Positions 1 to 64,000 are shown, counted from the first letter of the stretch. The stretch: 64,000 nt of DNA from Desulfocarbo indianensis (GCA_001184205.1 LBMP01000003.1:1-64000); one strand, 5' to 3'. Numbers and translations: made by a program. Notes: generated by a model not told the origin, from the sequence alone.

Positions 1-609
1 CGCGAGGTGGCCCGGCGCATGGGCCAGGAGTGGGCTTCCCAGAGCGGCCAGGATATCTGGGACAACGAGGTCTCGGCGCTGGCGCCGCAGCTGGCGGGCA
101 TCAAATTCCGCCGCATCCAAAGGGACGGCCTGCAATGGCCGGTGCCCGACGAGAACCATCTGGGCACCGCGTTTTTGCACAAGGACGGCTGCTTCACCTG
201 CGGCCTGGGCAATTTCAAGCCGGTGGACTGGACGCCCGCGGCCGAGGTGGCTGACGAGGAATATCCCCTGGTGCTGAGCACCGGCCGGCGGCTGTATCAT
301 TACCACACCCGCACCCAGACCGGCCGCAGCGGCGGGCTCAACGATCTCTTGGGCGAGGAGACCGCCGATATTTCCCTGGACGACGCGGCCAAGCTGGGTA
401 TCGCTAACGGCGAGAAGATACGGGTGGCCTCGCGCCGCGGCAAGGTGGAGGTCACCGCCCGGGTCACCAAGGAGGTGCCGCCCGGCATGGTCTGGATGGC
501 CTTCCACTTCCGGGAAAACTGCGCCAACTGGCTCACCAACCCGGTCTACGACCCCGTCTCCCAAACCGCCGAATACAAGGCCTGCGCCGTGAAAATGGAA
601 AAACTATAG
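1..609 (+). CDS. Formate dehydrogenase alpha subunit, C-terminal part (molybdopterin oxidoreductase)
   Basis: The frame is open at the left edge, so only about the last 202 residues are present. They form the C-terminal molybdopterin-dinucleotide-binding domain: a LSTGRRLYHYHTRTQT stretch begins it, and it ends with ENCANWLTNPVYDP...EYKACAV, the signature I associate with catalytic subunits of NAD- or ferredoxin-linked formate dehydrogenases. The protein would oxidise formate (or reduce CO2) at a Mo/W-bis-pterin centre; the catalytic Cys or Sec and the Fe-S domains lie outside the window. A strong terminator follows 31 bases after the stop, so this is the last gene of its operon. Another member of the DMSO-reductase superfamily is possible but less likely given the C-terminal motif. 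Confidence 0.85.
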   Translation, partial: REVARRMGQEWASQSGQDIWDNEVSALAPQLAGIKFRRIQRDGLQWPVPDENHLGTAFLHKDGCFTCGLGNFKPVDWTPAAEVADEEYPLVLSTGRRLYHYHTRTQTGRSGGLNDLLGEETADISLDDAAKLGIANGEKIRVASRRGKVEVTARVTKEVPPGMVWMAFHFRENCANWLTNPVYDPVSQTAEYKACAVKMEKL

Positions 610-640
610 CCCGGCCATGGCATAATCACTGGGACCATTA

Positions 641-677
641 GCCCCGCCGCTCCGCTAAGGAGGGCGGGGCTTTTTTA
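641..677 (+). terminator. Intrinsic terminator after the formate dehydrogenase gene
   Basis: An 8-bp GC stem (GCCCCGCC paired with GGCGGGGC) is followed directly by six T residues. Confidence 0.9.
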
Positions 678-891
678 TGCGAACCGCGTGACTTTTTTTC
701 AAGCAGGGCAGGGGCCGGTTGACCCGGCGGGCGCCATTGGACTACATTGATTGGGACATTGCGGCAGGAAGCCGCCGACACCCCGGCAAGAGCGCCACCA
801 ATATTTCAGGCAGGCAACAGGCTGATCGCGGATACAGGACCGCCAGTTACGGCAGCGGCGCCCGCGCGCCGCGGACATCGTGGAGGTAACC

Positions 892-1113
892 GTGCTTAAC
901 AGCGGAAAATGCCCCAAATGCGGAGAAGTCGTATCATCGGTTCGCATAGAGGACGTGGACGTGAGCCTGAGCTCGCAAATCACCTGGCGGGGGGTTTCTT
1001 ATTGCTGCCCGTCCTGCAACGCCGTGCTCAGCGTGCAGATAGACCCCGTGGCGCTAAAGACGGACATCATTAACGTGATCATGGAGGAGATCGGAAAGCG
1101 CCCCCGCCGCTAG
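892..1113 (+). CDS. Small zinc-ribbon protein, 73 aa
   Basis: Unrecognised family. Two cysteine knuckles, CPKCG near the N-terminus and CCPSC about 30 residues later, form a probable treble-clef or zinc-ribbon site, followed by a short helical tail ending in KRPRR. I choose the GTG at 892 because GGAGG (882-886) sits five bases upstream; a GTG at 880 is in frame but would place the Shine-Dalgarno inside the gene. It stands alone after a terminator. It may be a small nucleic-acid- or protein-binding accessory factor, but nothing in the neighbourhood fixes its role. Confidence 0.6.
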   Translation: MLNSGKCPKCGEVVSSVRIEDVDVSLSSQITWRGVSYCCPSCNAVLSVQIDPVALKTDIINVIMEEIGKRPRR

Positions 1114-1372
1114 ATTAACCCAGCCCGTGCTACACCTTTAGCTTCCCCAAAGCGCCGCCTTCCCCTGGCCGGTTCGCCTAAGCAGCCGTTTAGCCTGCTC
1201 TTGTCTGCATCAAGCGTCGCGCCGGGATTATTCAATTGACTTCCGGGCAGCCTCCCGCATAATAATAAGTAGGGTAAATAGTTGATATAAATTAGTAATA
1301 ATAACAAAAACCCTAACGCTTAACTTATAGTGAACGGTATCGCGCTTGGAGTCATTGGGCAAGGAGGCGTAT

Positions 1373-1585
1373 ATGGAAAGGGTCAGGATCACCCTAATTG
1401 ACAGCAACCTCACCCCGGTTTTTGACACCGAGCTTACTCTCGAGCCCAAGGAGGCGGAAAGCCTCAATTCCCTCTTGTGCTGCGTGCAGGATGGCCTGTA
1501 TTGCGAGCACGAGCACCGGCTCTCCATCAGGGGAGTGGCCGCCAGTTCCGTGGATTTAGTGGTCACCAGTTGCGAACGCTGCTGA
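1373..1585 (+). CDS. Hypothetical protein, 70 aa
   Basis: A short protein starting MERVRITLIDSN, with alternating hydrophobic residues suggesting a small beta-rich domain, two adjacent Cys in the middle (LLCCVQDG) and a C-terminal SCERC. The ATG at 1373 is preceded by AAGGAGG (1361-1367), a very good ribosome site. It is transcribed alone, convergent with the following chemoreceptor gene. I do not recognise the family; the four cysteines could bind metal or form disulfides. Confidence 0.55.
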   Translation: MERVRITLIDSNLTPVFDTELTLEPKEAESLNSLLCCVQDGLYCEHEHRLSIRGVAASSVDLVVTSCERC

Positions 1586-1640
1586 CCGCAAACACCGTCG
1601 AGATTAGCCGCGCCCTTTAGCCAAGGGCGCGGTTTGTCTT

Positions 1641-3626
1641 TTATTCCGCTAGACTGACCTTGCCGCCTTCCACCGTGAGGGACAGCGCCTGCACCTGTTG
1701 GTTGAGGGTCACCGCCTCCTGGGCCAGCTGATTGCCGCTGATGGCTGAATTCTGGGCTTGGCTGGCCACTTGCTGGGTGATCTTGTCGGTTTCGTTGGTG
1801 GCCTCGGATATGCGGTCAATCTCTATGGTCTGCTCCTGCGAGGCCTCGGCTATGTGGTTGACCAGTTCGCCGGCCTGCGAGGCGTTTTCCATCAAATGCT
1901 CGTAGGATTCGGCGGATTGATGCACCAGCTCATTGCCCTTGGCGATCTTGCCTATGGTTTGCTCCAACAAGCCGGCGGTGGTTCTGGCCGCCTCGGTGGC
2001 CCGCATGGCCAGGTTCCTAACCTCCTCGGCCACCACGGCGAACCCCACCCCCGCCTCGCCGGCCCTGGCCGCCTCCACCGCGGCGTTTAGGGCCAGCAGG
2101 TTGGTCTGAAAGGCTATTTCATCGATATTCTTTATGATCTTGCCGGTTTCCTTGCTGGCGGAGGCGATGTCGTCCATGGATTGGGTCACCTGACGCATGG
2201 TCTGGTTGACTTCGGTCATGGATAAATTCATGCGGCCGTAAATCTCGGTGGCTTGCTGGGCCCTGGCGGAATTATCCCTGGCCTTATGGGACAGGGCCGA
2301 AAGGGATTCCGAGACCTGGCCCAGGTTTTCGGCCTGGCGTTCGGCGCCTTGGGCGGTCAGGCGGCTGGCCTCGTGGATTTGATCGGAGTTTTCCGCCACC
2401 AGGCCGGCGCTTTCGCGAAGGCTGGTAACGCTGCCCATTATGCCCCGGGAGGTCCTGACGGCTATGAACAGGCAGGCCGCCGCCGCCACCAGCACCACCA
2501 GGATGGCGCTGATGGCCAGGATATAGGTCGAGTTGCGCCCCAGGGATTTGAGCGCGTTGGAAGCGCCCAGGAATTCCTCGTCATAGGCGGTGGTGGCGAT
2601 GACCCAGTCCCAGGGCTTGAAATAGGTGATGACCGCCGACTTGTTCTTGGGCTCCGCCTGGCCTTCCCGCTTCCAGAGGAAATCGATTCTCGCGGTTTCA
2701 TCGGGTTGCAGGGACTTGGCTTTTTCGATCATCTCCTGGTAGACCGGTCTTCCGGCGGCGTCGGTTTGGTCGAGCACGGATTCGCGTTTGCTCAAGGCGT
2801 TCTGGTTCACCAGCATCTCGCCCTTGGAATCCATGACCAGCATGTAGCCGCTGGTTCCCACCTTGAGCTTGGCCAGTTCGGCCAAAAGGCTGGCCGCCAG
2901 GTCGTCTTGTTTCACGCCCACGTACAGAACGCCGCTGACCCGGCCCGAGGCGTCCAGGATGGGTTCGTAAGCGGTGATGTACCAGGCGTTCACCACGAAG
3001 GCGCGGCCGCGAAAGGTTTTGCCGGCCAGCACGCTGGCCACCACCGCGTTCGGCGCGCCATTGGGATTCTTGGCCGGGATGTAGGTGCCCACCGCGCGGT
3101 TGCCGTCCAGCTTTTTCACGTTGGTGGCCACCCTTAGCATGTCGCCGGCCTGGTTCATGCGCTGAAAAATGGTGCAGGTCTGGCTGGAGAGGGACATGAC
3201 CTCATCCACCACGGGAGCCGTCTTGTCGAAGCTCACGATTTGGCCCAGCCAGGTTTTACCCACCATCATGGCCGGCAGATCCATGGGCTGCTTCTCTTTG
3301 GTGAACTGGTTGACCGCGTTCCAAGCCACCTTTTGGCTTTGGTCCAAAACCACCGACCCCGTTCTTTGCAGCACGGCGCGGGCCACGTTCAAGGTGTTGT
3401 TGACGGTTTGCTGGGCCAGGCCGTTCTGGGCGGCGCACATGGAATAGGCGGCCTCGGTTATGTGGCGCAGGTCCGATTCCGCCAGCTTTATGCTCTCTCG
3501 GTAGGAAACCTCTTCCATTCTTTGGTTGAATACCAGCGCTACCGTGAAGTTGACGGCCAGGGGAAGTATGGTTACCAAAATACCAAAGAGTAACAACTTT
3601 GTGCGTAGAGCCAGGTTGCTGAACAC
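1641..3626 (-). CDS. Methyl-accepting chemotaxis protein with periplasmic Cache sensor
   Basis: A 661-residue transducer. Membrane span 1 is at about residues 10-32, a ~330-residue periplasmic Cache-type sensor follows (region around [10 protein letters not shown] and [13 protein letters not shown]), and span 2 is at about 367-390. The cytoplasmic coiled coil contains the conserved hairpin tip ([20 protein letters not shown] region, about 499-545) that contacts CheA and CheW. A HAMP domain is not obvious after span 2. The protein would bind a small ligand outside and control the chemotaxis kinase. Start is GTG with GGAG nine bases upstream. The gene stands alone and divergent from the HDOD gene, and no che genes are nearby. 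Ligand unknown. Confidence 0.92.
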
Positions 3627-4049
3627 GGATTAATCTCCAGGTTGAAATTTGGTTTAAGCTATGAGATTATCGCCAACTTTATTGATTAATATCCGGGTTG
3701 ATTCCGTAATTTACAGTCTAGCGATTGCGCGCGCTAACTATTTATAATTACCATATATGCAGCATAGTTAGATAGGTCTAATCAAAGCCATCTTCCGCCT
3801 TTTGCAGAACTATGCAAAATAAGGTCAATCTACCGTTATGCCATTCTAACTATCTGGCATATTCTTTTAATTGATTATCATTAGCAATGCAACACTTAAA
3901 CACTAATATAACGAGAAATATCCTCCTGTAAAAAACTGGTAGGCCAATGCCGTTAATCTTGGACCAGCCCGCATTTTTCGTGGCATAATGGCCGGTAGCC
4001 AGGGGCCCTGGCGAGAAACCGCAAGCAGGCAGAGCAAGGGAGCGTCCCA
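3627..4049. other. AT-rich divergent intergenic region between MCP and HDOD genes
   Basis: About 420 bases with no credible ORF, clearly richer in A+T than the flanking genes. It should hold divergent promoters for the chemoreceptor and the HDOD protein. The 8-mer CTAACTAT occurs at 3734-3741 and 3846-3853 and inverted at 3764-3771, a possible operator; no clear sigma-54 or sigma-28 element was seen. Confidence 0.5.
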
Positions 4050-4910
4050 GTGGAAAGGTCGCAAATCGCCAATCGCATCAAGGAAATCGGCGATGACATC
4101 CCCCGCGCGCCCAAGGCGGCCACCGAACTCCTGAACTTGATGAACCGCGAGCAAGGCAGCGTGAAAGCCATGGCGGCGGTCATCGAGCCCGACCCCAACC
4201 TGACCGCCAAAATCCTGCGCGCGGCCAACTCCGCCTTTTACGGTTTCGTGCGCAGCATCCCCACCATCCAGCGCGCCATACCGCTCTTGGGTCTGAACGC
4301 GGTGCGCACCATGGCCCTGGCGATTTGCGCCCTGGAAGGGTTTCCTAAAAAAAGCCCGACTCCCGGCTTTTCGCGGGATCAGCTATGGGTGCACAGCCTG
4401 GCCGTGGCCAGCGGCTTGGAGCGTCTGGGCAAGACCTTGGGCCTGGAGGCCGATTATTTGTTCCTGCTGGGCTTTTTACACGACATGGGTCAGTTGGTGT
4501 TGGATAAGTTTTTCAGCCCGGATTTCGCCAAGTGCCTGCAACTCAGCCGCGAGAAAAGCCTGCCGCTCCACTTGGCCGAGCAGGAGGTCTTGGGGGTGGA
4601 CCACGCGGAGGTGGGGCTTTTGCTCCTGCACCGCTGGAACTTCCCCGAAATACTGGTGCGGCCGGTGCGGTTGCATCACTCCACCGAGCTGCCCAAGGGC
4701 TCCGACACGGTGGATATCGCCATGCTGCGGGTGGTCAACGCCTTGGCCCATCAGGCCGGCTTGGGCACGGATTACAACGCCGGCGGGGTTGAGCTGCTGC
4801 AGAGCGATTTGCACTTTTTGGGCATGGACGCGGCGGCGGTGGAAAACCTGCGCGGCCGTCTGGCTGATTCCCGCGAACAGACCGAGGCCCTTTACGCGGC
4901 CATGAGTTGA
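4050..4910 (+). CDS. HDOD domain protein
   Basis: 286 residues, nearly all one HDOD (HD-related output) domain: IPRAPKAATELLNLMN, then DPNLTAKILRAANSAFYG, the typical helical start, and a retained HDMG near residue 149. HDOD proteins are non-catalytic or cryptic relatives of HD phosphohydrolases, often part of signalling systems controlling motility, biofilm or stress. There is no fused receiver, GGDEF or EAL domain. The GTG start has AAGGGA about ten bases upstream. Its location opposite a chemoreceptor is compatible with a sensory or motility role, but that is inference. Confidence 0.88.
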   Translation: MERSQIANRIKEIGDDIPRAPKAATELLNLMNREQGSVKAMAAVIEPDPNLTAKILRAANSAFYGFVRSIPTIQRAIPLLGLNAVRTMALAICALEGFPKKSPTPGFSRDQLWVHSLAVASGLERLGKTLGLEADYLFLLGFLHDMGQLVLDKFFSPDFAKCLQLSREKSLPLHLAEQEVLGVDHAEVGLLLLHRWNFPEILVRPVRLHHSTELPKGSDTVDIAMLRVVNALAHQAGLGTDYNAGGVELLQSDLHFLGMDAAAVENLRGRLADSREQTEALYAAMS

Positions 4911-4918
4911 GCAGGGCC

Positions 4919-5725
4919 TCAGGCGGCCTTGCGCGCGGTGATGGCGGTATAGGTGAAAAAGCCGTAATACCAGGGCTGATCAACCAGGCAATCCGGCGAA
5001 GCCTCACGCGTCAAGCGCTGGAACAGCTCCCAATCCGTTGCGCTCATTTCTTTTTGCGCCGAGCCCCAGCGCATGTCGCACAGGCTCAGCACGGCCTCTT
5101 TGGTTTCGCCCTCAAAGGGCGCGCTCAGCTCCGCCAGGAACGACCCGCTCCTGATTTCCGTGAGGCCCGCGCCCGCGAAAAGCTCCGGCAGGCGCAGGAA
5201 ATGCTCGCACGGCGGGCCAGCGGCGGGGAAGGGGGCCTGGCCCGCCGGGCTGGCGTTGAGCCGGGCCTCCAGGCCGGGATAGCCCGGCAATAGCTGCTGC
5301 GACGAATAAGCCAGTAGCGCCAGCCGGCCGCCCGGCTTGAGCACCCGGCAGAGTTCCGCCACCAGGCCGGCGTGGTCGCCCGGCATATAGCCAGCGCAGT
5401 CCACGCTCCACACCCAGTCAAAGCTGGCCTCTTTAAACGGCAGACGCCGGATGTCGGCCTGTTGCAGGGCTACCCGTTCTTCGAGCCCTTTCTCCCGCAG
5501 CAGGGCGCGGGCGCGGCCCAGCAGATCGGGCGACGTATCCACCCCGGTAACCCGGCCGCCCGGCCCCAGCGTCGCCAGGAGCGGCTCCCAATGCAGGCCC
5601 ACGCCGCAGCCCGCGTCCAGTCCGTGGCTAGCCTGGGGCAGCCCCAGCCAGGCGATGGCTTCTTTCATGACCGGCCCGCGCAACAGCTCGAACAGCTCCA
5701 ACTGGCGGGCATAGGATAAAGGCAT
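4919..5725 (-). CDS. Class I SAM-dependent methyltransferase
   Basis: A 268-residue Rossmann-type methyltransferase. Motif I LDAGCGVG is near residues 36-43, an acidic residue after strand 2 (VTGVDTSPD) would bind the SAM ribose, and motif post-I LPFKEASFDWVWSVD and strand 5 LKPGGRLALLAY follow. This is the UbiE/MenG-like methyltransferase_11 group; the substrate cannot be told from sequence. It is convergent with the HDOD gene (8-base gap). The ATG has no strong Shine-Dalgarno. Confidence 0.85.
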   Translation of the reverse strand: MPLSYARQLELFELLRGPVMKEAIAWLGLPQASHGLDAGCGVGLHWEPLLATLGPGGRVTGVDTSPDLLGRARALLREKGLEERVALQQADIRRLPFKEASFDWVWSVDCAGYMPGDHAGLVAELCRVLKPGGRLALLAYSSQQLLPGYPGLEARLNASPAGQAPFPAAGPPCEHFLRLPELFAGAGLTEIRSGSFLAELSAPFEGETKEAVLSLCDMRWGSAQKEMSATDWELFQRLTREASPDCLVDQPWYYGFFTYTAITARKAA

Positions 5726-5844
5726 GGCTTACACGCAAGCTTCCGTGAGAGATCGGTTTGCCTTGGCGCGGGCGCTCAGCGGCCGGGAAGCTCTACCGGC
5801 TTGCCCGCGGGAGATGATTAAAGGCATAGTATGTCATTAAGCCT

Positions 5845-5933
5845 GCCAGGGAAAGCCTGGTAAAAGGCCCCGCTGGAATCGCGGGGAGACGCCGCGAGAA
5901 TCAAGCGGCTGTCTGCCCCCGCCGTCAACGGGG
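5845..5933 (+). promoter_or_regulatory. Hairpin-rich leader upstream of scpB
   Basis: The 303-base gap between the methyltransferase start and scpB contains four consecutive small stem-loops: CCAGG/CCTGG (5846-5860), CCCCGC/GCGGGG (5868-5886), GCCGC/GCGGC (5891-5909) and CCCCG/CGGGG (about 5917-5933). There is no T-run after any of them and I could not match the region to a known riboswitch consensus. It may be a structured 5-prime leader. No gene is visible here. Confidence 0.35.
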
Positions 5934-6028
5934 CCCGGAGCCAGATTATCGCCCGCGAAGCGGTGAAGTCAATAAACCGGAAAGCGCTGGCTTGGCTCAT
6001 CTCCAGCATAAAAGGAAAGCGATCAGCC

Positions 6029-6820
6029 ATGGACAAGCAAAACCCGGCTCCGGTAACGGTGGATATGGCGGACAAGGTGGGGGTCATCATCATGAACGGC
6101 CCCAGGCTTAATTGCCTGAGCCGCGCACTGTGCCAGGGCGTCATGCAGGGCCTGGACACGCTGCGCAAGCGAGAGGCCCGGGTGGTGGTGCTGCGCGCCC
6201 AGGCCGGGGCCAAGGTCTGGTCGGCCGGGCACGACATCCAGGAGCTTCCCCTGGACGGCAAGGACCCCTTGAGCTGGAACGTGCCCTTTGAATCGCTGCT
6301 GCGCAAGGTGCGCGATTATCGCCTGCCCATCCTGGGCATGATCCAGGGCGGGGTGTGGGGCGGGGCCTGCGATTTGGCCGCGCTGCTGGATATCCTGGCG
6401 GGCGCGGATTCGGCCAGCTTCGCCATCACCCCGGCCAAGCTGGGCCTGCCCTACAACCTGGGCGGGCTGAGCCATTTCCTGGGGGTGATCCCCCTGCATA
6501 TCATCAAGGAGATGCTTTTCACCGGCCAGCCCCTGAGCGCCCGGCGGGCCTTTGATCTGGGCTTTCTGAACCGGCTGGTGCCCGAGGCGGACCTGGAAAA
6601 GGAGACCATGGCCCTGGCCGGGGAGATAGCCGGGCTGAGCCCCTTGGCCATCCGGGCCGTCAAGGCCGAGCTGGCAGCCCTCACCGCGGCGCAGGCCATT
6701 TCGCCGGACCGCTACGAGCAGTTGCAGGGCCTGCGCCAGGAGGCGTTCCGCAGCAGCGACATGCGGGAAGGCATCACCGCCTTTATGGAAAAACGCCCGC
6801 CCCGCTTCAAGGGGGAGTAG
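6029..6820 (+). CDS. scpB: Methylmalonyl-CoA decarboxylase (crotonase family)
   Basis: 263 residues, close to the 261 of E. coli ScpB (YgfG), with the ScpB-specific pattern KVWSAGHDIQELP...GKDPLSW, the oxyanion-hole region GGVWGGACDLA, the ITPAKLGLPYNLGGL segment, and an ending EGITAFMEKRPPRF that mirrors the E. coli protein. It decarboxylates methylmalonyl-CoA to propionyl-CoA. The ATG at 6029 has GGAAAG upstream; a longer reading frame from 5963 is open but would absorb non-coding-looking sequence. No mutase or CoA-transferase genes adjoin it, unlike the E. coli scp operon, so it stands alone here. Other crotonase chemistries cannot be excluded. Confidence 0.8.
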   Translation: MDKQNPAPVTVDMADKVGVIIMNGPRLNCLSRALCQGVMQGLDTLRKREARVVVLRAQAGAKVWSAGHDIQELPLDGKDPLSWNVPFESLLRKVRDYRLPILGMIQGGVWGGACDLAALLDILAGADSASFAITPAKLGLPYNLGGLSHFLGVIPLHIIKEMLFTGQPLSARRAFDLGFLNRLVPEADLEKETMALAGEIAGLSPLAIRAVKAELAALTAAQAISPDRYEQLQGLRQEAFRSSDMREGITAFMEKRPPRFKGE

Positions 6821-6924
6821 CGTAGGGAGTTAAATCGCTTGCCTTCAATCTTTTCGTTTAATAAAGTGTGACGCATGATTTTGTGTCGGCGTAGTAACAT
6901 TTGCATGCCAATCAGCTTTTCACG

Positions 6925-7845
6925 ATGGGGGTAGACGTGTTCGTCGGTTTTGTTAAATTGTTAAATTATAGTTTATTAACGTTTTGCTTGCTTTTTATCA
7001 GCGCTTGCGCTGCAGAATCCTTACACCAGCCTATACAGCCATCCCAAATGCATGCTTGCAATAAAAATTTTAGTTCCATGTTCAAGATAATAGAGGTGCA
7101 TTCTACAAGCGGATTGGTAAGATTTGCTCTTTGGACCGAATGTCGTCAGGAAAACATTGTGCTAGATGGTGACATTAAAAACTTAGGTGATGAATATATT
7201 AAATTTGAGGACTTCTTAATATCAGTCAAGGCGAACACTGCCAACGGTATACAATTTTTTCAGATTCCCATATCAGCTTTTGATTTGCCGCCTGGAAATT
7301 CCATGAGAGCGTTAAAGCATGTTCCCGAATCAGCGATTAACGTAGTGGGATGGGAAATAAAGCCCCAAAGTCCAGTATTCCGTTACCATATTAAATTGAT
7401 TAAACCGGCGAGGAGCAACGAGTTATCGTATAAAGATAATTTTATAAGTATATCGTTCAAGCCAAATTACAAGCAATTAGCTTTTCAGCTTAGGAATGAA
7501 AGTTCTAAGCCGATTAGAGTGCTTTGGAACGAAGCGTCTTTTGTTGATGTTGAATCCAAGGCTCATAAAATCATACATAAGGGAATCAAATTAATTAATA
7601 AAGAAAAAGAGATGACGAGCACCACCATCCCGCCCGAAGCAATTCTCGACGACTTGGTCGCGCCAATCGACTTAACGGAGTTAGTCGATAATAAGTGGAA
7701 AACAAGAGATATTCTCCCCAGGCAAAAAATTGGGGAACTGAAAGGCAAGTGTTTTAGTTTCTTCTTGCCGTTAACCATTGGGGATATGAAAAAGGAATAC
7801 TTATTCAAATTCGAGATAGACGCCATACCAGTGAGGCAGCCCTAA
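6925..7845 (+). CDS. Putative lipoprotein of unknown function, AT-rich gene
   Basis: 306 residues from the chosen ATG. A hydrophobic signal is followed by a lipobox ending ISAC (Cys28), so the mature protein should be lipidated. The rest is a mostly beta-predicted domain with no motif I recognise; two halves both contain short Ig-like or beta-sandwich-looking strands. The gene is strikingly AT-rich, using AAA, AAT, TTA and ATA codons that its neighbours avoid, which suggests recent acquisition. Starts at TTG 6901, ATG 6925 and GTG 6937 are all in frame; none has a good Shine-Dalgarno. It stands alone with its own terminator. Confidence 0.6.
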   Translation: MGVDVFVGFVKLLNYSLLTFCLLFISACAAESLHQPIQPSQMHACNKNFSSMFKIIEVHSTSGLVRFALWTECRQENIVLDGDIKNLGDEYIKFEDFLISVKANTANGIQFFQIPISAFDLPPGNSMRALKHVPESAINVVGWEIKPQSPVFRYHIKLIKPARSNELSYKDNFISISFKPNYKQLAFQLRNESSKPIRVLWNEASFVDVESKAHKIIHKGIKLINKEKEMTSTTIPPEAILDDLVAPIDLTELVDNKWKTRDILPRQKIGELKGKCFSFFLPLTIGDMKKEYLFKFEIDAIPVRQP

Positions 7846-7913
7846 CAAATTTAGCCTCATGCCGGTGTAGCAGACCACCTCTTACGTCGGCAACGCCTCT
7901 ATAAAATTGGATT

Positions 7914-7953
7914 GAGGCCTAGGGGGAGGGAGGGCCCCCTAGGCCTCGTTTTT
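7914..7953 (+). terminator. Terminator after the AT-rich lipoprotein gene
   Basis: A long perfect stem (GAGGCCTAGGGGG paired with CCCCCTAGGCCTC) is followed by GTTTTT. Being nearly symmetrical, it may also stop transcripts of the convergent fad operon. Confidence 0.85.
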
Positions 7954-8015
7954 GGGAGGGTTGGAACGCATTTTTAGTCCCGGCGTTCCCACGGGAAGGG
8001 ATCTATGCGAATATA

Positions 8016-9809
8016 TTAATATTCCAGCGGATAACCGCCCTTGTCCACCACCTTGTCGGCTATGGCCTTGCGAAGGGCTATGCCGTTTACTGGATTATAC
8101 TTCAAAAGTTTGCGGATGCCCACCAACAGGGTGCGCAGGGTGTCGCCCTCTTCCACGTAGGAGAGGCACTCCTTGGCCCACTGATCGATTTTGGGAATGG
8201 ATTCGTCCACATAGGCCGTGACCACGTCCGCGTAGAACCGGGCCTTGTCCTCGCCCTTGGCGGCGATGGCCTTCCTGGCGCGGATCAGGCCGGATTCCAT
8301 GGCGAAAACCTCGATGATCATGTCGGCGCAGCGCATGAGCAGCTCCTGCTCCTTGCCCAGCTTCTGCATGAATTTCTGGATGGCGGTGCCGGCCACGAAG
8401 ATCACGGCCTTTTTGCACATTTCGATCATGTGCGCCTGGTAGGCCAGGGGCTCGTCGGGCAGCTCCACCATGAGCGGGCTGTACTCCATGATGTCGCCCA
8501 TGAGCTTCTGGCCGGCCTGCATGAAGGGCAGCTTGCCTTTCATGGCCTTCTTCAGAATCTCGCCGGGGATCAGAAGCCGGTTGATCTCGTTGGTGCCCTC
8601 GAAGATGCGGTTGATGCGGGCGTCGCGGTAGTAGCGCTCGGCGGGATACTCGGAGACGTAGCCGTAGCCGCCGTGAATCTGCACGCATTCGTCAACGCAG
8701 TAGTCCAGCACCTCGGAGCCGAAGACCTTGTCGATGGCGCACTCGATGGAGTATTCGCGGATGGCCTCGGTGCACTTGTCCGCGTAGTCGGCGGCCGTGG
8801 GGTCGGCGCCGTGCAGGGCTTCGTCGATGAGGCCCACCGTGCGGAAGATCACGCTTTCGCCCATGTAGCATTTCATGGCCATCTTGGCCAGTTTCTCGCG
8901 CATGGCCCCGAAATCGGAGATGGGCCGGCCGAACTGCTGGCGGTCCTTGGCGTAGCGGCAGGCCACCTTGAGGGCGTCCTTGGCTCCGCCGATGGCGGCC
9001 GCGCCCAGCTTGTAACGGCCGATGTCCAGCACGTTCATGGCGATGTGGTGGCCCTTGCCGCGCTCGTAGAGCAGGTTCTCCACCGGCACCTGGGCGTCCT
9101 CGAAGATCACCGTGGTGGTGGAGGAGCCCTTGATGCCCATTTTCTCTTCCTCGGCCCCGGAGGAAACGCCGGGCATGCCGCGCTCCACGATGAAGGCCGA
9201 GAAATCGGCGCCGTCGATCTTGGCGAAGACGATGAACACCTCGGCCCAGCCGCCGTTGGTGATGAACATCTTCTCGCCGTTTAAGATATAGTGCTTGCCG
9301 TCCTGGGAGAGCGCGGCCTTGGTGCGGCAGCCGCCGATGGCGTCGGAGCCGGCCCCGCTCTCGGTGAGGCAGAAGGCGTGAATATGGGTGCCGGCCGCCG
9401 ACTCGGGCAGGTATTTCTCTTTTTGCTCTTTGTTGCCGTAGTAGACGATGGGCATGGTGCCGATGCCGGTGTGAGCGCCCTCGGCCACCGCGATGGAGCC
9501 GGAGAAGCCAAAGGCCTCGGTGACCACGGCGGTGCTGATTTTGTCCAGACCCAAGCCGCCGTAGGCCTCGGGCACGTCGGTGCCCAACAGGCCCAGCTCG
9601 CCGGCCGCGGCCATGAGCTTTTTCACCGTGGCGTGGTCCTTCTTCTCGATCTTCTCGTCGTTGGGGCGGATTTCGCCCTCGATGAAGTCCACGGTGGTTT
9701 TGTAGATCATGCGGTGTTCATCGCTGAACTCCTCGGGCACGAAGCAATGCTCGGCCTCGCCGGGAATGAGCAGGAACTCGCCGCCAAGGGGTATTTTCTT
9801 TTCCGACAT
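8016..9809 (-). CDS. fadE: Acyl-CoA dehydrogenase (FadE type)
   Basis: 597 residues, the size of long-chain FadE/VLCAD-like enzymes with a C-terminal extension. FAD-binding motifs CLTESGAGSDA (about residue 150) and FITNGGWAEVF, the substrate-binding RQQFGRPISDF, and the catalytic glutamate in FEGTNEI (about Glu404) are all visible. It introduces the first double bond of fatty acyl-CoA beta-oxidation and passes electrons to ETF. It is the last gene of a three-gene operon fadN-fadA-fadE, the same order as fadNAE of Bacillus subtilis, 70 bases after fadA. The ATG has GGGAG upstream. Confidence 0.93.
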   Translation of the reverse strand: MSEKKIPLGGEFLLIPGEAEHCFVPEEFSDEHRMIYKTTVDFIEGEIRPNDEKIEKKDHATVKKLMAAAGELGLLGTDVPEAYGGLGLDKISTAVVTEAFGFSGSIAVAEGAHTGIGTMPIVYYGNKEQKEKYLPESAAGTHIHAFCLTESGAGSDAIGGCRTKAALSQDGKHYILNGEKMFITNGGWAEVFIVFAKIDGADFSAFIVERGMPGVSSGAEEEKMGIKGSSTTTVIFEDAQVPVENLLYERGKGHHIAMNVLDIGRYKLGAAAIGGAKDALKVACRYAKDRQQFGRPISDFGAMREKLAKMAMKCYMGESVIFRTVGLIDEALHGADPTAADYADKCTEAIREYSIECAIDKVFGSEVLDYCVDECVQIHGGYGYVSEYPAERYYRDARINRIFEGTNEINRLLIPGEILKKAMKGKLPFMQAGQKLMGDIMEYSPLMVELPDEPLAYQAHMIEMCKKAVIFVAGTAIQKFMQKLGKEQELLMRCADMIIEVFAMESGLIRARKAIAAKGEDKARFYADVVTAYVDESIPKIDQWAKECLSYVEEGDTLRTLLVGIRKLLKYNPVNGIALRKAIADKVVDKGGYPLEY

Positions 9810-9879
9810 GATTTTGGGCTCCCTTCTAAGGCCTTGGTGGCAACGGAATGTATCCGTTGGTTCACCAAGGCGTTACTGC

Positions 9880-11079
9880 TTAGTAATCCTCGCGCTCAAA
9901 AACGCCGGCAGCGCCCATGCCGAAGCCGATGCACATGGACACCAGGCCCCAGCGGCTGGGTTTCTTTTCCTCGGCGCGGTACTTCATTTCATAAGCCAAC
10001 TGGGTGGCCAGCTTGGCGCCGGTGCAGCCCAGGGGATGGCCCAGGGCGATGGCGCCGCCGTTCACATTGGTCAGGTCCATGTTGATCCCCAGCTCACGCA
10101 CGCAGTAGGCGGCCTGGGAGCCGAAGGCCTCGTTCAGCTCGATGAGGTCCAGGTCGTCGATCTTGACGCCGGCGATCTTCAGGGCCTTGGGAATGGCCGC
10201 CACCGGGCCGACGCCCATGTAGCGGGGGTCCACCCCGGCCACCGAGTAGGAGCGGTAGGTCATAAGCGGCTTGAGGCCCAGTTCCTTGGCTTTTTCCTTG
10301 CTCATGCAGACCAGGGCCGCGGCGCCGTCGGACATCTGGGAGGAGTTGCCCGCGGTGACCGTGCCGCCCTTGATAAAGGCGGGCTTCAGCTTGGCCAGGG
10401 ATTCCATGGTGGTGCCGGGGCGCGGGCCCTCGTCGGTGTCGAAGATTTCCTCGTAAAGCTCGAACTTGCCCTTCTTGTTGACCCGCTGCTTGGTCACCGG
10501 GATGGGCACGATCTGCTCCTTGAAGCGGCCGCTCTGGATGGCCTTGAGGGCCAGCTCGTTGGAGCGCACGCCGTATTTGTCCTGCTCTTCGCGGCTGATG
10601 TTGAAGTCCTTGGCCACGTTCTCGGCGGTCATGCCCATGCCCTCGTAGGCCCAGGGCATTTCCATGCCCAGCTCGCGGTCCACCATCATCATGTTGCCGC
10701 CCATGGGGATCAGGCTCATGGACTCCACGCCGCCGGCGATCACCACGTCGGCCATGCCGCACATGATGCGGTCGCAGGCCATGCTAACCGCGTTGAGCCC
10801 GGAGGAGCAGAAGCGGTTGATGGTTATGCCGGGCACCTCGAAGGGCAGGCCGGCCTTGGAGACCAGCACCCGGGCCAGGTTCAGGCCCTGCTCGGCCTCG
10901 GGGAAGGTGCAGCCGATAACCACGTCGTCTATTTCCATGGGGTCCAGGCCCGGAGTGCGCTTGAGCGCCTCCTTGATTACCGTAACGCCCATGTGTTCGG
11001 GCCTGGTCAGGCGCAGGGTGCCCCTGGGAGCGCGGCCCACGGCGGTCCTAACGGCCGAGACGATCACGGCTTCTTTCAT
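9880..11079 (-). CDS. fadA: Acetyl-CoA acyltransferase (thiolase)
   Basis: 399 residues. The nucleophilic cysteine is in [11 protein letters not shown] (Cys91), the active-site histidine in [12 protein letters not shown] (about 352) and the second catalytic Cys in [12 protein letters not shown] (about 382). It cleaves 3-ketoacyl-CoA with CoA to acetyl-CoA in the last step of beta-oxidation; run in reverse it could serve acetoacetyl-CoA synthesis, but its operon position argues for degradation. AGGAGG precedes the ATG. The 202-base gap to fadN upstream carries a long inverted repeat (11150-11222). Confidence 0.95.
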
Positions 11080-11149
11080 GGGAATCCTCCTGATCCTTGG
11101 CTTTCCGGCGTTTATGCGATCGCCGCCGGGGCCTTGATTGCGAAAAATG

Positions 11150-11222
11150 TGAACAGGAGAGGGGTCAACAGTAACGGCGCCCGCACGAATTACACCTTAA
11201 CACTCTGCCCCTCTCCTGTTCA
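11150..11222 (-). repeat. Intercistronic inverted repeat between fadN and fadA
   Basis: Perfect 15-base arms at 11150-11164 and 11208-11222, with a 43-base loop. Read on the transcribed (minus) strand, the second arm is followed three bases later by TTTTT, so this could act as a leaky terminator or as an mRNA-stabilising stem that sets the fadN:fadA ratio. Function is inferred from geometry only. Confidence 0.55.
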
Positions 11223-11281
11223 GAATCCTCTCTCCGGCTTTGGGCCGGTTTGTTTCGGCTCTTGGCTGGGCCTAGCCCGCT

Positions 11282-13720
11282 TTAGTTGCGGAGCGGCTTG
11301 CCGGTCTTCAGCATATGGGCCATGCGCGCCTGGGTCTCCTTGGTGCCGCAGAGGCTTAAGAAGGCCTCGCGCTCCAGATCCAGCAGGTATTGCTCGCTCA
11401 CCTCGGTGTCGGGCAGCACGTTGCCGCCGGTGAGCACGTAGGCCAGCTTGTTGGACACGGTGATGTCATGGGGGGTGACAAAGCCGGCCTTCTGCATGTT
11501 GTAGAGCACGTAGTTGAAGGTGCCCACGCTGTCCCGGCCCATGACCCTGATCTTCTTCAAGGGGCGGGGGGCCTCGTAGCCCGCCAGGTTCATGGCGATA
11601 ACGTTGTCCTTGGCCATCTTGATGCGGTAGTCGGCGTTGAGGCAGACCTTGTCCGTGGGCCGCATGATGCCCATCTTGATGGCTTCCTTGGCGCTGGTGG
11701 CCACCTTGGCCATGGCGATGGTCTCGAAGGTGCGCGCCACAAAGGGCAGCAGGAACACGTCCTTGGGGTAGATGCCGCCGCGCTGGATGCGGAAGAGGCG
11801 CTCCTCGGTGTTGCGGATGAGAAGCTCCTTGCTGCCGCCGCCGGCCGGTATCACGCCCACGCCCACCTCAACCAGGCCGATGTAGGTCTCGGCCGCGGCC
11901 ACCACCCGGTCCGAGTGCAGGCAGCATTCGCAGCCGCCGCCCAGGGCCATCTGATGGGGCGCCGCCACCACCGGCTTGGCAAGGTACTTGAGCCGCATAT
12001 AGGAGTCCTGTAGCTTTTTGACCATGAACTCCAGCTCGTCCCATTCCTCTTCCTGGGCCGCGAACAGGACCAGCATCAGGTTGGCGCCCACGCTGAAGTT
12101 GCCGCCGTGGTTGGCGATCACCAGGCCGTCGAACTTGCCTTCCTCGATTAGGTCGCAGGACTTGTCCATCATGGCGATGATGTCCGCGCCCAGGGAGTTC
12201 ATCTTGGTGTGGAACTCCAGGCAGATGACGCCGTCGCCCAAATCCACGATGGAAGCGCCCTTGTTGCCGGCCACCAGCTTCTGGCGGTCCTTCAAAGAGG
12301 GCAGCAGGATGATTTCCGGGGAGATGGGGACTTCCTGGTAGCCCTTGGCGGCCAGGTCGTAGAAGTACTGGACCCCGTTTTCCATCTTATAGAACGAGGC
12401 CGCGCCAGAGGCCAGCATGTCGTCCAGCCAGGAGGGCAGGGCGTAGCCGGCTTGCTTCATCTTGGCCGCGGATTTTTCCACGCCCAGGGCGTCCCAGGTC
12501 TCGAAGGGGCCCAGCTTCCAGTTGTAGCCCCACTTCATGGCGTTATCTATGTTGACGATGTCGTCGGAGATTTCAGGGATGCGGTTGGCGGAGTAGATCA
12601 GAATCTCGGAGAGCAGCTTGAAGACGAATTTGCCCGCCTGGTCGCCGGCGTAATAGATGGATTTCAGCTTGGCCTTGGCGCCGCCCTGCTGGTTGGCCGC
12701 TTCCAGGGAGGCGAACTTGACCTTTTGCTTGGGCCGGTATTCCAGGGTCTTCCAGTCAATGGCCAGGGTTTCCTTTTTGCCGTTCTCGCCCTTGACCCTC
12801 TTGTACATGCCGCCCTTGGTCTTGTTGCCCAGCCGCCCCTTCTTGATCATCTCCTGCACCCAGGGCGAGGGGGTGAAGACCGGCAGGCGCTCGTCGTCGG
12901 GGCAGTTTTGGCTCACGTTGTCGGCCACATGCCCCATGATGTCCAGGCCCACCAGGTCGGCCAGGCGGTAGGTGGCCATCTTGGGCCGGCCGATGACCGG
13001 GCCGGTGAGGGCGTCCACCTGCTCGATGGTGAAATCGAACTCTTCCAAGAGCTTGTTGGTGAGGCTGCCCGAGAAGACGCCGATGCGGTTGCCGATGAAG
13101 TTGGGGGTGTCTTTGGCGAAAACCACGCCCTTGCCCAGGCGCTTTTCGGCGAACAGAGCCATTTCTTCAATGATTTCGGGCTTGGTCTTGGGGCCGGGAA
13201 TGATCTCGAACAGCTTCATGTAGCGGGGCGGATTGAAGAAGTGGGTGCCCAGGAAGCGGGACTGGAAATCATCGGAAAGATGCCCGCTCATGGCGGCCAC
13301 GCTGATGCCGCTGGTGTTGGTGCTGATCAAGGCGTCGGCCTTGACGACCTTTTCCAGCCTGGAAAGGAGGTTCTTCTTGATGTCCAGGATCTCGACCACC
13401 ACCTCCACGATCCAGTCGCAGTCCTTGAGGAGATCGAAATCATCCTCCAGGTTGCCGGTGGTGATCAGTTGGGCGTCCTCGGGGATGTAAAAAGAGGCGG
13501 GCTTGGATTTAAGCGCGCCTTCCAAGCCTTTGGCCGCGAAAAGGTTGCGGAATTTTTTGGAATCTTCCTTCAAGCCCTTTTTGGCCAAATCTTCCGGCAT
13601 CTTGGGCGGAACGATGTCCAGGAGCACGGTTTCCAGCCCGACGTTGGCCATGTGGGCGGCGATGGTGGCGCCCATGACGCCCGCGCCGATGACGCCCACT
13701 TTTTTAATGTGGTGGGACAT
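11282..13720 (-). CDS. fadN: 3-hydroxyacyl-CoA dehydrogenase / enoyl-CoA hydratase fusion (FadN type)
   Basis: 812 residues with the dehydrogenase first and the hydratase last, the domain order of Bacillus FadN rather than of E. coli FadB. The NAD fold GAGVMGATIAAHMA is at about residue 11, THFFNPPRYMKL is the 3HCDH signature, and the crotonase domain at about 490-650 keeps both catalytic glutamates (GGGCECCLHSD and LVEVGVGVIPAGGG). It performs the hydration and oxidation steps of beta-oxidation. It is the first gene of the operon, with a strong AAGGAGG site, and two FadR-like palindromes lie 75-150 bases upstream, so repression relieved by acyl-CoA is likely. Confidence 0.93.
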   Translation of the reverse strand: MSHHIKKVGVIGAGVMGATIAAHMANVGLETVLLDIVPPKMPEDLAKKGLKEDSKKFRNLFAAKGLEGALKSKPASFYIPEDAQLITTGNLEDDFDLLKDCDWIVEVVVEILDIKKNLLSRLEKVVKADALISTNTSGISVAAMSGHLSDDFQSRFLGTHFFNPPRYMKLFEIIPGPKTKPEIIEEMALFAEKRLGKGVVFAKDTPNFIGNRIGVFSGSLTNKLLEEFDFTIEQVDALTGPVIGRPKMATYRLADLVGLDIMGHVADNVSQNCPDDERLPVFTPSPWVQEMIKKGRLGNKTKGGMYKRVKGENGKKETLAIDWKTLEYRPKQKVKFASLEAANQQGGAKAKLKSIYYAGDQAGKFVFKLLSEILIYSANRIPEISDDIVNIDNAMKWGYNWKLGPFETWDALGVEKSAAKMKQAGYALPSWLDDMLASGAASFYKMENGVQYFYDLAAKGYQEVPISPEIILLPSLKDRQKLVAGNKGASIVDLGDGVICLEFHTKMNSLGADIIAMMDKSCDLIEEGKFDGLVIANHGGNFSVGANLMLVLFAAQEEEWDELEFMVKKLQDSYMRLKYLAKPVVAAPHQMALGGGCECCLHSDRVVAAAETYIGLVEVGVGVIPAGGGSKELLIRNTEERLFRIQRGGIYPKDVFLLPFVARTFETIAMAKVATSAKEAIKMGIMRPTDKVCLNADYRIKMAKDNVIAMNLAGYEAPRPLKKIRVMGRDSVGTFNYVLYNMQKAGFVTPHDITVSNKLAYVLTGGNVLPDTEVSEQYLLDLEREAFLSLCGTKETQARMAHMLKTGKPLRN

Positions 13721-13795
13721 GTTTCAAACCTCCTTCAAGGTCCGGCTGACAGGTGTGCGGGCTGGCTGAGCTTGCCGCTGTCATGAAAAAGACTA

Positions 13796-13813
13796 TGAAT
13801 GAATTGTCATTCA
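13796..13813 (-). promoter_or_regulatory. FadR(TetR)-type operator, proximal copy
   Basis: TGAATGAATTGTCATTCA is a perfect inverted repeat (7-base arms, 4-base centre), extendable by one base each side. It matches the palindrome known for the TetR-family FadR (YsiA) of Bacillus, which represses beta-oxidation genes and is released by long-chain acyl-CoA. It lies 76 bases upstream of fadN. No TetR gene is in the window, so the regulator is inferred. Confidence 0.8.
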
Positions 13814-13852
13814 TGGCCTTGAGAATGCACCGTCCCGCGATCCGCTTTATTA

Positions 13853-13870
13853 TGAATGAATTTTCATTCA
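13853..13870 (-). promoter_or_regulatory. FadR(TetR)-type operator, distal copy
   Basis: TGAATGAATTTTCATTCA repeats the proximal site with a different centre, 57 bases (start to start) further upstream. On the minus strand it runs into CATAAT, a plausible -10 element, so a bound repressor would cover the promoter. Confidence 0.8.
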
Positions 13871-14529
13871 GTAATTGCGAAAGTAGCATGCGGCGCTTGG
13901 CGTGTCAATGACTTTTTTGGCGGGCTTCGGTTTTTTTGGGAAAGAAGAATTATAAACAACCTCTTGCATTAACACTAAATATAGTGCAATATGCCGGCAG
14001 TGGCCGCTACCAATGGTACACGGTCTCCGAGGGGGGGAGGGAGCGGTGGCGGCGGCCGGGCAGGGGCCGGCGGATTAAACTCCGGCCTTGAAGGGATGGC
14101 CAGGGGGCGTAAGTTGCTTTTCCGCGGGGGGGAGAGAGGCGTTTGGGTCTCGGGTGTCGCGGCGGGCGAAATACCATGTTCAATGGCAAGCGATCCGACT
14201 CCGCCGCGGGCGGCGCGAGCGGCGCGGCTGGCTGATAAATGGCCCACCGCAAGCGGCGACTAGGCCGGTGTGGCCGCAGGGGCAGGAGATGGGCGGCCTG
14301 GGGCCAGGCGGCGGGCAAGCTGTGTGTGGGGCGTGGGGGCCGATAGCCCCGCGAAGCCGCGCCGCTTGAGAACGCTCGGCCCCGGAAGCTTCGACACCGG
14401 TCCAGGCCGGTTCGAGCCGGGAAACAAGCTAAAAATCCCGGTGCTTGGCCGTTGCCGGTTAACGGAAAGAAATATAATATTGTTGTGTACTTTGGCTTAT
14501 TCTGCTATGCACCAGACGTGGAGACGTGC
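13871..14529. other. Gene-free GC-rich interval upstream of the cell-shape locus
   Basis: After the fad control region comes about 650 bases of very GC-rich, low-complexity sequence (runs of G, repeated GGC and GCG). All reading frames overlap on both strands with no family signature or ribosome site. The last 80 bases become AT-rich and probably hold the promoter of the following operon. I see no RNA gene. Confidence 0.45.
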
Positions 14530-16026
14530 ATGAAGGCAGCTTTTCCCCACATCGAACCAGCCTCGCCGCAACGGGTGCGAGACAAGATCATCGTCTTATT
14601 GCTGGGCCTTGTAGCCCTTTTGGGGGCCGCCGCGGCCTGGCCCGACCTGGCCCGAGCCAACCAAACGGCCGGCTCCGCCGAGGTCCTCAATTACTGCTAC
14701 CAGGGCAAGCTCACCGAAACCCGCCTGGTGGTGGTCAATAAATCCTTGCAGCGGGTTATGGTCTACCGTTACCTCGGCGGCTTGGTGCTGGAATATGAGT
14801 TTCCCGCCGCCACGGGAACCAACCAGGGGCCCAAAACCCAAGAGGGGGACGAGCGCACGCCGGTGGGCATCTACTTCACCACCCACCGCTACCAGGACCG
14901 CAAGGTCACCATCTTCGGCGACCGGGCCATTCATCTCAACTACCCCAATCCCGTGGACCTGATAGAGGGGAAAAAAGGCAACGGCATTTACATCCACGGC
15001 ACCAACCAGGACCTGCGCAAGCGCTCCTCCAACGGCTGCGTGACCATGCGCAACCAGGACCTGGCCCTGATCGAGCCCTTGATAACCGAGCAGCTCACCC
15101 CGGTCATCGTGGTGGAGCGGCTGGAGCTGGCGCCCCTGAACCAGCGCGAGCAGGCCTGCGACCAACTGCGCAACCTGGAGGGAGCCCTGGACAAAAGCTC
15201 CGCCAGGCTGGAGCCCGCCTTGGCCCTGGCCGGCAACGGCCACGAGCACAAGGGGATTCTGGCCAGCCTGGCCCCCAAATTGGCCTCGCTGGACAGCGCC
15301 CCCCAAGCCTCCCTGCGCTCTGAAACCAAGGGCTTGGTGCTCTTGGGCCTGGGCAAGCAATGGGTGCTGGTGGCCAACCAGATATTGCACGGGCCCAAAC
15401 GCCGGACCGTGAGCGTCACCCGCCGCTTTTATCTGAACGGTCAACAAGCGCCGGAAGCCAGTCTGGTGCGCGGGGATTGGGTGGTGCCGGATTTGGCCTC
15501 GGCCAAGACCCTGGCCTCCTGGGCTCCGGCCGCCCCGCCGCAAGGGCGGGCGCGTCAAGCCAAGCCGGTCCTGGCCTCCGCCGGCGGCTCCCCGGCCGCT
15601 CCCGGCATCCCCCAGCCCGCCGCGCGCGAGGCCGCCCCCAGGTCCGAGCAGCAATTGAAGGGCTCCATCAAGCTGTGGCTGGCGGCCTGGCAATCCAAAC
15701 GGCTCAAAAATTACATGACGTTTTACGCCCCGGGCTTCACGGGAGACGGCAAAAACCGCAACGAGTGGAGAAAGCACAAAGCCTACCTGAACAAAGTCTA
15801 TAAAGATATCCGCGTCAGGGCGGAGAATCTGAAAATATCCATAAAAGGAAGCCGCGCCGAAGTGAGTTTCGTGCAGCATTACCGGTCTGACTGGCACCAG
15901 GATGTGGGCAAGAAAACCATGGTCTGGCAACTCAGAAAGGGCCGTTGGCTGATCATACAAGAAGATTGGAACAGCTTGCCCGGCCGGGCCAGCGGCGTTT
16001 CCGGCAGGGGCAGTCGGTCATCCTAG
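14530..16026 (+). CDS. YkuD L,D-transpeptidase/carboxypeptidase-like protein with C-terminal NTF2-like domain (Csd6/Pgp2-like)
   Basis: 498 residues. An N-terminal hydrophobic segment (about 22-42) acts as signal or anchor; the YkuD domain (about 60-200) carries the catalytic signature HGTNQDL...SSNGCVTMRN, with His near 156 and Cys near 170. A Pro/Ala-rich linker (about 340-375) leads to a C-terminal NTF2-like domain (about 380-490: KGSIKLWLAAWQSKRLKNYM...). This architecture is that of Helicobacter Csd6 and Campylobacter Pgp2, L,D-carboxypeptidases that trim tetrapeptides to tripeptides and are needed for helical cells. I start at ATG 14530, with GGAG six bases upstream, not at earlier in-frame codons. 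First gene of a four-gene cluster ending in bactofilin. Confidence 0.85.
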   Translation: MKAAFPHIEPASPQRVRDKIIVLLLGLVALLGAAAAWPDLARANQTAGSAEVLNYCYQGKLTETRLVVVNKSLQRVMVYRYLGGLVLEYEFPAATGTNQGPKTQEGDERTPVGIYFTTHRYQDRKVTIFGDRAIHLNYPNPVDLIEGKKGNGIYIHGTNQDLRKRSSNGCVTMRNQDLALIEPLITEQLTPVIVVERLELAPLNQREQACDQLRNLEGALDKSSARLEPALALAGNGHEHKGILASLAPKLASLDSAPQASLRSETKGLVLLGLGKQWVLVANQILHGPKRRTVSVTRRFYLNGQQAPEASLVRGDWVVPDLASAKTLASWAPAAPPQGRARQAKPVLASAGGSPAAPGIPQPAAREAAPRSEQQLKGSIKLWLAAWQSKRLKNYMTFYAPGFTGDGKNRNEWRKHKAYLNKVYKDIRVRAENLKISIKGSRAEVSFVQHYRSDWHQDVGKKTMVWQLRKGRWLIIQEDWNSLPGRASGVSGRGSRSS

Positions 16027-16036
16027 AGGAGGGCAC

Positions 16037-16834
16037 GTGGGAGAAGGTGGCTTCGATGTGGTATTGGTGCGAAAGTCCGGACCGGTGCAATCCATGAAAT
16101 TCCGCAGCTGGTGGGTATATTTCCTTTTTTTGGTTTTGATCGTCATGCTGGCCGGCCTGGTGGCCGCCTCCTATCTGCTTTTCAATCAACAGCAGGCCCT
16201 CAAGGATTTGTCCGAGGACACCCGTCTGCTCATGCTCAGGGCCGAGCGTTTGGAATCCCTGGCCCAGGAGCAGGAAACCCGGGCCCTTTTGGCCCAGCAG
16301 GCCGAGGATGAGAAACGGGAGGCCGAGCTGGCGGCCAAGGCCAGGAACTCGACCAAGGAAGCGCTGGCCGCGGAAAAGCTAAAAGCCGAGGAAGCCAAGC
16401 CCGAGAAGCCGGCGCTGCCGCCCGAGCCCAAGTCCTCGGAGCATGTGACCATCAACAACGTGGAGGTCAACAAAAGAGGCGGCGAGGTCAACGTGGTCTT
16501 CGACGTGGTCAACCGGCACGACCCCGCCGATCCGGCCATGGGCTACGTCACCGTGGTCAACCGGGCCGAACGCGCCGGCAAGCCCTGGATAGAGGCCTGG
16601 CCGCCCATGCGGCTCTCGCCTCTGGGCCGCCCCTTGAACTACCGGCGGGGCACGCCTTTTTCCGTGCAGCGCTACCGCCGCTTGAAAGCCAGCTTCGCCA
16701 AGGGCGATAAAAAATTCGAGCGCTTGGAGTTTCTGATCTATTCGCGGGAGGGCGAACTTCTCTTGGCCCACACCGAGAATTTGGCCGCCCAGGGAGAAAA
16801 GACCACCACGCAGGAGCCCGCCGGCTCCCAGTAA
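16037..16834 (+). CDS. Single-span membrane protein with coiled coil, cell-shape cluster
   Basis: 265 residues. A short basic cytoplasmic tail (about 1-25) and one transmembrane helix (about 27-48) are followed by a Gln/Glu/Lys-rich coiled coil (about 50-118) and a C-terminal beta-rich domain (about 133-250) outside the membrane. I do not recognise the family. It sits 10 bases after the YkuD gene and 11 before the M99 gene, so it is co-transcribed. Its topology would let it link the cytoplasmic bactofilin to periplasmic wall enzymes, much as Csd5 and Csd7 do in Helicobacter; this is an inference from context. GTG start with GGAGG upstream. Confidence 0.7.
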   Translation: MGEGGFDVVLVRKSGPVQSMKFRSWWVYFLFLVLIVMLAGLVAASYLLFNQQQALKDLSEDTRLLMLRAERLESLAQEQETRALLAQQAEDEKREAELAAKARNSTKEALAAEKLKAEEAKPEKPALPPEPKSSEHVTINNVEVNKRGGEVNVVFDVVNRHDPADPAMGYVTVVNRAERAGKPWIEAWPPMRLSPLGRPLNYRRGTPFSVQRYRRLKASFAKGDKKFERLEFLIYSREGELLLAHTENLAAQGEKTTTQEPAGSQ

Positions 16835-16845
16835 GGCGATTCGCG

Positions 16846-18663
16846 ATGCCATTAAAAGCCTTGGCCGCCGTACTCGCCGCGCTTTGTCTGCTCTGGCCCG
16901 CAATGGCCCCAGCGGGCGAAAACGGCGCGCCCCAACGACCGGGGCGCAAGCATATGGTCTATTTCGCCAACACCCCGGACGAGCTGAACGTCTACCGGGT
17001 TTACGGAGCCAGGGACGGCAAGACCATCATGATCATCGGCGGCATCCAGGGCGACGAGCCCGGAGGATTCCTTTCCGCCGATCTGTACGCGGATATCTCC
17101 CTGGCCCAGGGCAACATGATCGTGGTTCCCAGGGCCAATTTTTATTCCATCATCTTGAATCAACGGGGCCCGGACGGCGACATGAACCGCCAGTTCGGCG
17201 ACCCGGTCACCGCCCGGCGTCATGAAAAAATAGTCGCCATCCTCAAGAAGCTCATCGCCGAGAGCGACCTTTTACTGAATCTGCACGACGGCAGCGGCTT
17301 TTTCCGCCCCCGCTGGGAAGGCCCCATGGCCAATCCCCGGCGCTACGGCCAATCGCTCATCGCCGACGCGGCCCGCTATAAAACGGGCGACGGGCGGGAG
17401 ATCGACCTGGCGGATTTGGCCAAAAAGGTGCTGAACAGGGTGAACCAGCAGATCGATAACCCCAAGTATCATCTGCTTTTCAACAACCACCGCACCTCCG
17501 AGACCAGCACCATGCACAAGGAGCAGCGCCGCAGCGCCACCTATTACGCCCTTACCCAGTGCCACATCCCGGCCTACGGCGTGGAGACCAGCAAATCCCT
17601 GCCTTCCACCGCCATGAAAATCCGCCACCACGCCCTGGTGGTCAACGCTTTCATGGACGAGCTGGAAATATTGGTGGAAAACCCCGGCTCCCATCTGCCC
17701 AAGCCGGAACTGCGCTATCTGGTGGTGAGCGTCAACGACACCGTGCCCCTGGTGGTGGCCAATTACGGGACTCTTTCGGTGCGCGCCGGCGACCGCCTCA
17801 ACATCCAGCACCTGGAGGCCAATTACGAGCGGGGCCTCACCTGCGACGTAAAGGGCCTGGGCTCGGTGAACGACCTGCGCCAGGAGTTCGTCATAAACAG
17901 GTCCACCCGGGTGGAGGTGCGCAAGGACCACCAGAAAATCGGCCAGATATCCATCCAGGTGGCCAAGGGCGAGCAGCCCTTCACCACGGTGCGCTCGCCC
18001 ATTCTCTATTTCCTGGTGGACGTGGAGGGGCAGCGCCGGGTGGTGGCCGACGGAGAGAAGATGCGCGTGGTGCGCGGCGATCGCATCGCCCTGGTGGACC
18101 TGCTGTCCAACCTTCCCAGCCAGCGCGACGTGCAGGTAAACTTCAAGGGGTTCGTGCCGCCCGGCCGCAAGGCCAATTCAGGCGAGGACCGGGGGCACGT
18201 GATAAACACCGCCACCGACCTCATGGAGCGCTACGGCCAATGCCGGGGCGACCGCGCCAAGGGAGTGGAATGCTACCGGGTGGTGGCCAGCCAGTCCGGC
18301 AACGAGCTGGGCTCCATCAAGGTGGAAGTGACCCCCGCGCGCATGGACTACATGGTCCTAAGGCGAAAAGGGGGGCCCAAGCTGGTTTACCACAACGGCG
18401 AAACCGTGCAGGCCCAACCCGGCGAACGGCTGGAGGTGGTGGATTTCAAAACCAACGTTTCGTCCGGCAGCGGCCTGGCCTTGGCCCTGGACGGCAGGGA
18501 GGGAGGCCGGCGGGTTCCCGTGCAAGACCGCATGATAGACATCGGCAGCGAGTCGGTGCGCGGACTGGCCAAAAGAGGCTCGGGCGGATTACGGCTTGTG
18601 GTGCTGCGGGCAGATCAAGCCATAGGCCATGTGCGGCTTAAGATCGGAGGCCATGAGAATTGA
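16846..18663 (+). CDS. M99-family D,L-carboxypeptidase (Csd4/Pgp1-like)
   Basis: 605 residues with a signal peptide (cut near residue 24). The metallocarboxypeptidase domain shows GGIQGDEPGG, LLLNLHDGSG and AYGVETSKS. That gives zinc ligands Gln68, Glu71 and His147 and catalytic Glu247. The Gln in place of the usual His is the hallmark of Csd4 of Helicobacter (family M99), which trims peptidoglycan tripeptides to dipeptides and is required for curved or helical cells. The ~350-residue C-terminus contains repeated beta domains (three similar ...IGQISIQVAKG / LGSIKVEVTPA / IGHVRLKIGG endings). The stop overlaps the bactofilin start. Confidence 0.87.
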   Translation: MPLKALAAVLAALCLLWPAMAPAGENGAPQRPGRKHMVYFANTPDELNVYRVYGARDGKTIMIIGGIQGDEPGGFLSADLYADISLAQGNMIVVPRANFYSIILNQRGPDGDMNRQFGDPVTARRHEKIVAILKKLIAESDLLLNLHDGSGFFRPRWEGPMANPRRYGQSLIADAARYKTGDGREIDLADLAKKVLNRVNQQIDNPKYHLLFNNHRTSETSTMHKEQRRSATYYALTQCHIPAYGVETSKSLPSTAMKIRHHALVVNAFMDELEILVENPGSHLPKPELRYLVVSVNDTVPLVVANYGTLSVRAGDRLNIQHLEANYERGLTCDVKGLGSVNDLRQEFVINRSTRVEVRKDHQKIGQISIQVAKGEQPFTTVRSPILYFLVDVEGQRRVVADGEKMRVVRGDRIALVDLLSNLPSQRDVQVNFKGFVPPGRKANSGEDRGHVINTATDLMERYGQCRGDRAKGVECYRVVASQSGNELGSIKVEVTPARMDYMVLRRKGGPKLVYHNGETVQAQPGERLEVVDFKTNVSSGSGLALALDGREGGRRVPVQDRMIDIGSESVRGLAKRGSGGLRLVVLRADQAIGHVRLKIGGHEN

Positions 18664-19022
18664 GCGAAAATAATCTCACTGTCTTGGCCAGCGGCACCTT
18701 TGTGCGCGGCGATCTTTTCAGCGAAGACGTGTTGGTCATCGAAGGCGGCGTGGAAGGCAACATCGTGGGCTCGCGGGTCATCGTCAAGGCCAGGGGCTGG
18801 GTGCATGGCGATCTGGCCTGCCGTTCGCTTTCCATCGAGCCCGGCGGCGTGGTTGACGGCGCGGTCAAGGTGGCCGTCAAGCCGCAACTGCCGGGAAGGG
18901 CCGAGCCCGAGTCCCTGCCCGAAGGTTCGGAAACTTACACCTTGCCTCCCGGCGAGCCGGGAAATGCGGACCCCGATCTTTCCGGCGGCGATGAAGACCC
19001 GAGTGAAAAAAAAGATTATTAG
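18660..19022 (+). CDS. Bactofilin (polymer-forming cytoskeletal protein)
   Basis: 120 residues. The central part, about 8-80 (GTFVRGDLFSEDVLVIEGGVEGNI...GWVHGDLACRSLSIEPGG), is the short-period right-handed beta-helix of bactofilins, flanked by a disordered acidic C-terminal tail. Bactofilins such as CcmA of Helicobacter polymerise without nucleotide and localise wall-modifying enzymes. Start is TTG, overlapping the M99 stop (TTGA) with GGAGG nine bases upstream, showing tight translational coupling. As the last gene of the cluster, it suggests the cell-shape function of the whole operon. Confidence 0.88.
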   Translation: MSENNLTVLASGTFVRGDLFSEDVLVIEGGVEGNIVGSRVIVKARGWVHGDLACRSLSIEPGGVVDGAVKVAVKPQLPGRAEPESLPEGSETYTLPPGEPGNADPDLSGGDEDPSEKKDY

Positions 19023-19040
19023 GATATATTATCAAGACAA

Positions 19041-19096
19041 GGCGTCCCTCACTCCGACCCCGTTGCATGACCGGTGAAAGCGGGACGCCGTCTTTA
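19041..19096 (+). terminator. Possible terminator after the cell-shape operon
   Basis: Arms GGCGTCCC (19041-19048) and GGGACGCC (19082-19089) are followed by GTCTTTATTT. The 33-base loop is long, so this is a moderate candidate. Confidence 0.5.
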
Positions 19097-19125
19097 TTTC
19101 GCTAAATTATTTGGAGGAAGTCATC

Positions 19126-19878
19126 ATGTCAGGGCTCGGGCCCTTCACTGCCTTGCGCGCCGCGCTATGGCCGGTTTTATTGCTCGCCGGAGGGATGCTG
19201 GCATCCTGCTCATCCGCTCCGCCCCCGCAGCCACCGCCCACGGTGGACCGCACGGGCGATGAGCTGGGATTGGGCATCGCCTTATGGACCAGCTCGCAAA
19301 CCTGCAACATCGAGGACGTTTCCAAACTGCTCATGGCGGGCGCTCCGGTGGATATCAAGCGGGGTCCCCATCAAAGCACGCCGCTTATGGAAACCGTGGG
19401 CTCCTATGACAACAAATGCCCCAAAACCCTGGCCGAGATGCTGATAAAGGCCGGCGCCGACCCCAATGCCCGCGACGCCAGGGGATGGACGCCCCTGCAT
19501 TACCTGGCGGCCGGCCATTGCATCGAAACCAGCAGCGAGGCCTTGCTCTACCTCATCCGGGCCGGCGCCGACCCCACCCTGATGGATCAACACGGCATGA
19601 CTCCGCTGGATTTGGCCACCAAGGCCAGCTGCGCCGACTCGGTGGGCATTCTGGCCGCCCACCTGCAGGAACTCAACAAGGCCCGCAAGAAAGCCACCAA
19701 GGCTCCCTGGGCCCAGTCTCCGGCGGAGCGCGAGCTGGAAAGCCAAAGCAGCCCCCAAAACGCGATGCCCTGGCAACAACAGGGCGGGCCGCCGGCCACG
19801 GATGCCTTTCCGCAGGGAACTCCCCAAGACGCCTCCGTCCAGCAGGCGGGAGGCGCGCCGGCGAAAAACGGCAACTAG
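19126..19878 (+). CDS. Ankyrin-repeat lipoprotein
   Basis: 250 residues. A signal peptide ends in the lipobox LASC (Cys28). Three or so ankyrin repeats cover about 50-185 (DVSKLLMAGAPVDIK, ARDARGWTPLHYLAAGHC, LMDQHGMTPLDLATKASC), then a low-complexity Gln/Pro/Gly tail. Cysteines recur in the repeats and could pair in the periplasm. Probably a protein-binding envelope factor; no partner is evident. ATG 19126 has GGAGGA seven bases upstream, better than the in-frame TTG at 19111. It follows the bactofilin operon but is separated by a possible terminator. Confidence 0.8.
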   Translation: MSGLGPFTALRAALWPVLLLAGGMLASCSSAPPPQPPPTVDRTGDELGLGIALWTSSQTCNIEDVSKLLMAGAPVDIKRGPHQSTPLMETVGSYDNKCPKTLAEMLIKAGADPNARDARGWTPLHYLAAGHCIETSSEALLYLIRAGADPTLMDQHGMTPLDLATKASCADSVGILAAHLQELNKARKKATKAPWAQSPAERELESQSSPQNAMPWQQQGGPPATDAFPQGTPQDASVQQAGGAPAKNGN

Positions 19879-20124
19879 CCCGCATGTTTCATGAGGGCAG
19901 GGTGGGCATGGCGGATTTTTCGGTCATGATGAGCTGATTAAATAATTAGCCCCATATTCAAAGGCCGCATTCCGCCAGCCGGACCGGCCAGCTGGCGTAG
20001 CCGGCCCCCCGACCTTCACGAAATATGCGGGCAAACCGTAACGGGCCCTGGCAAGCCTTGCTCAACGCCCGCTTTGGGCCGCCCGTTTAATTCATGATTG
20101 AGATGTACAAGGAGGAACCGGATC

Positions 20125-20607
20125 ATGGCCAAGGTGCTTGTGGTTTATTTTTCCCACGGCGGCAATACGCGCAAGATGGCCGAAGGCCTGAAAAAGGCGG
20201 TGGAGGCCCAAGGCGTGGAGGTGGAGATTAAAAAGGTGGCCGAGGCCGATCCGGGCTCCCTGGCCGCCTATGACGGCCTGCTCCTGGGCTCGCCCTGCTA
20301 TTTCGGCGTCATGGCCGCGGACATGAAACGCTTCATCGACGAATCCATCAAGCTATTCGGCAAGGGCGAGCTGGTGGGCAAGCCGGCCGGGGTTTTCGCC
20401 AGCACCGGCGGCATCGGCGGCGGCGGCGAGCTCACCATGATTTCCATGCTGGCCGGTCTCATGATCCACGGCATGGTGGTGCAGGGCTCCCGCAAGGGAG
20501 GGCATTTCGGCCCCCTGGCCATCGGCGAGCCGGACGAGCGGGTCTTCGCCGAGCTGGAGAATTACGGGGCCCAGTTCGCCGGCTTGGTTAAAAAGCTGGC
20601 CAGCTGA
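20125..20607 (+). CDS. Flavodoxin-fold protein (WrbA/NAD(P)H:quinone oxidoreductase-like)
   Basis: 160 residues. The FMN phosphate loop FSHGGNTRKMAE follows the first strand, LLLGSPCYFGVMAADMKRFID is the second flavin loop, and GVFASTGGIGGGGELTMISM the third. The length and the third loop resemble WrbA-type NAD(P)H:quinone reductases more than electron-carrier flavodoxins. Likely a soluble FMN enzyme protecting from one-electron quinone cycling. ATG 20125 has AAGGAGGAA upstream. The stop codon overlaps the next start (TGATG), so it is translated together with the amidohydrolase. Confidence 0.85.
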   Translation: MAKVLVVYFSHGGNTRKMAEGLKKAVEAQGVEVEIKKVAEADPGSLAAYDGLLLGSPCYFGVMAADMKRFIDESIKLFGKGELVGKPAGVFASTGGIGGGGELTMISMLAGLMIHGMVVQGSRKGGHFGPLAIGEPDERVFAELENYGAQFAGLVKKLAS

Positions 20608-21716
20608 TGCCGCTCAAGGCAGGGCGGCTGGCGGTGATCGCCGCCGGCCTGGCGGGCGCAGCCGGCGAAGGCTCGCCTGAATTGGCGGCGGTGCTTTTGG
20701 AGGACGGCAGGATAAAGGCCATGGGCGAGGAAGCGCTGGCCTCCACGGCCCCGCTTCTGGACCTGCGGCCCGCCTGGCTGGCGCCGGCGCCCCTGGACGC
20801 CCACACCCATCTTTGGCTGCGCGGGGAGCCAACGGCCAATCTTGCCGCCTGCCGGCAGGCCGGGCTGGCGGCGGTGCGCGATCTGGGCAACCCGCCCAAG
20901 CGCGAGAGGCCACAGGGAGACGCGGCCGAGCCTCCCTTGTTAGTGGCCTCGGGGCCGGGTCTGTGCGCCCAGGGCGCGGCCAAGACCTGGCTGGGCCTGC
21001 CCTGCGCCGGTCCTGGCGAATTCGCCCAGGCGGCGCGCGGGCTCATCGCCTCCGGGGTGGGCTTGCTCAAGGTGTTCGTCACCGGGCTGTTGGATTTCAA
21101 CCAGCCCGGCCAGGTGGAGCATCCCCTGGCGGTGAGCCAGGAGGAGCTGACGGCCGTGGTGGCCGAAGCCAGCAAGGCGGGGCTCAAGGTGGCGGTGCAC
21201 GCCAGCGGCATTCCGGCGGCGCGGGCCTGCCTGGCCGCCGGGGTGGATTCCCTGGAGCACGGTTTTTTTCTGGACCGGGAGACTCTGGAGCTCATGGCCC
21301 GAAAGGGGCTGGCCTGGTCGCCCACTTTGGCGGCGGTGGAGGCTCACGCGGCCGACCCCGAGGGCCGGCACGACGCCGCCATCCGCCGCAATCTGGAGCT
21401 TATCGCCGCGGGCCAGGCCCAGGCCATGCGCCAGGCCGAGGAACTGGGCGTTAACCTGATATTGGGCACGGACGCCGGTTCCTATGGGCTGCCCCACGGC
21501 CAGGCGGTCTTCCTGGAGATGGAGGCCTGGCTGCGCGCGGGCCTGAAGCCGGAAACCGTGTTCCAGGCCGCCACCGGCCGGGCGGCGCGTTTGTTGGGCC
21601 TAGAAGGCGAGGTGGGCCGGATAGCCTTGGAGGCTAGGGCCTGGCTCATGGCCACGGCCCAGGACCCCGGCCAGGAGCCCCTGGCCCTGGCCAAGCCCCT
21701 GTGGCGCAGCTTTTAG
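20607..21716 (+). CDS. Amidohydrolase-superfamily hydrolase
   Basis: 369 residues. HxH metal motif in LDAHTHLWL (His66, His68), a Lys in GLLKVFVTG as bridging-carboxylate candidate, His in KVAVHASG and SLEHGFF, and Asp in ILGTDAGSYG give the complete binuclear or mononuclear metal site of imidazolonepropionase/prolidase-like amidohydrolases. The substrate is unknown. The ATG shares one base with the flavodoxin stop. The N-terminal beta-sandwich is short, and the C-terminal strand set ends ALEARAWLMATAQDP, the usual composite domain. Confidence 0.85.
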   Translation: MPLKAGRLAVIAAGLAGAAGEGSPELAAVLLEDGRIKAMGEEALASTAPLLDLRPAWLAPAPLDAHTHLWLRGEPTANLAACRQAGLAAVRDLGNPPKRERPQGDAAEPPLLVASGPGLCAQGAAKTWLGLPCAGPGEFAQAARGLIASGVGLLKVFVTGLLDFNQPGQVEHPLAVSQEELTAVVAEASKAGLKVAVHASGIPAARACLAAGVDSLEHGFFLDRETLELMARKGLAWSPTLAAVEAHAADPEGRHDAAIRRNLELIAAGQAQAMRQAEELGVNLILGTDAGSYGLPHGQAVFLEMEAWLRAGLKPETVFQAATGRAARLLGLEGEVGRIALEARAWLMATAQDPGQEPLALAKPLWRSF

Positions 21717-21776
21717 CCGGGCGCGGCGGCCATGGCGAGTCCGGGGCGAGTCCGGCGTGCGAATCGGGAGCGGGAG

Positions 21777-21836
21777 TCATCCAAGCGGGAGCCATTTAAG
21801 CGGAAGCCATTTAAGCGGAAGCCGTCTAAAGGGACC
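21777..21836. repeat. 15-bp tandem repeat, four units
   Basis: Two identical units CCATTTAAGCGGAAG (21792-21821) are flanked by a degenerate unit on each side. The array lies between the amidohydrolase stop and the stop of the following minus-strand gene, overlapping that gene's last codons. Confidence 0.75.
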
Positions 21837-22458
21837 CCTTGTGAGGATAGTAAATCACATAGCCTTTTTTCAGGCTTTCGTGGCGCTGGTCGGCTATCTC
21901 GTGCAGGGTGGCGAAAAAATCCTTGAGGTTGTCCAAGGGCGCCACCCGGCGGGCAAAGGATTGGGGCTCCCGGGCGTCTTCGTTCAGGGGCAGCATGAAA
22001 TGCCCCGCCTGGCCGGCCCAGCGCAGGCCCAGGCGGTTGGAGGTCTGTTCCACCTCCTGGTAGACCCGGCGGATAAGGTCGGTGCGCAGGATGTCGCAAG
22101 GCGTGTTGAGCAGGGCCTCCATGAGCGCGGCTAAGTAGCCCACGTCCCTCTGGCTCTCTTCGTCGGCTTTGTAGCGCAAAAGGGCCAGGGCGGTGTGGTG
22201 CATGCCGCCGTCCAGGGTGAAGCCGGGAGGAATCTGGCCGGCGGGGTCGCGGCCCTCCTGCACGCATTCGGCGCGGTAGTCCTCATACGCCGCCGCGGTT
22301 TGCAGATGCACCTGTAGGGCGTGGCGGGTGCGCCAATCGCCCCAGCGCATGCGCAGGGGTTTGTCGCAAATCACCCGGCTGCGGGCGCCATCGGCCAAAG
22401 GGGCCGGCGGCCGGTTGCCGCCGGGGAAATCGATCAGATCGTTCAAGAAGCCTCCCAT
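21826..22458 (-). CDS. Conserved-looking hypothetical protein, 210 aa
   Basis: Unrecognised. A soluble, mainly helical protein with many charged residues and a distinctive C-terminus (LKKGYVIYYPHKGSL). The mixed composition and lack of low-complexity runs argue for a real gene rather than a shadow. The start is uncertain: ATG 22458 lacks a ribosome site, while GGGAGG just inside it could serve a TTG at 22446 giving MNDLIDF. It is divergent from the transglycosylase (32 bases) and convergent with the amidohydrolase; the 3-prime end runs into a 15-bp tandem repeat. Confidence 0.6.
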   Translation of the reverse strand: MGGFLNDLIDFPGGNRPPAPLADGARSRVICDKPLRMRWGDWRTRHALQVHLQTAAAYEDYRAECVQEGRDPAGQIPPGFTLDGGMHHTALALLRYKADEESQRDVGYLAALMEALLNTPCDILRTDLIRRVYQEVEQTSNRLGLRWAGQAGHFMLPLNEDAREPQSFARRVAPLDNLKDFFATLHEIADQRHESLKKGYVIYYPHKGSL

Positions 22459-22490
22459 GATTCATGAGCACGAAATGAAATCCGAAAGCC

Positions 22491-23381
22491 ATGGGCACCA
22501 AGCTTAACAAAAACCGGGGCCGCGGGAAAGCGCGGGTTTTAGCGGCCATGTGCGCGCTCATGGCTTTGGCCCTGGCCGCCGCGCCGGCTTGGGCCGTGCA
22601 GAGCGTGTTCAAGCCGCTGGCCTCCTATCTGGAATCGCGGGGCATGCCCCGCCAGCAGGTGAACCTGCTGCTTGCCAGCCCCAGGCTGAAATTCGAGGGC
22701 CGCCTGCTGGCCCGCCTTTTGGCCAGGCCGGAAAAAAGTCTGGACTACGCCCAGTTCCTCAACAAGACCACCGTGGCCAAGGCCAGGAGCTTTTCCCGCC
22801 GCCACGCGGCGGAGCTTCGAAAAAACCAAAAAGCCACCGGCGTGCCCAGCCAGGTGGTGGTGGCCATCCTGGCCGTGGAAAGCGGCCTGGGAACCTACAC
22901 CGGCCGCTGGAGCACCATGAACGTGCTGGCTTCCCAGGCCGTCTTGGATACGAAAAAAGGCCGCAAGCTCCTGTATCCCCATTGGCCGGCCAAACAGCGG
23001 AGCTATTTCCGCAGCGCCAAGTTCAAGGACCGCCTGAAGCGGCGCGCGGCCTGGGCCAGGGATGAGGTGGCGGCCTTGATCCGCCTGGCGGACCAGCGCC
23101 GGGTTTCGCCCTATGCCTTCACCGGCTCGGTGGCCGGCGCCCTGGGCATGTGCCAGTTCGTGCCTTCCTCGGTGCTCAATCACGGGGCCGACGGCGACCG
23201 CGACGGCCGGGTGGATCTGGACAACCCCGCCGACGCGGTGCACAGCGTGGGCGCTTATCTCAAGGAGCACGGCTGGAAGCCGGGGCTCAGCAAGGCCCAA
23301 CAAATCCAGGTGGTGCTGACTTATAATAAATCGCGGCCCTATGCCGAAACCGTGCTGGCCCTGGCCGACAAGATCAAGTGA
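22491..23381 (+). CDS. Lytic murein transglycosylase, MltB type
   Basis: 296 residues. Signal peptide (about 13-35, AWA cleavage), then a GH103/MltB-type domain with catalytic Glu130 in ILAVESGLGTYTG and the GALGMCQFVPSS motif near residue 218. It cleaves the MurNAc-GlcNAc bond forming 1,6-anhydro ends. It lacks a lipobox, so it is periplasmic-soluble rather than anchored. There is no clear Shine-Dalgarno at ATG 22491. It is upstream of, and probably separate from, the addBA genes. Confidence 0.88.
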   Translation: MGTKLNKNRGRGKARVLAAMCALMALALAAAPAWAVQSVFKPLASYLESRGMPRQQVNLLLASPRLKFEGRLLARLLARPEKSLDYAQFLNKTTVAKARSFSRRHAAELRKNQKATGVPSQVVVAILAVESGLGTYTGRWSTMNVLASQAVLDTKKGRKLLYPHWPAKQRSYFRSAKFKDRLKRRAAWARDEVAALIRLADQRRVSPYAFTGSVAGALGMCQFVPSSVLNHGADGDRDGRVDLDNPADAVHSVGAYLKEHGWKPGLSKAQQIQVVLTYNKSRPYAETVLALADKIK

Positions 23382-23416
23382 GGCCGGCCCATGCCTGAAG
23401 GGAGGCTTTTCCAGCC

Positions 23417-26400
23417 TTGAGCCAACGGCGCACAGCCGAGATCTGGCCCTCCCACGCGGCCCTGGCCGAGGAACTTTCCCGCCGCGCCCGCGCCAGCGCC
23501 GGCCTGTTGTTCAGTCCGCCCTTTTTCACCTTTGACAGCCTCTTGCCCAAGCTATTGGCCCAGGCCCCCCTGCCCGGCGGCAAGGAACCGCTCCTGCCCC
23601 TGGCCGGGCCCATTTTGGTGCAGGGCTTGCTGCGTGGTGAGTCCCAACAGGACATCTACGCCGGCCTGGCCGCCGGCCGCCGTTTTCCCGAGCGCCTGTG
23701 GCGGCTTCTGGTGGAGGTGAAGGCAGCCGGCCTGGGCCACGGGGATTTGCGGGCCTTGAGCGCCGAGCAGGGCCCTAGGCTCCAGGCCCTGGCCAGGCTT
23801 TTGGGGGATTACCAGGCCGCCCTGGACGCCCGGGGCCTGGCTGATCAGGCCGACCAACTGAGCGCCCTGGAAGCCATGCTGGAGCGCGGTCAAACGCCGG
23901 GGCTGATAAGCGGCTGGCAAAAGATCATCTGCCGCCAGGTGCTCTGGCTGCGCACCCTGGACCTTCGCCTGCTCAGGGCCCTGGCCCAGGTGGTTGAGGT
24001 AAGGGTGGAGTTCGCCATGACCACCTCCTGGGGCGGGCAGGGGGCTCTGCGGGGGCTGCTTGACGCCACGGCGGCCGCCCTGGAGGCGGAGCCGCAGCAT
24101 GAAAACCTCGGCGTGTCTTGGCACGACCTGCGCGGGGAAGGCGGGCCGCTCAAGGATTTGGCGGCCAGCCACCTGGATGGGGCCCTGCCTTACAACGGCC
24201 AAGGGGAGGAAAGGGTGGAGCTGGTGCGGGCGGCGGGACGCTACGGCCTGGCCGAGGCCCTGGCGCGCCGGGCCCTGGAGCTGGTGCAAGAGGGCATGCC
24301 GCCCCATGAGATCGCCCTGGTGTTTCCGGATCTGGAGGTCTACGGCCCCATGGTGGCCGACGCGGCCGCCCGCCTGGGCCTGCCCCTTAGCTTTGACAAC
24401 GGCCTGCCCCTGGCCAAGTCTCCCCCGGCTTTAGCCTTCCTCAATCTGCTGGAGCTGCCCTTGGCCGGCTATCCGCGCCAGGCCCTGGCCCAGGCCCTGG
24501 CTTCGCCCTACCTGGCCGGCTTCATGCACAGCCTGGCTCCGGAGGTTGGCGGCGCGCTGTTGAGCCAGGCCGGTCACCTGCTGAAAAAGGCCGGCTACCT
24601 GGACGCCAGGGACGTCCCGGCCAGCCAGTGGCTGGCCAGGTCGGCCGGCCAAGCACGCACGCCAGGTGAATCAAAAAAATATCTTAAATTAAGCGAGCTT
24701 TGCAATAAACTTGAAGCTAAACTTACAATATATTCGCAACAAAACAATTTAATTGACTATTTAGAGTACAGCATCCAACTGTTGGCGGATTTGCGCCTGG
24801 CCGAGTTCCTGGCCAACTCGGCCGGCGAAAAAGATGCCCGGCTGGCGATTGAGGCCGTAAAAGTCCGCGATTTGACAACCTTGCGTGATTTGAGCCAGGC
24901 GCTGCAGGGGCTGGAGCAGGCCGCCCGCCAAGCCGGGGCCCGTGAGGCGCTGGCTCCCGGCCGCTTGCTGGCCTTGCTCAAGGAGGTGCTGGGCGGGGTT
25001 CCCTTAAGCCAAACCAACGTCAATGGCGCGGGGGGATATGCTAAAAGCTCCGCTTTGGGCGTGGCGGTGTACCGCCTGATGGACACCATGGGCGTCAAAC
25101 CCAGGGCGGCCTTGATCGGCGGCCTGAATCAGGGCGAGTTTCCCCGCCGCCCCCAAGGCCAAAACCTGCTTTCCTCGGCCGACCGCCTGGCCCTGGGCAA
25201 AAAGGCCAGGCGTCCGGTCTGGCGCACCGATGACGAGGAATACGAAAGTCAAGTGCTCGTATTGGCGTGGCTTTTGGCCAATTGCCAGGAGAGGGCCGTC
25301 CTGGGCGCGGCCAGCGCCGACCTGACGGGCCGCGAACAGCAGCCGGCCTTTATCATGGATGACCTGGCCCGGCTGCTGGACCGTCCCTTGCCGCCCGCCC
25401 AGGGCGGGGTTTTCGGCGAGCTGCCCAGCCTGGCTAAGGTGCTGGAACCGCTGGCCTTGTGGGGACGTATCGCCGCCAATTCGCTTCAACCCGCCCAGGC
25501 CGACAGCGGTCTGGCCCAGGCCGCCCTTTGGAGCCTGGCCCAAGCGCCCGCGCTGGCCGGCCATTGGCAAGACCTGGCCGGCCGGGCGGCCATGGAAGAA
25601 AAACGCCGGCAACTAAACGCGTTGGACTTGGGGGCTCGGGCCCGGGCCGGCGACGCCTTCAGCGGGCTTATCCGGACACCCCAGGCTCTGGCCCTGTTGC
25701 GCCTGGTTCTGGCCCAGCCCCAAAAGCGCGAGCTCAGCCCCAGCCGGCTCGAAGCCTACGCTTCTTGCCCCTTGGCTTGGTATTTCAGCTATTTGCTGGG
25801 AATATACCTGGTTAGCGAACCGGGCTGGGTCTTGGAGCCGCGCAGCGAGGGCGAATGGGTGCACCGCACCTTGGCCTTGTTTTTCGATCCCGGCGAGTTC
25901 AACCCGGAATGGGACGCCGGCCAATGCGCTGAACGCCTGGCCCAATGCCTGGAGCGGGCCAAGGAGGAGCTGTCGGCCGGCTTGGCCGCGCCGCCCGCGG
26001 TGTGGGAGGCCCGCGGCCAGGCGCTTTTCAGCGCGCTCAGCCAGGTGGTCACCAGGGAAATGCAGGACTTGGCCGGCTCGGCCGCGCCCCTGGCGGTGGA
26101 ACATGATATCGGGACCGAGGGAAAAGGCCTGTCGATTCAGGTTGATGAAGGACCGCCCCTAAAGCTGAAGGGCCGCTTGGACCGCCTGGACCGGGGCCCC
26201 GGCCTGGCCGTGGTGAGCGATTACAAGCACACCGCCAATGACAAGGGCCTGCGGGAAGCCACGGACAAGGAACTGGCCGGGCACAGCCAGTTCCAGCTCC
26301 CGGTTTATTTGGCCGCCGCGCGGGAGCTTTTGGGCGGGGAGGGGGACCTCACCCTGACCGGCCGCCTGGTGCCCACCTTGCTGGCTTCCCGCCAGCCGGA

Positions 26401-26644
26401 TCAAATGATTTTCCAGGCGCGGGATGCCTTCCTGGCGGCAGACCCGGCGGAGCGCCAGCGCCTGGCCCAGGCTGGTATACCCAACCTGTTCAACCTGATA
26501 GCTGATTTATGGCAAGAGCTGTCCTCGGGCTGTTTCGCGGCCCAGCCGGACCGCCAGACCTGCCAGTATTGCGATTACCGCCTGGCCTGCCGCACCCAGG
26601 CCCCCGAGGCGGAAGCCAGCCAGGACCAGCCGGGGCCCGCATGA
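23417..26644 (+). CDS. addB: AddB-like subunit of helicase-nuclease (PD-(D/E)XK nuclease, Fe-S)
   Basis: 1075 residues. The N-terminus has no Walker A, as expected of an inactivated helicase half. The C-terminus is a RecB/AddB-type nuclease: SPSRLEAYASCPLAWYF (Cys near 784), then GRLDRLD and SDYKHT (catalytic Asp/Lys, about 920-936) and CQYCDYRLAC near 1049-1058, giving the four cysteines of the AddB Fe-S staple. With AddA it resects double-strand ends for RecA. TTG start with GGAGG 11 bases upstream. Residues about 414-453 are encoded by a sharply AT-rich stretch. The stop overlaps the addA start (ATGA). Confidence 0.85.
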   Translation: MSQRRTAEIWPSHAALAEELSRRARASAGLLFSPPFFTFDSLLPKLLAQAPLPGGKEPLLPLAGPILVQGLLRGESQQDIYAGLAAGRRFPERLWRLLVEVKAAGLGHGDLRALSAEQGPRLQALARLLGDYQAALDARGLADQADQLSALEAMLERGQTPGLISGWQKIICRQVLWLRTLDLRLLRALAQVVEVRVEFAMTTSWGGQGALRGLLDATAAALEAEPQHENLGVSWHDLRGEGGPLKDLAASHLDGALPYNGQGEERVELVRAAGRYGLAEALARRALELVQEGMPPHEIALVFPDLEVYGPMVADAAARLGLPLSFDNGLPLAKSPPALAFLNLLELPLAGYPRQALAQALASPYLAGFMHSLAPEVGGALLSQAGHLLKKAGYLDARDVPASQWLARSAGQARTPGESKKYLKLSELCNKLEAKLTIYSQQNNLIDYLEYSIQLLADLRLAEFLANSAGEKDARLAIEAVKVRDLTTLRDLSQALQGLEQAARQAGAREALAPGRLLALLKEVLGGVPLSQTNVNGAGGYAKSSALGVAVYRLMDTMGVKPRAALIGGLNQGEFPRRPQGQNLLSSADRLALGKKARRPVWRTDDEEYESQVLVLAWLLANCQERAVLGAASADLTGREQQPAFIMDDLARLLDRPLPPAQGGVFGELPSLAKVLEPLALWGRIAANSLQPAQADSGLAQAALWSLAQAPALAGHWQDLAGRAAMEEKRRQLNALDLGARARAGDAFSGLIRTPQALALLRLVLAQPQKRELSPSRLEAYASCPLAWYFSYLLGIYLVSEPGWVLEPRSEGEWVHRTLALFFDPGEFNPEWDAGQCAERLAQCLERAKEELSAGLAAPPAVWEARGQALFSALSQVVTREMQDLAGSAAPLAVEHDIGTEGKGLSIQVDEGPPLKLKGRLDRLDRGPGLAVVSDYKHTANDKGLREATDKELAGHSQFQLPVYLAAARELLGGEGDLTLTGRLVPTLLASRQPDQMIFQARDAFLAADPAERQRLAQAGIPNLFNLIADLWQELSSGCFAAQPDRQTCQYCDYRLACRTQAPEAEASQDQPGPA
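24660..24777 (+). other. AT-rich composition island inside addB
   Basis: Within a GC-rich gene these ~118 bases are rich in AAA, TTA, ATA and AAT codons and encode a Lys/Asn/Ile/Tyr-rich segment (KKYLKLSELC... to ...DYLEYSIQLL). The reading frame is intact. It could be a mosaic patch from recombination or a local structural insert. Confidence 0.7.
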
Positions 26645-29600
26645 ACATACGCGAGGAAATACAAGCCCTTGGGCAGAACTTCTGCGTCACGGCGGGCGCG
26701 GGGGCGGGCAAGACCACCTGCCTGAAGGATACTTATCTGGGCCTTTTGCGCCAGGGCCTGCGGCCCGGCCAGATCGTGGCCATCACCTTCACCGAAAAGG
26801 CGGCCGAGGAGCTGCGCCAGCGGGTGGTGCGGGCCGTGGCCGAGCTCTCCCAGGATGACGATTCCCGGGATTGGCGCGCGCTTCTGCCCCAGGTGGAGTG
26901 GGCCCAGCTCACCACCATCCATTCCTTTTGCGCGTCATTGTTGAGGGAATTCGGGGTGCTCCTGGGCCTGGACCCGGATTTCGCGGTGGTGGACGCGGAT
27001 GAGTTCGCCGGGCTTCTGGAGGAGACCATCCAGGACGTCTTGCGCCTGCGCCTGAGCCGCAGCGACCGCGCCCTGGGGCGCTTGCTGGCCCATTACCGCG
27101 CCGGCATCGAGGGCTATCTTGCGCAGCTATATCAAGCCCTTGCCACCGATGGCCTCAGCCCGGAGCAAGCCAGGGCCGCTACCGGCCGGGCCCATGAGGA
27201 AGCGCGCCGCGAAGGTCCGAACCTGGTTGACCGGCTCGTCTTGGGCATCGATGAGCTGCGGGCCATCCACGGTGAGGGCAAAATCAATGCAAAGAAGGAA
27301 TACGGCAAGAACATAAAAGAGTTACTGGAGACATGGCCGGCCAGCCACCAGGCACTGAGAAATGATTTTCTCGACCAGACCGCGCTGAACCGACTTGACC
27401 GCATGACCAAGGGCGCCTGGTATGCCGCCAAACCCGCGCGGGATATCATCCGGCCAGCCGTGGACAAATTGCTGGGCCTCGCCGCGCTTCCCCTGGCGAC
27501 CCAGCTTTCCGACGATATTCTGGATATCTTGAGCGAGGTTGCCGCCAAGCTGGCAACGGAATGCCAGCGCCGCGCCTGGCTTTCCTTTGATGATTTGCTT
27601 TTGAAAGCCAGGAACTTGCTGCGCGGGCAACCCCAGGTGCTGGCCGAACTGCGCGCCCGCTGGCGGGTGCTTCTGGTGGATGAATTCCAGGACGTCAACC
27701 CGGTGCAGGGCGAGCTGGTTAGCCTTTTGGCCGGGCTGGGGCAGGCAGCCCAGGCCGGGACTCTGCCCCGGCTCATGGTGGTGGGCGACCGCAAGCAATC
27801 CATCTACGCCTTCCGGGGCGCGGACGTCACCGTGTTCGCCCAGGCCATGCGGGATTTCCCCGGGCAGGGCGGCCGGGTGGCGGCGCTCAAGGAGAACTTC
27901 CGCTCCCAGCCCGGCCTGGTGGAATTTTATAACAGGCTGTTCGAGCAGGTATTTTTGGATAACGACCTGGCCGGGCACGCGCCCCTGGCCTTTGTAGACT
28001 TCAGCGGGGACGACGCCCAGGAGCCAGGCCGGAAAGCGCTCCCGCCGGAGCATCCCCTGGTGGAGGTGCTGGAGGTGGCCGGCGCGGGCGATGGCGAGAG
28101 GCTGGCGGCCGAGGTCTGGCGGCGGTTGGAAGCCAAGGCCCTGGCCCGCTACCTGAGCCGCCTGCTCTGGGAGGAAAAAATCCCGCCGGGCCAGATCGCG
28201 GTGCTTTTCCGGCGGCTTACCCAGATCGGGGTTTACGAGGACGCCCTGCGGCAGGCGGGCGTGCCTTTTTACACCATGCGGGGACGGGGTTTTTACCAGT
28301 GCCAGGAGGTGGCGGATTTGCTTCTGGCCCTGGAAACCATCCTGGACCCCCAAAATACCCTGGCCCTGGCCGGGTTCCTGCGCTCGCCCCTGGTGGGCCT
28401 GTCGGACGAGGCGCTTTTGGCCCTGTGCTATGCCGAAGGGCCGGTTTACCGCGGCCTGGACCAGGCCGCGGCGGAACAGGCCGCCTTGCCGGCCTGGCTG
28501 GGAGCCGAGCAGGCGGGCCGCTGGCAAAAGGCCTTGGGCATCCTGAAGGAATTCAGGCCCCTGGCCAGGCGGCTCAGCCCGGCGGAGCTCTTGGAAAATC
28601 TGCTGCGGGCCACGGGCATCATCCCGGTGCTGCTAGCCGGGCCCGCTGGCGAGCAAAAGACCGCCAACCTGCGCAAGCTCCTGGAAACCGCCCGCGATCC
28701 CCAGGGCGGGCTCAAGGGCGGGGTGGATGATTTCGTGAACGGCCTCAAGGCCCTGGCCCAGGCCGAGCCCACGGATCCCCAGGCTCCGCTTTTGGGCGAG
28801 GAGGCCCCGGTGGTGCGCCTCATGTCGGTCCATCAGGCAAAAGGCTTGGAATTCCCGGTGGTTATCCTGCCGGATTTGAGCGCGGGCCGGCGGGGCGGCG
28901 GCGGCCTGCCTCCGCCGCGCGGAGGTGTCGTGGGCCTGAAGCCGCGCGATCCTCTCACCAATAAGCTCCTGTCCACGCCGGTTGCCAAGGCCTTGGCTGA
29001 CCAACAAAAGGCGGTGGAGCAGGCCGAAACGGCCCGTCTGTTCTATGTGGCCTGCACCAGGGCCAGGGAGCGCCTGACGTTCCTGCGGACCGGCCAAAGC
29101 CAGGCCAGCGGCTGGGCCAAGTGGGTGGAGGATTTGGTCAAGCCCGATCCGGCCGCGTGCGTCATTTCCTCGCAAAGCCTGGCGCAAGCGCCGGCGGCCG
29201 CCCAGGTGGGGCCGGCCCATGCCTGGCCGGATTATCTGCCGCCCGAGCCGGGCCAGGAGGCCGCCCGAGGCGCGGCCCTGGCGCAACGGGTCATGTCGCC
29301 GCCCAGGATTACTCCACTGGAGAACCGGGTGGTGCGCGAGTCGGTTTCCGGCCTGGAGGCCTGGTTCGCCTGCCCGCGCCTGTACGTGTTCACCAGGCTC
29401 TTGGGCCTGGACACCGGCAGCCTGCCCAGAAAGCCGGGGCAAAAGGCAAGCGACGCGGCCCCGCCGGAGTTTGACCCGGTGGCCTTGGGCTCGGCCGTGC
29501 ATCAGCTCCTGGAAACCGCTGACCTGTGGTCCGGGCCCGCCGGCCTGGAACCGGCCCTGGCTGGGTTGCCCCAGGAACTGGCCCCGCCTGCCCGCGCCTT

Positions 29601-30102
29601 GGCCGGGGGCATATGGAACACCGCCCTGGCCGGCATGATAAGCGAGCTGCCGCCCAGCCATGTCTTGCGCGAGCAGCCTTTCCGTCTCTGGCTGCCGCCG
29701 GCTCCCGGCGCGCCGGGTCTGGAGGTCATGGGCGAGCTGGATATGCTTCTGGTCCGGCCCGCGCCCCAGCCCATGGCCATCGTGGATTACAAAGTCACCC
29801 ACGATATGCACCCGGAGCATTACCGCGACCAATTGGGCCTCTACGCCCTGGCCCTGTGGAGCGAAAACCAAGAAGCCCCGCCGCCCGCCGCTTTCCTTTG
29901 CTACCTGCGCCAGGAAGGGGCGGAGCTGGTGGAGCTTGGCTTCAGCGCGGCGGAACTGGCTGAATACCAGGGCAAGCTGATCCAGGCCGCCAAGGAGATA
30001 GCCTCCTTGCCCCTGGGGGTGCGCCCGGCCGACCTAAAGCCGGGGCCGGATTGCGCGCAGTGCGCCCTGGCCGGCCGGGGCCTCTGCCCGGAGGCCGGCT
30101 GA
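26641..30102 (+). CDS. addA: AddA-like helicase-nuclease (UvrD/RecB type)
   Basis: 1153 residues. SF1A helicase: Walker A AGAGAGKTT near 19-27, motif Ia ITFTEKAAEEL, motif II LLVDEFQDVNPVQ near 345, motif III GDRKQSIYAFRGAD, motif V SVHQAKGLEFPVVIL, motif VI FYVACTRARERL. The C-terminal PD-(D/E)XK nuclease has GSAVHQLLE, GELDML and VDYKVTHD (about 1030-1050). Cys in FACPRLYVF and a final Cx2Cx7C could form a second Fe-S cluster, unusual for AddA. ATG 26641 overlaps the addB stop; an earlier in-frame ATG at 26509 lies inside addB and is rejected. recD2 begins at the stop codon. Confidence 0.93.
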   Translation: MNIREEIQALGQNFCVTAGAGAGKTTCLKDTYLGLLRQGLRPGQIVAITFTEKAAEELRQRVVRAVAELSQDDDSRDWRALLPQVEWAQLTTIHSFCASLLREFGVLLGLDPDFAVVDADEFAGLLEETIQDVLRLRLSRSDRALGRLLAHYRAGIEGYLAQLYQALATDGLSPEQARAATGRAHEEARREGPNLVDRLVLGIDELRAIHGEGKINAKKEYGKNIKELLETWPASHQALRNDFLDQTALNRLDRMTKGAWYAAKPARDIIRPAVDKLLGLAALPLATQLSDDILDILSEVAAKLATECQRRAWLSFDDLLLKARNLLRGQPQVLAELRARWRVLLVDEFQDVNPVQGELVSLLAGLGQAAQAGTLPRLMVVGDRKQSIYAFRGADVTVFAQAMRDFPGQGGRVAALKENFRSQPGLVEFYNRLFEQVFLDNDLAGHAPLAFVDFSGDDAQEPGRKALPPEHPLVEVLEVAGAGDGERLAAEVWRRLEAKALARYLSRLLWEEKIPPGQIAVLFRRLTQIGVYEDALRQAGVPFYTMRGRGFYQCQEVADLLLALETILDPQNTLALAGFLRSPLVGLSDEALLALCYAEGPVYRGLDQAAAEQAALPAWLGAEQAGRWQKALGILKEFRPLARRLSPAELLENLLRATGIIPVLLAGPAGEQKTANLRKLLETARDPQGGLKGGVDDFVNGLKALAQAEPTDPQAPLLGEEAPVVRLMSVHQAKGLEFPVVILPDLSAGRRGGGGLPPPRGGVVGLKPRDPLTNKLLSTPVAKALADQQKAVEQAETARLFYVACTRARERLTFLRTGQSQASGWAKWVEDLVKPDPAACVISSQSLAQAPAAAQVGPAHAWPDYLPPEPGQEAARGAALAQRVMSPPRITPLENRVVRESVSGLEAWFACPRLYVFTRLLGLDTGSLPRKPGQKASDAAPPEFDPVALGSAVHQLLETADLWSGPAGLEPALAGLPQELAPPARALAGGIWNTALAGMISELPPSHVLREQPFRLWLPPAPGAPGLEVMGELDMLLVRPAPQPMAIVDYKVTHDMHPEHYRDQLGLYALALWSENQEAPPPAAFLCYLRQEGAELVELGFSAAELAEYQGKLIQAAKEIASLPLGVRPADLKPGPDCAQCALAGRGLCPEAG

Positions 30103-32246
30103 TGGCCCAGGCCTCCCAGACCACGCTCAGCGGCCGGGTGACCCGCATCACCTTTCAAAACCCGGAGAACGGCTACACCGTGGCCAAGCTGCAACCGGCG
30201 GGCAAGGGCGCGCCGGTGGCGGTGGTGGGCCGCTTGCCGGGGGTGGTGGAGGGCCAGGAGCTGAGCGTGACCGGCCGCGAGGTGCTGCATCCCAAGTTCG
30301 GGGTGCAGGTGGAGGTGGAGTCATTCGAGGTGCGCCAACCCAGCGACGACGAGGGCGTGCGCCGCTATTTGGCCTCGGGCCTCATCAAGGGGGTGGGGCC
30401 CAAGCTGGCCGAGGCGCTGGTATCGCATTTGGGGCCGGAGGCCATCGAGATCATCCTGGAGAGCCCCAAGCGCCTGGCCGAGGTGCCCGGCATCGGCCGA
30501 AAGCGGGCCAAGCTCATCGCCGAGGCGGTGCGCTCCCATGGCGCGCTGCGCGAGCTGATGGTTTTCCTGCAGGGCCACGGCGTGCCCGCCTCCACGGCCT
30601 TGCGCATCCACCGCCGCTATGGGGCCGGGGCCCTGGGCGTGGTGCGCGAGAACCCTCACCAGCTTGCCGCCGATATTCAGGGCATCGGTTTCGCCACCGC
30701 CGATCAGATCGCGGCCAAGCTGGGCATCAGCCACGACCATCCCGGCCGTTTGCAAGCCGGGCTGGAATACACCCTGGCCAAGGCCCTGGACGAGGGCCAT
30801 GTTTATCTGCCCTACGAGGAGTTGATCCAAAGCGCGGCCAATCTCCTGGGGGTGGAGCGCGGCCTCTTGGGGCCGGCCTTTGCCAGCCTGCACGTGAAGG
30901 AGCGGGTCACCGTGGAGGATGACGGCGACCTGCGCGCGGTGTACCTCACGCCCATGTTCATCCTGGAGCGCCGCGCGGCCAAGGGGCTTTCCCGCCTGCG
31001 CGGGCAAAAGGGCCTGCTCAGCCCGGAGCGGGCGGTAAAGGCGGCGGAATGGGTGGCCGGGCAATTGGCCGTGGCGCCCTCGGCCGCCCAGGGCCGGGCC
31101 TTGCAGACGCTTCTCACCAACGGCCTGGCCGTGCTCACCGGCGGGCCCGGCACGGGCAAGACCACCCTTATCCGGGCGCTCATCACCATTGCCCGCCGCA
31201 TGGGCCAGAGCGTGGCCCTGGCCGCGCCCACCGGCCGGGCGGCCAAGCGGCTATCCGAATCCACCGGCCTGCCCGCGGCAACCCTGCACCGGCTTCTGGA
31301 ATACGCGCCAAGGGAAAACGCGTTTCAGCGCCACGAGGCGCGGCCCCTGGATGCCGACCTCATCGTGGTGGACGAATGCTCCATGGTGGACGTGTGGCTG
31401 GCCGCCCATCTTTTCGAGGCGGTGGGGCAGGGCAGCCGGCTCATCCTGGTGGGAGACGCGGACCAGTTGCCCTCGGTGGGCGCGGGCCTGGTGCTGAGGC
31501 AAGTGATTGATTCCGGGGTGGTGCCGGTGGCGGCGCTCAAGGAGATATTCCGCCAGGACGCGGCCGGGCTCATCGTGCGCAACGCCCACCGCATCCTGGC
31601 CGGGCAGTTGCCCCTCCTGCCGGAGCCGGGCCAGGAGGCGGATTTCTTTTTCATCGAGGAGCCCGACCCGGAAAAGGCCGCCGACGTGGTGCGCCGCCTG
31701 GTGTGCGAAAGGCTGCCCGCCCGCTTCGGCTTGGACCCGGTGCGCGAGGTGCAGGTCTTGGCGCCCATGCACCGGGGCTCCCTGGGCTGCCAGCATCTGA
31801 ACCAGCTTTTGCGCGGCGAGCTGAACCCCCATGCCGGCCGCTCCCCCAGTCTGGCCTCCGGCGACAAAGTGATGCAAATTCGCAATAACTACGACCTGGA
31901 GGCCTTCAACGGCGACCTGGGCCTGGTTTCGGCCACCAGCGAGGACGGGGCCCTGGTGGCCATGGGCGAGCGCGAGGTGACCTACAGCCTGCCGGAGATG
32001 GACGACCTCACCCTGGCCTACGCGGTGACCATCCACAAATCCCAGGGCTCGGAATACCCCGCCGTGGTCATCGCCCTGGGCATGGAGCATTACATCATGC
32101 TCAACCGCCCGCTTTTATATACCGCCGTGACCAGGGGGCAGAAGGTGGTGGTTATCGTGGGCCACGCCGGCGCTTTGAAGCGCGCGGTGGAGCGCAACGA
32201 ACCAACCAAGAGATACGCCAGGTTGGATAAGAGGTTGAAGGGGTAG
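30102..32246 (+). CDS. recD2: RecD2-type 5'-3' DNA helicase
   Basis: 714 residues. OB-like N-terminal domain, helix-hairpin-helix repeats (GIKGVGPKLAEAL, VPGIGRKRAKLI, QGIGFATADQIA), then SF1B helicase motifs: GGPGTGKTT near 347, VVDECSMVD, GDADQLPSVGAG and the C-terminal TIHKSQGSEYP and LLYTAVTRG. RecD2 acts alone in repair and fork processing in bacteria that have AddAB. Here it is fused transcriptionally to addBA (TGATG overlap), suggesting joint end processing. Start ATG 30102. Confidence 0.95.
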   Translation: MAQASQTTLSGRVTRITFQNPENGYTVAKLQPAGKGAPVAVVGRLPGVVEGQELSVTGREVLHPKFGVQVEVESFEVRQPSDDEGVRRYLASGLIKGVGPKLAEALVSHLGPEAIEIILESPKRLAEVPGIGRKRAKLIAEAVRSHGALRELMVFLQGHGVPASTALRIHRRYGAGALGVVRENPHQLAADIQGIGFATADQIAAKLGISHDHPGRLQAGLEYTLAKALDEGHVYLPYEELIQSAANLLGVERGLLGPAFASLHVKERVTVEDDGDLRAVYLTPMFILERRAAKGLSRLRGQKGLLSPERAVKAAEWVAGQLAVAPSAAQGRALQTLLTNGLAVLTGGPGTGKTTLIRALITIARRMGQSVALAAPTGRAAKRLSESTGLPAATLHRLLEYAPRENAFQRHEARPLDADLIVVDECSMVDVWLAAHLFEAVGQGSRLILVGDADQLPSVGAGLVLRQVIDSGVVPVAALKEIFRQDAAGLIVRNAHRILAGQLPLLPEPGQEADFFFIEEPDPEKAADVVRRLVCERLPARFGLDPVREVQVLAPMHRGSLGCQHLNQLLRGELNPHAGRSPSLASGDKVMQIRNNYDLEAFNGDLGLVSATSEDGALVAMGEREVTYSLPEMDDLTLAYAVTIHKSQGSEYPAVVIALGMEHYIMLNRPLLYTAVTRGQKVVVIVGHAGALKRAVERNEPTKRYARLDKRLKG

Positions 32247-32264
32247 GGGGAGGTGTTATTGAAC

Positions 32265-32894
32265 TTATGAAAGCTTATATCTAAAGTTTGTGTCGAACCC
32301 TCCTATCGCAACTCCACCATATCGGTCCATGCTGGGTCTTAAAATTCTAGGAGTTGGGGTTAACTCGCCGGATTCAGCTTTTTCTTTATACAAATAAAGG
32401 CAGACAACATAAAGTCCGGCAATGGCATTTAATACATTTTTAAGGTTTGCTTTGAAATAATCAGTATGTCGCTTATGTTTCACACTATTATAAGCATCCC
32501 ACCAAAGGGGATTCTTGTCAGCTTTCCATTCTCCCCATGGATTAAATTCTAAACCGTATCTGGGTGCTGTTACGATAAAAGTTGCAATTTGAGGATAGTC
32601 GAGGATAATTTTCTCTCTGTATTTGTTTATGTTATCTACGTTACAGCCCGGCTCAAGTTTTTGACAAATCATTTTACAAACAACATCTACTTCAGCGGCG
32701 GCTGCCATAAGCAAACGCACAATTTCCAGCGAAAAGCATTCATAGTTTTTCTGATTAAATTCTATGAAGCGAGATAAGCGTTCGATATCCTCTTCCACCG
32801 AGAGGAAATAATTCCAATGGATGTCGTTGTTGATGCTAACTATTGCCACTACAAGCACCACATTGCTTTTGAAAGGCGCTCTCCAAAACAGCAA
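32265..32894 (-). CDS. HEPN-like hypothetical protein
   Basis: About 209 residues, all helical, with SVEEDIERLSRFIEF near the start, LLMAAAAEVDVVCKM, and WWDAYNSVKHKRHTDY around residue 140. The YNxVKHxR pattern resembles HEPN-superfamily proteins, often RNases or toxin and defence components. I cannot place it in a named family. The start is uncertain: TTG 32894 has no ribosome site, and the core may begin further in, at about GTG 32849. The gene is AT-rich and lies beside a HicB/HicA pair in an islet of foreign composition. Confidence 0.55.
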   Translation of the reverse strand: MLFWRAPFKSNVVLVVAIVSINNDIHWNYFLSVEEDIERLSRFIEFNQKNYECFSLEIVRLLMAAAAEVDVVCKMICQKLEPGCNVDNINKYREKIILDYPQIATFIVTAPRYGLEFNPWGEWKADKNPLWWDAYNSVKHKRHTDYFKANLKNVLNAIAGLYVVCLYLYKEKAESGELTPTPRILRPSMDRYGGVAIGGFDTNFRYKLS

Positions 32895-32901
32895 GTGCGT
32901 A

Positions 32902-33297
32902 TTAAACGCCCTTCTCTTTACTCTTACTTAAACGATCCAAAATAGCGGGCACAGAAATACTAGTGGACAGTAAATAGGAAATAAGCCGGTTGAGGCTTAT
33001 TTTTTCGCTTCGCGCCCGCAAACTAAGTCGTTTGTGCAAAGAAGGCGGAATGCGCACGGTCAAGGTGCCGTTACAAGATGTTAGTTCACCGGGTAAGGGT
33101 ACTTCCCAGCCATTATCTAACTTGGCTTCAGTCCATGCCAGGCGCAGGTCTTCCGCTGCATCGGTGGCTTCTGCCACGGTTTCACCTTCGCCAATTACGC
33201 CAGGCAGATCGGGGTAAGTGACCACAAACCCGCCTTCCTCGCCTGGTTCAATTAGCATAGGATATTTTAGATTTCTATATTCTTCAATCGAGGCCAT
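32902..33297 (-). CDS. hicB: HicB-family antitoxin
   Basis: 131 residues. The N-terminal HicB domain (partially degraded RNase-H fold; YPMLIEPGEEGGFVVTYPDL PGV, then GEGETVAEATDAAEDL) is followed by a ribbon-helix-helix (LTVRIPPSLHKRLSLRA) for operator binding. It neutralises HicA and represses the locus. The ATG has AGGGG upstream. It lies 165 bases downstream of hicA, longer than usual; a TTGACA (33411-33416, minus strand) in that gap could be the -35 of a private hicB promoter. Confidence 0.88.
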   Translation of the reverse strand: MASIEEYRNLKYPMLIEPGEEGGFVVTYPDLPGVIGEGETVAEATDAAEDLRLAWTEAKLDNGWEVPLPGELTSCNGTLTVRIPPSLHKRLSLRARSEKISLNRLISYLLSTSISVPAILDRLSKSKEKGV

Positions 33298-33462
33298 TTG
33301 TACCCCTTTTTGTCTTACTATCTATTTTAAACAATGAAAGACAATAGCTACCCCCAAAGCTATTAAGCGGGGATACGCACCATGTATTCTCATCTTCTTC
33401 ATATTGTCCCTGTCAAAACTTACAACGCTGAGTGGCCGTTTCTCGCAAACGAAAAAGAATGA

Positions 33463-33717
33463 CTATTCTGCCGGCTCCCAATAACCAAGGACCTGGAGAA
33501 TGTATTTTACTGCTTTGATATCCATGGTATTCCGTCCGCCATGCGGACTGTGCCAAGCGACTACTTGGCCGTTGGGATGAGTGAAAATCCTTTGTGAGCC
33601 AGCACCCGACTTGCGCTCAGAAAACCCTTCACGCTCTAAAAGTTTTACGCACTCAGCTTCTCTGACATCTCGCGGAGAGGATTTCATCCTTTCGATAAGT
33701 TTTTCCCATTTTGTCAA
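33463..33717 (-). CDS. hicA: HicA-family toxin, catalytic histidine apparently replaced
   Basis: 84 residues with the dsRBD-like HicA fold: VREAECVKLLEREGF, SGAGSQRIFTHPNG, HGGRNTMDIKAVKYILQVLG. HicA mRNA interferases normally have Gly-Ser-His at the position where this protein reads GSQ, so the catalytic histidine appears to be Gln. The toxin may be inactive, or use another residue. TTG start with AAGGAG eight bases upstream. Precedes hicB on the minus strand. Confidence 0.82.
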   Translation of the reverse strand: MTKWEKLIERMKSSPRDVREAECVKLLEREGFSERKSGAGSQRIFTHPNGQVVAWHSPHGGRNTMDIKAVKYILQVLGYWEPAE

Positions 33718-33901
33718 TTTGATTGCTCCTTGACCAAGGGTAACTATTGCACAGGAACCGCCACATAACCTCCTCCATGTTCTTACTTTTTGATCTCTGT
33801 TTGACTGTTTCGTCTTTTAAGTATTTTCTAATTGGTTGTATTATTGATACCAATCATAGTGTCATTATAGCCACCAGTCAAGCTTGAACTGGCTATACAA
33901 A

Positions 33902-33937
33902 CAAAAAAACCCCACGAGCTATGCAGCATGCGGGGTG
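33902..33937 (-). terminator. Terminator of the OYE-family gene
   Basis: On the minus strand ACCCC...GGGGT closes a stem followed by TTTTTTT, 40 bases after the stop of the flavin oxidoreductase. Confidence 0.75.
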
Positions 33938-33976
33938 GATATTCAACCCTGCTTGTGCCGTTATAAAAGGGCTAAC

Positions 33977-35101
33977 CTAGTCTTTCCCCAAGGGCTCATC
34001 CATGAAGCATCTGATGGGCGTGTGCACCCAGTTTTCAAAGCACTGATTGCAGGAAACGCAGGTCGCCTTTTGCGGGTCGCCGCTTTGCCAGCGCTTTATC
34101 AACTGGGGCTCGCGGATGAAGGGCCGGCTCAGGGAAACCATATCCGCCGCGCCGTCTTGTATGGCCTTTTCCATGACTCTGGGCGTGCGCAGGCCGCCCA
34201 CCAACATCACCGGTATGCCGACCTGGTCCTTGAGCGCCTTGGCAAAGGGCTGGAAATAGGCTTCCTGGTCTTCTTTCTTGATGTTTTTGCGGGAGATGCG
34301 CTCCGGGGTTTCCGATAGGGTTCCGCCCGAAACCTCAATGCAGTCAAGCCCGGCCTCAGCCAGGATCGCGGCCATACGCACCGCGTCTTCCACGGTCAAG
34401 CCGCCTTCCACGAAATCGCTGAAGCTGAGCTTGATTATGATGGGATAGGCCGCGCCCACCAATTCCCGCGCCCGCTTGATTATCTCCACGCTAAAACGTG
34501 CCCGGTTGGCCAGGCTGCCGCCATAGGCGTCCTGGCGGCGGTTGGTAAAGGGCGACATGAAGTTGGTGATGATGTTGCCGTGGGCGCCGTGGTATTGCAC
34601 CGCGTCGAAACCGGCGGCTTTCACCCGGCGGCTGGCCTGGGCGAATTTTTCAACCACCTCGTCGATCTCGGTTTGGGTCATTTCCCGCGGCTCTACGCCG
34701 GTGCTGGCGATGGCCACCGCCGAGGGGGCCAAGGGAGGCCCGCCGCGCAGGGCCGGGATGTCCTGCCGGCCCAGGTAGCCTATCTGCATGGCTATGTTAG
34801 CGCCGGCCTGGTGGACGGCCTCGATGGCGTCCTGCCAAAGTGGAATATAGGCGTCGTCATGCATGGCAAGCGGCGAGCGAAGGCCCAGGGTGGCGGGGGA
34901 AATGGGCCAGGCCTCGATCATGGCCCCGGAGGTGATGATAAGTCCCACTTCGCCCTCAGCCAGCCTGGCGTACAGGTCTTTAAGCGCCTGAGTGGGCCGG
35001 CCGTCATCGGTGGCCATGGCCTCGGCCGTGGCCGAGCGGACAAAGCGGTTTTTCAGCTGAACGCCGGCAATATGGGTTGGCTGGAATAAAAGGGAAGACA
35101 T
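33977..35101 (-). CDS. NADH:flavin oxidoreductase, Old Yellow Enzyme family
   Basis: 374 residues, a single FMN TIM-barrel domain. KNRFVRSATAEAM at the start, active-site YHGAHGNIITNFMSP, TNRRQDAYGGS, phosphate loop VGGLRTP and SRPFIREP. The C-terminus has CVSCNQCF...C, a Cx2Cx2C pattern reminiscent of, but not identical to, the Fe-S motif of dienoyl-CoA reductases. There is no FAD/NAD domain. It reduces an activated C=C bond; the substrate is unknown. Stands alone, with its own terminator. Confidence 0.9.
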   Translation of the reverse strand: MSSLLFQPTHIAGVQLKNRFVRSATAEAMATDDGRPTQALKDLYARLAEGEVGLIITSGAMIEAWPISPATLGLRSPLAMHDDAYIPLWQDAIEAVHQAGANIAMQIGYLGRQDIPALRGGPPLAPSAVAIASTGVEPREMTQTEIDEVVEKFAQASRRVKAAGFDAVQYHGAHGNIITNFMSPFTNRRQDAYGGSLANRARFSVEIIKRARELVGAAYPIIIKLSFSDFVEGGLTVEDAVRMAAILAEAGLDCIEVSGGTLSETPERISRKNIKKEDQEAYFQPFAKALKDQVGIPVMLVGGLRTPRVMEKAIQDGAADMVSLSRPFIREPQLIKRWQSGDPQKATCVSCNQCFENWVHTPIRCFMDEPLGKD

Positions 35102-35253
35102 CCTGACCCTCCGATCTGCTGGGCGGTCATTTTAGGATTTAGCGTTAAACACCTCGCTGCTTAAGTAGGTTTCCCAGGGTCGGCCGGGTCCGCGGCCCGG
35201 AAATAAGGCCTCGCCCGCCTTTGGCGATAGCGCCAGATGCTTGGCCGCGACAG

Positions 35254-37026
35254 CTAGCCCCTGCCGTTCCAGGTATTGGTTCCGGCGATCAGGAGATTCA
35301 AGCTGGCCACCACCGCGTTCATTTGCTCGGCCTGGGCGCTCAATTGCTGGGCGGCGGCGGCGCTCTCCTCGGCGCTGGCCGCGGTGCTCTGGGTCAATTT
35401 ATCCATTTGCCCAAAGGACTGGTTGATTTGTTCGATGCCCAGGGTCTGTTCCCGGCTGGTATCGGCGATCTCGCCAACCAAGCCGCCGATTTTTTGGGCT
35501 ATTTCCACGTTGGCCTGAAAGCTCTCGGCGGCGCGCTCCACCAGGACCGAGCCCTGCTTGATTCTGACCACCGTGTCTTCCACCAGGGCCTGGGTGCTTT
35601 TGGCGGCTTCGGCGGCGCGCATGGCCAGGTTGCGCACTTCCTCGGCCACCACCGAAAACCCGGCGCCCGCCTCGCCGGCCCTGGCCGCCTCGACGGCCGC
35701 GTTCAAGGCCAGGAGGTTGGTCTGGAAGGCGATCTCGTCTATGGATTTGATGATTACGGTGATCTTGCCGCCGGATTCGGAGATAAGCTCCATGGAGCCT
35801 TTCATCTCTTCCAGGATATCGCTCACGTTGCCCACCAGGACCCCGGCTTCAGCCATGAGTTTGTTGGCGTGTTCCACGTTGTCGGTATTGTTTTTGGTCA
35901 TGGAGGATATCTCCTCCACGGAGGAGGCGGTCTCCTCCAGGGAAGCCGCCTGTTCCGATGATCCCCGGGCCAGGCTCTGCGAGCTTTGGGAAACCTCTCC
36001 CGAAGCGCCGGCCACCCGCTTGGCCCCATTGGTCAACTTATTGATTATATTGTGCAAGGGCCTGGTGAGCAGCCGCACGAACACCACTATCACCGCCAAG
36101 GCCGCCGCCAGGGAGATGAGGGAGATAAGGCCGATGCCGTTGCGCATGGCCACCGAGGAGGCCATCAGCTCTTCTTCGTCCTGAACCGTGGCTAAAATCC
36201 AGCCGGTCAGCGGCATGGAACAGTAGCTAACCAAAACCTCCCGCCCGTCAATGCTGCCGGCGACGCTGCCGGAGGTCTCCGCCAGCATGGTCTGGGCGGC
36301 TTGTTCCATGCCCGGCGCGTCCCGGAGGCTGCGGTTCAATATCTGATCTTTTTCCGGGTGGGCGATTATCACGCCTTCCTTGTTGAGCATGAGGGCGTGG
36401 CCGCTTTGCCCCAATTTGGTGGAGGCTATCTTTTCGGTGAGGAATTCGGTCTTCAGCACCACGCCCAATAGCCCCAGGAACTCCCCGGAAGGACTGGTTA
36501 TGGGCGCGGCCAACACCACGCAAGGCTCTTGGGTGCTCAAGGATTTCATGACCTGGCTGATGTTGGGCGTTTTTTGCTTGGCGGTTTCAAAATAGGGAAG
36601 GCCGGCGTTTTTCACTCCCTTGTAGGCTCCGTTCACGCTGTCGGAGAACGTCACCCCGTCCTTGCCGGTCACGAAGATGCCCTCGTAATTCTTGCCCAGG
36701 ATTTTAAGCGAGTTGCGAAGCCTGAGGTCCAACCGCTCGATCTCTTGGCCAGAGGCGTCCACGCCTTTTTGGGCCACCGCCTCCGCCGCGGCGACCGCGG
36801 CGTTGCCCACCGCCAAATCCACCGCGAGTTTCAGCTCCTCGGCGATCAGCAGTTCGCACATGTCGGAAAGCTTTTGGGTCAGGGTAACGGCGTTTTGGCT
36901 GCTGAGTTCCTTTATGGCTCGCGAGGAGTTGAAAACCGCGAACCAGCCCACGATGATAAGAGGTAGCAAAATCAGGGCAATGCCCCCCAGGTTCATCTTC
37001 GCGCCCAAGGATCTGATATTCATCAT
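35254..37026 (-). CDS. Methyl-accepting chemotaxis protein, dCache sensor
   Basis: 590 residues. TM1 about 13-33, double-Cache periplasmic domain about 36-290 (GKNYEGIFVTGKDG, FLGLLGVVLKTEF, GHALMLNKEGVIIAHP), TM2 about 298-320, HAMP-like linker RPLHNIINKLTNG, and the signalling coiled coil with the conserved tip at about 429-462. Amine or amino acid ligands are typical of dCache_1, but the ligand is not predictable here. I choose ATG 37026 with GGGGGA upstream; an open upstream extension to 37062 lacks one. Similar only in the signalling part to the first MCP in the window. Confidence 0.92.
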   Translation of the reverse strand: MMNIRSLGAKMNLGGIALILLPLIIVGWFAVFNSSRAIKELSSQNAVTLTQKLSDMCELLIAEELKLAVDLAVGNAAVAAAEAVAQKGVDASGQEIERLDLRLRNSLKILGKNYEGIFVTGKDGVTFSDSVNGAYKGVKNAGLPYFETAKQKTPNISQVMKSLSTQEPCVVLAAPITSPSGEFLGLLGVVLKTEFLTEKIASTKLGQSGHALMLNKEGVIIAHPEKDQILNRSLRDAPGMEQAAQTMLAETSGSVAGSIDGREVLVSYCSMPLTGWILATVQDEEELMASSVAMRNGIGLISLISLAAALAVIVVFVRLLTRPLHNIINKLTNGAKRVAGASGEVSQSSQSLARGSSEQAASLEETASSVEEISSMTKNNTDNVEHANKLMAEAGVLVGNVSDILEEMKGSMELISESGGKITVIIKSIDEIAFQTNLLALNAAVEAARAGEAGAGFSVVAEEVRNLAMRAAEAAKSTQALVEDTVVRIKQGSVLVERAAESFQANVEIAQKIGGLVGEIADTSREQTLGIEQINQSFGQMDKLTQSTAASAEESAAAAQQLSAQAEQMNAVVASLNLLIAGTNTWNGRG

Positions 37027-37474
37027 GCTGCATCCCCCAGAGGTGGTTTCAGGCTTTTGCAAGCACGCGGCGGTTGACGCCGCTCATCACCTCTCCCTAA
37101 TGACTTAAACCGCCGCACCGGCTCGCGGGCCCATAGTCCCTGGGCCCCCAAACCTCTAGCGTCCCCCGACGATTTCACACTGAAATTACAGCGGAAACGG
37201 CGCTACCGCCTCAACCTCCCTTGTCTTGGCCGCCCTAACCGGCCAAAGCGTTTAAATCCTAAACTATTGTATATATTGAATTCAAGCAAAATAGCTACAA
37301 TAGTGAAATTCGACGAAAGAGAGGCTGATTACAAATTAAATCGTTAAATAATAATAAGTTACGCAATTATTTAATCTATAAGAATGAATAATTGCGTAAC
37401 TATTTGTAGTGCAGCATGATAAATGGCAATTTGCCGATTGGCAGGGGAGGGCGGCCTGCGCTTGGGGGGGCTTC
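37027..37474. other. AT-rich gene-free interval with long hairpin
   Basis: About 450 bases without a credible gene. It contains the 14-15 base inverted repeat listed separately and the presumed promoter of the chemoreceptor gene on the minus strand. Confidence 0.5.
37358..37400 (-). repeat. Perfect 14-bp inverted repeat
   Basis: GTTACGCAATTATT (37358-37371) and AATAATTGCGTAAC (37387-37400) with a 15-base loop. It lies 75 bases past the stop of the DUF3795 gene on the minus strand and is followed there by TTATTATTATTTAA, so it could be a T-rich terminator or an operator for the chemoreceptor. Confidence 0.6.
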
Positions 37475-37912
37475 TTACAGGGTCCACCACTTGGTGAAAT
37501 AGGTCTCCCGCACCAGGCCGGCCTTTTCCTGGGCCCAGGCTTCCAGGCCCAGCTTCTTGATGAGGCACAGGTTGAAAACCTTGGTGTTATGCGGCACCTG
37601 GGAGGCCCGGTCGGCATAGGGATGCAGGAGGTCGCAGGGGAAGTCGGCGCAATCGCAACAGAAATCAATGCCTTTTGCCTGGGTGCAGGCGTAGGGGCCG
37701 CAGGGCTCGGTTTTGCCCATGCCAAACTTCAAGGTATCGGGCAGCCCGCCTTCGCCCCGGCAACCCTTACAAAGCATCACCTCCAGGGGTAGGCCCATGA
37801 GGCGGTTATAGGATTCCAGTACCTTCATGGAATCCGGGTTGTCCTTGGCCAGGTAAAAATGACAGTTGAAACAATCCAAGCCGCAAGGCGCGGTCATTGC
37901 ACGATAGTCCAT
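37475..37912 (-). CDS. DUF3795 cysteine-rich protein
   Basis: 145 residues with PCGLDCFNCHFY at the N-terminus, CKGCRGEGG, and CGPYACTQAKGIDFCCDCADFPC, the regular cysteine array of DUF3795 proteins of anaerobes. It likely binds metal or an Fe-S cluster; no activity is known to me. Start ATG 37912, preferred over the adjacent GTG. Followed upstream on the same strand by a GNAT gene 39 bases away. Confidence 0.85.
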   Translation of the reverse strand: MDYRAMTAPCGLDCFNCHFYLAKDNPDSMKVLESYNRLMGLPLEVMLCKGCRGEGGLPDTLKFGMGKTEPCGPYACTQAKGIDFCCDCADFPCDLLHPYADRASQVPHNTKVFNLCLIKKLGLEAWAQEKAGLVRETYFTKWWTL

Positions 37913-37951
37913 CACAACCCCCGTTGCTATGAATAATTGGCTGGTTATGCG

Positions 37952-38395
37952 TCACGGCTCCGGCCCGAGATCCGGCGGGTCTTCCAGCAGCTCGTCGGCG
38001 CGGGCCATTTGGGGATTTAGCATGGCCATGGCCGTGAGCATCCTGCGGTACCCGCATTTGGCGTAAAACCCCTCGCGCCCTGGCACGGAGTAAAGAATAA
38101 CGTTTTTAACCGGCAGCAGCTCGCGCAGCCGGCGCATGATTTCCTTGCCGATACCCCGGCCCTGGCATTCCGGCAAAAGCACCACGTCATATATGGCGGC
38201 CTGATACTGGCCATCGCAGAGGGCCCGCGCCATGCCTATGAGCCGGCCGCCGTCAAAGGCGGCCAGGGCGGCGAAGCTGGCCTCAAAGGCCTGCTTGAGC
38301 TGTTCGGGCTGGCGTTTGCCCAGGGGCGCCTTCTCGAAAATCGCGGCGGCCTCTTGCCAGTCGATTCTATGCAGCTGGTCAGAATACTTTATCAT
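37952..38395 (-). CDS. GNAT-family N-acetyltransferase
   Basis: 147 residues. Acetyl-CoA pyrophosphate loop in DVVLLPECQGRGIGKEIM (about 69-86) and the C-terminal EGFYAKCGYRRM strand-helix typical of GNAT enzymes. The acceptor is unknown. It lies between the DUF3786 gene upstream (12-base gap) and the DUF3795 gene downstream, all on the minus strand, so it is probably part of one operon. Confidence 0.88.
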   Translation of the reverse strand: MIKYSDQLHRIDWQEAAAIFEKAPLGKRQPEQLKQAFEASFAALAAFDGGRLIGMARALCDGQYQAAIYDVVLLPECQGRGIGKEIMRRLRELLPVKNVILYSVPGREGFYAKCGYRRMLTAMAMLNPQMARADELLEDPPDLGPEP

Positions 38396-38407
38396 TGCCA
38401 GCAGTTA

Positions 38408-39214
38408 TCATTTGCCATGAGTTTGGGCGATCTTCTCGAACATGATCATCATGCCGGTGCAGAGGGTGAAGATGCAGTCCACCGGCAGGTTCTTGGGCGT
38501 GACCTCGTCAAAGAACAGGTTCAACTGCGAGCCCATTTCGCCGTCTTCACGCCAATAGCAGATCAGCATGGGCACCTTGGGCAGGGGACGCAGTTCCACG
38601 GCGATGTCCGCGTCGAACTCCTGGGCCCGCTTGGCATTGAATATCTCCACCATGAACTCGAACAGGTCGGTGTAATCATCGGCAAGCTTCTTCAAAGGCT
38701 CTTCGCAGCGCTTGCTAAAGAAGTTCGCCCACTCAGCGCCATCTTTGCCCAGATCGCGCATGGACACCCATTTGCCGGTGGGCTCCACCCCCTGGCAGAA
38801 CACCGCATAGTCCAGGATAGGCCTCTGCACCCAAAGATTCATGTGGCACTGAGAGGCCATGTTGGCGTCTTTATCAAGCAGAAATTCCTTGCCCAATACC
38901 TTTACGGCCAGCTTGCCGTTTTTGATCTCCGCGCCCATCGGCTCGGCCCGGCCTAACAAGTCGTCGATTTCCTTTATTTTGGCGCGCTGCTGGTTCAGCT
39001 TGCGCAGGAAATCCTCCTCGCCCTGGTTGACGCTATCCGCTTCAACCTGGAACTGGCTCAGCAGGTCATCGCCCAGGTGCGGGCATTGGTTGAGCTTTTT
39101 TTTGCCTTGCTTCACTGCCACCGCGAAAACCATGCAGGTGGCCTCGCCACAGTCCCGGCAATTGGTTTTGGGCAATATCTTCAATATATCCAAGGGACTA
39201 TTAAGTTGAGCCAT
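38408..39214 (-). CDS. DUF3786 protein with N-terminal Fe-S binding domain
   Basis: 268 residues. The N-terminal TNCRDCGEATCMVFA...CP places Cys19, 22, 27 and 44 as in the four-cysteine cluster domain of corrinoid Fe-S proteins (CFeSP/AcsC type). The remainder is DUF3786 (YCQGVEPTGKWVSMRDLG and PMLICYWREDGE), common in sulfate reducers and acetogens and of unknown function, sometimes near acetyl-CoA pathway genes. Start ATG 39214 with AAGGAG nine bases upstream. First gene of the 39.2-37.5 kb minus-strand set. Confidence 0.85.
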   Translation of the reverse strand: MAQLNSPLDILKILPKTNCRDCGEATCMVFAVAVKQGKKKLNQCPHLGDDLLSQFQVEADSVNQGEEDFLRKLNQQRAKIKEIDDLLGRAEPMGAEIKNGKLAVKVLGKEFLLDKDANMASQCHMNLWVQRPILDYAVFCQGVEPTGKWVSMRDLGKDGAEWANFFSKRCEEPLKKLADDYTDLFEFMVEIFNAKRAQEFDADIAVELRPLPKVPMLICYWREDGEMGSQLNLFFDEVTPKNLPVDCIFTLCTGMMIMFEKIAQTHGK

Positions 39215-39366
39215 GCCTTGACGCTCCTTGTTCATGCTGTGAATGCAATCAGGCTAGCATGGGCCAGCAGGCGCTTAATCACCCGAAAGGGCCATTTTCT
39301 GTCTTGAAAAAGCAGGAAAGCGCAGAACCGGGAAGAATATAGGCTCCTAAACGGGAGCAGGGCAGG

Positions 39367-40056
39367 CTAGACCAGATTATGGCGGGCGGCCCACACCGCG
39401 GCCTGGGCGCGGTCGTTGACGCCCAGCTTGTTGAAGATGTTGCTGACGTGCCGTTTGACCGTGTTGAGGCTGATTCCCAGCACCTCGGCTATCTGGCGCT
39501 TGACCAGGCCCTGGGCCACCATGCGCAAGACTTCCAGCTCCCGGGGCGAAAGGCCGGGCGCGCCGGGCTGGAAGGGCAGATGCTCCAGCTGCAGCCGGCT
39601 CAGCTCTTCCAGGGAGCGCTCCAGGTTTTCCAGATCGCGCTGGCGGCGCGATTGCTCTATTTTGCGATGGGTTATGTCAAAGCTGATGCGGGCGGCAAAG
39701 GCCACCGATCCCCTGCCGTCGAAAATAGGGTAGGCGCGGGCCTCGCGCCAGGCCTCTTTGCCGTCGGGGCGGATGAAGTGCCTTTCCGCGGAGCAGGGCT
39801 TGCCCGTGGCGAAGACCGGGGCCACCGGGCAGTAATCAGGGCAGGGCGAGTCGTAACCCATGAAAACCTTATAACAATGACGGCCGATCATCGGCACGGG
39901 GCCTCTTATTTGGCTAATCAGCGGGTCCTTCATCCAAATCAGCCGGTAGGCCCGGTCCACCACGGCCACGGATTCGCCCAGGCTTTCCAGCACCTGCCAG
40001 GGCGAGATATCTTGATTGAAATTGGGTAGAGGTTTTGCCGGCACCGTCGTCCCCAT
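39367..40056 (-). CDS. PAS-LuxR transcriptional regulator
   Basis: 229 residues. A PAS domain (about 18-130) has three cysteines in HCYKVFMGYDSPCPDYCP, a Cys pattern seen in many PAS domains of anaerobes that may bind metal or sense redox; a short coiled coil follows, then the LuxR/GerE helix-turn-helix (about 168-225, SPRELEVLRMVAQGLVKRQI and LNTVKRHVSNIFNKLGV). No receiver domain. It may sense redox or a small ligand directly. Targets unknown; the divergently placed genes are not obvious candidates. Confidence 0.88.
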   Translation of the reverse strand: MGTTVPAKPLPNFNQDISPWQVLESLGESVAVVDRAYRLIWMKDPLISQIRGPVPMIGRHCYKVFMGYDSPCPDYCPVAPVFATGKPCSAERHFIRPDGKEAWREARAYPIFDGRGSVAFAARISFDITHRKIEQSRRQRDLENLERSLEELSRLQLEHLPFQPGAPGLSPRELEVLRMVAQGLVKRQIAEVLGISLNTVKRHVSNIFNKLGVNDRAQAAVWAARHNLV

Positions 40057-40143
40057 CTTGGAGTCTCAACTCAGGCATTGCCCCGGCGGCGAAACGACTC
40101 ACGCCGCATTACTTATAAATTTAGCATGCCTGCCCGGCCAGAG

Positions 40144-40599
40144 CTAGCCGGAGACGCCAAGAGTGGCCAGCTTTTCCCTGGGCCACACCTCTACTTGCAG
40201 CGCCACCCTGCCATAACCGCCGCATTCCACGCCCGCGTCCGGGCAATATACCCGGCGCATGAAATGCATGGCGTTTGGCTCCAGGCCCTCGCTGAGGCGC
40301 TCGTTGATGAGCGCCACCGGCACCATTAGTTGCCCGACCAGATACACGCAGAGCCTTTTGGGACAGAGCTTGGAGATGAAATTGCCGTCCATGTCCAGGA
40401 CAAACCGGTCGCCCGTTCTATAGCCGGTGTTGCAATGGCGGGCCTCCACCACCTGGGCCACGATGGAGTATTTGCCCGCCGCCGCCGAGAGGCGTTCGAT
40501 ATGGCGCAGGCGCGGGTCGCCCGGCTGAAAATATTCCAAATCGGATGAGTCATAGCCCACCCGCTCCGCGTAGCGCTCCATGGTTTTATTCACAGCCAT
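40144..40599 (-). CDS. TIGR04076-like small protein
   Basis: 151 residues. The core ARHCNTGYRTGDRFVLDMDGNFISKLCPKRLC resembles the TIGR04076 family, small proteins of anaerobes with conserved Cys and a GDxF turn; further cysteines are in VYCPDAGVECGGYG. Role unknown. Monocistronic, facing the flavodoxin gene in the same direction with a 90-base gap. Confidence 0.6.
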   Translation of the reverse strand: MAVNKTMERYAERVGYDSSDLEYFQPGDPRLRHIERLSAAAGKYSIVAQVVEARHCNTGYRTGDRFVLDMDGNFISKLCPKRLCVYLVGQLMVPVALINERLSEGLEPNAMHFMRRVYCPDAGVECGGYGRVALQVEVWPREKLATLGVSG

Positions 40600-40689
40600 T
40601 TCAACGATCCTCGCTGGTGGATGATACCGCCCGGCCGTATCGGAAAGGTTCGGCAGGAGGCAGCCCTTGGGCCGCGCCCCTAAAAGAGC

Positions 40690-41157
40690 CTAGGCGGGAT
40701 GAGGCGACGACTGCTTGCCCATTTTCAGGGCGAAACGTCTGGCCTCGGCCAGATCCCGCTGGTCGGGACGGCTTTTACTTATGCCCATCCATTTGAACAT
40801 GGGATACTTATCAAAACCAGGACAATGCCAGACCTTGACCTGGCGCACGTCTTTCTTGCGCAAGGTTTTTGACAGCAGGTTCTTGTAATAATTGACCATA
40901 GTAGTGAAGCGCAGGCCGCTGGTGATGAACAGGAAGGTTTGGCAGTTGGACGGAATTTTGCGGGCCAGCTCCAAAATCTTGTCGTCGGTGCGCGCCCAAT
41001 AGATGCCGGACCCCAAGCCGATCAGGCGTCTTTGGGCAAGGTGCTGTTCGGTTACATGATCCACGGAAAGGCAATCGGCCCCCAGGGATTCGGCCATGGC
41101 TCGGGCCACCCTGCGGGTATTGCCGGTTCTGGAACTATACACGATCAATGGTCGCAT
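40690..41157 (-). CDS. Flavodoxin-like protein
   Basis: 155 residues. FMN phosphate loop YSSRTGNTRRVARAM after the first strand, then GLGSGIYWARTDDK and ITSGLRFTT for the isoalloxazine loops. A short-chain flavodoxin, an electron carrier or an accessory domain-like protein. Start ATG 41157, with GGAG ten bases upstream, gives MRPLIVYSS; the longer frame to 41184 adds a non-flavodoxin tail. Confidence 0.82.
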   Translation of the reverse strand: MRPLIVYSSRTGNTRRVARAMAESLGADCLSVDHVTEQHLAQRRLIGLGSGIYWARTDDKILELARKIPSNCQTFLFITSGLRFTTMVNYYKNLLSKTLRKKDVRQVKVWHCPGFDKYPMFKWMGISKSRPDQRDLAEARRFALKMGKQSSPHPA

Positions 41158-41270
41158 GGGCAGGAGGCTCCATTGGCATGACATGGGGTGGGCGCATCAT
41201 CGGACCTTACCGGAGTCATTACACATTAAGTTTTTAAACAAGTCAACAAATAGACCCATGAGTTAAAGGG

Positions 41271-41312
41271 GAAAAAGACCGGCGGGCAAGGGGAACCTTG
41301 CCCGCCGTTTTC
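41271..41312 (-). terminator. Terminator downstream of the 41.4-42.2 kb genes, possibly bidirectional
   Basis: A 12-bp perfect stem (arms 41280-41291 and 41296-41307) is followed on the minus strand by GTCTTTTTC and on the plus strand by TTTTC. Confidence 0.8.
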
Positions 41313-41420
41313 AAGGAGGGATGACGACCGTGAGCCTAGGGGGGTTCGGCCGCCTACCATTCGGCGTCGGAGGGGATCTGACGCCATTTGTTGGCCCGCC
41401 GTCGCGGGCCAGGGAACCCT

Positions 41421-41750
41421 TTACACATAGGCCGATGGGATGAGTTTGCTGGCGGTAACCCGCTGGATATCGGCCGCTTTCCAGGGGCTCATGTCCGCGA
41501 TTTGAGGCGCCAAACCGGCCAGCACCGTTTGCGCCTCCTTGATATTAAGTCCGTGGTAGTCGTTCAGGCTGCTCGCGCGCAGCTTGGAGCCGTCGTAAAG
41601 GTCCTCGGGTTTTAAAGTGTTGGCGTTGTCCCTGTCCGTATCCTTGCCCTGGCCGCCCACGGCGGTGCGCTCGCTTTTCTGGGAAGCGCCGCCTGAGTTC
41701 CAATTGTCATTGCTCAGGCCGGGGAGCTTGGCTATGGACAGAATATCCAT
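41421..41750 (-). CDS. Hypothetical protein, 109 aa
   Basis: Polar, Asn/Asp/Ser-rich N-terminal half (low hydrophobicity, likely flexible) and a helical C-terminus (NIKEAQTVLAGLAPQIADMSPWKAADIQ). It begins 14 bases after the stop of the 149-aa gene, so the two are an operon. The composition, with a disordered start and short terminal helices, resembles flagellar accessory or anti-sigma proteins, but I see no diagnostic motif and do not assign one. Confidence 0.6.
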   Translation of the reverse strand: MDILSIAKLPGLSNDNWNSGGASQKSERTAVGGQGKDTDRDNANTLKPEDLYDGSKLRASSLNDYHGLNIKEAQTVLAGLAPQIADMSPWKAADIQRVTASKLIPSAYV

Positions 41751-41764
41751 TGGTTATCCCGTGG

Positions 41765-42214
41765 CTACACGTAATCGCCCCTGCGGAACTTGATGGCCTG
41801 GACCCTGGCTTGAGTCAGAGTTTCCTCGGCCAACTGCTGCAGCGGTCCGAAATCTCCCTTGGCCAGGCTGTCTTGCAGGGTCTGGGCCAGCTCTTCCATT
41901 TCCTCGGCCAGGGGTTCTATGTCCTTCAAGGTATAGTTGGGATCAGCCAGGGCTGAACTATAGCGGTCCAGGGTGTCGACCATCCCGTTGATCTGAAACC
42001 ATTGCGGGGGGACCCCGTTGCCGTTGGCGTCGCCACCGGTCACGGTCTCCAAGATGGAGGGCTGGATTCCCTGACCGCTGGTGATGGCGGGCGTGCCCTC
42101 CAGTTCCTGGGTCAAGGCCCTTTCAAAGGAAAAGCCCGATCCTTGCGTGTTGTTCTTGACCTGCTTGTTTTGATACTGGTCAAGAGCGGCGATGGTTTCA
42201 TTGGTTATCTTCAT
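41765..42214 (-). CDS. Hypothetical protein, 149 aa
   Basis: Soluble protein starting MKITNETIAALDQYQNKQV; Gln/Asn/Thr-rich first half (GSGFSFERALTQELEG is a short motif-like stretch), then long helices (DIEPLAEEMEELAQTLQDSLAKGDF). The sequence style is that of small secreted or flagellum-associated proteins encoded near flgM in this phylum. Strong TAGGAGGTG site before ATG 42214. Co-transcribed with the 109-aa protein. Confidence 0.65.
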   Translation of the reverse strand: MKITNETIAALDQYQNKQVKNNTQGSGFSFERALTQELEGTPAITSGQGIQPSILETVTGGDANGNGVPPQWFQINGMVDTLDRYSSALADPNYTLKDIEPLAEEMEELAQTLQDSLAKGDFGPLQQLAEETLTQARVQAIKFRRGDYV

Positions 42215-42402
42215 GGCCCCACCTCCTAGGGGAATTTGACCATGAGGACAAGCAAATCACATGCCACGAGGCCTTCGCTTAAATATACTCTAAATAACAA
42301 TACGTTAACTTGATTTTTTCAGTAAGGGCGATGGGCAAATATTGCCCCTGGGCGGGACCGCGGCAAAACCTGCCATTTGATAGGCGGCAAACGGGCGGCG
42401 GT

Positions 42403-43005
42403 TTAGTTACTGCTGAAAGAGGCCTTCAAGGTGCTGTACTTGTGATCTTCCAGGGTGGCGTGGTCTTGCAGGGGGTCGTCATATAAATACACATTGACTG
42501 ACTGGTGGCGCTGGGTCGGCAGCTTAAGGCCCACGTAATCCGGGGAGATGGGGAACTCGCGGTGGCCCCGGTCCACCAAGACGGCCAATTCCACCCGATC
42601 GGGACGGCCCAGGCTGAAGATGGCGTCCAGGGCGGCGCGCACCGTGCGGCCCGTGAAAACCACGTCGTCGATGAGCATGATTTCCCGGTCGTCCACGGAA
42701 AAGGGGATGTCAGTGGCCCGCACCGCCGGCATTTGGGTCAGGCGGGTCCAATCGTCCCGGTAAAAGCTTATGTCCACCAGCCCCTTGTCGAGCTTGAGCT
42801 TTTGCCCGCTCAGCCGCGCCAACTCGTCCTCCACCCGCCTCACCAGGAGGCCGCCGCCGGAATGGACTCCCACCAGGGCCAAGGCCGCGGGATCGGGGTG
42901 CCTGGCCAATACCCCCTGGGCCAAACGGGTGATGCCGGCGTGGATTTGCTGTGAATTATAAGCTAATTGGGGATTAGCTGGGTTGGCGGGGGCCGATTGA
43001 TTCAT
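42403..43005 (-). CDS. pyrR: Pyrimidine operon regulator / uracil phosphoribosyltransferase PyrR
   Basis: 200 residues. The PRPP-binding loop IMLIDDVVFTGRTVRAAL (about 108-125) and the PyrR-specific GRPDRVELAVLVDRGHREFPI are clear. PyrR binds pyr mRNA leaders in response to UMP and converts uracil to UMP. The N-terminal ~20 residues are an Ala/Pro/Asn-rich extension and C-terminal ~30 are extra compared with typical ~180-residue PyrR. No pyr biosynthesis gene or leader is adjacent, so its targets are elsewhere. Confidence 0.93.
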   Translation of the reverse strand: MNQSAPANPANPQLAYNSQQIHAGITRLAQGVLARHPDPAALALVGVHSGGGLLVRRVEDELARLSGQKLKLDKGLVDISFYRDDWTRLTQMPAVRATDIPFSVDDREIMLIDDVVFTGRTVRAALDAIFSLGRPDRVELAVLVDRGHREFPISPDYVGLKLPTQRHQSVNVYLYDDPLQDHATLEDHKYSTLKASFSSN

Positions 43006-43310
43006 GGGAGGTTGCGACCTGCTTGAGTAATAGCGCCCTATGGCTTCAATTATTAGCGTCAGCCTATACCTCGGGAAAATAGACTAACTACCAGCCGCGG
43101 GGCTGGGTGTCAAGGGAAAATCCGTGTATTTCTTGCAAGATATCTCCCTGGCCGGGCATGGGGGTCTGGCGCGGTCAAAATCGCGCCCGCTCGGCTTGAG
43201 GCATGAATTGACATGGGCGCGCCCTGGAGGCAACAATGATGGCGCGGCGCGGCAAGGGACCGCGCGCAAAGTAAATTCGGCATGGCAAGCTAAACCAGGG
43301 GGATGAAAAC
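43006..43310. other. Divergent intergenic interval pyrR / RidA
   Basis: About 305 bases without a convincing gene. TTGACA at 43208-43213 is a possible -35 for the RidA gene, though the matching -10 is weak. No pyr-type terminator or antiterminator structure is obvious. Confidence 0.4.
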
Positions 43311-43706
43311 ATGGCGCGGCAAGGCTCGGTGCAGACCGATCTGGCTCCGGCGGCGGTGGGGCCCTATTGCCAGGCCCGCTGGGCCGGTGATTTTTTATTC
43401 GTTTCCGGCCAATTGGGTCTGGATCCCCGCACCGGTGAATTTGCCGGACCAGGCGTGGCCGAGGAGGCCGGCCAGGCTTTGCGCAATTTGAACCGCATTT
43501 TAGAAGCGGCCGGCCTGGAGCGGGGGCAGGTGGTCAAGGTCACGATCTTCTTGACCGACATGGATGATTTTGGCTTGGTAAATGAAGTTTACGCCGGCTT
43601 TTTCGAGGGAGTATCCTGCCTTCCCGCCAGGGCTTGCGTGGCGGTGGCCGCCTTGCCCAAGGGCGGAAAGGTGGAAATCGAGGCCCTGGCCTGCCGCTCC
43701 TCTTGA
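43311..43706 (+). CDS. RidA-family deaminase (Rid protein)
   Basis: 131 residues. GPYCQARWAGDFLFVSGQLGLDP, LERGQVVKVTIFLTDMDDF and CLPARACVAVAALPKGGKVEIEALA match RidA/YjgF, including the active-site Arg of PARA. It hydrolyses reactive 2-aminoacrylate-type imines. GGGGGA precedes ATG 43311. Monocistronic. Confidence 0.92.
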   Translation: MARQGSVQTDLAPAAVGPYCQARWAGDFLFVSGQLGLDPRTGEFAGPGVAEEAGQALRNLNRILEAAGLERGQVVKVTIFLTDMDDFGLVNEVYAGFFEGVSCLPARACVAVAALPKGGKVEIEALACRSS

Positions 43707-43847
43707 GGGGGGCAGGGCGGCGCTTCCCGGCTTTTGCGCGCTTCAAGGGGGCGAGTAGCCGGCTCCGGCCCCAAGAAAAAGGCGGCCGCCCGCCAGCCGG
43801 GCCACTGGCTCGGCCGGCAAGCGGCTGCCCCAGATTTTTTCAGCCGG

Positions 43848-44141
43848 TTATTGCCAGATTATGGATTCGCCCGTCTTGGGACCGCCGCGCTCCAGTTTCA
43901 TCCAGCGGATTTGGATGCCGGCCTGGCTGTTTATGATAACGCGTTGCCAGGATTCACCGGTCTGGGTGTCCAAGAGGATAAGCCCGCCATAGGGCCTGGG
44001 CGCCTCGAAAACCTGGAAACGGGGCGGCTCGCAGGTGAAGCCCACGAAGCCCTTGCGGGCGGGCCCTTCGGCCCGGACCGGCAGCGCCAAGGCGGCGAAC
44101 AACAACGCGCACGCCAGAAGCAAGCCGAGCGTTCTTTGCAT
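43848..44141 (-). CDS. Small secreted protein, 97 aa
   Basis: Signal peptide (about 1-24, VRAEG cleavage region). The mature part includes one cysteine (FTCEPPRF) and a W at the C-terminus (ESIIWQ). No family recognised. It lies 24 bases from the NUDIX gene stop and is probably co-transcribed with it. Confidence 0.6.
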   Translation of the reverse strand: MQRTLGLLLACALLFAALALPVRAEGPARKGFVGFTCEPPRFQVFEAPRPYGGLILLDTQTGESWQRVIINSQAGIQIRWMKLERGGPKTGESIIWQ

Positions 44142-44165
44142 TGGTCATCTCCCAGTTATGAGTGA

Positions 44166-44876
44166 TCAAATTGCGTCGCGGCCTTTTGCGGCCAGAAATT
44201 CGGCCAAGCGTCTCAGGCCCAATTCGCTCTTGATATCCATTATGCGCCCCTCACGGCACCAGGCCAAGGCCTCCGGCAGGGGAACGAAAGCCATTTCTCC
44301 GCCTTGCTCCATGGGGTGCCCGTCGCCCGGCGGCGGCTGGGCCGCCTCGGGGTCCACCTGGGCGGCCAGGTAGTGCAGCTTTTCATTGCAAAAGGCGGGC
44401 GTGGCAAAGGCCGGCAGACCCAAGGGGCTCAGATCGTCGTCAGCCACGGGCAAGCCGGCTTCCTCCCAGGCCTCCAGCCGGGCCCGGCCTTTCAGGCCGA
44501 CGCCTCCGGGCTCCAAATCGCCGGGCTCCACGCCGCCGGCGGGCAGCTCCCAGGTAATCCCGCTGAGCGCGCCGCCATCGATTTTTTTCAGCGAATCGTT
44601 TTGGGCGCGCAAAGTCAGGGAGGGCCGCACCCCGCGGCGCAATACCACCAGGGGTTCTTGGCCAACGGGCAGGGCGTAGAGCACCACCACCACCGCGTCA
44701 TGAAAAGGCGGATGCACCGACTCCACCCAATACCAGGGACTGGAGCCGCCTTCCTGGAAGACGTTGCGAACCTTATGCCTCTTGAGGGTGAGAAAACCGC
44801 CCCAGCTCAGGGTGTCGGGCGCGTCGTTTCCTGTTTCCAGATGGCTCAGTTTGGGCGGCGGTGTTTTAGCTGGCAA
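44166..44876 (-). CDS. NUDIX hydrolase
   Basis: 236 residues. The Nudix box begins at GGVEPGD, with a short insertion before LEAWEEAGL, so the first Arg of the canonical REUXEEXGU is Leu while the metal-binding glutamates remain. It probably hydrolyses a nucleoside diphosphate linked to another moiety; ADP-ribose is common for proteins of this size. Upstream of the small secreted protein on the minus strand. Confidence 0.78.
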   Translation of the reverse strand: MPAKTPPPKLSHLETGNDAPDTLSWGGFLTLKRHKVRNVFQEGGSSPWYWVESVHPPFHDAVVVVLYALPVGQEPLVVLRRGVRPSLTLRAQNDSLKKIDGGALSGITWELPAGGVEPGDLEPGGVGLKGRARLEAWEEAGLPVADDDLSPLGLPAFATPAFCNEKLHYLAAQVDPEAAQPPPGDGHPMEQGGEMAFVPLPEALAWCREGRIMDIKSELGLRRLAEFLAAKGRDAI

Positions 44877-44959
44877 TGTATCGGCTCCCTTGGTCGCGGT
44901 TTTGGCCCAATGTTAAACCCAGCCAAAACATTAAACAAGGCGCTCATCAGGGGGATGAT

Positions 44960-45010
44960 TAAAAAAAGCCCGCTTATCCGGCCGGCCAGGGCCGAACGGA
45001 TAAGCGGGCC
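44960..45010 (-). terminator. Terminator of the secreted 160-aa protein gene
   Basis: Perfect 13-bp stem (44968-44980 with 44997-45009), then TTTTTTT on the minus strand. Confidence 0.92.
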
Positions 45011-45034
45011 TAGACTGAATACTAATTGCCCAGG

Positions 45035-45517
45035 TTACTTGTTGGCGCCAGTCTTAACGCAAGGGACGGTGGTTGCCTCGCCCTTGGTGGTTTGCCACTT
45101 GTCGCCGCCGGCCTTTTTGTATTCGATCTCGTAGGGGCCCTTCTTCTGGCCGGCGGGCAGCTTCACCATGACCTTGGCCTCATACTTGGCATTGTCGGTG
45201 CCGCCGCCCATGCCCATGAGCTGCATGGTGCCGGGCTTGGTGTCGTAAGTGCCCTTAACATCAAAGGTGATGACCAAGGGCGGGTTCATGCTGGCATTGG
45301 ATAGCACCATTTTGCCGGTCACGTTGGCCACCGCGCCCGGTGTGGGATGGGCCACCAGAAGGTCCAATCTGACCACTGGCGCGCCCGGCATGCCGGCGCC
45401 GCCCTCCAGGCACAGCCTATAGGCGTCGGCGCCTTCTTTGGCGGAAGCCAAGCCAGCAAAGCTCAAACCCAGGCACAAGGCCAAGGCCAAGATCAGGGAA
45501 AACCGCAGCTTCTTCAT
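45035..45517 (-). CDS. Secreted protein of unknown function, 160 aa
   Basis: Signal peptide MKKLRFSLILALALCLGLSF (about 1-26, ASA cleavage). Mature beta-rich domain with Gly/Met-rich GGGTDN loop and Lys-rich tail (KKGPYEIEYKKAGGDKW), one conserved-looking Cys near each end (LCLEGG, VPCVKTG) that could form a disulfide. Monocistronic, with a strong terminator. I do not recognise the family. Confidence 0.7.
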   Translation of the reverse strand: MKKLRFSLILALALCLGLSFAGLASAKEGADAYRLCLEGGAGMPGAPVVRLDLLVAHPTPGAVANVTGKMVLSNASMNPPLVITFDVKGTYDTKPGTMQLMGMGGGTDNAKYEAKVMVKLPAGQKKGPYEIEYKKAGGDKWQTTKGEATTVPCVKTGANK

Positions 45518-45694
45518 ATTAATCGCTCCTTTGCATAAGAATAAAATTTGGCCCCGATGCGGGAGCGATAGGCAACCGACTGGATATCCCCCCAGATGTC
45601 ACCGCTCCCCCCAGGGCGCTGACCCGTCCGGCTCTCGCCGGCATAGCTTCATACAGTATAGAACCAGGCCTGGCTAATTGCATAAAGGTTTGTT

Positions 45695-45732
45695 TAAAAA
45701 AAGCGGGCCACGTCGCCAAGACGCAGCCCGCA
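45695..45732 (-). terminator. Terminator of the outer-membrane protein gene
   Basis: GCGGGC/GCCCGC stem with an internal mismatch region (45703-45731), followed on the minus strand by TTTTTTT. Confidence 0.85.
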
Positions 45733-45753
45733 CCAGCGCGGTTGAGGGATTGA

Positions 45754-46641
45754 TTAAAATCTGGCCGTCAAGGTCAACATGCCTCCCCAAGCTGATTCCT
45801 GGTCATAATCCTCGCTATGATCGCCATCCTTGTCATAAGTTGTCATGGTGTACCCCAAAGACCTTAGCAGGCCGCCGCTGATGGTCAGGTTCTCAACCGG
45901 CGTGACCTCCAGCAGCAGGCCCGTTATAACGCCGTGTTTTTCCAGGAAACCTTCTTTTCTCACCTCGCTGTTGTCGGCCAGGCGGTACATGTCTTGCTCA
46001 TAGCTGGCCAGCAGGCGCAGGGCCACGCAGCGGTTGAACCCGTAGCGCGCCTGCAAGTCAGGCACTCCCAGGTTTAAGCTGAGGCCCTCGGGCTCATTCC
46101 ATCTATAGTCAAGGCTCAGAACCGGCACCAAGACAACGCGTTTTTCGTATATATAACCGTGACCGCCCAAGCGCAGCCTCAGGTCGGGGCCTAATAAACC
46201 ATAGCCGGCCCAGGCCTTGATCTTGCCGCCGTAACCGCCAAAGTCCTCTTCAAAGGCGCTGAAAACCGCACCATCCAGTTCATAGGTCCATTTTTCACCG
46301 GAGCCGCCCGACCAGTTGGCGCCTAAAGCCAGGGTTTGCAGGCTTTCCCAAGGCTTGTCGCGGCCGTTGCCAAAGGGAAGCTTGGCGATGTCCGCGTCGT
46401 CCCAGCTGAAATCCTGGCGGTCGTAGTTGAAGTATATAAACGAATACTTGGCCTTGAAGCCCGAGCGGGTGAGATCGTATTGCGCCTTGCCCTTTTCAAA
46501 CTCTGCATCCAAGAGGTGGTAACCATAGGCTTCCAGCTCAAGCCCCTTGGCCTGGGCAGGCTGCGCGGCCAGCGCCCAGAGCAGGGCTATCATCGCCAAC
46601 CGCAATATCCGGCGCCATTTTTCTGTTTCCATGGTTTTCAT
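45754..46641 (-). CDS. Outer-membrane beta-barrel protein
   Basis: 295 residues. Basic N-terminus and signal peptide (about 10-31, AQA), then alternating amphipathic strands rich in Tyr/Trp/Leu and ending in an aromatic residue (LTLTARF), the outer-membrane insertion signal. Resembles DUF6268-like or MetA-pathway-style small barrels, but I cannot name a function. AT-rich upstream region; its own terminator follows. Confidence 0.72.
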   Translation of the reverse strand: MKTMETEKWRRILRLAMIALLWALAAQPAQAKGLELEAYGYHLLDAEFEKGKAQYDLTRSGFKAKYSFIYFNYDRQDFSWDDADIAKLPFGNGRDKPWESLQTLALGANWSGGSGEKWTYELDGAVFSAFEEDFGGYGGKIKAWAGYGLLGPDLRLRLGGHGYIYEKRVVLVPVLSLDYRWNEPEGLSLNLGVPDLQARYGFNRCVALRLLASYEQDMYRLADNSEVRKEGFLEKHGVITGLLLEVTPVENLTISGGLLRSLGYTMTTYDKDGDHSEDYDQESAWGGMLTLTARF

Positions 46642-46991
46642 TACCCAATCTCCTTGAATCCAAACTAGTTAACGGAAAAGGCCTCCCTGGGGCGGCAATT
46701 GCCGGGCGGAGCTTAAGCCCTCCAAAACGGCTCCGTCAAGCTTTTCGTTAGCTTTATTTAATAATAAATTAATGTCAAGCAATAAATTATAAGAGTAATA
46801 CAGCAAAAAATGATTGACCGGCCGTAATGAATGTGGTAGCTTCAAGCACAGAAACTAGACGGAGGATTCCGGTGCGGCGATCAGGCGATGTTTTTAATAC
46901 AGCACCATGCCGTCCGGGATCGGCCGGCCTCGGGGCTGTTTACGACGAATGGCTGGGAAGGGGCACATTCTTACTTTGGGAGTTGAAACAA
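46642..46991. other. Divergent intergenic interval
   Basis: Promoter region for the barrel gene (minus) and the DUF2975 operon (plus). It includes an AT-rich 100-base core at about 46740-46830. An in-frame extension of the DUF2975 gene to 46827 is open but looks non-coding. No RNA gene seen. Confidence 0.4.
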
Positions 46992-47510
46992 ATGGATATA
47001 CAAGATGGCTTGACAATCAGCAGCTGCAAGCTGCGCGCGGTTTACATGGGGTTGCTGGTCATGTCGCCCATCCTGCTGGGCATTTATTGGGTGATGGTGG
47101 GGCTGGGTAATGCCGAGTTGGCGAGCCATCTGCCAGTGACCTTGGACGCCGAGACGCCAACCATTTCCTTGGTGGCGGGATATTTCATCAGCCTGATACC
47201 AACCGGCGTGCTCATGTACGCGCTTTATCAGCTTTACAAGCTTTTCACCCTGTACGGCAAAGGAGTGCTTCTCGATCTGCAAAATGTGGCGTGTTATAAA
47301 AGCCTGGGCAAGGCTATTCTTTATTATGAGCTGGCCGCTTTTTTAAGCGAGGTGGCGCTGGGCATTATCCTCACTTTGCATAGGGGAGAGGGCAACCGTT
47401 TGTTGGTCATAAACTTGAGCGGCAGTGACTTGTTCATCATCGTCACGGGCGTAACCATGCTCTCCCTTGCCAAGGTGATGGAAACCGCCCGGCAAATGGT
47501 CAAGGCCTGA
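46992..47510 (+). CDS. DUF2975 membrane protein, copy 1
   Basis: 172 residues with four membrane helices (about 19-36, 55-80, 102-124, 135-155) and the DUF2975 pattern SLIPTGVLMYALYQLYKLF and NVACYKSLGKAILYYELA. DUF2975 proteins are paired with small HTH regulators, as here (48324). Start ATG 46992 with GGGAG nine bases upstream. A close paralogue follows after 70 bases. Confidence 0.82.
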   Translation: MDIQDGLTISSCKLRAVYMGLLVMSPILLGIYWVMVGLGNAELASHLPVTLDAETPTISLVAGYFISLIPTGVLMYALYQLYKLFTLYGKGVLLDLQNVACYKSLGKAILYYELAAFLSEVALGIILTLHRGEGNRLLVINLSGSDLFIIVTGVTMLSLAKVMETARQMVKA

Positions 47511-47580
47511 GCAAGACCGCGGGGAAGCCCAAACGCCCGGGCGTGGGACATTGTTCCGGAAATTGAAAAAGGACATCGGC

Positions 47581-48114
47581 ATGGAAGCTCTGGAACGAGT
47601 GCAAAGGAACAGCCGGCGGTTGCGGCTGGTGTTCGCTGTTTTGTTGGCGTTGTCGCCTATCTTGACCGCCTTGTTTTGGGCATTGGTGGGGTCCGGCAAC
47701 CAGGTTTTGAGCCGCGACTTGCCAGTGGCGGTGGACCCGGACATCCCGCTCGCATCTCTGGTGACGGGATTTTTGGTGAGCCTGATCCCCACCGGCGTGG
47801 TCATGTACGCGCTTTATCAGCTATATAAATTGTTCGGCCTGTATTGCGGCGGCAAGGTGTTCGCCAAGGAAAACGTGGCCTGTTACCGGTCCCTGGGCTG
47901 GGCCATCATCTACTATGCGTTGGCTGATTTTATGGGCGACATCCTTTTGGGCATCGTGCTCACCTTCCATCGCGGCCAAGGCAAACGCCTTTTGGTGGTG
48001 GGGCTCAGCAGCACGGAGGTATTCGTACTCTTGGCCGGCATCTGCGTCCTCACCATCGCCTGGGTGATGGATGAGGCGCGCAAGCTGAAAGAGGAGCAAG
48101 AGCTTTTCGTGTAA
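47581..48114 (+). CDS. DUF2975 membrane protein, copy 2
   Basis: 177 residues, clearly homologous along its length to the preceding gene (shared SLIPTGV.MYALYQLYKLF, NVACY.SLG.AI.YY and LT.HRG.G.RLLV), so the two arose by tandem duplication. ATG 47581 with AAAGGA about seven bases upstream is preferred to the TTG at 47551. Followed by the HTH gene in the same direction. Confidence 0.82.
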   Translation: MEALERVQRNSRRLRLVFAVLLALSPILTALFWALVGSGNQVLSRDLPVAVDPDIPLASLVTGFLVSLIPTGVVMYALYQLYKLFGLYCGGKVFAKENVACYRSLGWAIIYYALADFMGDILLGIVLTFHRGQGKRLLVVGLSSTEVFVLLAGICVLTIAWVMDEARKLKEEQELFV

Positions 48115-48323
48115 GGAATAACCCGGCTTGCTTTCGCGGCTCGGCTCGGCCGATAATCGCCTGGGGAGCGGGCCGGGTTCCCTGGAAACGCCTCCCTGAG
48201 AGCCGATTGGCGGTTCAACCGGGGCGCGTTGCCAAGAAAAACTTGGGGCATGGGCCGGGGGCTTGTTAACACCCCACAGACAAAATGACGGAGGAGCGTG
48301 GACTCTCCACTTAGCCTAAGACA

Positions 48324-48539
48324 ATGCCGATTATCATTAACTTAGACGTAATGCTCGCGGTCCGCAAGGTCAAGTCCAAGGACTTGGCGGCCGCCATTGG
48401 CCTGACCGAGCAGAATTTGTCCCTGATAAAGACCGGCAAGGTAAAGGGATTCCGCCTGGCCACCCTGGAAGCCATCTGCAAGCATTTGCAGTGTCAGCCC
48501 GGCGACATACTTGAGTATAGAGAAGACGAGGAATCCTGA
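48324..48539 (+). CDS. Small XRE-type HTH regulator paired with DUF2975
   Basis: 71 residues, one Cro/C1-type helix-turn-helix (KSKDLAAAIGLTEQNLSLIKTGKVKGFRLATLEAICKHLQCQPGDILEY), the YozG-like type encoded next to DUF2975 proteins. The pair probably forms a membrane-linked regulatory switch with unknown signal. The GTG-poor leader has no good Shine-Dalgarno; ATG 48324 is the only sensible start. Confidence 0.88.
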   Translation: MPIIINLDVMLAVRKVKSKDLAAAIGLTEQNLSLIKTGKVKGFRLATLEAICKHLQCQPGDILEYREDEES

Positions 48540-48893
48540 AACAGGGGGAGGGCGGTCGGAAGGGCGGTCCCTGTAGGAAAAGTCGATAAACTATATAATA
48601 GGATTAAATCCGAATCGCCCGGATATGGCGTTGCTTGCCCAAAAACAACACGGGTATAGCGCTGTGGGAGCCATCATCTGGCGCTCGGAATCCATCCAGG
48701 GCTCGCCTGTCTATGTGGTTGAAATAAAGGAGACTCTATTAAACAGCCCCCGGGCCTTGAGCCCCGAAGCCAGAGGCGAATCAGATTGACGAACCTGGGC
48801 CTGGGCTGACACGCGCGGCCCGGCCCAGGCCTCCCAGCGCCCGGCCAACCCAAAACCACCCCCAAATAAATAAGTATTAACGGAAGATTAGCT
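48540..48893. other. Interval without a convincing gene
   Basis: About 350 bases. TATAAT (48592-48597) in an AT-rich patch could be a -10 element; a 54-codon frame from 48625 follows it but has no ribosome site or recognisable sequence. The right half is GC-rich with partial hairpins. Confidence 0.4.
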
Positions 48894-49610
48894 TCAGGCC
48901 TTGATATCCAAAACCGTGCCTAGCATTTCATCGTAGGTCTGCACCGACTTGGTGTTGGCCTCAAAGGTCCTTTGGTCGATTATCAGATCGACCATGGATT
49001 TGACCAGGTCCGTGCCCGAGGCCTGCAAAGCGCCCGAAACGATCTGGCCATGGCCCTGGGCGCCGGGCGCGGCGTAGACCGCGGGGCCCGAGGCCTGGGT
49101 GGCGCGGAAGGCGTTGCCGCCCACCGCCTCCAATCCGCCCGGATTGCCGAACACGGCCGTCTCGATCTGGCCCTCGGCCAGCACCGCGCCGTCTTCCGCC
49201 AAAGCCTGCACCTGGCCCTGGGGCGTGATGTGCAGCGAGGCGGCGTCGGCCGGCACATTGACGGCGGGCAGAACCGCCCGTCCCTGGGGGTCGACCAGTT
49301 GGCCTTCCGCGTTCAGGGAAAAGTTGCCCGCGCGGGTGTACAGGCGGCCGCCTTGGCCGTCATCCAGGGCGAAGAAGCCGCCGCCGTCCAAGGCCAGATC
49401 CAAGGGGCGCTCAGCCGGGACCACGGGGCCGGAGGGAAGGGGAGAGGTGCCGGTGACCGCGACGCCGCCCCCGGCCAACTCGGCTTGTTCAACCCTTGAG
49501 GGGACGAAGCCCGGCGTCGACGCGTTGGCCAGGTTGTGCGAGGTCTGGCTTACGCGTTTTTCCGTGACCCTTAGAGCGGAGACCGCCGCATGTATGCCGT
49601 CCAAGGCCAT
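48894..49610 (-). CDS. Flagellar basal-body rod protein of the FlgF/FlgG type
   Basis: 238 residues with the N-terminal rod signature SALRVTEKRVSQTSHNLANASTPGF and the C-terminal helix QASGTDLVKSMVDLIIDQRTFEANTKSVQTYDEMLGTVLDIK, which pack into the axial coiled coil. The central domain includes LDLALDGGGFFAL and TRAGNFSLN. It is a short relative of FlgF/FlgG. No other axial flagellar gene is adjacent, so it stands apart from the main flagellar operon. Confidence 0.88.
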   Translation of the reverse strand: MALDGIHAAVSALRVTEKRVSQTSHNLANASTPGFVPSRVEQAELAGGGVAVTGTSPLPSGPVVPAERPLDLALDGGGFFALDDGQGGRLYTRAGNFSLNAEGQLVDPQGRAVLPAVNVPADAASLHITPQGQVQALAEDGAVLAEGQIETAVFGNPGGLEAVGGNAFRATQASGPAVYAAPGAQGHGQIVSGALQASGTDLVKSMVDLIIDQRTFEANTKSVQTYDEMLGTVLDIKA

Positions 49611-49742
49611 GTATGGCCGTCCTCATCTCCTTGGAGATTTCACATCATAAACATTATAAACCCAAACAACCCTGGTTTAATACCCTAACCTTGTTTGTTC
49701 GCTGTTGCCTCTCTCAGCTCTCATAATCGGCCAGGGCCAAGT

Positions 49743-50069
49743 TTAAGCGTCCATGAGAGGCGCCAGCAGGGAGAGAATGACCCTTCTGTCCAAACCCGAG
49801 TGAATTTCGCCTAGCTGTTCGCCCTTTACGCGCGGGAGATCGCGTTGTAAGTCACGCAGGGCTGCCTCTGCCACCAGGGCGGTGGGAACATCGGTGGTAA
49901 CGGCTCGCCGGTTCTCGGTTGAGACCAGGCTCACCACATCGCCCCCCCCGGTTATCGGCGACTTGGGTTGGGAATCGAGCTTCTCCCCCTGGCTCCTGCC
50001 GGTGGCGGCGGGCCGCTTGTTGGCGGCATTGTTCACCACCAATCGCATATATGGGGGAAAACCTACCAT
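49743..50069 (-). CDS. Hypothetical protein upstream of the flagellar rod gene
   Basis: 108 residues, polar first half (Lys/Asn/Ser/Gly, likely flexible: NKRPAATGRSQGEKL) and helical second half (ALVAEAALRDLQRDL, DRRVILSLLAPLMDA). AAGGGA lies seven bases before ATG 50069. The same strand and a 132-base gap suggest co-expression with the rod gene. Possibly a flagellar chaperone or regulator, but no motif supports a name. Confidence 0.55.
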   Translation of the reverse strand: MVGFPPYMRLVVNNAANKRPAATGRSQGEKLDSQPKSPITGGGDVVSLVSTENRRAVTTDVPTALVAEAALRDLQRDLPRVKGEQLGEIHSGLDRRVILSLLAPLMDA

Positions 50070-50084
50070 CTTCTAGTCCCTTAT

Positions 50085-50120
50085 GTGGTATTCGCTGTTT
50101 GAGTGGTATTCGCTGTTTGA
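50085..50120. repeat. 18-bp perfect tandem duplication
   Basis: GTGGTATTCGCTGTTTGA occurs twice in direct succession just upstream of the small gene at 50069. Confidence 0.9.
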
Positions 50121-50403
50121 GATGATGCCACATCCGATGGTGCGACAGACTCAATTTCAGCAGGGGCAGGCTTGATCGAGCGTCATAGATAAGTAGTTGC
50201 ACGCAATCGTCCTGATTATCTAATCGGCAACCAGGCCATTAAACTTTAATTTTTTTGTCACCACTGATGCCTGAAATTAAAGTTATACATTCGCTAAATT
50301 AGTTATTCATTGATATATAAGGATAATAAAAGAAGAACTTTATTGCCGAAATGTGGTTTCCCAAACCGTGGACACCAGATGTGGCACAGCCAACCCGGAA
50401 ATT

Positions 50404-50431
50404 ACTTCGCATAAGGTATAATTCGGAAACG
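50404..50431 (+). other. Left junction Xer site (attL), divergent XerD arm
   Basis: XerC arm ACTTCGCATAA (50404-50414) and centre GGTATA (50415-50420) are identical to the dif at the right end, but the XerD half reads ATTCGGAAACG (50421-50431), a poor XerD site. Identity with the right end extends 7 bases outside the XerC arm. Confidence 0.8.
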
Positions 50432-50639
50432 GAATTTCCTGTTTTGGTGTTCTTTGGGATGAACGAAAATAGGCGCTTTGGATGAACTTTTTGCTGGAAG
50501 ATTGGTGCCGGTTTTTAGACAGTGACGGGGTGAAAATCCCCGCCCTGCCCTGCTGGGGCGGGGAGGAAAAAGGCTGGTTATGTCCATGGCGGTTATATTT
50601 CATGCACAAGGCGCACTCCATGACGCCCGCTCCAAGATA

Positions 50640-51821
50640 TTAAAGCCCGTCCGCCTGGTCAAGGCTTTTGTTGCCGGCTTCACGCCTGGCGTTCAGCCAT
50701 GCGTCACGCTTGGCCCTGGCGTGCCTGATGTCGTTGGTCACGGTCCGGAATTCTTCCCCCTCGAACGCAAAGGCGTAAGTGAACCAGCGGCCCGCCAGGG
50801 GCTCCACCGACTCGCCCGGCTCAAGCTCCCTTGGTGGCGCTTCGGCGTGGCCTGGCTTGCCCAGGACCTCTCTGAGCTCTGCCATGCTGGCCGCAGCCAC
50901 GTCCGCCAGGCGGGAGCTTATGAAGCTGGCGGGCGGGGCCAGGGCGCGGGAAACCTGGTCGGCCAGCTCGCCGGGGCTTCCTTCCTCGGGCGGGGCTATA
51001 CGGCTGTGTAGGTTGCGCCAGTAATGGTAGCTGCTTTCAGCCAGGCTCTTTCTCAGCGCCCGCCTGCCCAGGGTCTTTTCCGCCACAATCCAGCCCAGCA
51101 CGCCCAGGGCTTGGGCAGGCTTCAAACTGCCGTCACTGAGCAAGCGCTCAGCGAATCCTTCAATATCTTGCAGGCCAAGAACTCTTATTCCCAGCAGGTC
51201 CGCCGCCCGTAGCAGAGCAGCCCGGCATATCTCGGGCCCGTGTTCCTCCAGGTCCTGGAGGGTGAGTCCCTCCAAGATGCCGTCAGGAATGGAGGAACGT
51301 TGGCTGTGGCTGTTCTTCATGGTCACCTCCAGGCGGATTAGATGCTCGCCACGGTGGTAAACCTTAACATGCCGGCCTTGGTTCTGGCTCCAGGAAACCA
51401 GCTCGGCCTGGTGGTGGAACTCATGCCGGGCAGGCTCCAGGGCGGCCAGGCTGGCCCGCAGGCGTGGCCACAGGTGGTCGGGGTAAGGCAGGTCAAGCGC
51501 CGCGTCCAGGCGGCTCACGCGGGGTTCTTCCTGGCCCCCTTGCTCCCGCCACACCCCGCGCAGCTTGCCAAGGGCCTGGCGCTGATAGGTCCAGGGCGGC
51601 ATGGCGTTGCCTGGCCCCACCAGGCGGGGCAACTCGGCGCTTATGCTCAGCTTTCCCGGCCCGTTCAGATACTGCATGCGGCAGGGGCCTTCCTTCCAAC
51701 GCAGATGGTCCAGCACAAAGCCGTTGCCCGCCATGGTAAGCGATCTCTTGGCCTCCTGGCCAGCCTTAAAATTGGGCATTGACCCGAGGCCGGTGAGCTT
51801 GATAGTATCAATCCCGAACAA
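50640..51821 (-). CDS. Phage replication initiation protein (gene II/X, CRI-like)
   Basis: 393 residues. The start MFGIDTIKLTG, then VSRLDAALDL (about 102-111), KVYHRG (153-158) and RLEVTMK (163-169) match the order of motifs in rolling-circle replication initiators of filamentous phages and the CRI protein of TLC-phi. It would nick the double-strand origin of a circular form. The C-terminal half is Ala/Glu-rich and helical. TTG start five bases after GGAGG. It is the only replication gene of the element and the strongest evidence for a phage-related origin. Confidence 0.72.
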   Translation of the reverse strand: MFGIDTIKLTGLGSMPNFKAGQEAKRSLTMAGNGFVLDHLRWKEGPCRMQYLNGPGKLSISAELPRLVGPGNAMPPWTYQRQALGKLRGVWREQGGQEEPRVSRLDAALDLPYPDHLWPRLRASLAALEPARHEFHHQAELVSWSQNQGRHVKVYHRGEHLIRLEVTMKNSHSQRSSIPDGILEGLTLQDLEEHGPEICRAALLRAADLLGIRVLGLQDIEGFAERLLSDGSLKPAQALGVLGWIVAEKTLGRRALRKSLAESSYHYWRNLHSRIAPPEEGSPGELADQVSRALAPPASFISSRLADVAAASMAELREVLGKPGHAEAPPRELEPGESVEPLAGRWFTYAFAFEGEEFRTVTNDIRHARAKRDAWLNARREAGNKSLDQADGL

Positions 51822-51905
51822 ACGCGCCTCCGTTTTTGCGCACCTCTCGCGCCCGACTCGTAGGCCGGTTGTTTTGGAGTTTGAACGCCTCCAAGATTTT
51901 GTAGC

Positions 51906-51934
51906 GCCCCGGAGAGTTGGTCCCTCTCCGGGGC
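51906..51934 (-). repeat. Perfect hairpin upstream of the replication gene
   Basis: 11-base arms GCCCCGGAGAG (51906-51916) and CTCTCCGGGGC (51924-51934), 7-base loop, between the two coding genes of the element. No T-run follows on the minus strand, so a replication origin or RNA element is as likely as a terminator. Confidence 0.65.
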
Positions 51935-51941
51935 GTGGCCT

Positions 51942-52292
51942 TTAGATCATGGCCCCCTTCTTTCTGGTGGCCGGGGTGTTGCGCTTCTTGGCCTTGTCTT
52001 CCGGCCACTTATGCCAGTCTTCCCGCCTGGGCGGAAAGCTCACCCTGACACCTGAATGCCTGGCCAGGGCCGCGTTCCGGCACCTGGGAAAAGCCTCGCT
52101 GGGGGCCTCTTTTCCTGGCAAATTGCCCCCCACGGGCTCGGTGCAGGTGCCGAAGTCCATGCAATCATTACAACATTGACGCTCGCCCTTCACACCGCAA
52201 TATCTTGCAGCGCAAACGGGCTCCAGACGGTCTCCATGCTCCGACCAGGGAACTGGCCGGCAATACTTGCAAATTATGGCTTTTTGGTCCAT
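51942..52292 (-). CDS. Cysteine-rich small protein of the element
   Basis: 116 residues. ICKYC (Cys8, Cys11), CAARYC (27, 32) and CCNDC (40, 41, 44) plus C50 suggest one or two zinc sites in the first half; the second half is very basic (PPRREDWHKWPEDKAKKRNTPATRKKGA), which suggests DNA binding. Plausible roles are transcriptional control of the element or ssDNA binding; neither is proven. GAGAGG precedes the ATG. It lies upstream of the Rep gene on the same strand. Confidence 0.62.
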   Translation of the reverse strand: MDQKAIICKYCRPVPWSEHGDRLEPVCAARYCGVKGERQCCNDCMDFGTCTEPVGGNLPGKEAPSEAFPRCRNAALARHSGVRVSFPPRREDWHKWPEDKAKKRNTPATRKKGAMI

Positions 52293-52769
52293 CTTCGAAC
52301 GCCTCTCTCCAACATGTTGATAGGTTTTGCCCGTGTATGACTTTGGGACCTCCCCCCAGCGGGGGAGGGCGAGCGCGGGAAGGGCGCACGCAACCCAGGG
52401 AAGCCATGCGCTTGACCAGGGCGGGGAAGGGGCCGGGCGAAACCTTCACCAGGCCCAGGGCCGCGAACAGGATGCGATCGCACGCTGTCAGGCGAAAATC
52501 TCCGGGCTTTCTGCAAGCTGGCCTACTCACGCAAGCACCTCCAGGCAAAGGGGAAACAACGCGCCCGGCGTGGCCGGCGCTGGCCCCTGGCCGAAGCCCC
52601 GCCAGAGGCCAGCAGTCAAGGCCGGACCCGCAGGGGCCGCCGCAGGGAAGCCTTTACGGCTGGCCTCGCGGGGCGCAGGCTGGGCCGAGCCGCGCAGCCG
52701 GGCAGGCCCGCAAGATGTTGCGGTGGAGGAAAGGGGGGCATGGTCAGCGCCTGCGGCAGGGGCCTTGCA

Positions 52770-52804
52770 GGCAGGCTTACATAAAGGCTTTATGTAAACC
52801 TGCC
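52770..52804. repeat. Palindrome of inverted XerD-arm-like sequences
   Basis: 17-base arms (52770-52786 and 52788-52804) match at 16 positions. The right arm contains TTATGTAAACC (52790-52800), matching 10 of 11 bases of the XerD arm of the dif, and the left arm contains the same motif inverted (52774-52784) with a 5-base spacer. Confidence 0.8.
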
Positions 52805-52925
52805 CCGCTCGCCCTGGGGGTTGGGCCTGGCCTGGCGTGCGCGGGGCCGGCTGCGGCCCGGCGCTGGGCGCGGGGGGCGCGGCCCCCCATGCCGCGCCGG
52901 TCCTGGCCGGCTCGCCCGGCAGCCC

Positions 52926-52963
52926 GTTTTCTTCGCATAAGGCCGGCCTTATGCGAAGAAAAC
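52926..52963. repeat. Perfect 38-bp palindrome of inverted XerC arms
   Basis: Perfect 19+19 inverted repeat. Each half carries TCTTCGCATAA, identical in 10 of 11 positions to the XerC arm of dif, with an 8-base centre GGCCGGCC. It lies 121 bases from the XerD-arm palindrome. Confidence 0.85.
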
Positions 52964-53949
52964 CACCTTCGGCCCGCCGCCGTCTGTTTGCTTCGCCGGG
53001 CTCCCGGCAAGGCCCCTGCCTCCGGCGCGCCGCTCCTGGCGTGGCCTGGTGGCTGCAGGCGGGGCCCCGGCGAGGGAGCGCGGGGCGCAGCCGCCCGATT
53101 CTTGGCCGCCCGACCCCGCAGGGGGCGGGAAAGGCCGGGGCGCAGCAGACCCCCTGGGGGGCTGCGGAGCCCCTGAACGGCGGCGAGCACCACGCGACCG
53201 AACAAGGGGCCAGGTCCGGGGTTCCGGTTTTCGCTTTTTTCCTCGGCGAGCTGCTCTCGGCCTGGCGCGGGGCCAGGTCAGGGGCTCCGGTCTCTTTCTG
53301 GTGATGAGGGCCGCAGGCCCACCGAACAGGAGGGCGGGGGGCCGGGCCTGCAAGGGGCTGGCCGCAGCGAAGCGGAGGCCAGGGGCCGAGCGGAAGCGAC
53401 GGCCCCGCAGCCCCTTGATTTGGCCCGGCCCAGCGAGAGAGCGCCGCCGAGGCCCGGACCCTGGCCGGGCCCGAGGCGGAAAAAAGCGAGCGAGCGTGGC
53501 GGGGGAGCCCCCCGCAGGGGCGGGCGGCGCAGCCGCCCGTTCTACAAAGGGCCGAGGGAACCACAGCCAAGAGCACCCACGGTGGGCCTGCGGCCCGGCT
53601 GGCTCTGCCTGTCCGGGCTCCCGCGACAGGTTCTTTGCCGGCGCTCGGCTCGAAGATTTTCGCATGCTTCGGGCTGGTGGCCACGTGGACCTGGTCGGGG
53701 TGGCTTTGTTGCGCCGGGCGGACCTGGTGGTTTTCTGCACCGCCACGCCGGCGAGCTATGAAATCGGGGACCTGGTCGAGTAGGCTTTGCTGCGCCGGGA
53801 GCGCTTGGAGATCGGGCCTGGGGTTGGAGCTTTTACTTGGTTCGGCCTGGGAAACGGGCTGGTTTACAATAATCCTCGGGGCCTGACCCTGCCTGAATGA
53901 GTTCACGCGCGACCGTGAAGCGATGCTCTTTACAGGCCCCGAGGAAATT

Positions 53950-53977
53950 ACTTCGCATAAGGTATATTATGTAAACT
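53950..53977 (+). other. dif site (XerCD recombination site, replication terminus)
   Basis: XerC arm ACTTCGCATAA (53950-53960), centre GGTATA (53961-53966), XerD arm TTATGTAAACT (53967-53977). This matches the 11-6-11 layout and the strongly conserved inner bases CGCATAA and TTATGT of proteobacterial dif sites. It marks the probable terminus region where chromosome dimers are resolved. Confidence 0.88.
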
Positions 53978-54074
53978 AAACCGTGGGCCTTAAAGCCCGC
54001 ACCGCCCTTGGGCAAAACCATTCGGCTTTTGGCAGGCTCTGGCATTACTATGTCCGCGGACATCAAGTCATTTT

Positions 54075-54333
54075 ATGGCGGGCCTCTTCGAGGTTGGTTG
54101 GGCGGTCGGCTTGAAATACACCCAGGGCTTCACCCGGCCATGGCCCACCGTGGCCACGGCCCTGTCCATGGCGCTCAGTCTGGCGCTTCTGGGGATTGCC
54201 CGGCGTGGGCACCGTGGGCACGGTTGCCTTGGGGATATTGCTCTTTTCCGAGCCGGCCGACGTCTGGCGCCTGTTCTGCATCGCTTTGATCGTGGCGGGC
54301 ATAGCGGGTCTTAAAATAATAACGCCGGCTTAG
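54075..54333 (+). pseudogene. sugE: Degenerate SugE/SMR efflux pump gene
   Basis: The first half reads [19 protein letters not shown]..., the hallmark start of SugE. After LSLALLGIA the frame shifts and about 15-20 codons (the LPVGTAYAVWTG segment) are missing; the remaining codons in another frame give [20 protein letters not shown]...[14 protein letters not shown] and a stop. The extreme N-terminus is also trimmed. Guanidinium/quaternary-amine export by this gene is therefore lost. It begins about 100 bases beyond dif. Confidence 0.82.
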
Positions 54334-54430
54334 CTGAGGAAGCCTGCCCGCCCCGCCCTTTGATTGACGAAGTCGCCGGGTCAAGATAACATGTTCTAAT
54401 TGTGAAAACACTTAACCGGGCTGGCCAGCC

Positions 54431-55165
54431 ATGAGCATGCAAGACACCGCCTCCTTGGCCGAAAAAATCGCTGACCAACTCAGAGGCGGCGGCGCCGCGC
54501 TCTGGGGATTCGCCCAGGTGGGCGGACTCACCAGCCAAAAGCTGAGCCGCTTTGACCGCGCGGTAAGTTTCGGCATGGCCATGGACCCCTACATCATGGC
54601 CGGCCTCAAATACGGCCCCACCCGCGAATACGCCAACCTGTACGAGTCCATGAACCAGGAAATCAACAGCCTGGCCAAGGCGGTGCAAAGCCTGCTGCAA
54701 AATGCCGGTCACGACGCCTGGGCGGTGCCCGCTTCCCTGCGCAGCGATCCGGAGAACATCCGGGGCGATTTCCCTCACAAGACCGCCGCCACCAGGGCCG
54801 GTTTGGGCTGGGTGGGCCGGCATTGCCAATTGGTTACCTTCGAGCTGGGACCCTGGCTGCGCCTGGGCACGGTGCTGACCAACGCCCAACTGCCCGCTGG
54901 CAAACCCGTGGAAAAGAGCCATTGCGGAACCTGCCACGCTTGCGTGGACGCCTGCCCGGCCGGCGCGCTCTTGGGCGGCGTATGGTTTCCGGGCCTGGAG
55001 CGGGCGGAGATTTTGAACGCCGCGGTTTGCGATGACTACAAGAAGGAGCACTTTTTCGCCTTCCACGGCGGCCACAACTGCGGCATCTGCACCAGCGCCT
55101 GCCCCTTTGGCCATAAGCTTTTGGAAAAAGATCAAAAGAAGCTGGTTAATCCCGCCAATCAATAA
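54431..55165 (+). CDS. Epoxyqueuosine reductase-like double 4Fe-4S protein
   Basis: 244 residues. C-terminal half has two ferredoxin-like clusters: HCGTCHACVDACPAGAL and HNCGICTSACPFG. The middle part AATRAGLGWVGRHCQLVTFELGPWLRLGTVLT is typical of QueG relatives that lack the C-terminal HEAT part. True QueG uses cobalamin to reduce epoxyqueuosine; the shortened N-terminus makes substrate assignment uncertain. ATG 54431. The deaminase gene follows 24 bases later and is probably co-transcribed. Confidence 0.8.
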   Translation: MSMQDTASLAEKIADQLRGGGAALWGFAQVGGLTSQKLSRFDRAVSFGMAMDPYIMAGLKYGPTREYANLYESMNQEINSLAKAVQSLLQNAGHDAWAVPASLRSDPENIRGDFPHKTAATRAGLGWVGRHCQLVTFELGPWLRLGTVLTNAQLPAGKPVEKSHCGTCHACVDACPAGALLGGVWFPGLERAEILNAAVCDDYKKEHFFAFHGGHNCGICTSACPFGHKLLEKDQKKLVNPANQ

Positions 55166-55188
55166 TTAGCTCGGCGAAGAGGCCGTTT

Positions 55189-55701
55189 GTGCAAGGCAAC
55201 AATTCCCCAGCAAAGCCTGAACCAAAGCCCGACCTTGAGCTGATGCGCCGGGCCATCGAGCTGGCCGGCCAGCGCATGCGCGGCGGCCACGGCGGCCCTT
55301 TCGGCGCGCTGGTGGTCAAGGACGGCCAGGTGATCGCCGAGGGCTGGAACCAGGTGACCTCGACCAACGACCCCACGGCCCACGCCGAGATCATGGCCAT
55401 ACGCAAGGCCGGCCAAAGCCTGGGCAACTTCAGCTTGGCGGGCTGCGTGCTCTATTCCTCCTGCGAGCCCTGCCCCATGTGCCTGGCCGCGGCCTATTGG
55501 GCCCGGCTGGATGCGGTGTTTTTCACGGGAACCCGGCGCGACGCGGACCAGGCCGGTTTCGTGGACGGATTTTTGTATGACGAGGTGGCCAAGCCCATGG
55601 AGCAGAGGAAGCTTCCCATGAAACGCCTGGATGAGCTGCGGCCGGCGGTGCTGAGGCTTTTCCAGGAATGGCGGGAAAAAGAAGACAAGGTGCCCTATTG
55701 A
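55189..55701 (+). CDS. Nucleoside/guanine deaminase (CDA superfamily)
   Basis: 170 residues. Zinc motifs THAEIMAIRKA (His, catalytic Glu) and SCEPCPMCLAAAYWAR give the complete deaminase site; this matches GuaD-type guanine deaminases, converting guanine to xanthine. GTG start, moderate site. Position after the Fe-S protein is probably incidental to function. Confidence 0.85.
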   Translation: MQGNNSPAKPEPKPDLELMRRAIELAGQRMRGGHGGPFGALVVKDGQVIAEGWNQVTSTNDPTAHAEIMAIRKAGQSLGNFSLAGCVLYSSCEPCPMCLAAAYWARLDAVFFTGTRRDADQAGFVDGFLYDEVAKPMEQRKLPMKRLDELRPAVLRLFQEWREKEDKVPY

Positions 55702-55833
55702 TTTGAGCCCGCGGCAACCGGCTGATTTCCGCGGCCAGGCAAGCGTCGCCCGCCCCTGCCCGTCCCCTTAAATGCCGATCACCCATGGGGCCGCTGATCT
55801 TAATTTTCCCTTATTTAAAAGCACGGTTAGCCC

Positions 55834-55947
55834 TTGACTGCCGCGCGCTGGCGGCTATAAGATAATTTTCTATTTTTTGCACAAACTTGTGAAACCACCT
55901 GGGCAGGGGAATCCTGCCCGGCTTTTTTGAGTCCTTAGGAGGAGGAA
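55834..55947 (+). promoter_or_regulatory. pckG promoter and leader with intrinsic terminator
   Basis: TTGACT (55834-55839) and TATAAG (55856-55861), spaced 16 bases, form a likely sigma-70 promoter. The leader then contains GGGCAGG/CCTGCCC (55901-55919) followed by GGCTTTTTT (to 55928), an intrinsic terminator ending 19 bases before the pckG ATG and 9 before its ribosome site. This arrangement suggests transcription attenuation, or a separate short RNA ending just before pckG. Confidence 0.7.
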
Positions 55948-57741
55948 ATGAACTCATCGTCCGCAGAATGCAAACACGCCAAACTAAACCAATGGGTTAA
56001 GGAGATGGCCGAGACGTGCGGCCCTAAGGATATCCATTGGTGCGACGGTTCCAAGGCGGAATACGACCGCCTCATGAAGGAAATGGTAGCCTCGGGCGCC
56101 ACCTTGCCCCTGGCCAAGCGTCCCAATTGTTTTCATTTCCGCTCAGACCCCTCCGACGTGGCCCGGGTGGAAGACCGCACCTTCATCAGCTATCCCGAGG
56201 AAATCGAAGCCGGCCCCACCAACAACTGGATGCACCCGGATCAATTGAAGGCCACCATGCGCGACCTTTACAAGGACTGCATGAAGGGCCGCACCATGTA
56301 CATCATTCCGTTTTCCATGGGACCCATCGGAGGCCCCCTTTCCAAGATCGGCATCGAGATCACCGACAGCCCCTACGTGGTGTGCAACATGCACACCATG
56401 ACCCGGGTGAGCACCAAGGTTCTGGAGGTGCTGGGCGCGGACGGCGAATACATCCCCTGCATGCATTCCGTGGGCGCTCCCCTGGAGCCCGGCCAAAAGG
56501 ACGTGCCCTGGCCCTGCGCTCCCATTGAGCAGAAATACATCAGCCATTTCCCGGAAGAGAACCTGATCTGGTCCTACGGCTCCGGTTACGGCGGCAATGC
56601 GCTTCTGGGCAAGAAATGCCTGGCCCTGCGCATCGCCTCGGCCATGGCCCGCCGCGAGGGCTGGATGGCCGAGCACATGTTGATCCTGCGCCTGACCAGC
56701 CCGGAAGGCCGCCAGTTCCACATCACCGGCGCTTTCCCCTCGGCCTGCGGCAAAACCAACCTGGCCATGATCCAGCCCACCATCCCCGGCTGGAAGGCCG
56801 AATGCATCGGCGACGATATCGCCTGGCTGAAGATCGGCCCGGACGGCCGCCTGTACGCCATCAACCCCGAGGCCGGCTTCTTCGGCGTGGCGCCGGGCAC
56901 CGCCTACGACACCAACCCTATGGCCATGGAGTCCATCAAGGAAAACTGCATCTTCACCAACTGCGCGGTGACCGATGACAGCGACGTGTGGTGGGAAGGC
57001 ATGGGCCCGGCCCCGGCGCACGCCATCGACTGGAAGAACAAGGACTGGACCCCCCAAAGCGAGACCCCGGCGGCCCACCCCAACGCGCGCTTCACCGCGC
57101 CGGCCGCCCAGTGCCCCATGATCTCGTCGGATTGGGAAAAACCCGAGGGCGTGCCCATTGACATCTTCATCTTCGGCGGCCGCCGCGGCAGCGTGGTGCC
57201 CCTGGTTTACGAGGCCCTGAACTGGGACCACGGCGTGTTCCTGGGCTCCACCGCCGCCTCGGAGACCACCGCCGCCAATATCGGCGCGGTGGGCAACCTG
57301 CGGCGCGACCCCTTCGCCATGCTGCCCTTCTGCGGCTACAACATGGGCGATTACTTCCAGCACTGGTTTGAGATGGGCGACCGCCTGGGCGACAAGGCGC
57401 CCAAGATCTTCTACGTGAACTGGTTCCGCAAATCGCCTGAAGGCAAGTTCATGTGGCCCGGCTTCGGCGAGAACTCCAGGGTGCTGAAGTGGATGTGCGA
57501 GCGGGTGGCCGGCAAGGCCGGCGCGGCGGATACCGCCATCGGCAAGCTGCCCAAGCCCGAGGATATGGACACGGGCGGCCTGAACCTCGATCCCGCCACC
57601 TTGAAGGAACTCCTCACCGTGAAGCCGGCGGACTGGAAAGCGGAACTGCCGGACATGGAAGCCCACTTCGCCAAGTTCGGCGACAGGCTGCCCCCCAGGC
57701 TGGCCAAGCAATTGGATGAGCTCAAGAAGCGCCTGGGCTAA
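55948..57741 (+). CDS. pckG: Phosphoenolpyruvate carboxykinase (GTP)
   Basis: 597 residues, normal for GTP-dependent PEPCK. The kinase-1 loop [12 protein letters not shown] (about 264-275, with the reactive Cys) and kinase-2 region, plus [16 protein letters not shown] near 408, are present. It interconverts oxaloacetate and PEP plus CO2, in gluconeogenesis or anaplerosis. Very strong AGGAGGAGG site. A regulatory leader precedes it and a GC-rich hairpin follows. Monocistronic. Confidence 0.96.
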
Positions 57742-57761
57742 GCCCACTGGCTGACGAAACC

Positions 57762-57795
57762 AAGCCCCGGCCGATCAGGCCGGGGCTTGTCATTT
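57762..57795 (+). terminator. Terminator of pckG
   Basis: 11-bp perfect stem AAGCCCCGGCC/GGCCGGGGCTT followed by a weak T tract (TGTCATTT). Confidence 0.7.
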
Positions 57796-57920
57796 GGGCC
57801 GGCGTCATAAATAAAGAAGCCGCCCCTACCCTACTATCCCCTGCCACGCGCTCCGGCGCGCCGAAGGATATAAACGGGTCCACCGCATATGGCGGGCAGC
57901 CGGATTTCTTGGCAAGCTCG

Positions 57921-58529
57921 TCAGGGCGCGGCCTGGGCCGGGTGAATCACCACGCGGGAGTTGGCGTCCAGCCGCTTGATTATCTCCAGCAGGTCTTGCT
58001 TGCTGAAGGCGATGCAGCCCGAGGTGGTCTCATAGCCGGCTAAAGCGATGTGAATGAAGATGGCGCTGCCCTTGCCGGGAATCACCGGATCATCGTTGTA
58101 GCCCACCACCACCAGCAAATCATAGCGCCGGTCACCCCGCCGCCAAAGCTCCTCGTGACTGGCCGCCAGGGGCAGCTTCACCAATCGGTTGTATTGGCTG
58201 TGGCCGGGGTCGTCGCACCAGCCGTCGTCCCGAGCGACGGCGCGCAGGGGCAGGCCCGTTTGGATGGGCCCCTGTATCTTGTCCTGGCGGAACAGCACCT
58301 GGCGGAGCCGGTAGCTGCCCGCGGGCGTGGCGCCGTCGCCCTCGCGCTTGTCCAGCTTCACGCCCGCGCGGCCCAGGGCGCAAACATAGGTTTTATTGCC
58401 GATGCTGGCCCTGCCCTCGGGCCAGACCTCCAGATCGGCGGCCCTGACCGCGACCGGGAAAAGCGCCACGGCGGCCAAGAGCAACAAGGCCGCCGCCAGG
58501 TGAAGCGTTTTTGTTCCCAGGTTTGCCAT
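57921..58529 (-). CDS. YkuD L,D-transpeptidase-family protein, secreted
   Basis: 202 residues. Signal peptide (about 10-30). The YkuD catalytic signature is FIHIALAGYETTSGCIAF (about 156-175), with the active Cys in SGC. A small member that would crosslink or edit peptidoglycan tetrapeptides. Convergent with pckG. ATG 58529; ribosome site weak. Confidence 0.85.
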   Translation of the reverse strand: MANLGTKTLHLAAALLLLAAVALFPVAVRAADLEVWPEGRASIGNKTYVCALGRAGVKLDKREGDGATPAGSYRLRQVLFRQDKIQGPIQTGLPLRAVARDDGWCDDPGHSQYNRLVKLPLAASHEELWRRGDRRYDLLVVVGYNDDPVIPGKGSAIFIHIALAGYETTSGCIAFSKQDLLEIIKRLDANSRVVIHPAQAAP

Positions 58530-58578
58530 GGTTCAACCCCGCGGGGTCCTGCCGCCGGAAACGGTCTCCTCTAAAGCC

Positions 58579-59613
58579 CTAGAAAGGTATCTCCAGGGCC
58601 AGCGAGACGCCCATCTGCTGGGACCAGACCTTGACTCCGTAATCAAAAGTATAGTCGATGTCGTAATCGGGATAGTCCAGGGTGTGCTCGCCGCTGGTGT
58701 AGATGTACATGTAATCGGCGCTCATCACCAAAGCCCCCCAGTCGCCCAAGGGCGCCCGCAGGCTCAAGGCCGCGTGCCAGGCATAGCCCTGGGTGCGCTC
58801 GGTGGTCACGCGGTTGCCGCGCAGCAGATGGCGGTCGCGGTTCTCGCCCCACACGTGGGCCAGGTCGGCCTGCAGGCTGGCCCGCCAGCCCCGGCCGGGC
58901 TGGCCCAGGCCCAGCCGGGCCAGATCGGCGGTGAGCAGCAGGCCGGCATAGGCATGCACGTATTGCTGGCGGAACCAGATGGTTTCGCCGTTCAAGGGTT
59001 GGTACTGCCACTGACCGTCATCGTCCATATTCTGTTGCACGCCGTCGCGGGTGACGAACACGAACTTCTGCCAGCGCACGCCCACCAGGGGGCGCAGGTC
59101 CAGCCAGCACGGGGCGGAGACCTCTTCGCGCAGGCTGAAGGAGAACTTGCCGTCCAGCATGAAGCTCTCTTTCAGCTCGGCCGTGGTCTCCGAATAGATG
59201 GTGGTGACCTTGGGATGCTGTTCATTCTCCCAGTCGGAATCGCGCATCACCCCGATGTCGTCCTGGCCCGGCAGGGAAGCCAGAAATTCCAGTTCCAGGC
59301 GGTAGCGAGGCCCCTCCACGCCGAAATTGACCCCGCCCCACCAGGAGTTCAGAGGGAACTCAAGCCGGCTGAGCGGGTTGATCTGGGGCTGATAAGGGTT
59401 GCCGAACTGATAGGAGGTGTGACTGCGGAAAAGCCGCTTGATCTTGGGGGCCAAAAACCAGTGGTCGCCGTTGGAGGCGTTCTCCAGGCTCGCCGCCCCG
59501 GCCGGAGCGGCCTGGGCCTTGGCATCGAGGGCCGGGGTCAGCGTTAAAAGCAGCAAGCTCAGCAACGCCGCGATCAGTGCGCGCCGCTTCATGGTTTCAT
59601 TTGGGCAAGCCAT
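58579..59613 (-). CDS. Omptin-like outer-membrane aspartyl protease
   Basis: 344 residues from ATG 59613 (GGAAAGAG upstream; ATG 59592 is an alternative). Signal peptide ending near AKAQA. The mature part is a beta-barrel ending in Phe (LALEIPF), with VMRDSDWENEQHP and NRDRHLLRG. These line up with the Asp-x-Asp-Trp (OmpT Asp83/Asp85) and Asp-x-His (Asp210/His212) catalytic pairs of omptins. It would cleave surface or foreign polypeptides at the outer face. Omptins are uncommon outside enterobacteria, so a related non-protease barrel remains possible. Confidence 0.65.
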   Translation of the reverse strand: MACPNETMKRRALIAALLSLLLLTLTPALDAKAQAAPAGAASLENASNGDHWFLAPKIKRLFRSHTSYQFGNPYQPQINPLSRLEFPLNSWWGGVNFGVEGPRYRLELEFLASLPGQDDIGVMRDSDWENEQHPKVTTIYSETTAELKESFMLDGKFSFSLREEVSAPCWLDLRPLVGVRWQKFVFVTRDGVQQNMDDDGQWQYQPLNGETIWFRQQYVHAYAGLLLTADLARLGLGQPGRGWRASLQADLAHVWGENRDRHLLRGNRVTTERTQGYAWHAALSLRAPLGDWGALVMSADYMYIYTSGEHTLDYPDYDIDYTFDYGVKVWSQQMGVSLALEIPF

Positions 59614-59779
59614 GTTTCTCTTTCCCGGTTGGCCAGAGGTTGCGCCGCCAGGGCGGCGGAAATGCTTGAAAACGCAAGTATCCTGCACCATGGCGCGAAT
59701 AAAAGCAATGGGATAGCCGCTTAGCCCTCGATAAAAGAGCGTGGTCCAGGATTATGGGCGGGCGTCTCGCCTGTTTTGC

Positions 59780-59873
59780 TTGACTGGCTTGCCGCCGGGC
59801 CTATAAAGTGAATCCGATTTAGGAGGTCCCGTCAGCCTCTCCGCCCAAGTCCAGGGAGGGAGGGGTTTTTTTA
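59780..59873 (+). ncRNA. Candidate short transcript (promoter plus terminator)
   Basis: TTGACT (59780-59785) and TATAAA (59802-59807), spaced 16, should start RNA near 59815. A stem built from CCTCTC and GGGAGG-type sequences (about 59836-59865) is followed by TTTTTTT (59866-59872). The product would be ~55 bases with no ORF. A similar arrangement precedes pckG. Confidence 0.45.
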
Positions 59874-59911
59874 TTGCCATCCCTTAAAGATGGCGACAGA
59901 CGTCTTCCCGC

Positions 59912-60052
59912 AAAGCATGCGGCAAGCCGCATGCGCAAACCGGCCGTAACTCTAGCCAAGTCGGGCCAGCCACGCGCCTCGGCAGATCCCCGTTCCCCCC
60001 TTTGCCGAGCGCTGGCTCGACTTGGCTAACCATTGGCTACAGCCCATGCTTT
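59912..60052 (+). ncRNA. Candidate structured RNA domain
   Basis: Three nested pairings: outer AAAGCATG (59912-59919) with CATGCTTT (60045-60052); 18-base arms 59953-59970 with 60011-60028, all paired on the plus strand if one G.U wobble is allowed but with one C/A mismatch on the minus strand; inner CTCGGCA/TGCCGAG (59978-59984, 60003-60009). A competing hairpin GCATGCGGC/GCCGCATGC (59915-59934) uses the same 5-prime sequence. Not matched to a known RNA family by eye. Confidence 0.45.
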
Positions 60053-60248
60053 CCAGGAGGCGCGAACCGCGCCGTGCGGGGAGCGAAAACCCTCACAAAA
60101 ACTGCCTGAAATAGTCACCGAATGTGCGCGAAAAAGTATTAAAGCTGATTAAATTACTGAAATTAAAAGTAAAATATATTTTCTACTAAAACGCTTAAAT
60201 TGTGATTTAGTTGTGGATAATGTGTTTCTTTTCTGCTATGCTGTCTTT

Positions 60249-60408
60249 GAAACAGCTTGAGAGCCCGGCCGCGCAGGGGAGCGGGCTCCAGCTCGGCCCC
60301 TGGGAAAAGCAGGGAGCTAATTGCCGATCGGCAGGGCAATTGTTTCTGGGGAAAAGGCCTCGCGCAAGGGCGATAAGCAATCGCCACATGCGCGGGGCCG
60401 GCTTTTTT
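60249..60408 (+). ncRNA. Candidate multibranch small RNA of about 160 nt
   Basis: An extended -10 (TGCTATGCT, -10 hexamer 60237-60242) precedes a closing stem AGCC, GGCC, GCGC (60262-60274, one bulge) with GCGC, GGCC, GGCT (60390-60403), which ends in TTTTTT (60403-60408). Inside are hairpins 60275-60301, 60319-60341 and 60369-60385. The size is like 6S RNA but the branched fold is not rod-like, so I leave it unnamed. Terminator-ended and free of ORFs. Confidence 0.5.
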
Positions 60409-60625
60409 AGGGCTGTCTCCGCGTCATATTGGGCTTATCCGCCTTGCCGCCAGCCTGGCGCCCGGCTTTCCCGGCCAAGGGCCCCGCCCCAAAAAGAACG
60501 CGAGCAAGCGTGATTAGCCTCCTAAATACCTTGATGTATTCCGCCAACTAGCTAAAATGGCCATAGTTGCTGAGAAGCGCCCGGCAAGCCGAACATAGTC
60601 CATTTCCTAGAAAATAGGCCCGTTG

Positions 60626-62590
60626 ATGCACTATCCCATCCTCGTCGACCTGACCATCGTCATGGCCCTGGCCGTGGCGGCTGTTTATCTGTGCAGCCTG
60701 CTCAAAATCCCCTCCATCGTGGGCTTTCTCATAACCGGCATTTTGGCCGGCCCCCATGGCCTGGGCTTGGTGGAGGCCTCCGCGCAGATAGAGGTGCTGG
60801 CCGAGGTGGGCGTGGTGCTGCTGCTGTTCATCATCGGCATGGAGTTTTCCTTCAGCTCCTTCAAGCAGATGAAAAAGACGCTCCTGGTGGGCGGCGGCCT
60901 GCAGGTGGGATTGAGCATTCTGCTGGCCGGCGGCCTGGGCTACCTCTTTTTGGGGCGCGGCGCGGGGCAGGCCCTTTTCGACGGCTTTTTGGTGGCGCTT
61001 TCCAGCACGGCCATTGTCCTGAACCTGTTGCAGAGCCGCGGCGAACTGGACGCTCCCCACGGCCGCGCCGGCCTGGGCATCTTGATTTTCCAGGATATAG
61101 CCGTGATTCCCATGCTCCTGGTGGCGCCGCTGCTGGCCGGCGGTGCGGCCGCGGGCGGCCAAAGCGGCTGGGTTTTGCTGGCCAAGGGCGCGGCGGTGAT
61201 AGCGCTGGTGGGCGCGGCGGCCCGCTGGCTGGTGCCATGGGCCCTGGAACGCGCCGTGGCCACCAGAAACCGGGAGCTGTTTCTCATCGCCGTGGTGCTC
61301 ATCTGCTTCGGGGTGGCCTGGCTCACGGCCAGCGCTGGCCTGTCCCTGGCCCTGGGGGCTTTTCTGGCGGGTCTGATCATTTCCGAGAGCCCCTACAGCC
61401 ATCAGGCGGTGAGCAACGTCCTGCCCCTGCGCGACCTGTTCGTGAGCGTGTTTTTCGTTTCCATCGGCATGTTGATGGATGTCAGCTTCCTCTTGGCCAA
61501 TATCTGGCTGGTGCCCTTGGCGGCCATCCTGGTGCTGTTGATCAAGACCCTGGCCGGCGGCCTGGCCACCCTCACCCTGGGCCTGCCTTTGCGGGTCGCC
61601 GTGGCCGCGGGTCTGGGCTTGGCCCAAATCGGCGAATTCTCCTTTGTGCTGGCCCACACCGGCATTACCCATGGGCTGCTCTCGCCAGAAAATTATCAGA
61701 TATTCCTTAACATATCGGTACTCACCATGCTCTTGACCCCGGCCTGCCTGACCTTGGGCTCCCGTTTGGCCGCCCATTTGACCACCATGCCGCCCAGGCT
61801 GCCCGACGAGGCGCATTCGCCGCGGCATCTCAGCGGGCACGCCATCGTGGTGGGTTACGGCATCAACGGCCGCAACGTGGCCAGGGCGGCCCGCCTGGCG
61901 GGCATCCCCTATGTGGTGGCCGAGATGAATTCGGCCACGGTGCGCCAGGAAAAGGAAAAAGGCGAGCCCCTGGTCTACGGCGACGCCACCCACGAACCGT
62001 TTCTGGAATACTTGGGCGTGGCCAAGGCCCGGGTTCTGGTGGTGGCCATCGCCGACCCGGTGGCCACCCGCCGGGTGGTGGCCGCGGCCAAGTCGCTCAA
62101 TCCGGGGCTTTATCTCATCGCCCGCACCAGGTTCCTGCAAGAGGTGGAAGAGCTGGCCAAGCTGGGCGCGGACGAGGTGATACCCGAGGAATACGAAACC
62201 GCCCTGGAAATATTCGCCCGCCTGCTGCGGCGTTTTCTGGTGCCCCAGAGCGAGATCGAGCGTTTCGTCAATGAACTCCGCTCCGAGTCCTACTGCATGC
62301 TGCGCGCGCCGGAGCCGGCCGGCGACACCGCCGGGGAACTGTCCCGGCTGTTGAGCGACGTGCAGCTCATCACCCTGCGGGTGGTCGCCGGCTCGGCGGC
62401 CGAAAATCGCAAGCTGGGGGAGCTTGAACTGCGCCGCCAGCACGGGGTCACCATGCTGGCGGTGGGACGCGGGGCCGAGGTCCTGGCCGAGCCCGGCGCC
62501 GGCACCCAGCTCCTGGCCGGCGACCTGGCGGTGCTGATCGGCACCCCGGAGCGCCTGGCCGCCGCCAGAGGCTTGTTCAGGGCCGCTTGA
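60626..62590 (+). CDS. CPA2 cation:proton antiporter with RCK domain (KefB/YbaL-like)
   Basis: 654 residues. About 12 membrane helices (1-385) of the Kef/NhaA-type fold, including GFLITGILAGPHGLG and the FQDIAVIPMLL motif. TrkA-N Rossmann (about 405-525, VVGYGINGRNVARAA binding NAD(H) or AMP) and a TrkA-C domain (about 560-650). It would exchange K+ or Na+ for H+, gated by nucleotide. Start ATG 60626 has a weak site. Follows the ncRNA region and is monocistronic. Confidence 0.9.
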   Translation: MHYPILVDLTIVMALAVAAVYLCSLLKIPSIVGFLITGILAGPHGLGLVEASAQIEVLAEVGVVLLLFIIGMEFSFSSFKQMKKTLLVGGGLQVGLSILLAGGLGYLFLGRGAGQALFDGFLVALSSTAIVLNLLQSRGELDAPHGRAGLGILIFQDIAVIPMLLVAPLLAGGAAAGGQSGWVLLAKGAAVIALVGAAARWLVPWALERAVATRNRELFLIAVVLICFGVAWLTASAGLSLALGAFLAGLIISESPYSHQAVSNVLPLRDLFVSVFFVSIGMLMDVSFLLANIWLVPLAAILVLLIKTLAGGLATLTLGLPLRVAVAAGLGLAQIGEFSFVLAHTGITHGLLSPENYQIFLNISVLTMLLTPACLTLGSRLAAHLTTMPPRLPDEAHSPRHLSGHAIVVGYGINGRNVARAARLAGIPYVVAEMNSATVRQEKEKGEPLVYGDATHEPFLEYLGVAKARVLVVAIADPVATRRVVAAAKSLNPGLYLIARTRFLQEVEELAKLGADEVIPEEYETALEIFARLLRRFLVPQSEIERFVNELRSESYCMLRAPEPAGDTAGELSRLLSDVQLITLRVVAGSAAENRKLGELELRRQHGVTMLAVGRGAEVLAEPGAGTQLLAGDLAVLIGTPERLAAARGLFRAA

Positions 62591-62861
62591 CCGGAGGGGG
62601 CCAACCATTAACTGCCCCATAGGCGCGGACTGCATGGGAAGCATCGGGCGATTGACCGGGAGATTTATGTAGGGATATTATGCTATTTGATCGGGGGGAT
62701 ACCCACCGGATTTTCATGGCCATGAGGCGCAAGCGAGGCGGACTTGGGCCCCTTTGAGGGGCGAAACAGGGCGCTCCCGCGCTTATGCGGCAATACAGCA
62801 GCTCGCGACATCATCCTCCACGGAACAGAACCCGTTTTCTCACCTGATTGAGAGGGAAATC
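62591..62861. other. Interval between antiporter and PSD-like gene
   Basis: About 270 bases. An AT-rich patch near 62665-62690 (TAGGGATATTATGCTATT) may hold a promoter. No gene seen. Confidence 0.35.
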
Positions 62862-64000
62862 ATGAAGTTAAGATGGTCCCTGCCGAGCATGCTTGCAGCC
62901 GCCCTTTTACTGCTGGTTTCCTGGCAGTCGCCGCTCGTCCAAGCGGCGACTGCGGAAAAATCTGTTGAAAAGGCTTTGTCCTCCCAGGCCGACAAGGCGC
63001 CTTTGCATCCCGTGGTTCAGGAGTTCAAGGATGTGATCGAGAACGATCCTGAGCTATACATGCTGTTTACAGAAATGTTTAAGGAGGCCCCCAATAAGCC
63101 GAGAACCCCCACGGGCCAACCCCAGGTCCGCAGCTATCAGGAAATGCTCCGGAGTATAAACCGCATTATGACTCAGGCTCCGGAGTTCAATCAGACCGGC
63201 CTGGTGGGCTTCCCCCTCAACGCCATCCTGGACTGGCCCATGGGAACCCGGGCCGGGGTCTCGGCCTTCCTGAACCCCAAGGTTAATTGTCAGCTTAAAA
63301 AGATACTCAACCAATGGGCGGTGTTCCTGGACTCGCCGGACTCGCGCTACGTGCTGAACAACGACCCCCACAAAGGCTGGTTCGGCCGGGATGCCAAGAA
63401 GGCCATGCCCACCTTTGTGGAGGACTTCATCTGCGACCCCAAGCTACCCTACTATGGCTTCAAGTCCTGGGATGACTTTTTCACCCGCCGTTTCCGCGAG
63501 GGCCGCCGCCCCGTGGCCAGCCCCAAGGATAACTCAGTTGTCGCCAACGCCTGCGAGTCGGCGCCCTACAGCGTCGCCCGCAACGTCAAGCTGCGTGATC
63601 AGTTCTGGATCAAGGGCCAACCCTACTCCCTGTATCACATGCTGGACGGCGATCCCCTGGCGCATGAGTTCGTGGGCGGCACCATCTATCAGGCCTTCCT
63701 GAGCGCCCTGAGCTATCACCGCTGGCACAGCCCGGTGAGCGGCACCATCGTCGAGACCAAGCTACTGGACGGCTCCTACTACGCCGAGACCTTTTCCGAG
63801 GGCTTTGACCCGGCCGGGCCCAACCGGTCGCAGGGTTACATCACCCAGGTGGCGGCCCGGGGCCTGGTGTTCATCCAGGCCGACAACCCGGACATAGGCC
63901 TGATGGCCGTGCTGTTCGTGGGCATGGCCGAGGTGTCGTCCAACGAGTTCACGGTCTACGTGGGCCAGCACGTGAACAAGGGCGACCAGTTGGGCATGTT
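62862..64000 (+). CDS. Phosphatidylserine decarboxylase-like protein with signal peptide, partial
   Basis: Open to the right edge (379 residues seen). Signal peptide MKLRWSLPSMLAAALLLLVS, then a PSD-associated N-terminal region (FLNPKVNCQLKKILNQWAVF) and the PSD domain with SWDDFFTRRFREGRRPV, LSYHRWHSPVSGTI (the catalytic His motif) and VYVGQHVNKGDQLGM near the edge. The GS/T-S self-cleavage site that makes the pyruvoyl group would lie just outside. A signal peptide is unusual for PSD. GAGGGA precedes the ATG. Confidence 0.85.
   Translation, partial: MKLRWSLPSMLAAALLLLVSWQSPLVQAATAEKSVEKALSSQADKAPLHPVVQEFKDVIENDPELYMLFTEMFKEAPNKPRTPTGQPQVRSYQEMLRSINRIMTQAPEFNQTGLVGFPLNAILDWPMGTRAGVSAFLNPKVNCQLKKILNQWAVFLDSPDSRYVLNNDPHKGWFGRDAKKAMPTFVEDFICDPKLPYYGFKSWDDFFTRRFREGRRPVASPKDNSVVANACESAPYSVARNVKLRDQFWIKGQPYSLYHMLDGDPLAHEFVGGTIYQAFLSALSYHRWHSPVSGTIVETKLLDGSYYAETFSEGFDPAGPNRSQGYITQVAARGLVFIQADNPDIGLMAVLFVGMAEVSSNEFTVYVGQHVNKGDQLGM

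Follow-up and report, generated by a model that had tools for sequence, protein, structure and literature searches.

A four-gene operon in Desulfocarbo indianensis that may anchor Csd6- and Csd4-type peptidoglycan trimming to a short bactofilin

The window analyzed here is a stretch of 64,000 nucleotides from Desulfocarbo indianensis (GCA_001184205.1 LBMP01000003.1:1-64000), in which four genes on the + strand, spaced by 10, 11, and -4 bp, encode a YkuD protein with an NTF2-like domain (LDT), a bitopic linker (TMC), a predicted carboxypeptidase of family M99 (M99), and a short bactofilin (Table 1). The open reading frames, start codons, and gaps reproduce those of the original prediction, made from the sequence alone, of four adjacent genes with 10-base gaps or overlaps, and because dozens of genomes show the same gene order (see below), the four-gene arrangement is not due to chance. 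Directly 3' of the operon end lies a GC stem followed by a T-rich stretch (GGCGTCCC...GGGACGCC) that resembles a terminator, with a folding energy of -22.1 kcal/mol (z = -2.06); this stem-loop is absent from the list returned by a consensus terminator scan, and the promoter and terminator scans gave matches near the shuffle expectation.

Table 1. Coordinates of the operon genes, their domains, and the 3' border, counted from the first nucleotide of the window
Feature	Length or residues	Position	Strand	Description or basis
LDT gene	498 aa	14530..16026	+	ATG start; YkuD + NTF2 (Cds6_C) periplasmic protein
LDT YkuD catalytic domain	aa 65-194	14722..15111	+	Pfam; alignment to Bd1075
LDT C-terminal NTF2-like domain	aa 376-478	15655..15963	+	Pfam Cds6_C
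TMC gene	265 aa	16037..16834	+	GTG start; bitopic linker
TMC cytoplasmic beta-hairpin	aa 5-23	16049..16105	+	AF2; proposed bactofilin-docking tail
TMC transmembrane segment and coiled-coil helix	aa 24-112	16106..16372	+	AF2 model
TMC periplasmic Ig-like beta-sandwich	aa 137-248	16445..16780	+	AF2, structure comparison
M99 gene	605 aa	16846..18663	+	ATG start; predicted carboxypeptidase, Csd4/Pgp1 type
M99 catalytic domain	aa 59-276	17020..17673	+	Pfam; Q68, E71, H147
Bactofilin gene	120 aa	18660..19022	+	TTG start; short bactofilin
Terminator-like stem-loop, T-rich tail		19041..19100	+	Sequence and fold

The first and third genes encode the two putative wall enzymes. LDT matches the Pfam families YkuD (4.6e-17) and Cds6_C (2.3e-16), both over cut-off, and its closest solved structure is Bdellovibrio Bd1075 (7o21; 8.8e-31), to which it can be aligned through both domains, with the catalytic His/Cys motif of the active-site region reading IHGT...RSSNGC in LDT and LHAI...RGSRGC in Bd1075. 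The Csd6-like NTF2 tail proposed at the outset is therefore present, and tandem NTF2 domains occur in many relatives. LDT is predicted from its sequence to be an LD-carboxypeptidase of the Csd6/Pgp2/Bd1075 type; Csd6- and Pgp2-type enzymes produce tripeptides, and the NTF2 domain of Bd1075 targets that protein to the outer curve of the cell (PMC8938487). The third gene product, which has a signal-peptide-like N-terminus and a long C-terminal part, matches Peptidase_M99 at 2.2e-31 (109.8 bits against a Pfam cut-off of 27), and its closest solved structure is H. pylori Csd4 (4wck/4q6m; profile against Csd4, 3.5e-58). All three residues of the expected zinc set Gln68/Glu71/His147 are found within the Csd4-aligned stretch and are invariant over 23 relatives. 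The protein would accordingly be named a Csd4/Pgp1-type enzyme with putative DL-carboxypeptidase activity, Pgp1 being the Campylobacter M99 enzyme. According to the title of reference 21 in PMC8938487, the DL-carboxypeptidase Pgp1 receives its substrate from Pgp2.

The second gene product, TMC, is 265 residues long and matched no family over cut-off in a Pfam scan; when 25 TMCs were compared with Pfam and NCBIfam, again no family exceeded its cut-off and none was common to the members, a weak FtsL match appearing in one of the 25 (6.1e-5). In the AF2 model (mean pLDDT 86), two strands (residues 5-10 and 18-23) form a hairpin directly before a helix (residues 24-112) that opens with the transmembrane segment, and residues 137-248 form a sandwich that, in the model comparison, is similar to Ig-like domains found in GH2 enzymes (Z up to 11.1), a fold so common that no function follows from it. 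The model thus gives the topology expected of a tether, i.e., a short cytoplasmic N-terminus with an LmdC-like hairpin tail, a single transmembrane segment, and a periplasmic domain. Besides Met1, five columns of the TMC alignment are nearly invariant, one of them Gly15 in the hairpin turn. In a hairpin-only profile comparison (hhalign) with the tails of LmdC-type M23 proteins, which were hand-picked and, like all such hairpins, short, TMC scored 16.3 against a maximum of 14.3 in 150 column shuffles and 7.3 in the reversed control. A hairpin-only HMM run against ~4,550 ORFs gave no significant LmdC match (an LmdC-type M23 protein appeared only at E ~2), and homology of the tails is therefore not claimed; the profile scores support a resemblance of the TMC hairpin to the LmdC tail, whereas homology is not secure. 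TMC is itself not an LmdC, since the Pfam scan found an M23 domain in none of the 25 TMCs and the protein ends in an Ig-like fold instead, nor is it filed as Csd5, since the same scan found no SH3 family and the C-terminal domain models as Ig-like.

The last gene encodes, as anticipated, a bactofilin (PF04519, 5.6e-10; 39.8 bits against a cut-off of 27.9), the match covering profile positions 1-65 of 98. The family profile matches both BacA and ThBac, and the AF2 model has a confident all-beta core (residues 6-71) of about four windings, for which Foldseek returns ThBac first but weakly (E 0.049). This core is shorter than the canonical one, and in alignment A3 about 33 internal columns are absent relative to the operon bactofilins of other families. 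The N-terminus lacks MFxKKK, the membrane motif of bactofilins (PMC12448750), and this motif is also missing from almost every operon copy in A3; a second D. sandiegensis bactofilin, encoded elsewhere in the genome, has MFGKKK. TMC may be what holds the short bactofilin to the membrane.

The four-gene set is a widespread Desulfobacterota module and not peculiar to Desulfocarbo indianensis. In a phylum sample of 297 genomes, M99 was over cut-off in 55, and at the 56 M99 loci it is adjoined by an NTF2-bearing LDT together with TMC in 34 cases, by LDT alone in 5, and by neither in 17; at a further 14 TMC loci of this sample, only LDT lies alongside. Twelve solo M99s all score above 200 bits to a Csd4-type model (compared with up to ~160 for operon M99s) and lie nearly together on the tree, and several of the genomes that carry them keep an LDT-TMC pair elsewhere. 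A named collection, whose loci come almost entirely from MAGs, yielded 80 M99 loci, some on contigs also in the phylum sample, of which 58 had enough flanking sequence; LDT and TMC lie upstream of M99 in 45 of these 58, 30 have a bactofilin downstream at a distance below 400 bp, and the complete four-gene set stands at 30. The four-gene order recurs, while elsewhere M99 or the bactofilin is absent. With about half of the operon loci having no adjacent bactofilin, a distant one must serve there, or none is needed. The Pfam families and the recurring order do uphold the view that Csd6- and Csd4-type genes and a bactofilin are consolidated in one operon. A tree built from 125 M99 catalytic domains, in which L046 forms a long branch of unsure placement, needs 2 changes of the operon label, compared with 19.8 in shuffles, which is compatible with few origins of the operon. 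We found no description of the four-gene operon in the literature searched, which consisted largely of papers available without subscription; the operon would combine bactofilin-guided wall remodeling, which is already known in kind, with a new linker and the carboxypeptidase branch.

TMC and bactofilin genes also meet in other contexts. At one locus (L102, on the same contig as L045) and in a congener (L060), the order is LDT-TMC-M99-LmdC-bactofilin, with an LmdC-type M23 gene inside the operon, and at three loci (L138, L159, and L160) LmdC and two bactofilins lie upstream of TMC and M99. Five species without M99 belong to a sister genus (g3) in the same family as Desulfocarbo. This genus may be Desulfoferula (Latin ferula, rod), and one further genome, G015, may be that of the vibrioid D. 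baarsii. In the three g3 species that were mapped, the chromosomal site and flanking genes are those of the M99 operon. Two g3 genomes (G053 and G172) have LDT-TMC-bactofilin with M99 absent, and a third (G262) has TMC-bactofilin with both LDT and M99 absent. M99 also occurs outside the family, in other members of its order and class, which favors loss over failure to gain as the reason for its absence from g3. In other lineages, two loci (L241 and L242) likewise carry TMC-bactofilin pairs without LDT and M99, and at L229-L232, hairpin-transmembrane proteins of ~100 residues adjoin a bactofilin. At three loci (L054, L056, and L064), LDT continues at its C-terminus into a fused TMC-type Ig domain, which hints that the Ig domain of TMC lies with LDT.

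Taken together, we consider it fairly likely that the operon encodes a bactofilin-anchored Csd6-to-Csd4-type peptidoglycan-trimming complex that biases local wall growth and curvature. The short bactofilin would polymerize, or join polymers, under the inner membrane and bind the cytoplasmic beta-hairpin of TMC; TMC would cross the membrane, extend its coiled coil into the periplasm, and hold or position both secreted enzymes by its Ig-like domain, so that it probably tethers the bactofilin to the wall enzymes. LDT would then convert tetra- to tripeptides and M99 tri- to dipeptides, and with both enzymes brought onto the bactofilin scaffold through TMC, trimming would be localized and would deplete cross-linking substrate where the bactofilin lies. 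Such local removal of substrate could bias wall growth and so curve the cell. The host itself, Desulfocarbo indianensis SCBM, is vibrio-shaped with a polar flagellum (PMC4559730), in line with the curved host that had been foreseen, as a case of one organism, and the LDT and M99 families are known determinants of curvature or helicity (PMC8938487; PMC9448923). An influence of the operon on cell curvature is plausible.

The same gene set might instead be a general module of peptidoglycan maturation or recycling, the loss of which would not affect curvature and in which the bactofilin does no more than concentrate the enzymes at zones of growth, at the poles, or at the site of division. This reading gains from the spread of the operon over very many lineages, Ca. 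Magnetocorallium and the MAG named Desulfosudis among them, from the absence of M99 in a related genus, and from the lack of a known phenotype in the phylum. Against it, both enzyme families determine curvature or helicity, Bd1075 is directed to one side of the cell by its NTF2 domain, and the host has a vibrio shape; we regard this reading as unlikely, if still to be reckoned with. Far less probable is a role for the YkuD protein as an LD-transpeptidase or as a DpaA/LdtF-like amidase involved in lipoprotein detachment, such that the operon controls outer-membrane attachment and not peptide trimming: LDT does match the LdtF/DpaA/YafK family, but weakly (26 bits against a cut-off of 365), Bd1075 and Csd6 match it far better, with Cds6_C over cut-off, and the same operon encodes an M99 protein whose relatives in H. 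pylori and C. jejuni use the tripeptide product.

A divisome or elongasome tether with an FtsL- or RodZ-like coiled coil, next to which the bactofilin would be an incidental neighbor, is the reading of TMC that the single FtsL match and the common architecture of one transmembrane segment plus a coil would allow. Adjacency of TMC and bactofilin recurs in several contexts, however, and persists when both enzymes are gone, and the TMC hairpin resembles a known bactofilin-binding tail, which makes this role of TMC very improbable. Returning to TMC as a bactofilin-enzyme linker, a bolder proposal, which we hold only tentatively and at somewhat less than even chances, is that TMC founds an unnamed adaptor family in which an LmdC-type hairpin acts as a transferable bactofilin-docking tail and couples the Csd6-Csd4 branch directly to the bactofilin cytoskeleton. 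Tails of this kind on M23 enzymes, ~100-residue mini-proteins, and TMC would then mean that bactofilins recruit diverse clients via one shared peptide code.

How a cytoskeleton inside the cell steers wall enzymes in the periplasm toward one side is unsolved, and the Bd1075 study reports that no mechanism is known for targeting one lateral wall (PMC8938487). With only four genes, the operon is a compact candidate for the chain from cytoskeleton to wall enzymes, and its docking peptide is short enough to be testable; the gene absences at one chromosomal site form a natural series, and the fusions give a hint as to which parts are in contact. Such a chain would also bring together two branches of shape control that are usually treated separately.

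Three known systems bear comparison. Bd1075, the closest solved relative of LDT, shares its YkuD catalytic and NTF2 domains but is described as monocistronic (PMC8938487), whereas the LDT gene is followed here by those of the linker, M99, and the bactofilin. The bactofilin-LmdC module of Hyphomonas and Rhodospirillum likewise places a bactofilin gene beside that of a bitopic protein; the N-terminal 38 residues of LmdC bind BacA at ~15 uM, and changes in the LmdC hairpin disturb its bactofilin-dependent localization (PMC10945521). LmdC (by its description; PMC10945521) and TMC (by its AF2 model) both consist of a cytoplasmic beta-hairpin, a transmembrane segment, a coiled coil, and a periplasmic domain, but LmdC ends in an M23 peptidase and TMC in an Ig-like fold, with separate secreted carboxypeptidases (as predicted for LDT and M99) encoded alongside. 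The H. pylori Csd6/Csd4 and CcmA-Csd5 system (Pgp2/Pgp1 in Campylobacter) has in common with the operon an NTF2-tailed LD-carboxypeptidase (as predicted for LDT), a Gln/Glu/His M99 enzyme, and a bactofilin. Csd5, which crosses the membrane once and has a short N-terminus in the cytoplasm, binds CcmA (PMC9448923), and TMC, which has the same membrane topology, may work like it, although Csd5 ends in an SH3 domain and TMC, with its Ig-like domain, is not recognizably Csd5. In a further difference from the Helicobacter system, the Desulfocarbo genes all lie in one operon.

The M99 carboxypeptidase gene is absent from the same site in genus g3, which belongs to the same family as the window's host (loci L172, L173, and L193), and in one genome of this genus (G262) the gene for the YkuD protein (LDT) is missing as well, leaving only those for the bitopic linker (TMC) and the bactofilin. 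Elsewhere in the Desulfobacterota, a second, more Csd4-like lineage of M99 proteins is encoded solo (L059, L065, L076, L078, and L080–L087), and both kinds are present in genomes G209 and G294.

The LDT encoded in the window has one recognizable Cds6_C NTF2 domain and a ∼170-residue stretch without domain assignment; two tandem Cds6_C NTF2 domains are frequent in its relatives (many genomes), and LDT proteins at L054, L056, and L064 carry a copy of the TMC-type Ig-like domain at the C terminus.

Further genes of the Desulfocarbo indianensis genome

Feature	Position	Strand	Surroundings
Ankyrin-repeat protein, lipoprotein-like N terminus	window 19111-19878	+	shortly past operon end
Second bactofilin, full-length	L091:6881-7345 (G000:C1:681988-682275)		immediately 5′, genes resembling mrdA (PBP2) and rodA; 3′, ATP synthase genes

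At L138, L159, and L160, which come from Ca. Magnetocorallium and two MAGs of the Nitrospirae, TMC and M99 are preceded by a tandem pair of bactofilin genes, with a gene for an LmdC-type M23 protein ahead of these. At L229–L232, all in one family, bactofilin genes are adjoined by those for ∼100-aa proteins in which a hairpin like that of TMC and LmdC is accompanied by nothing more than a TM segment plus a short coil.
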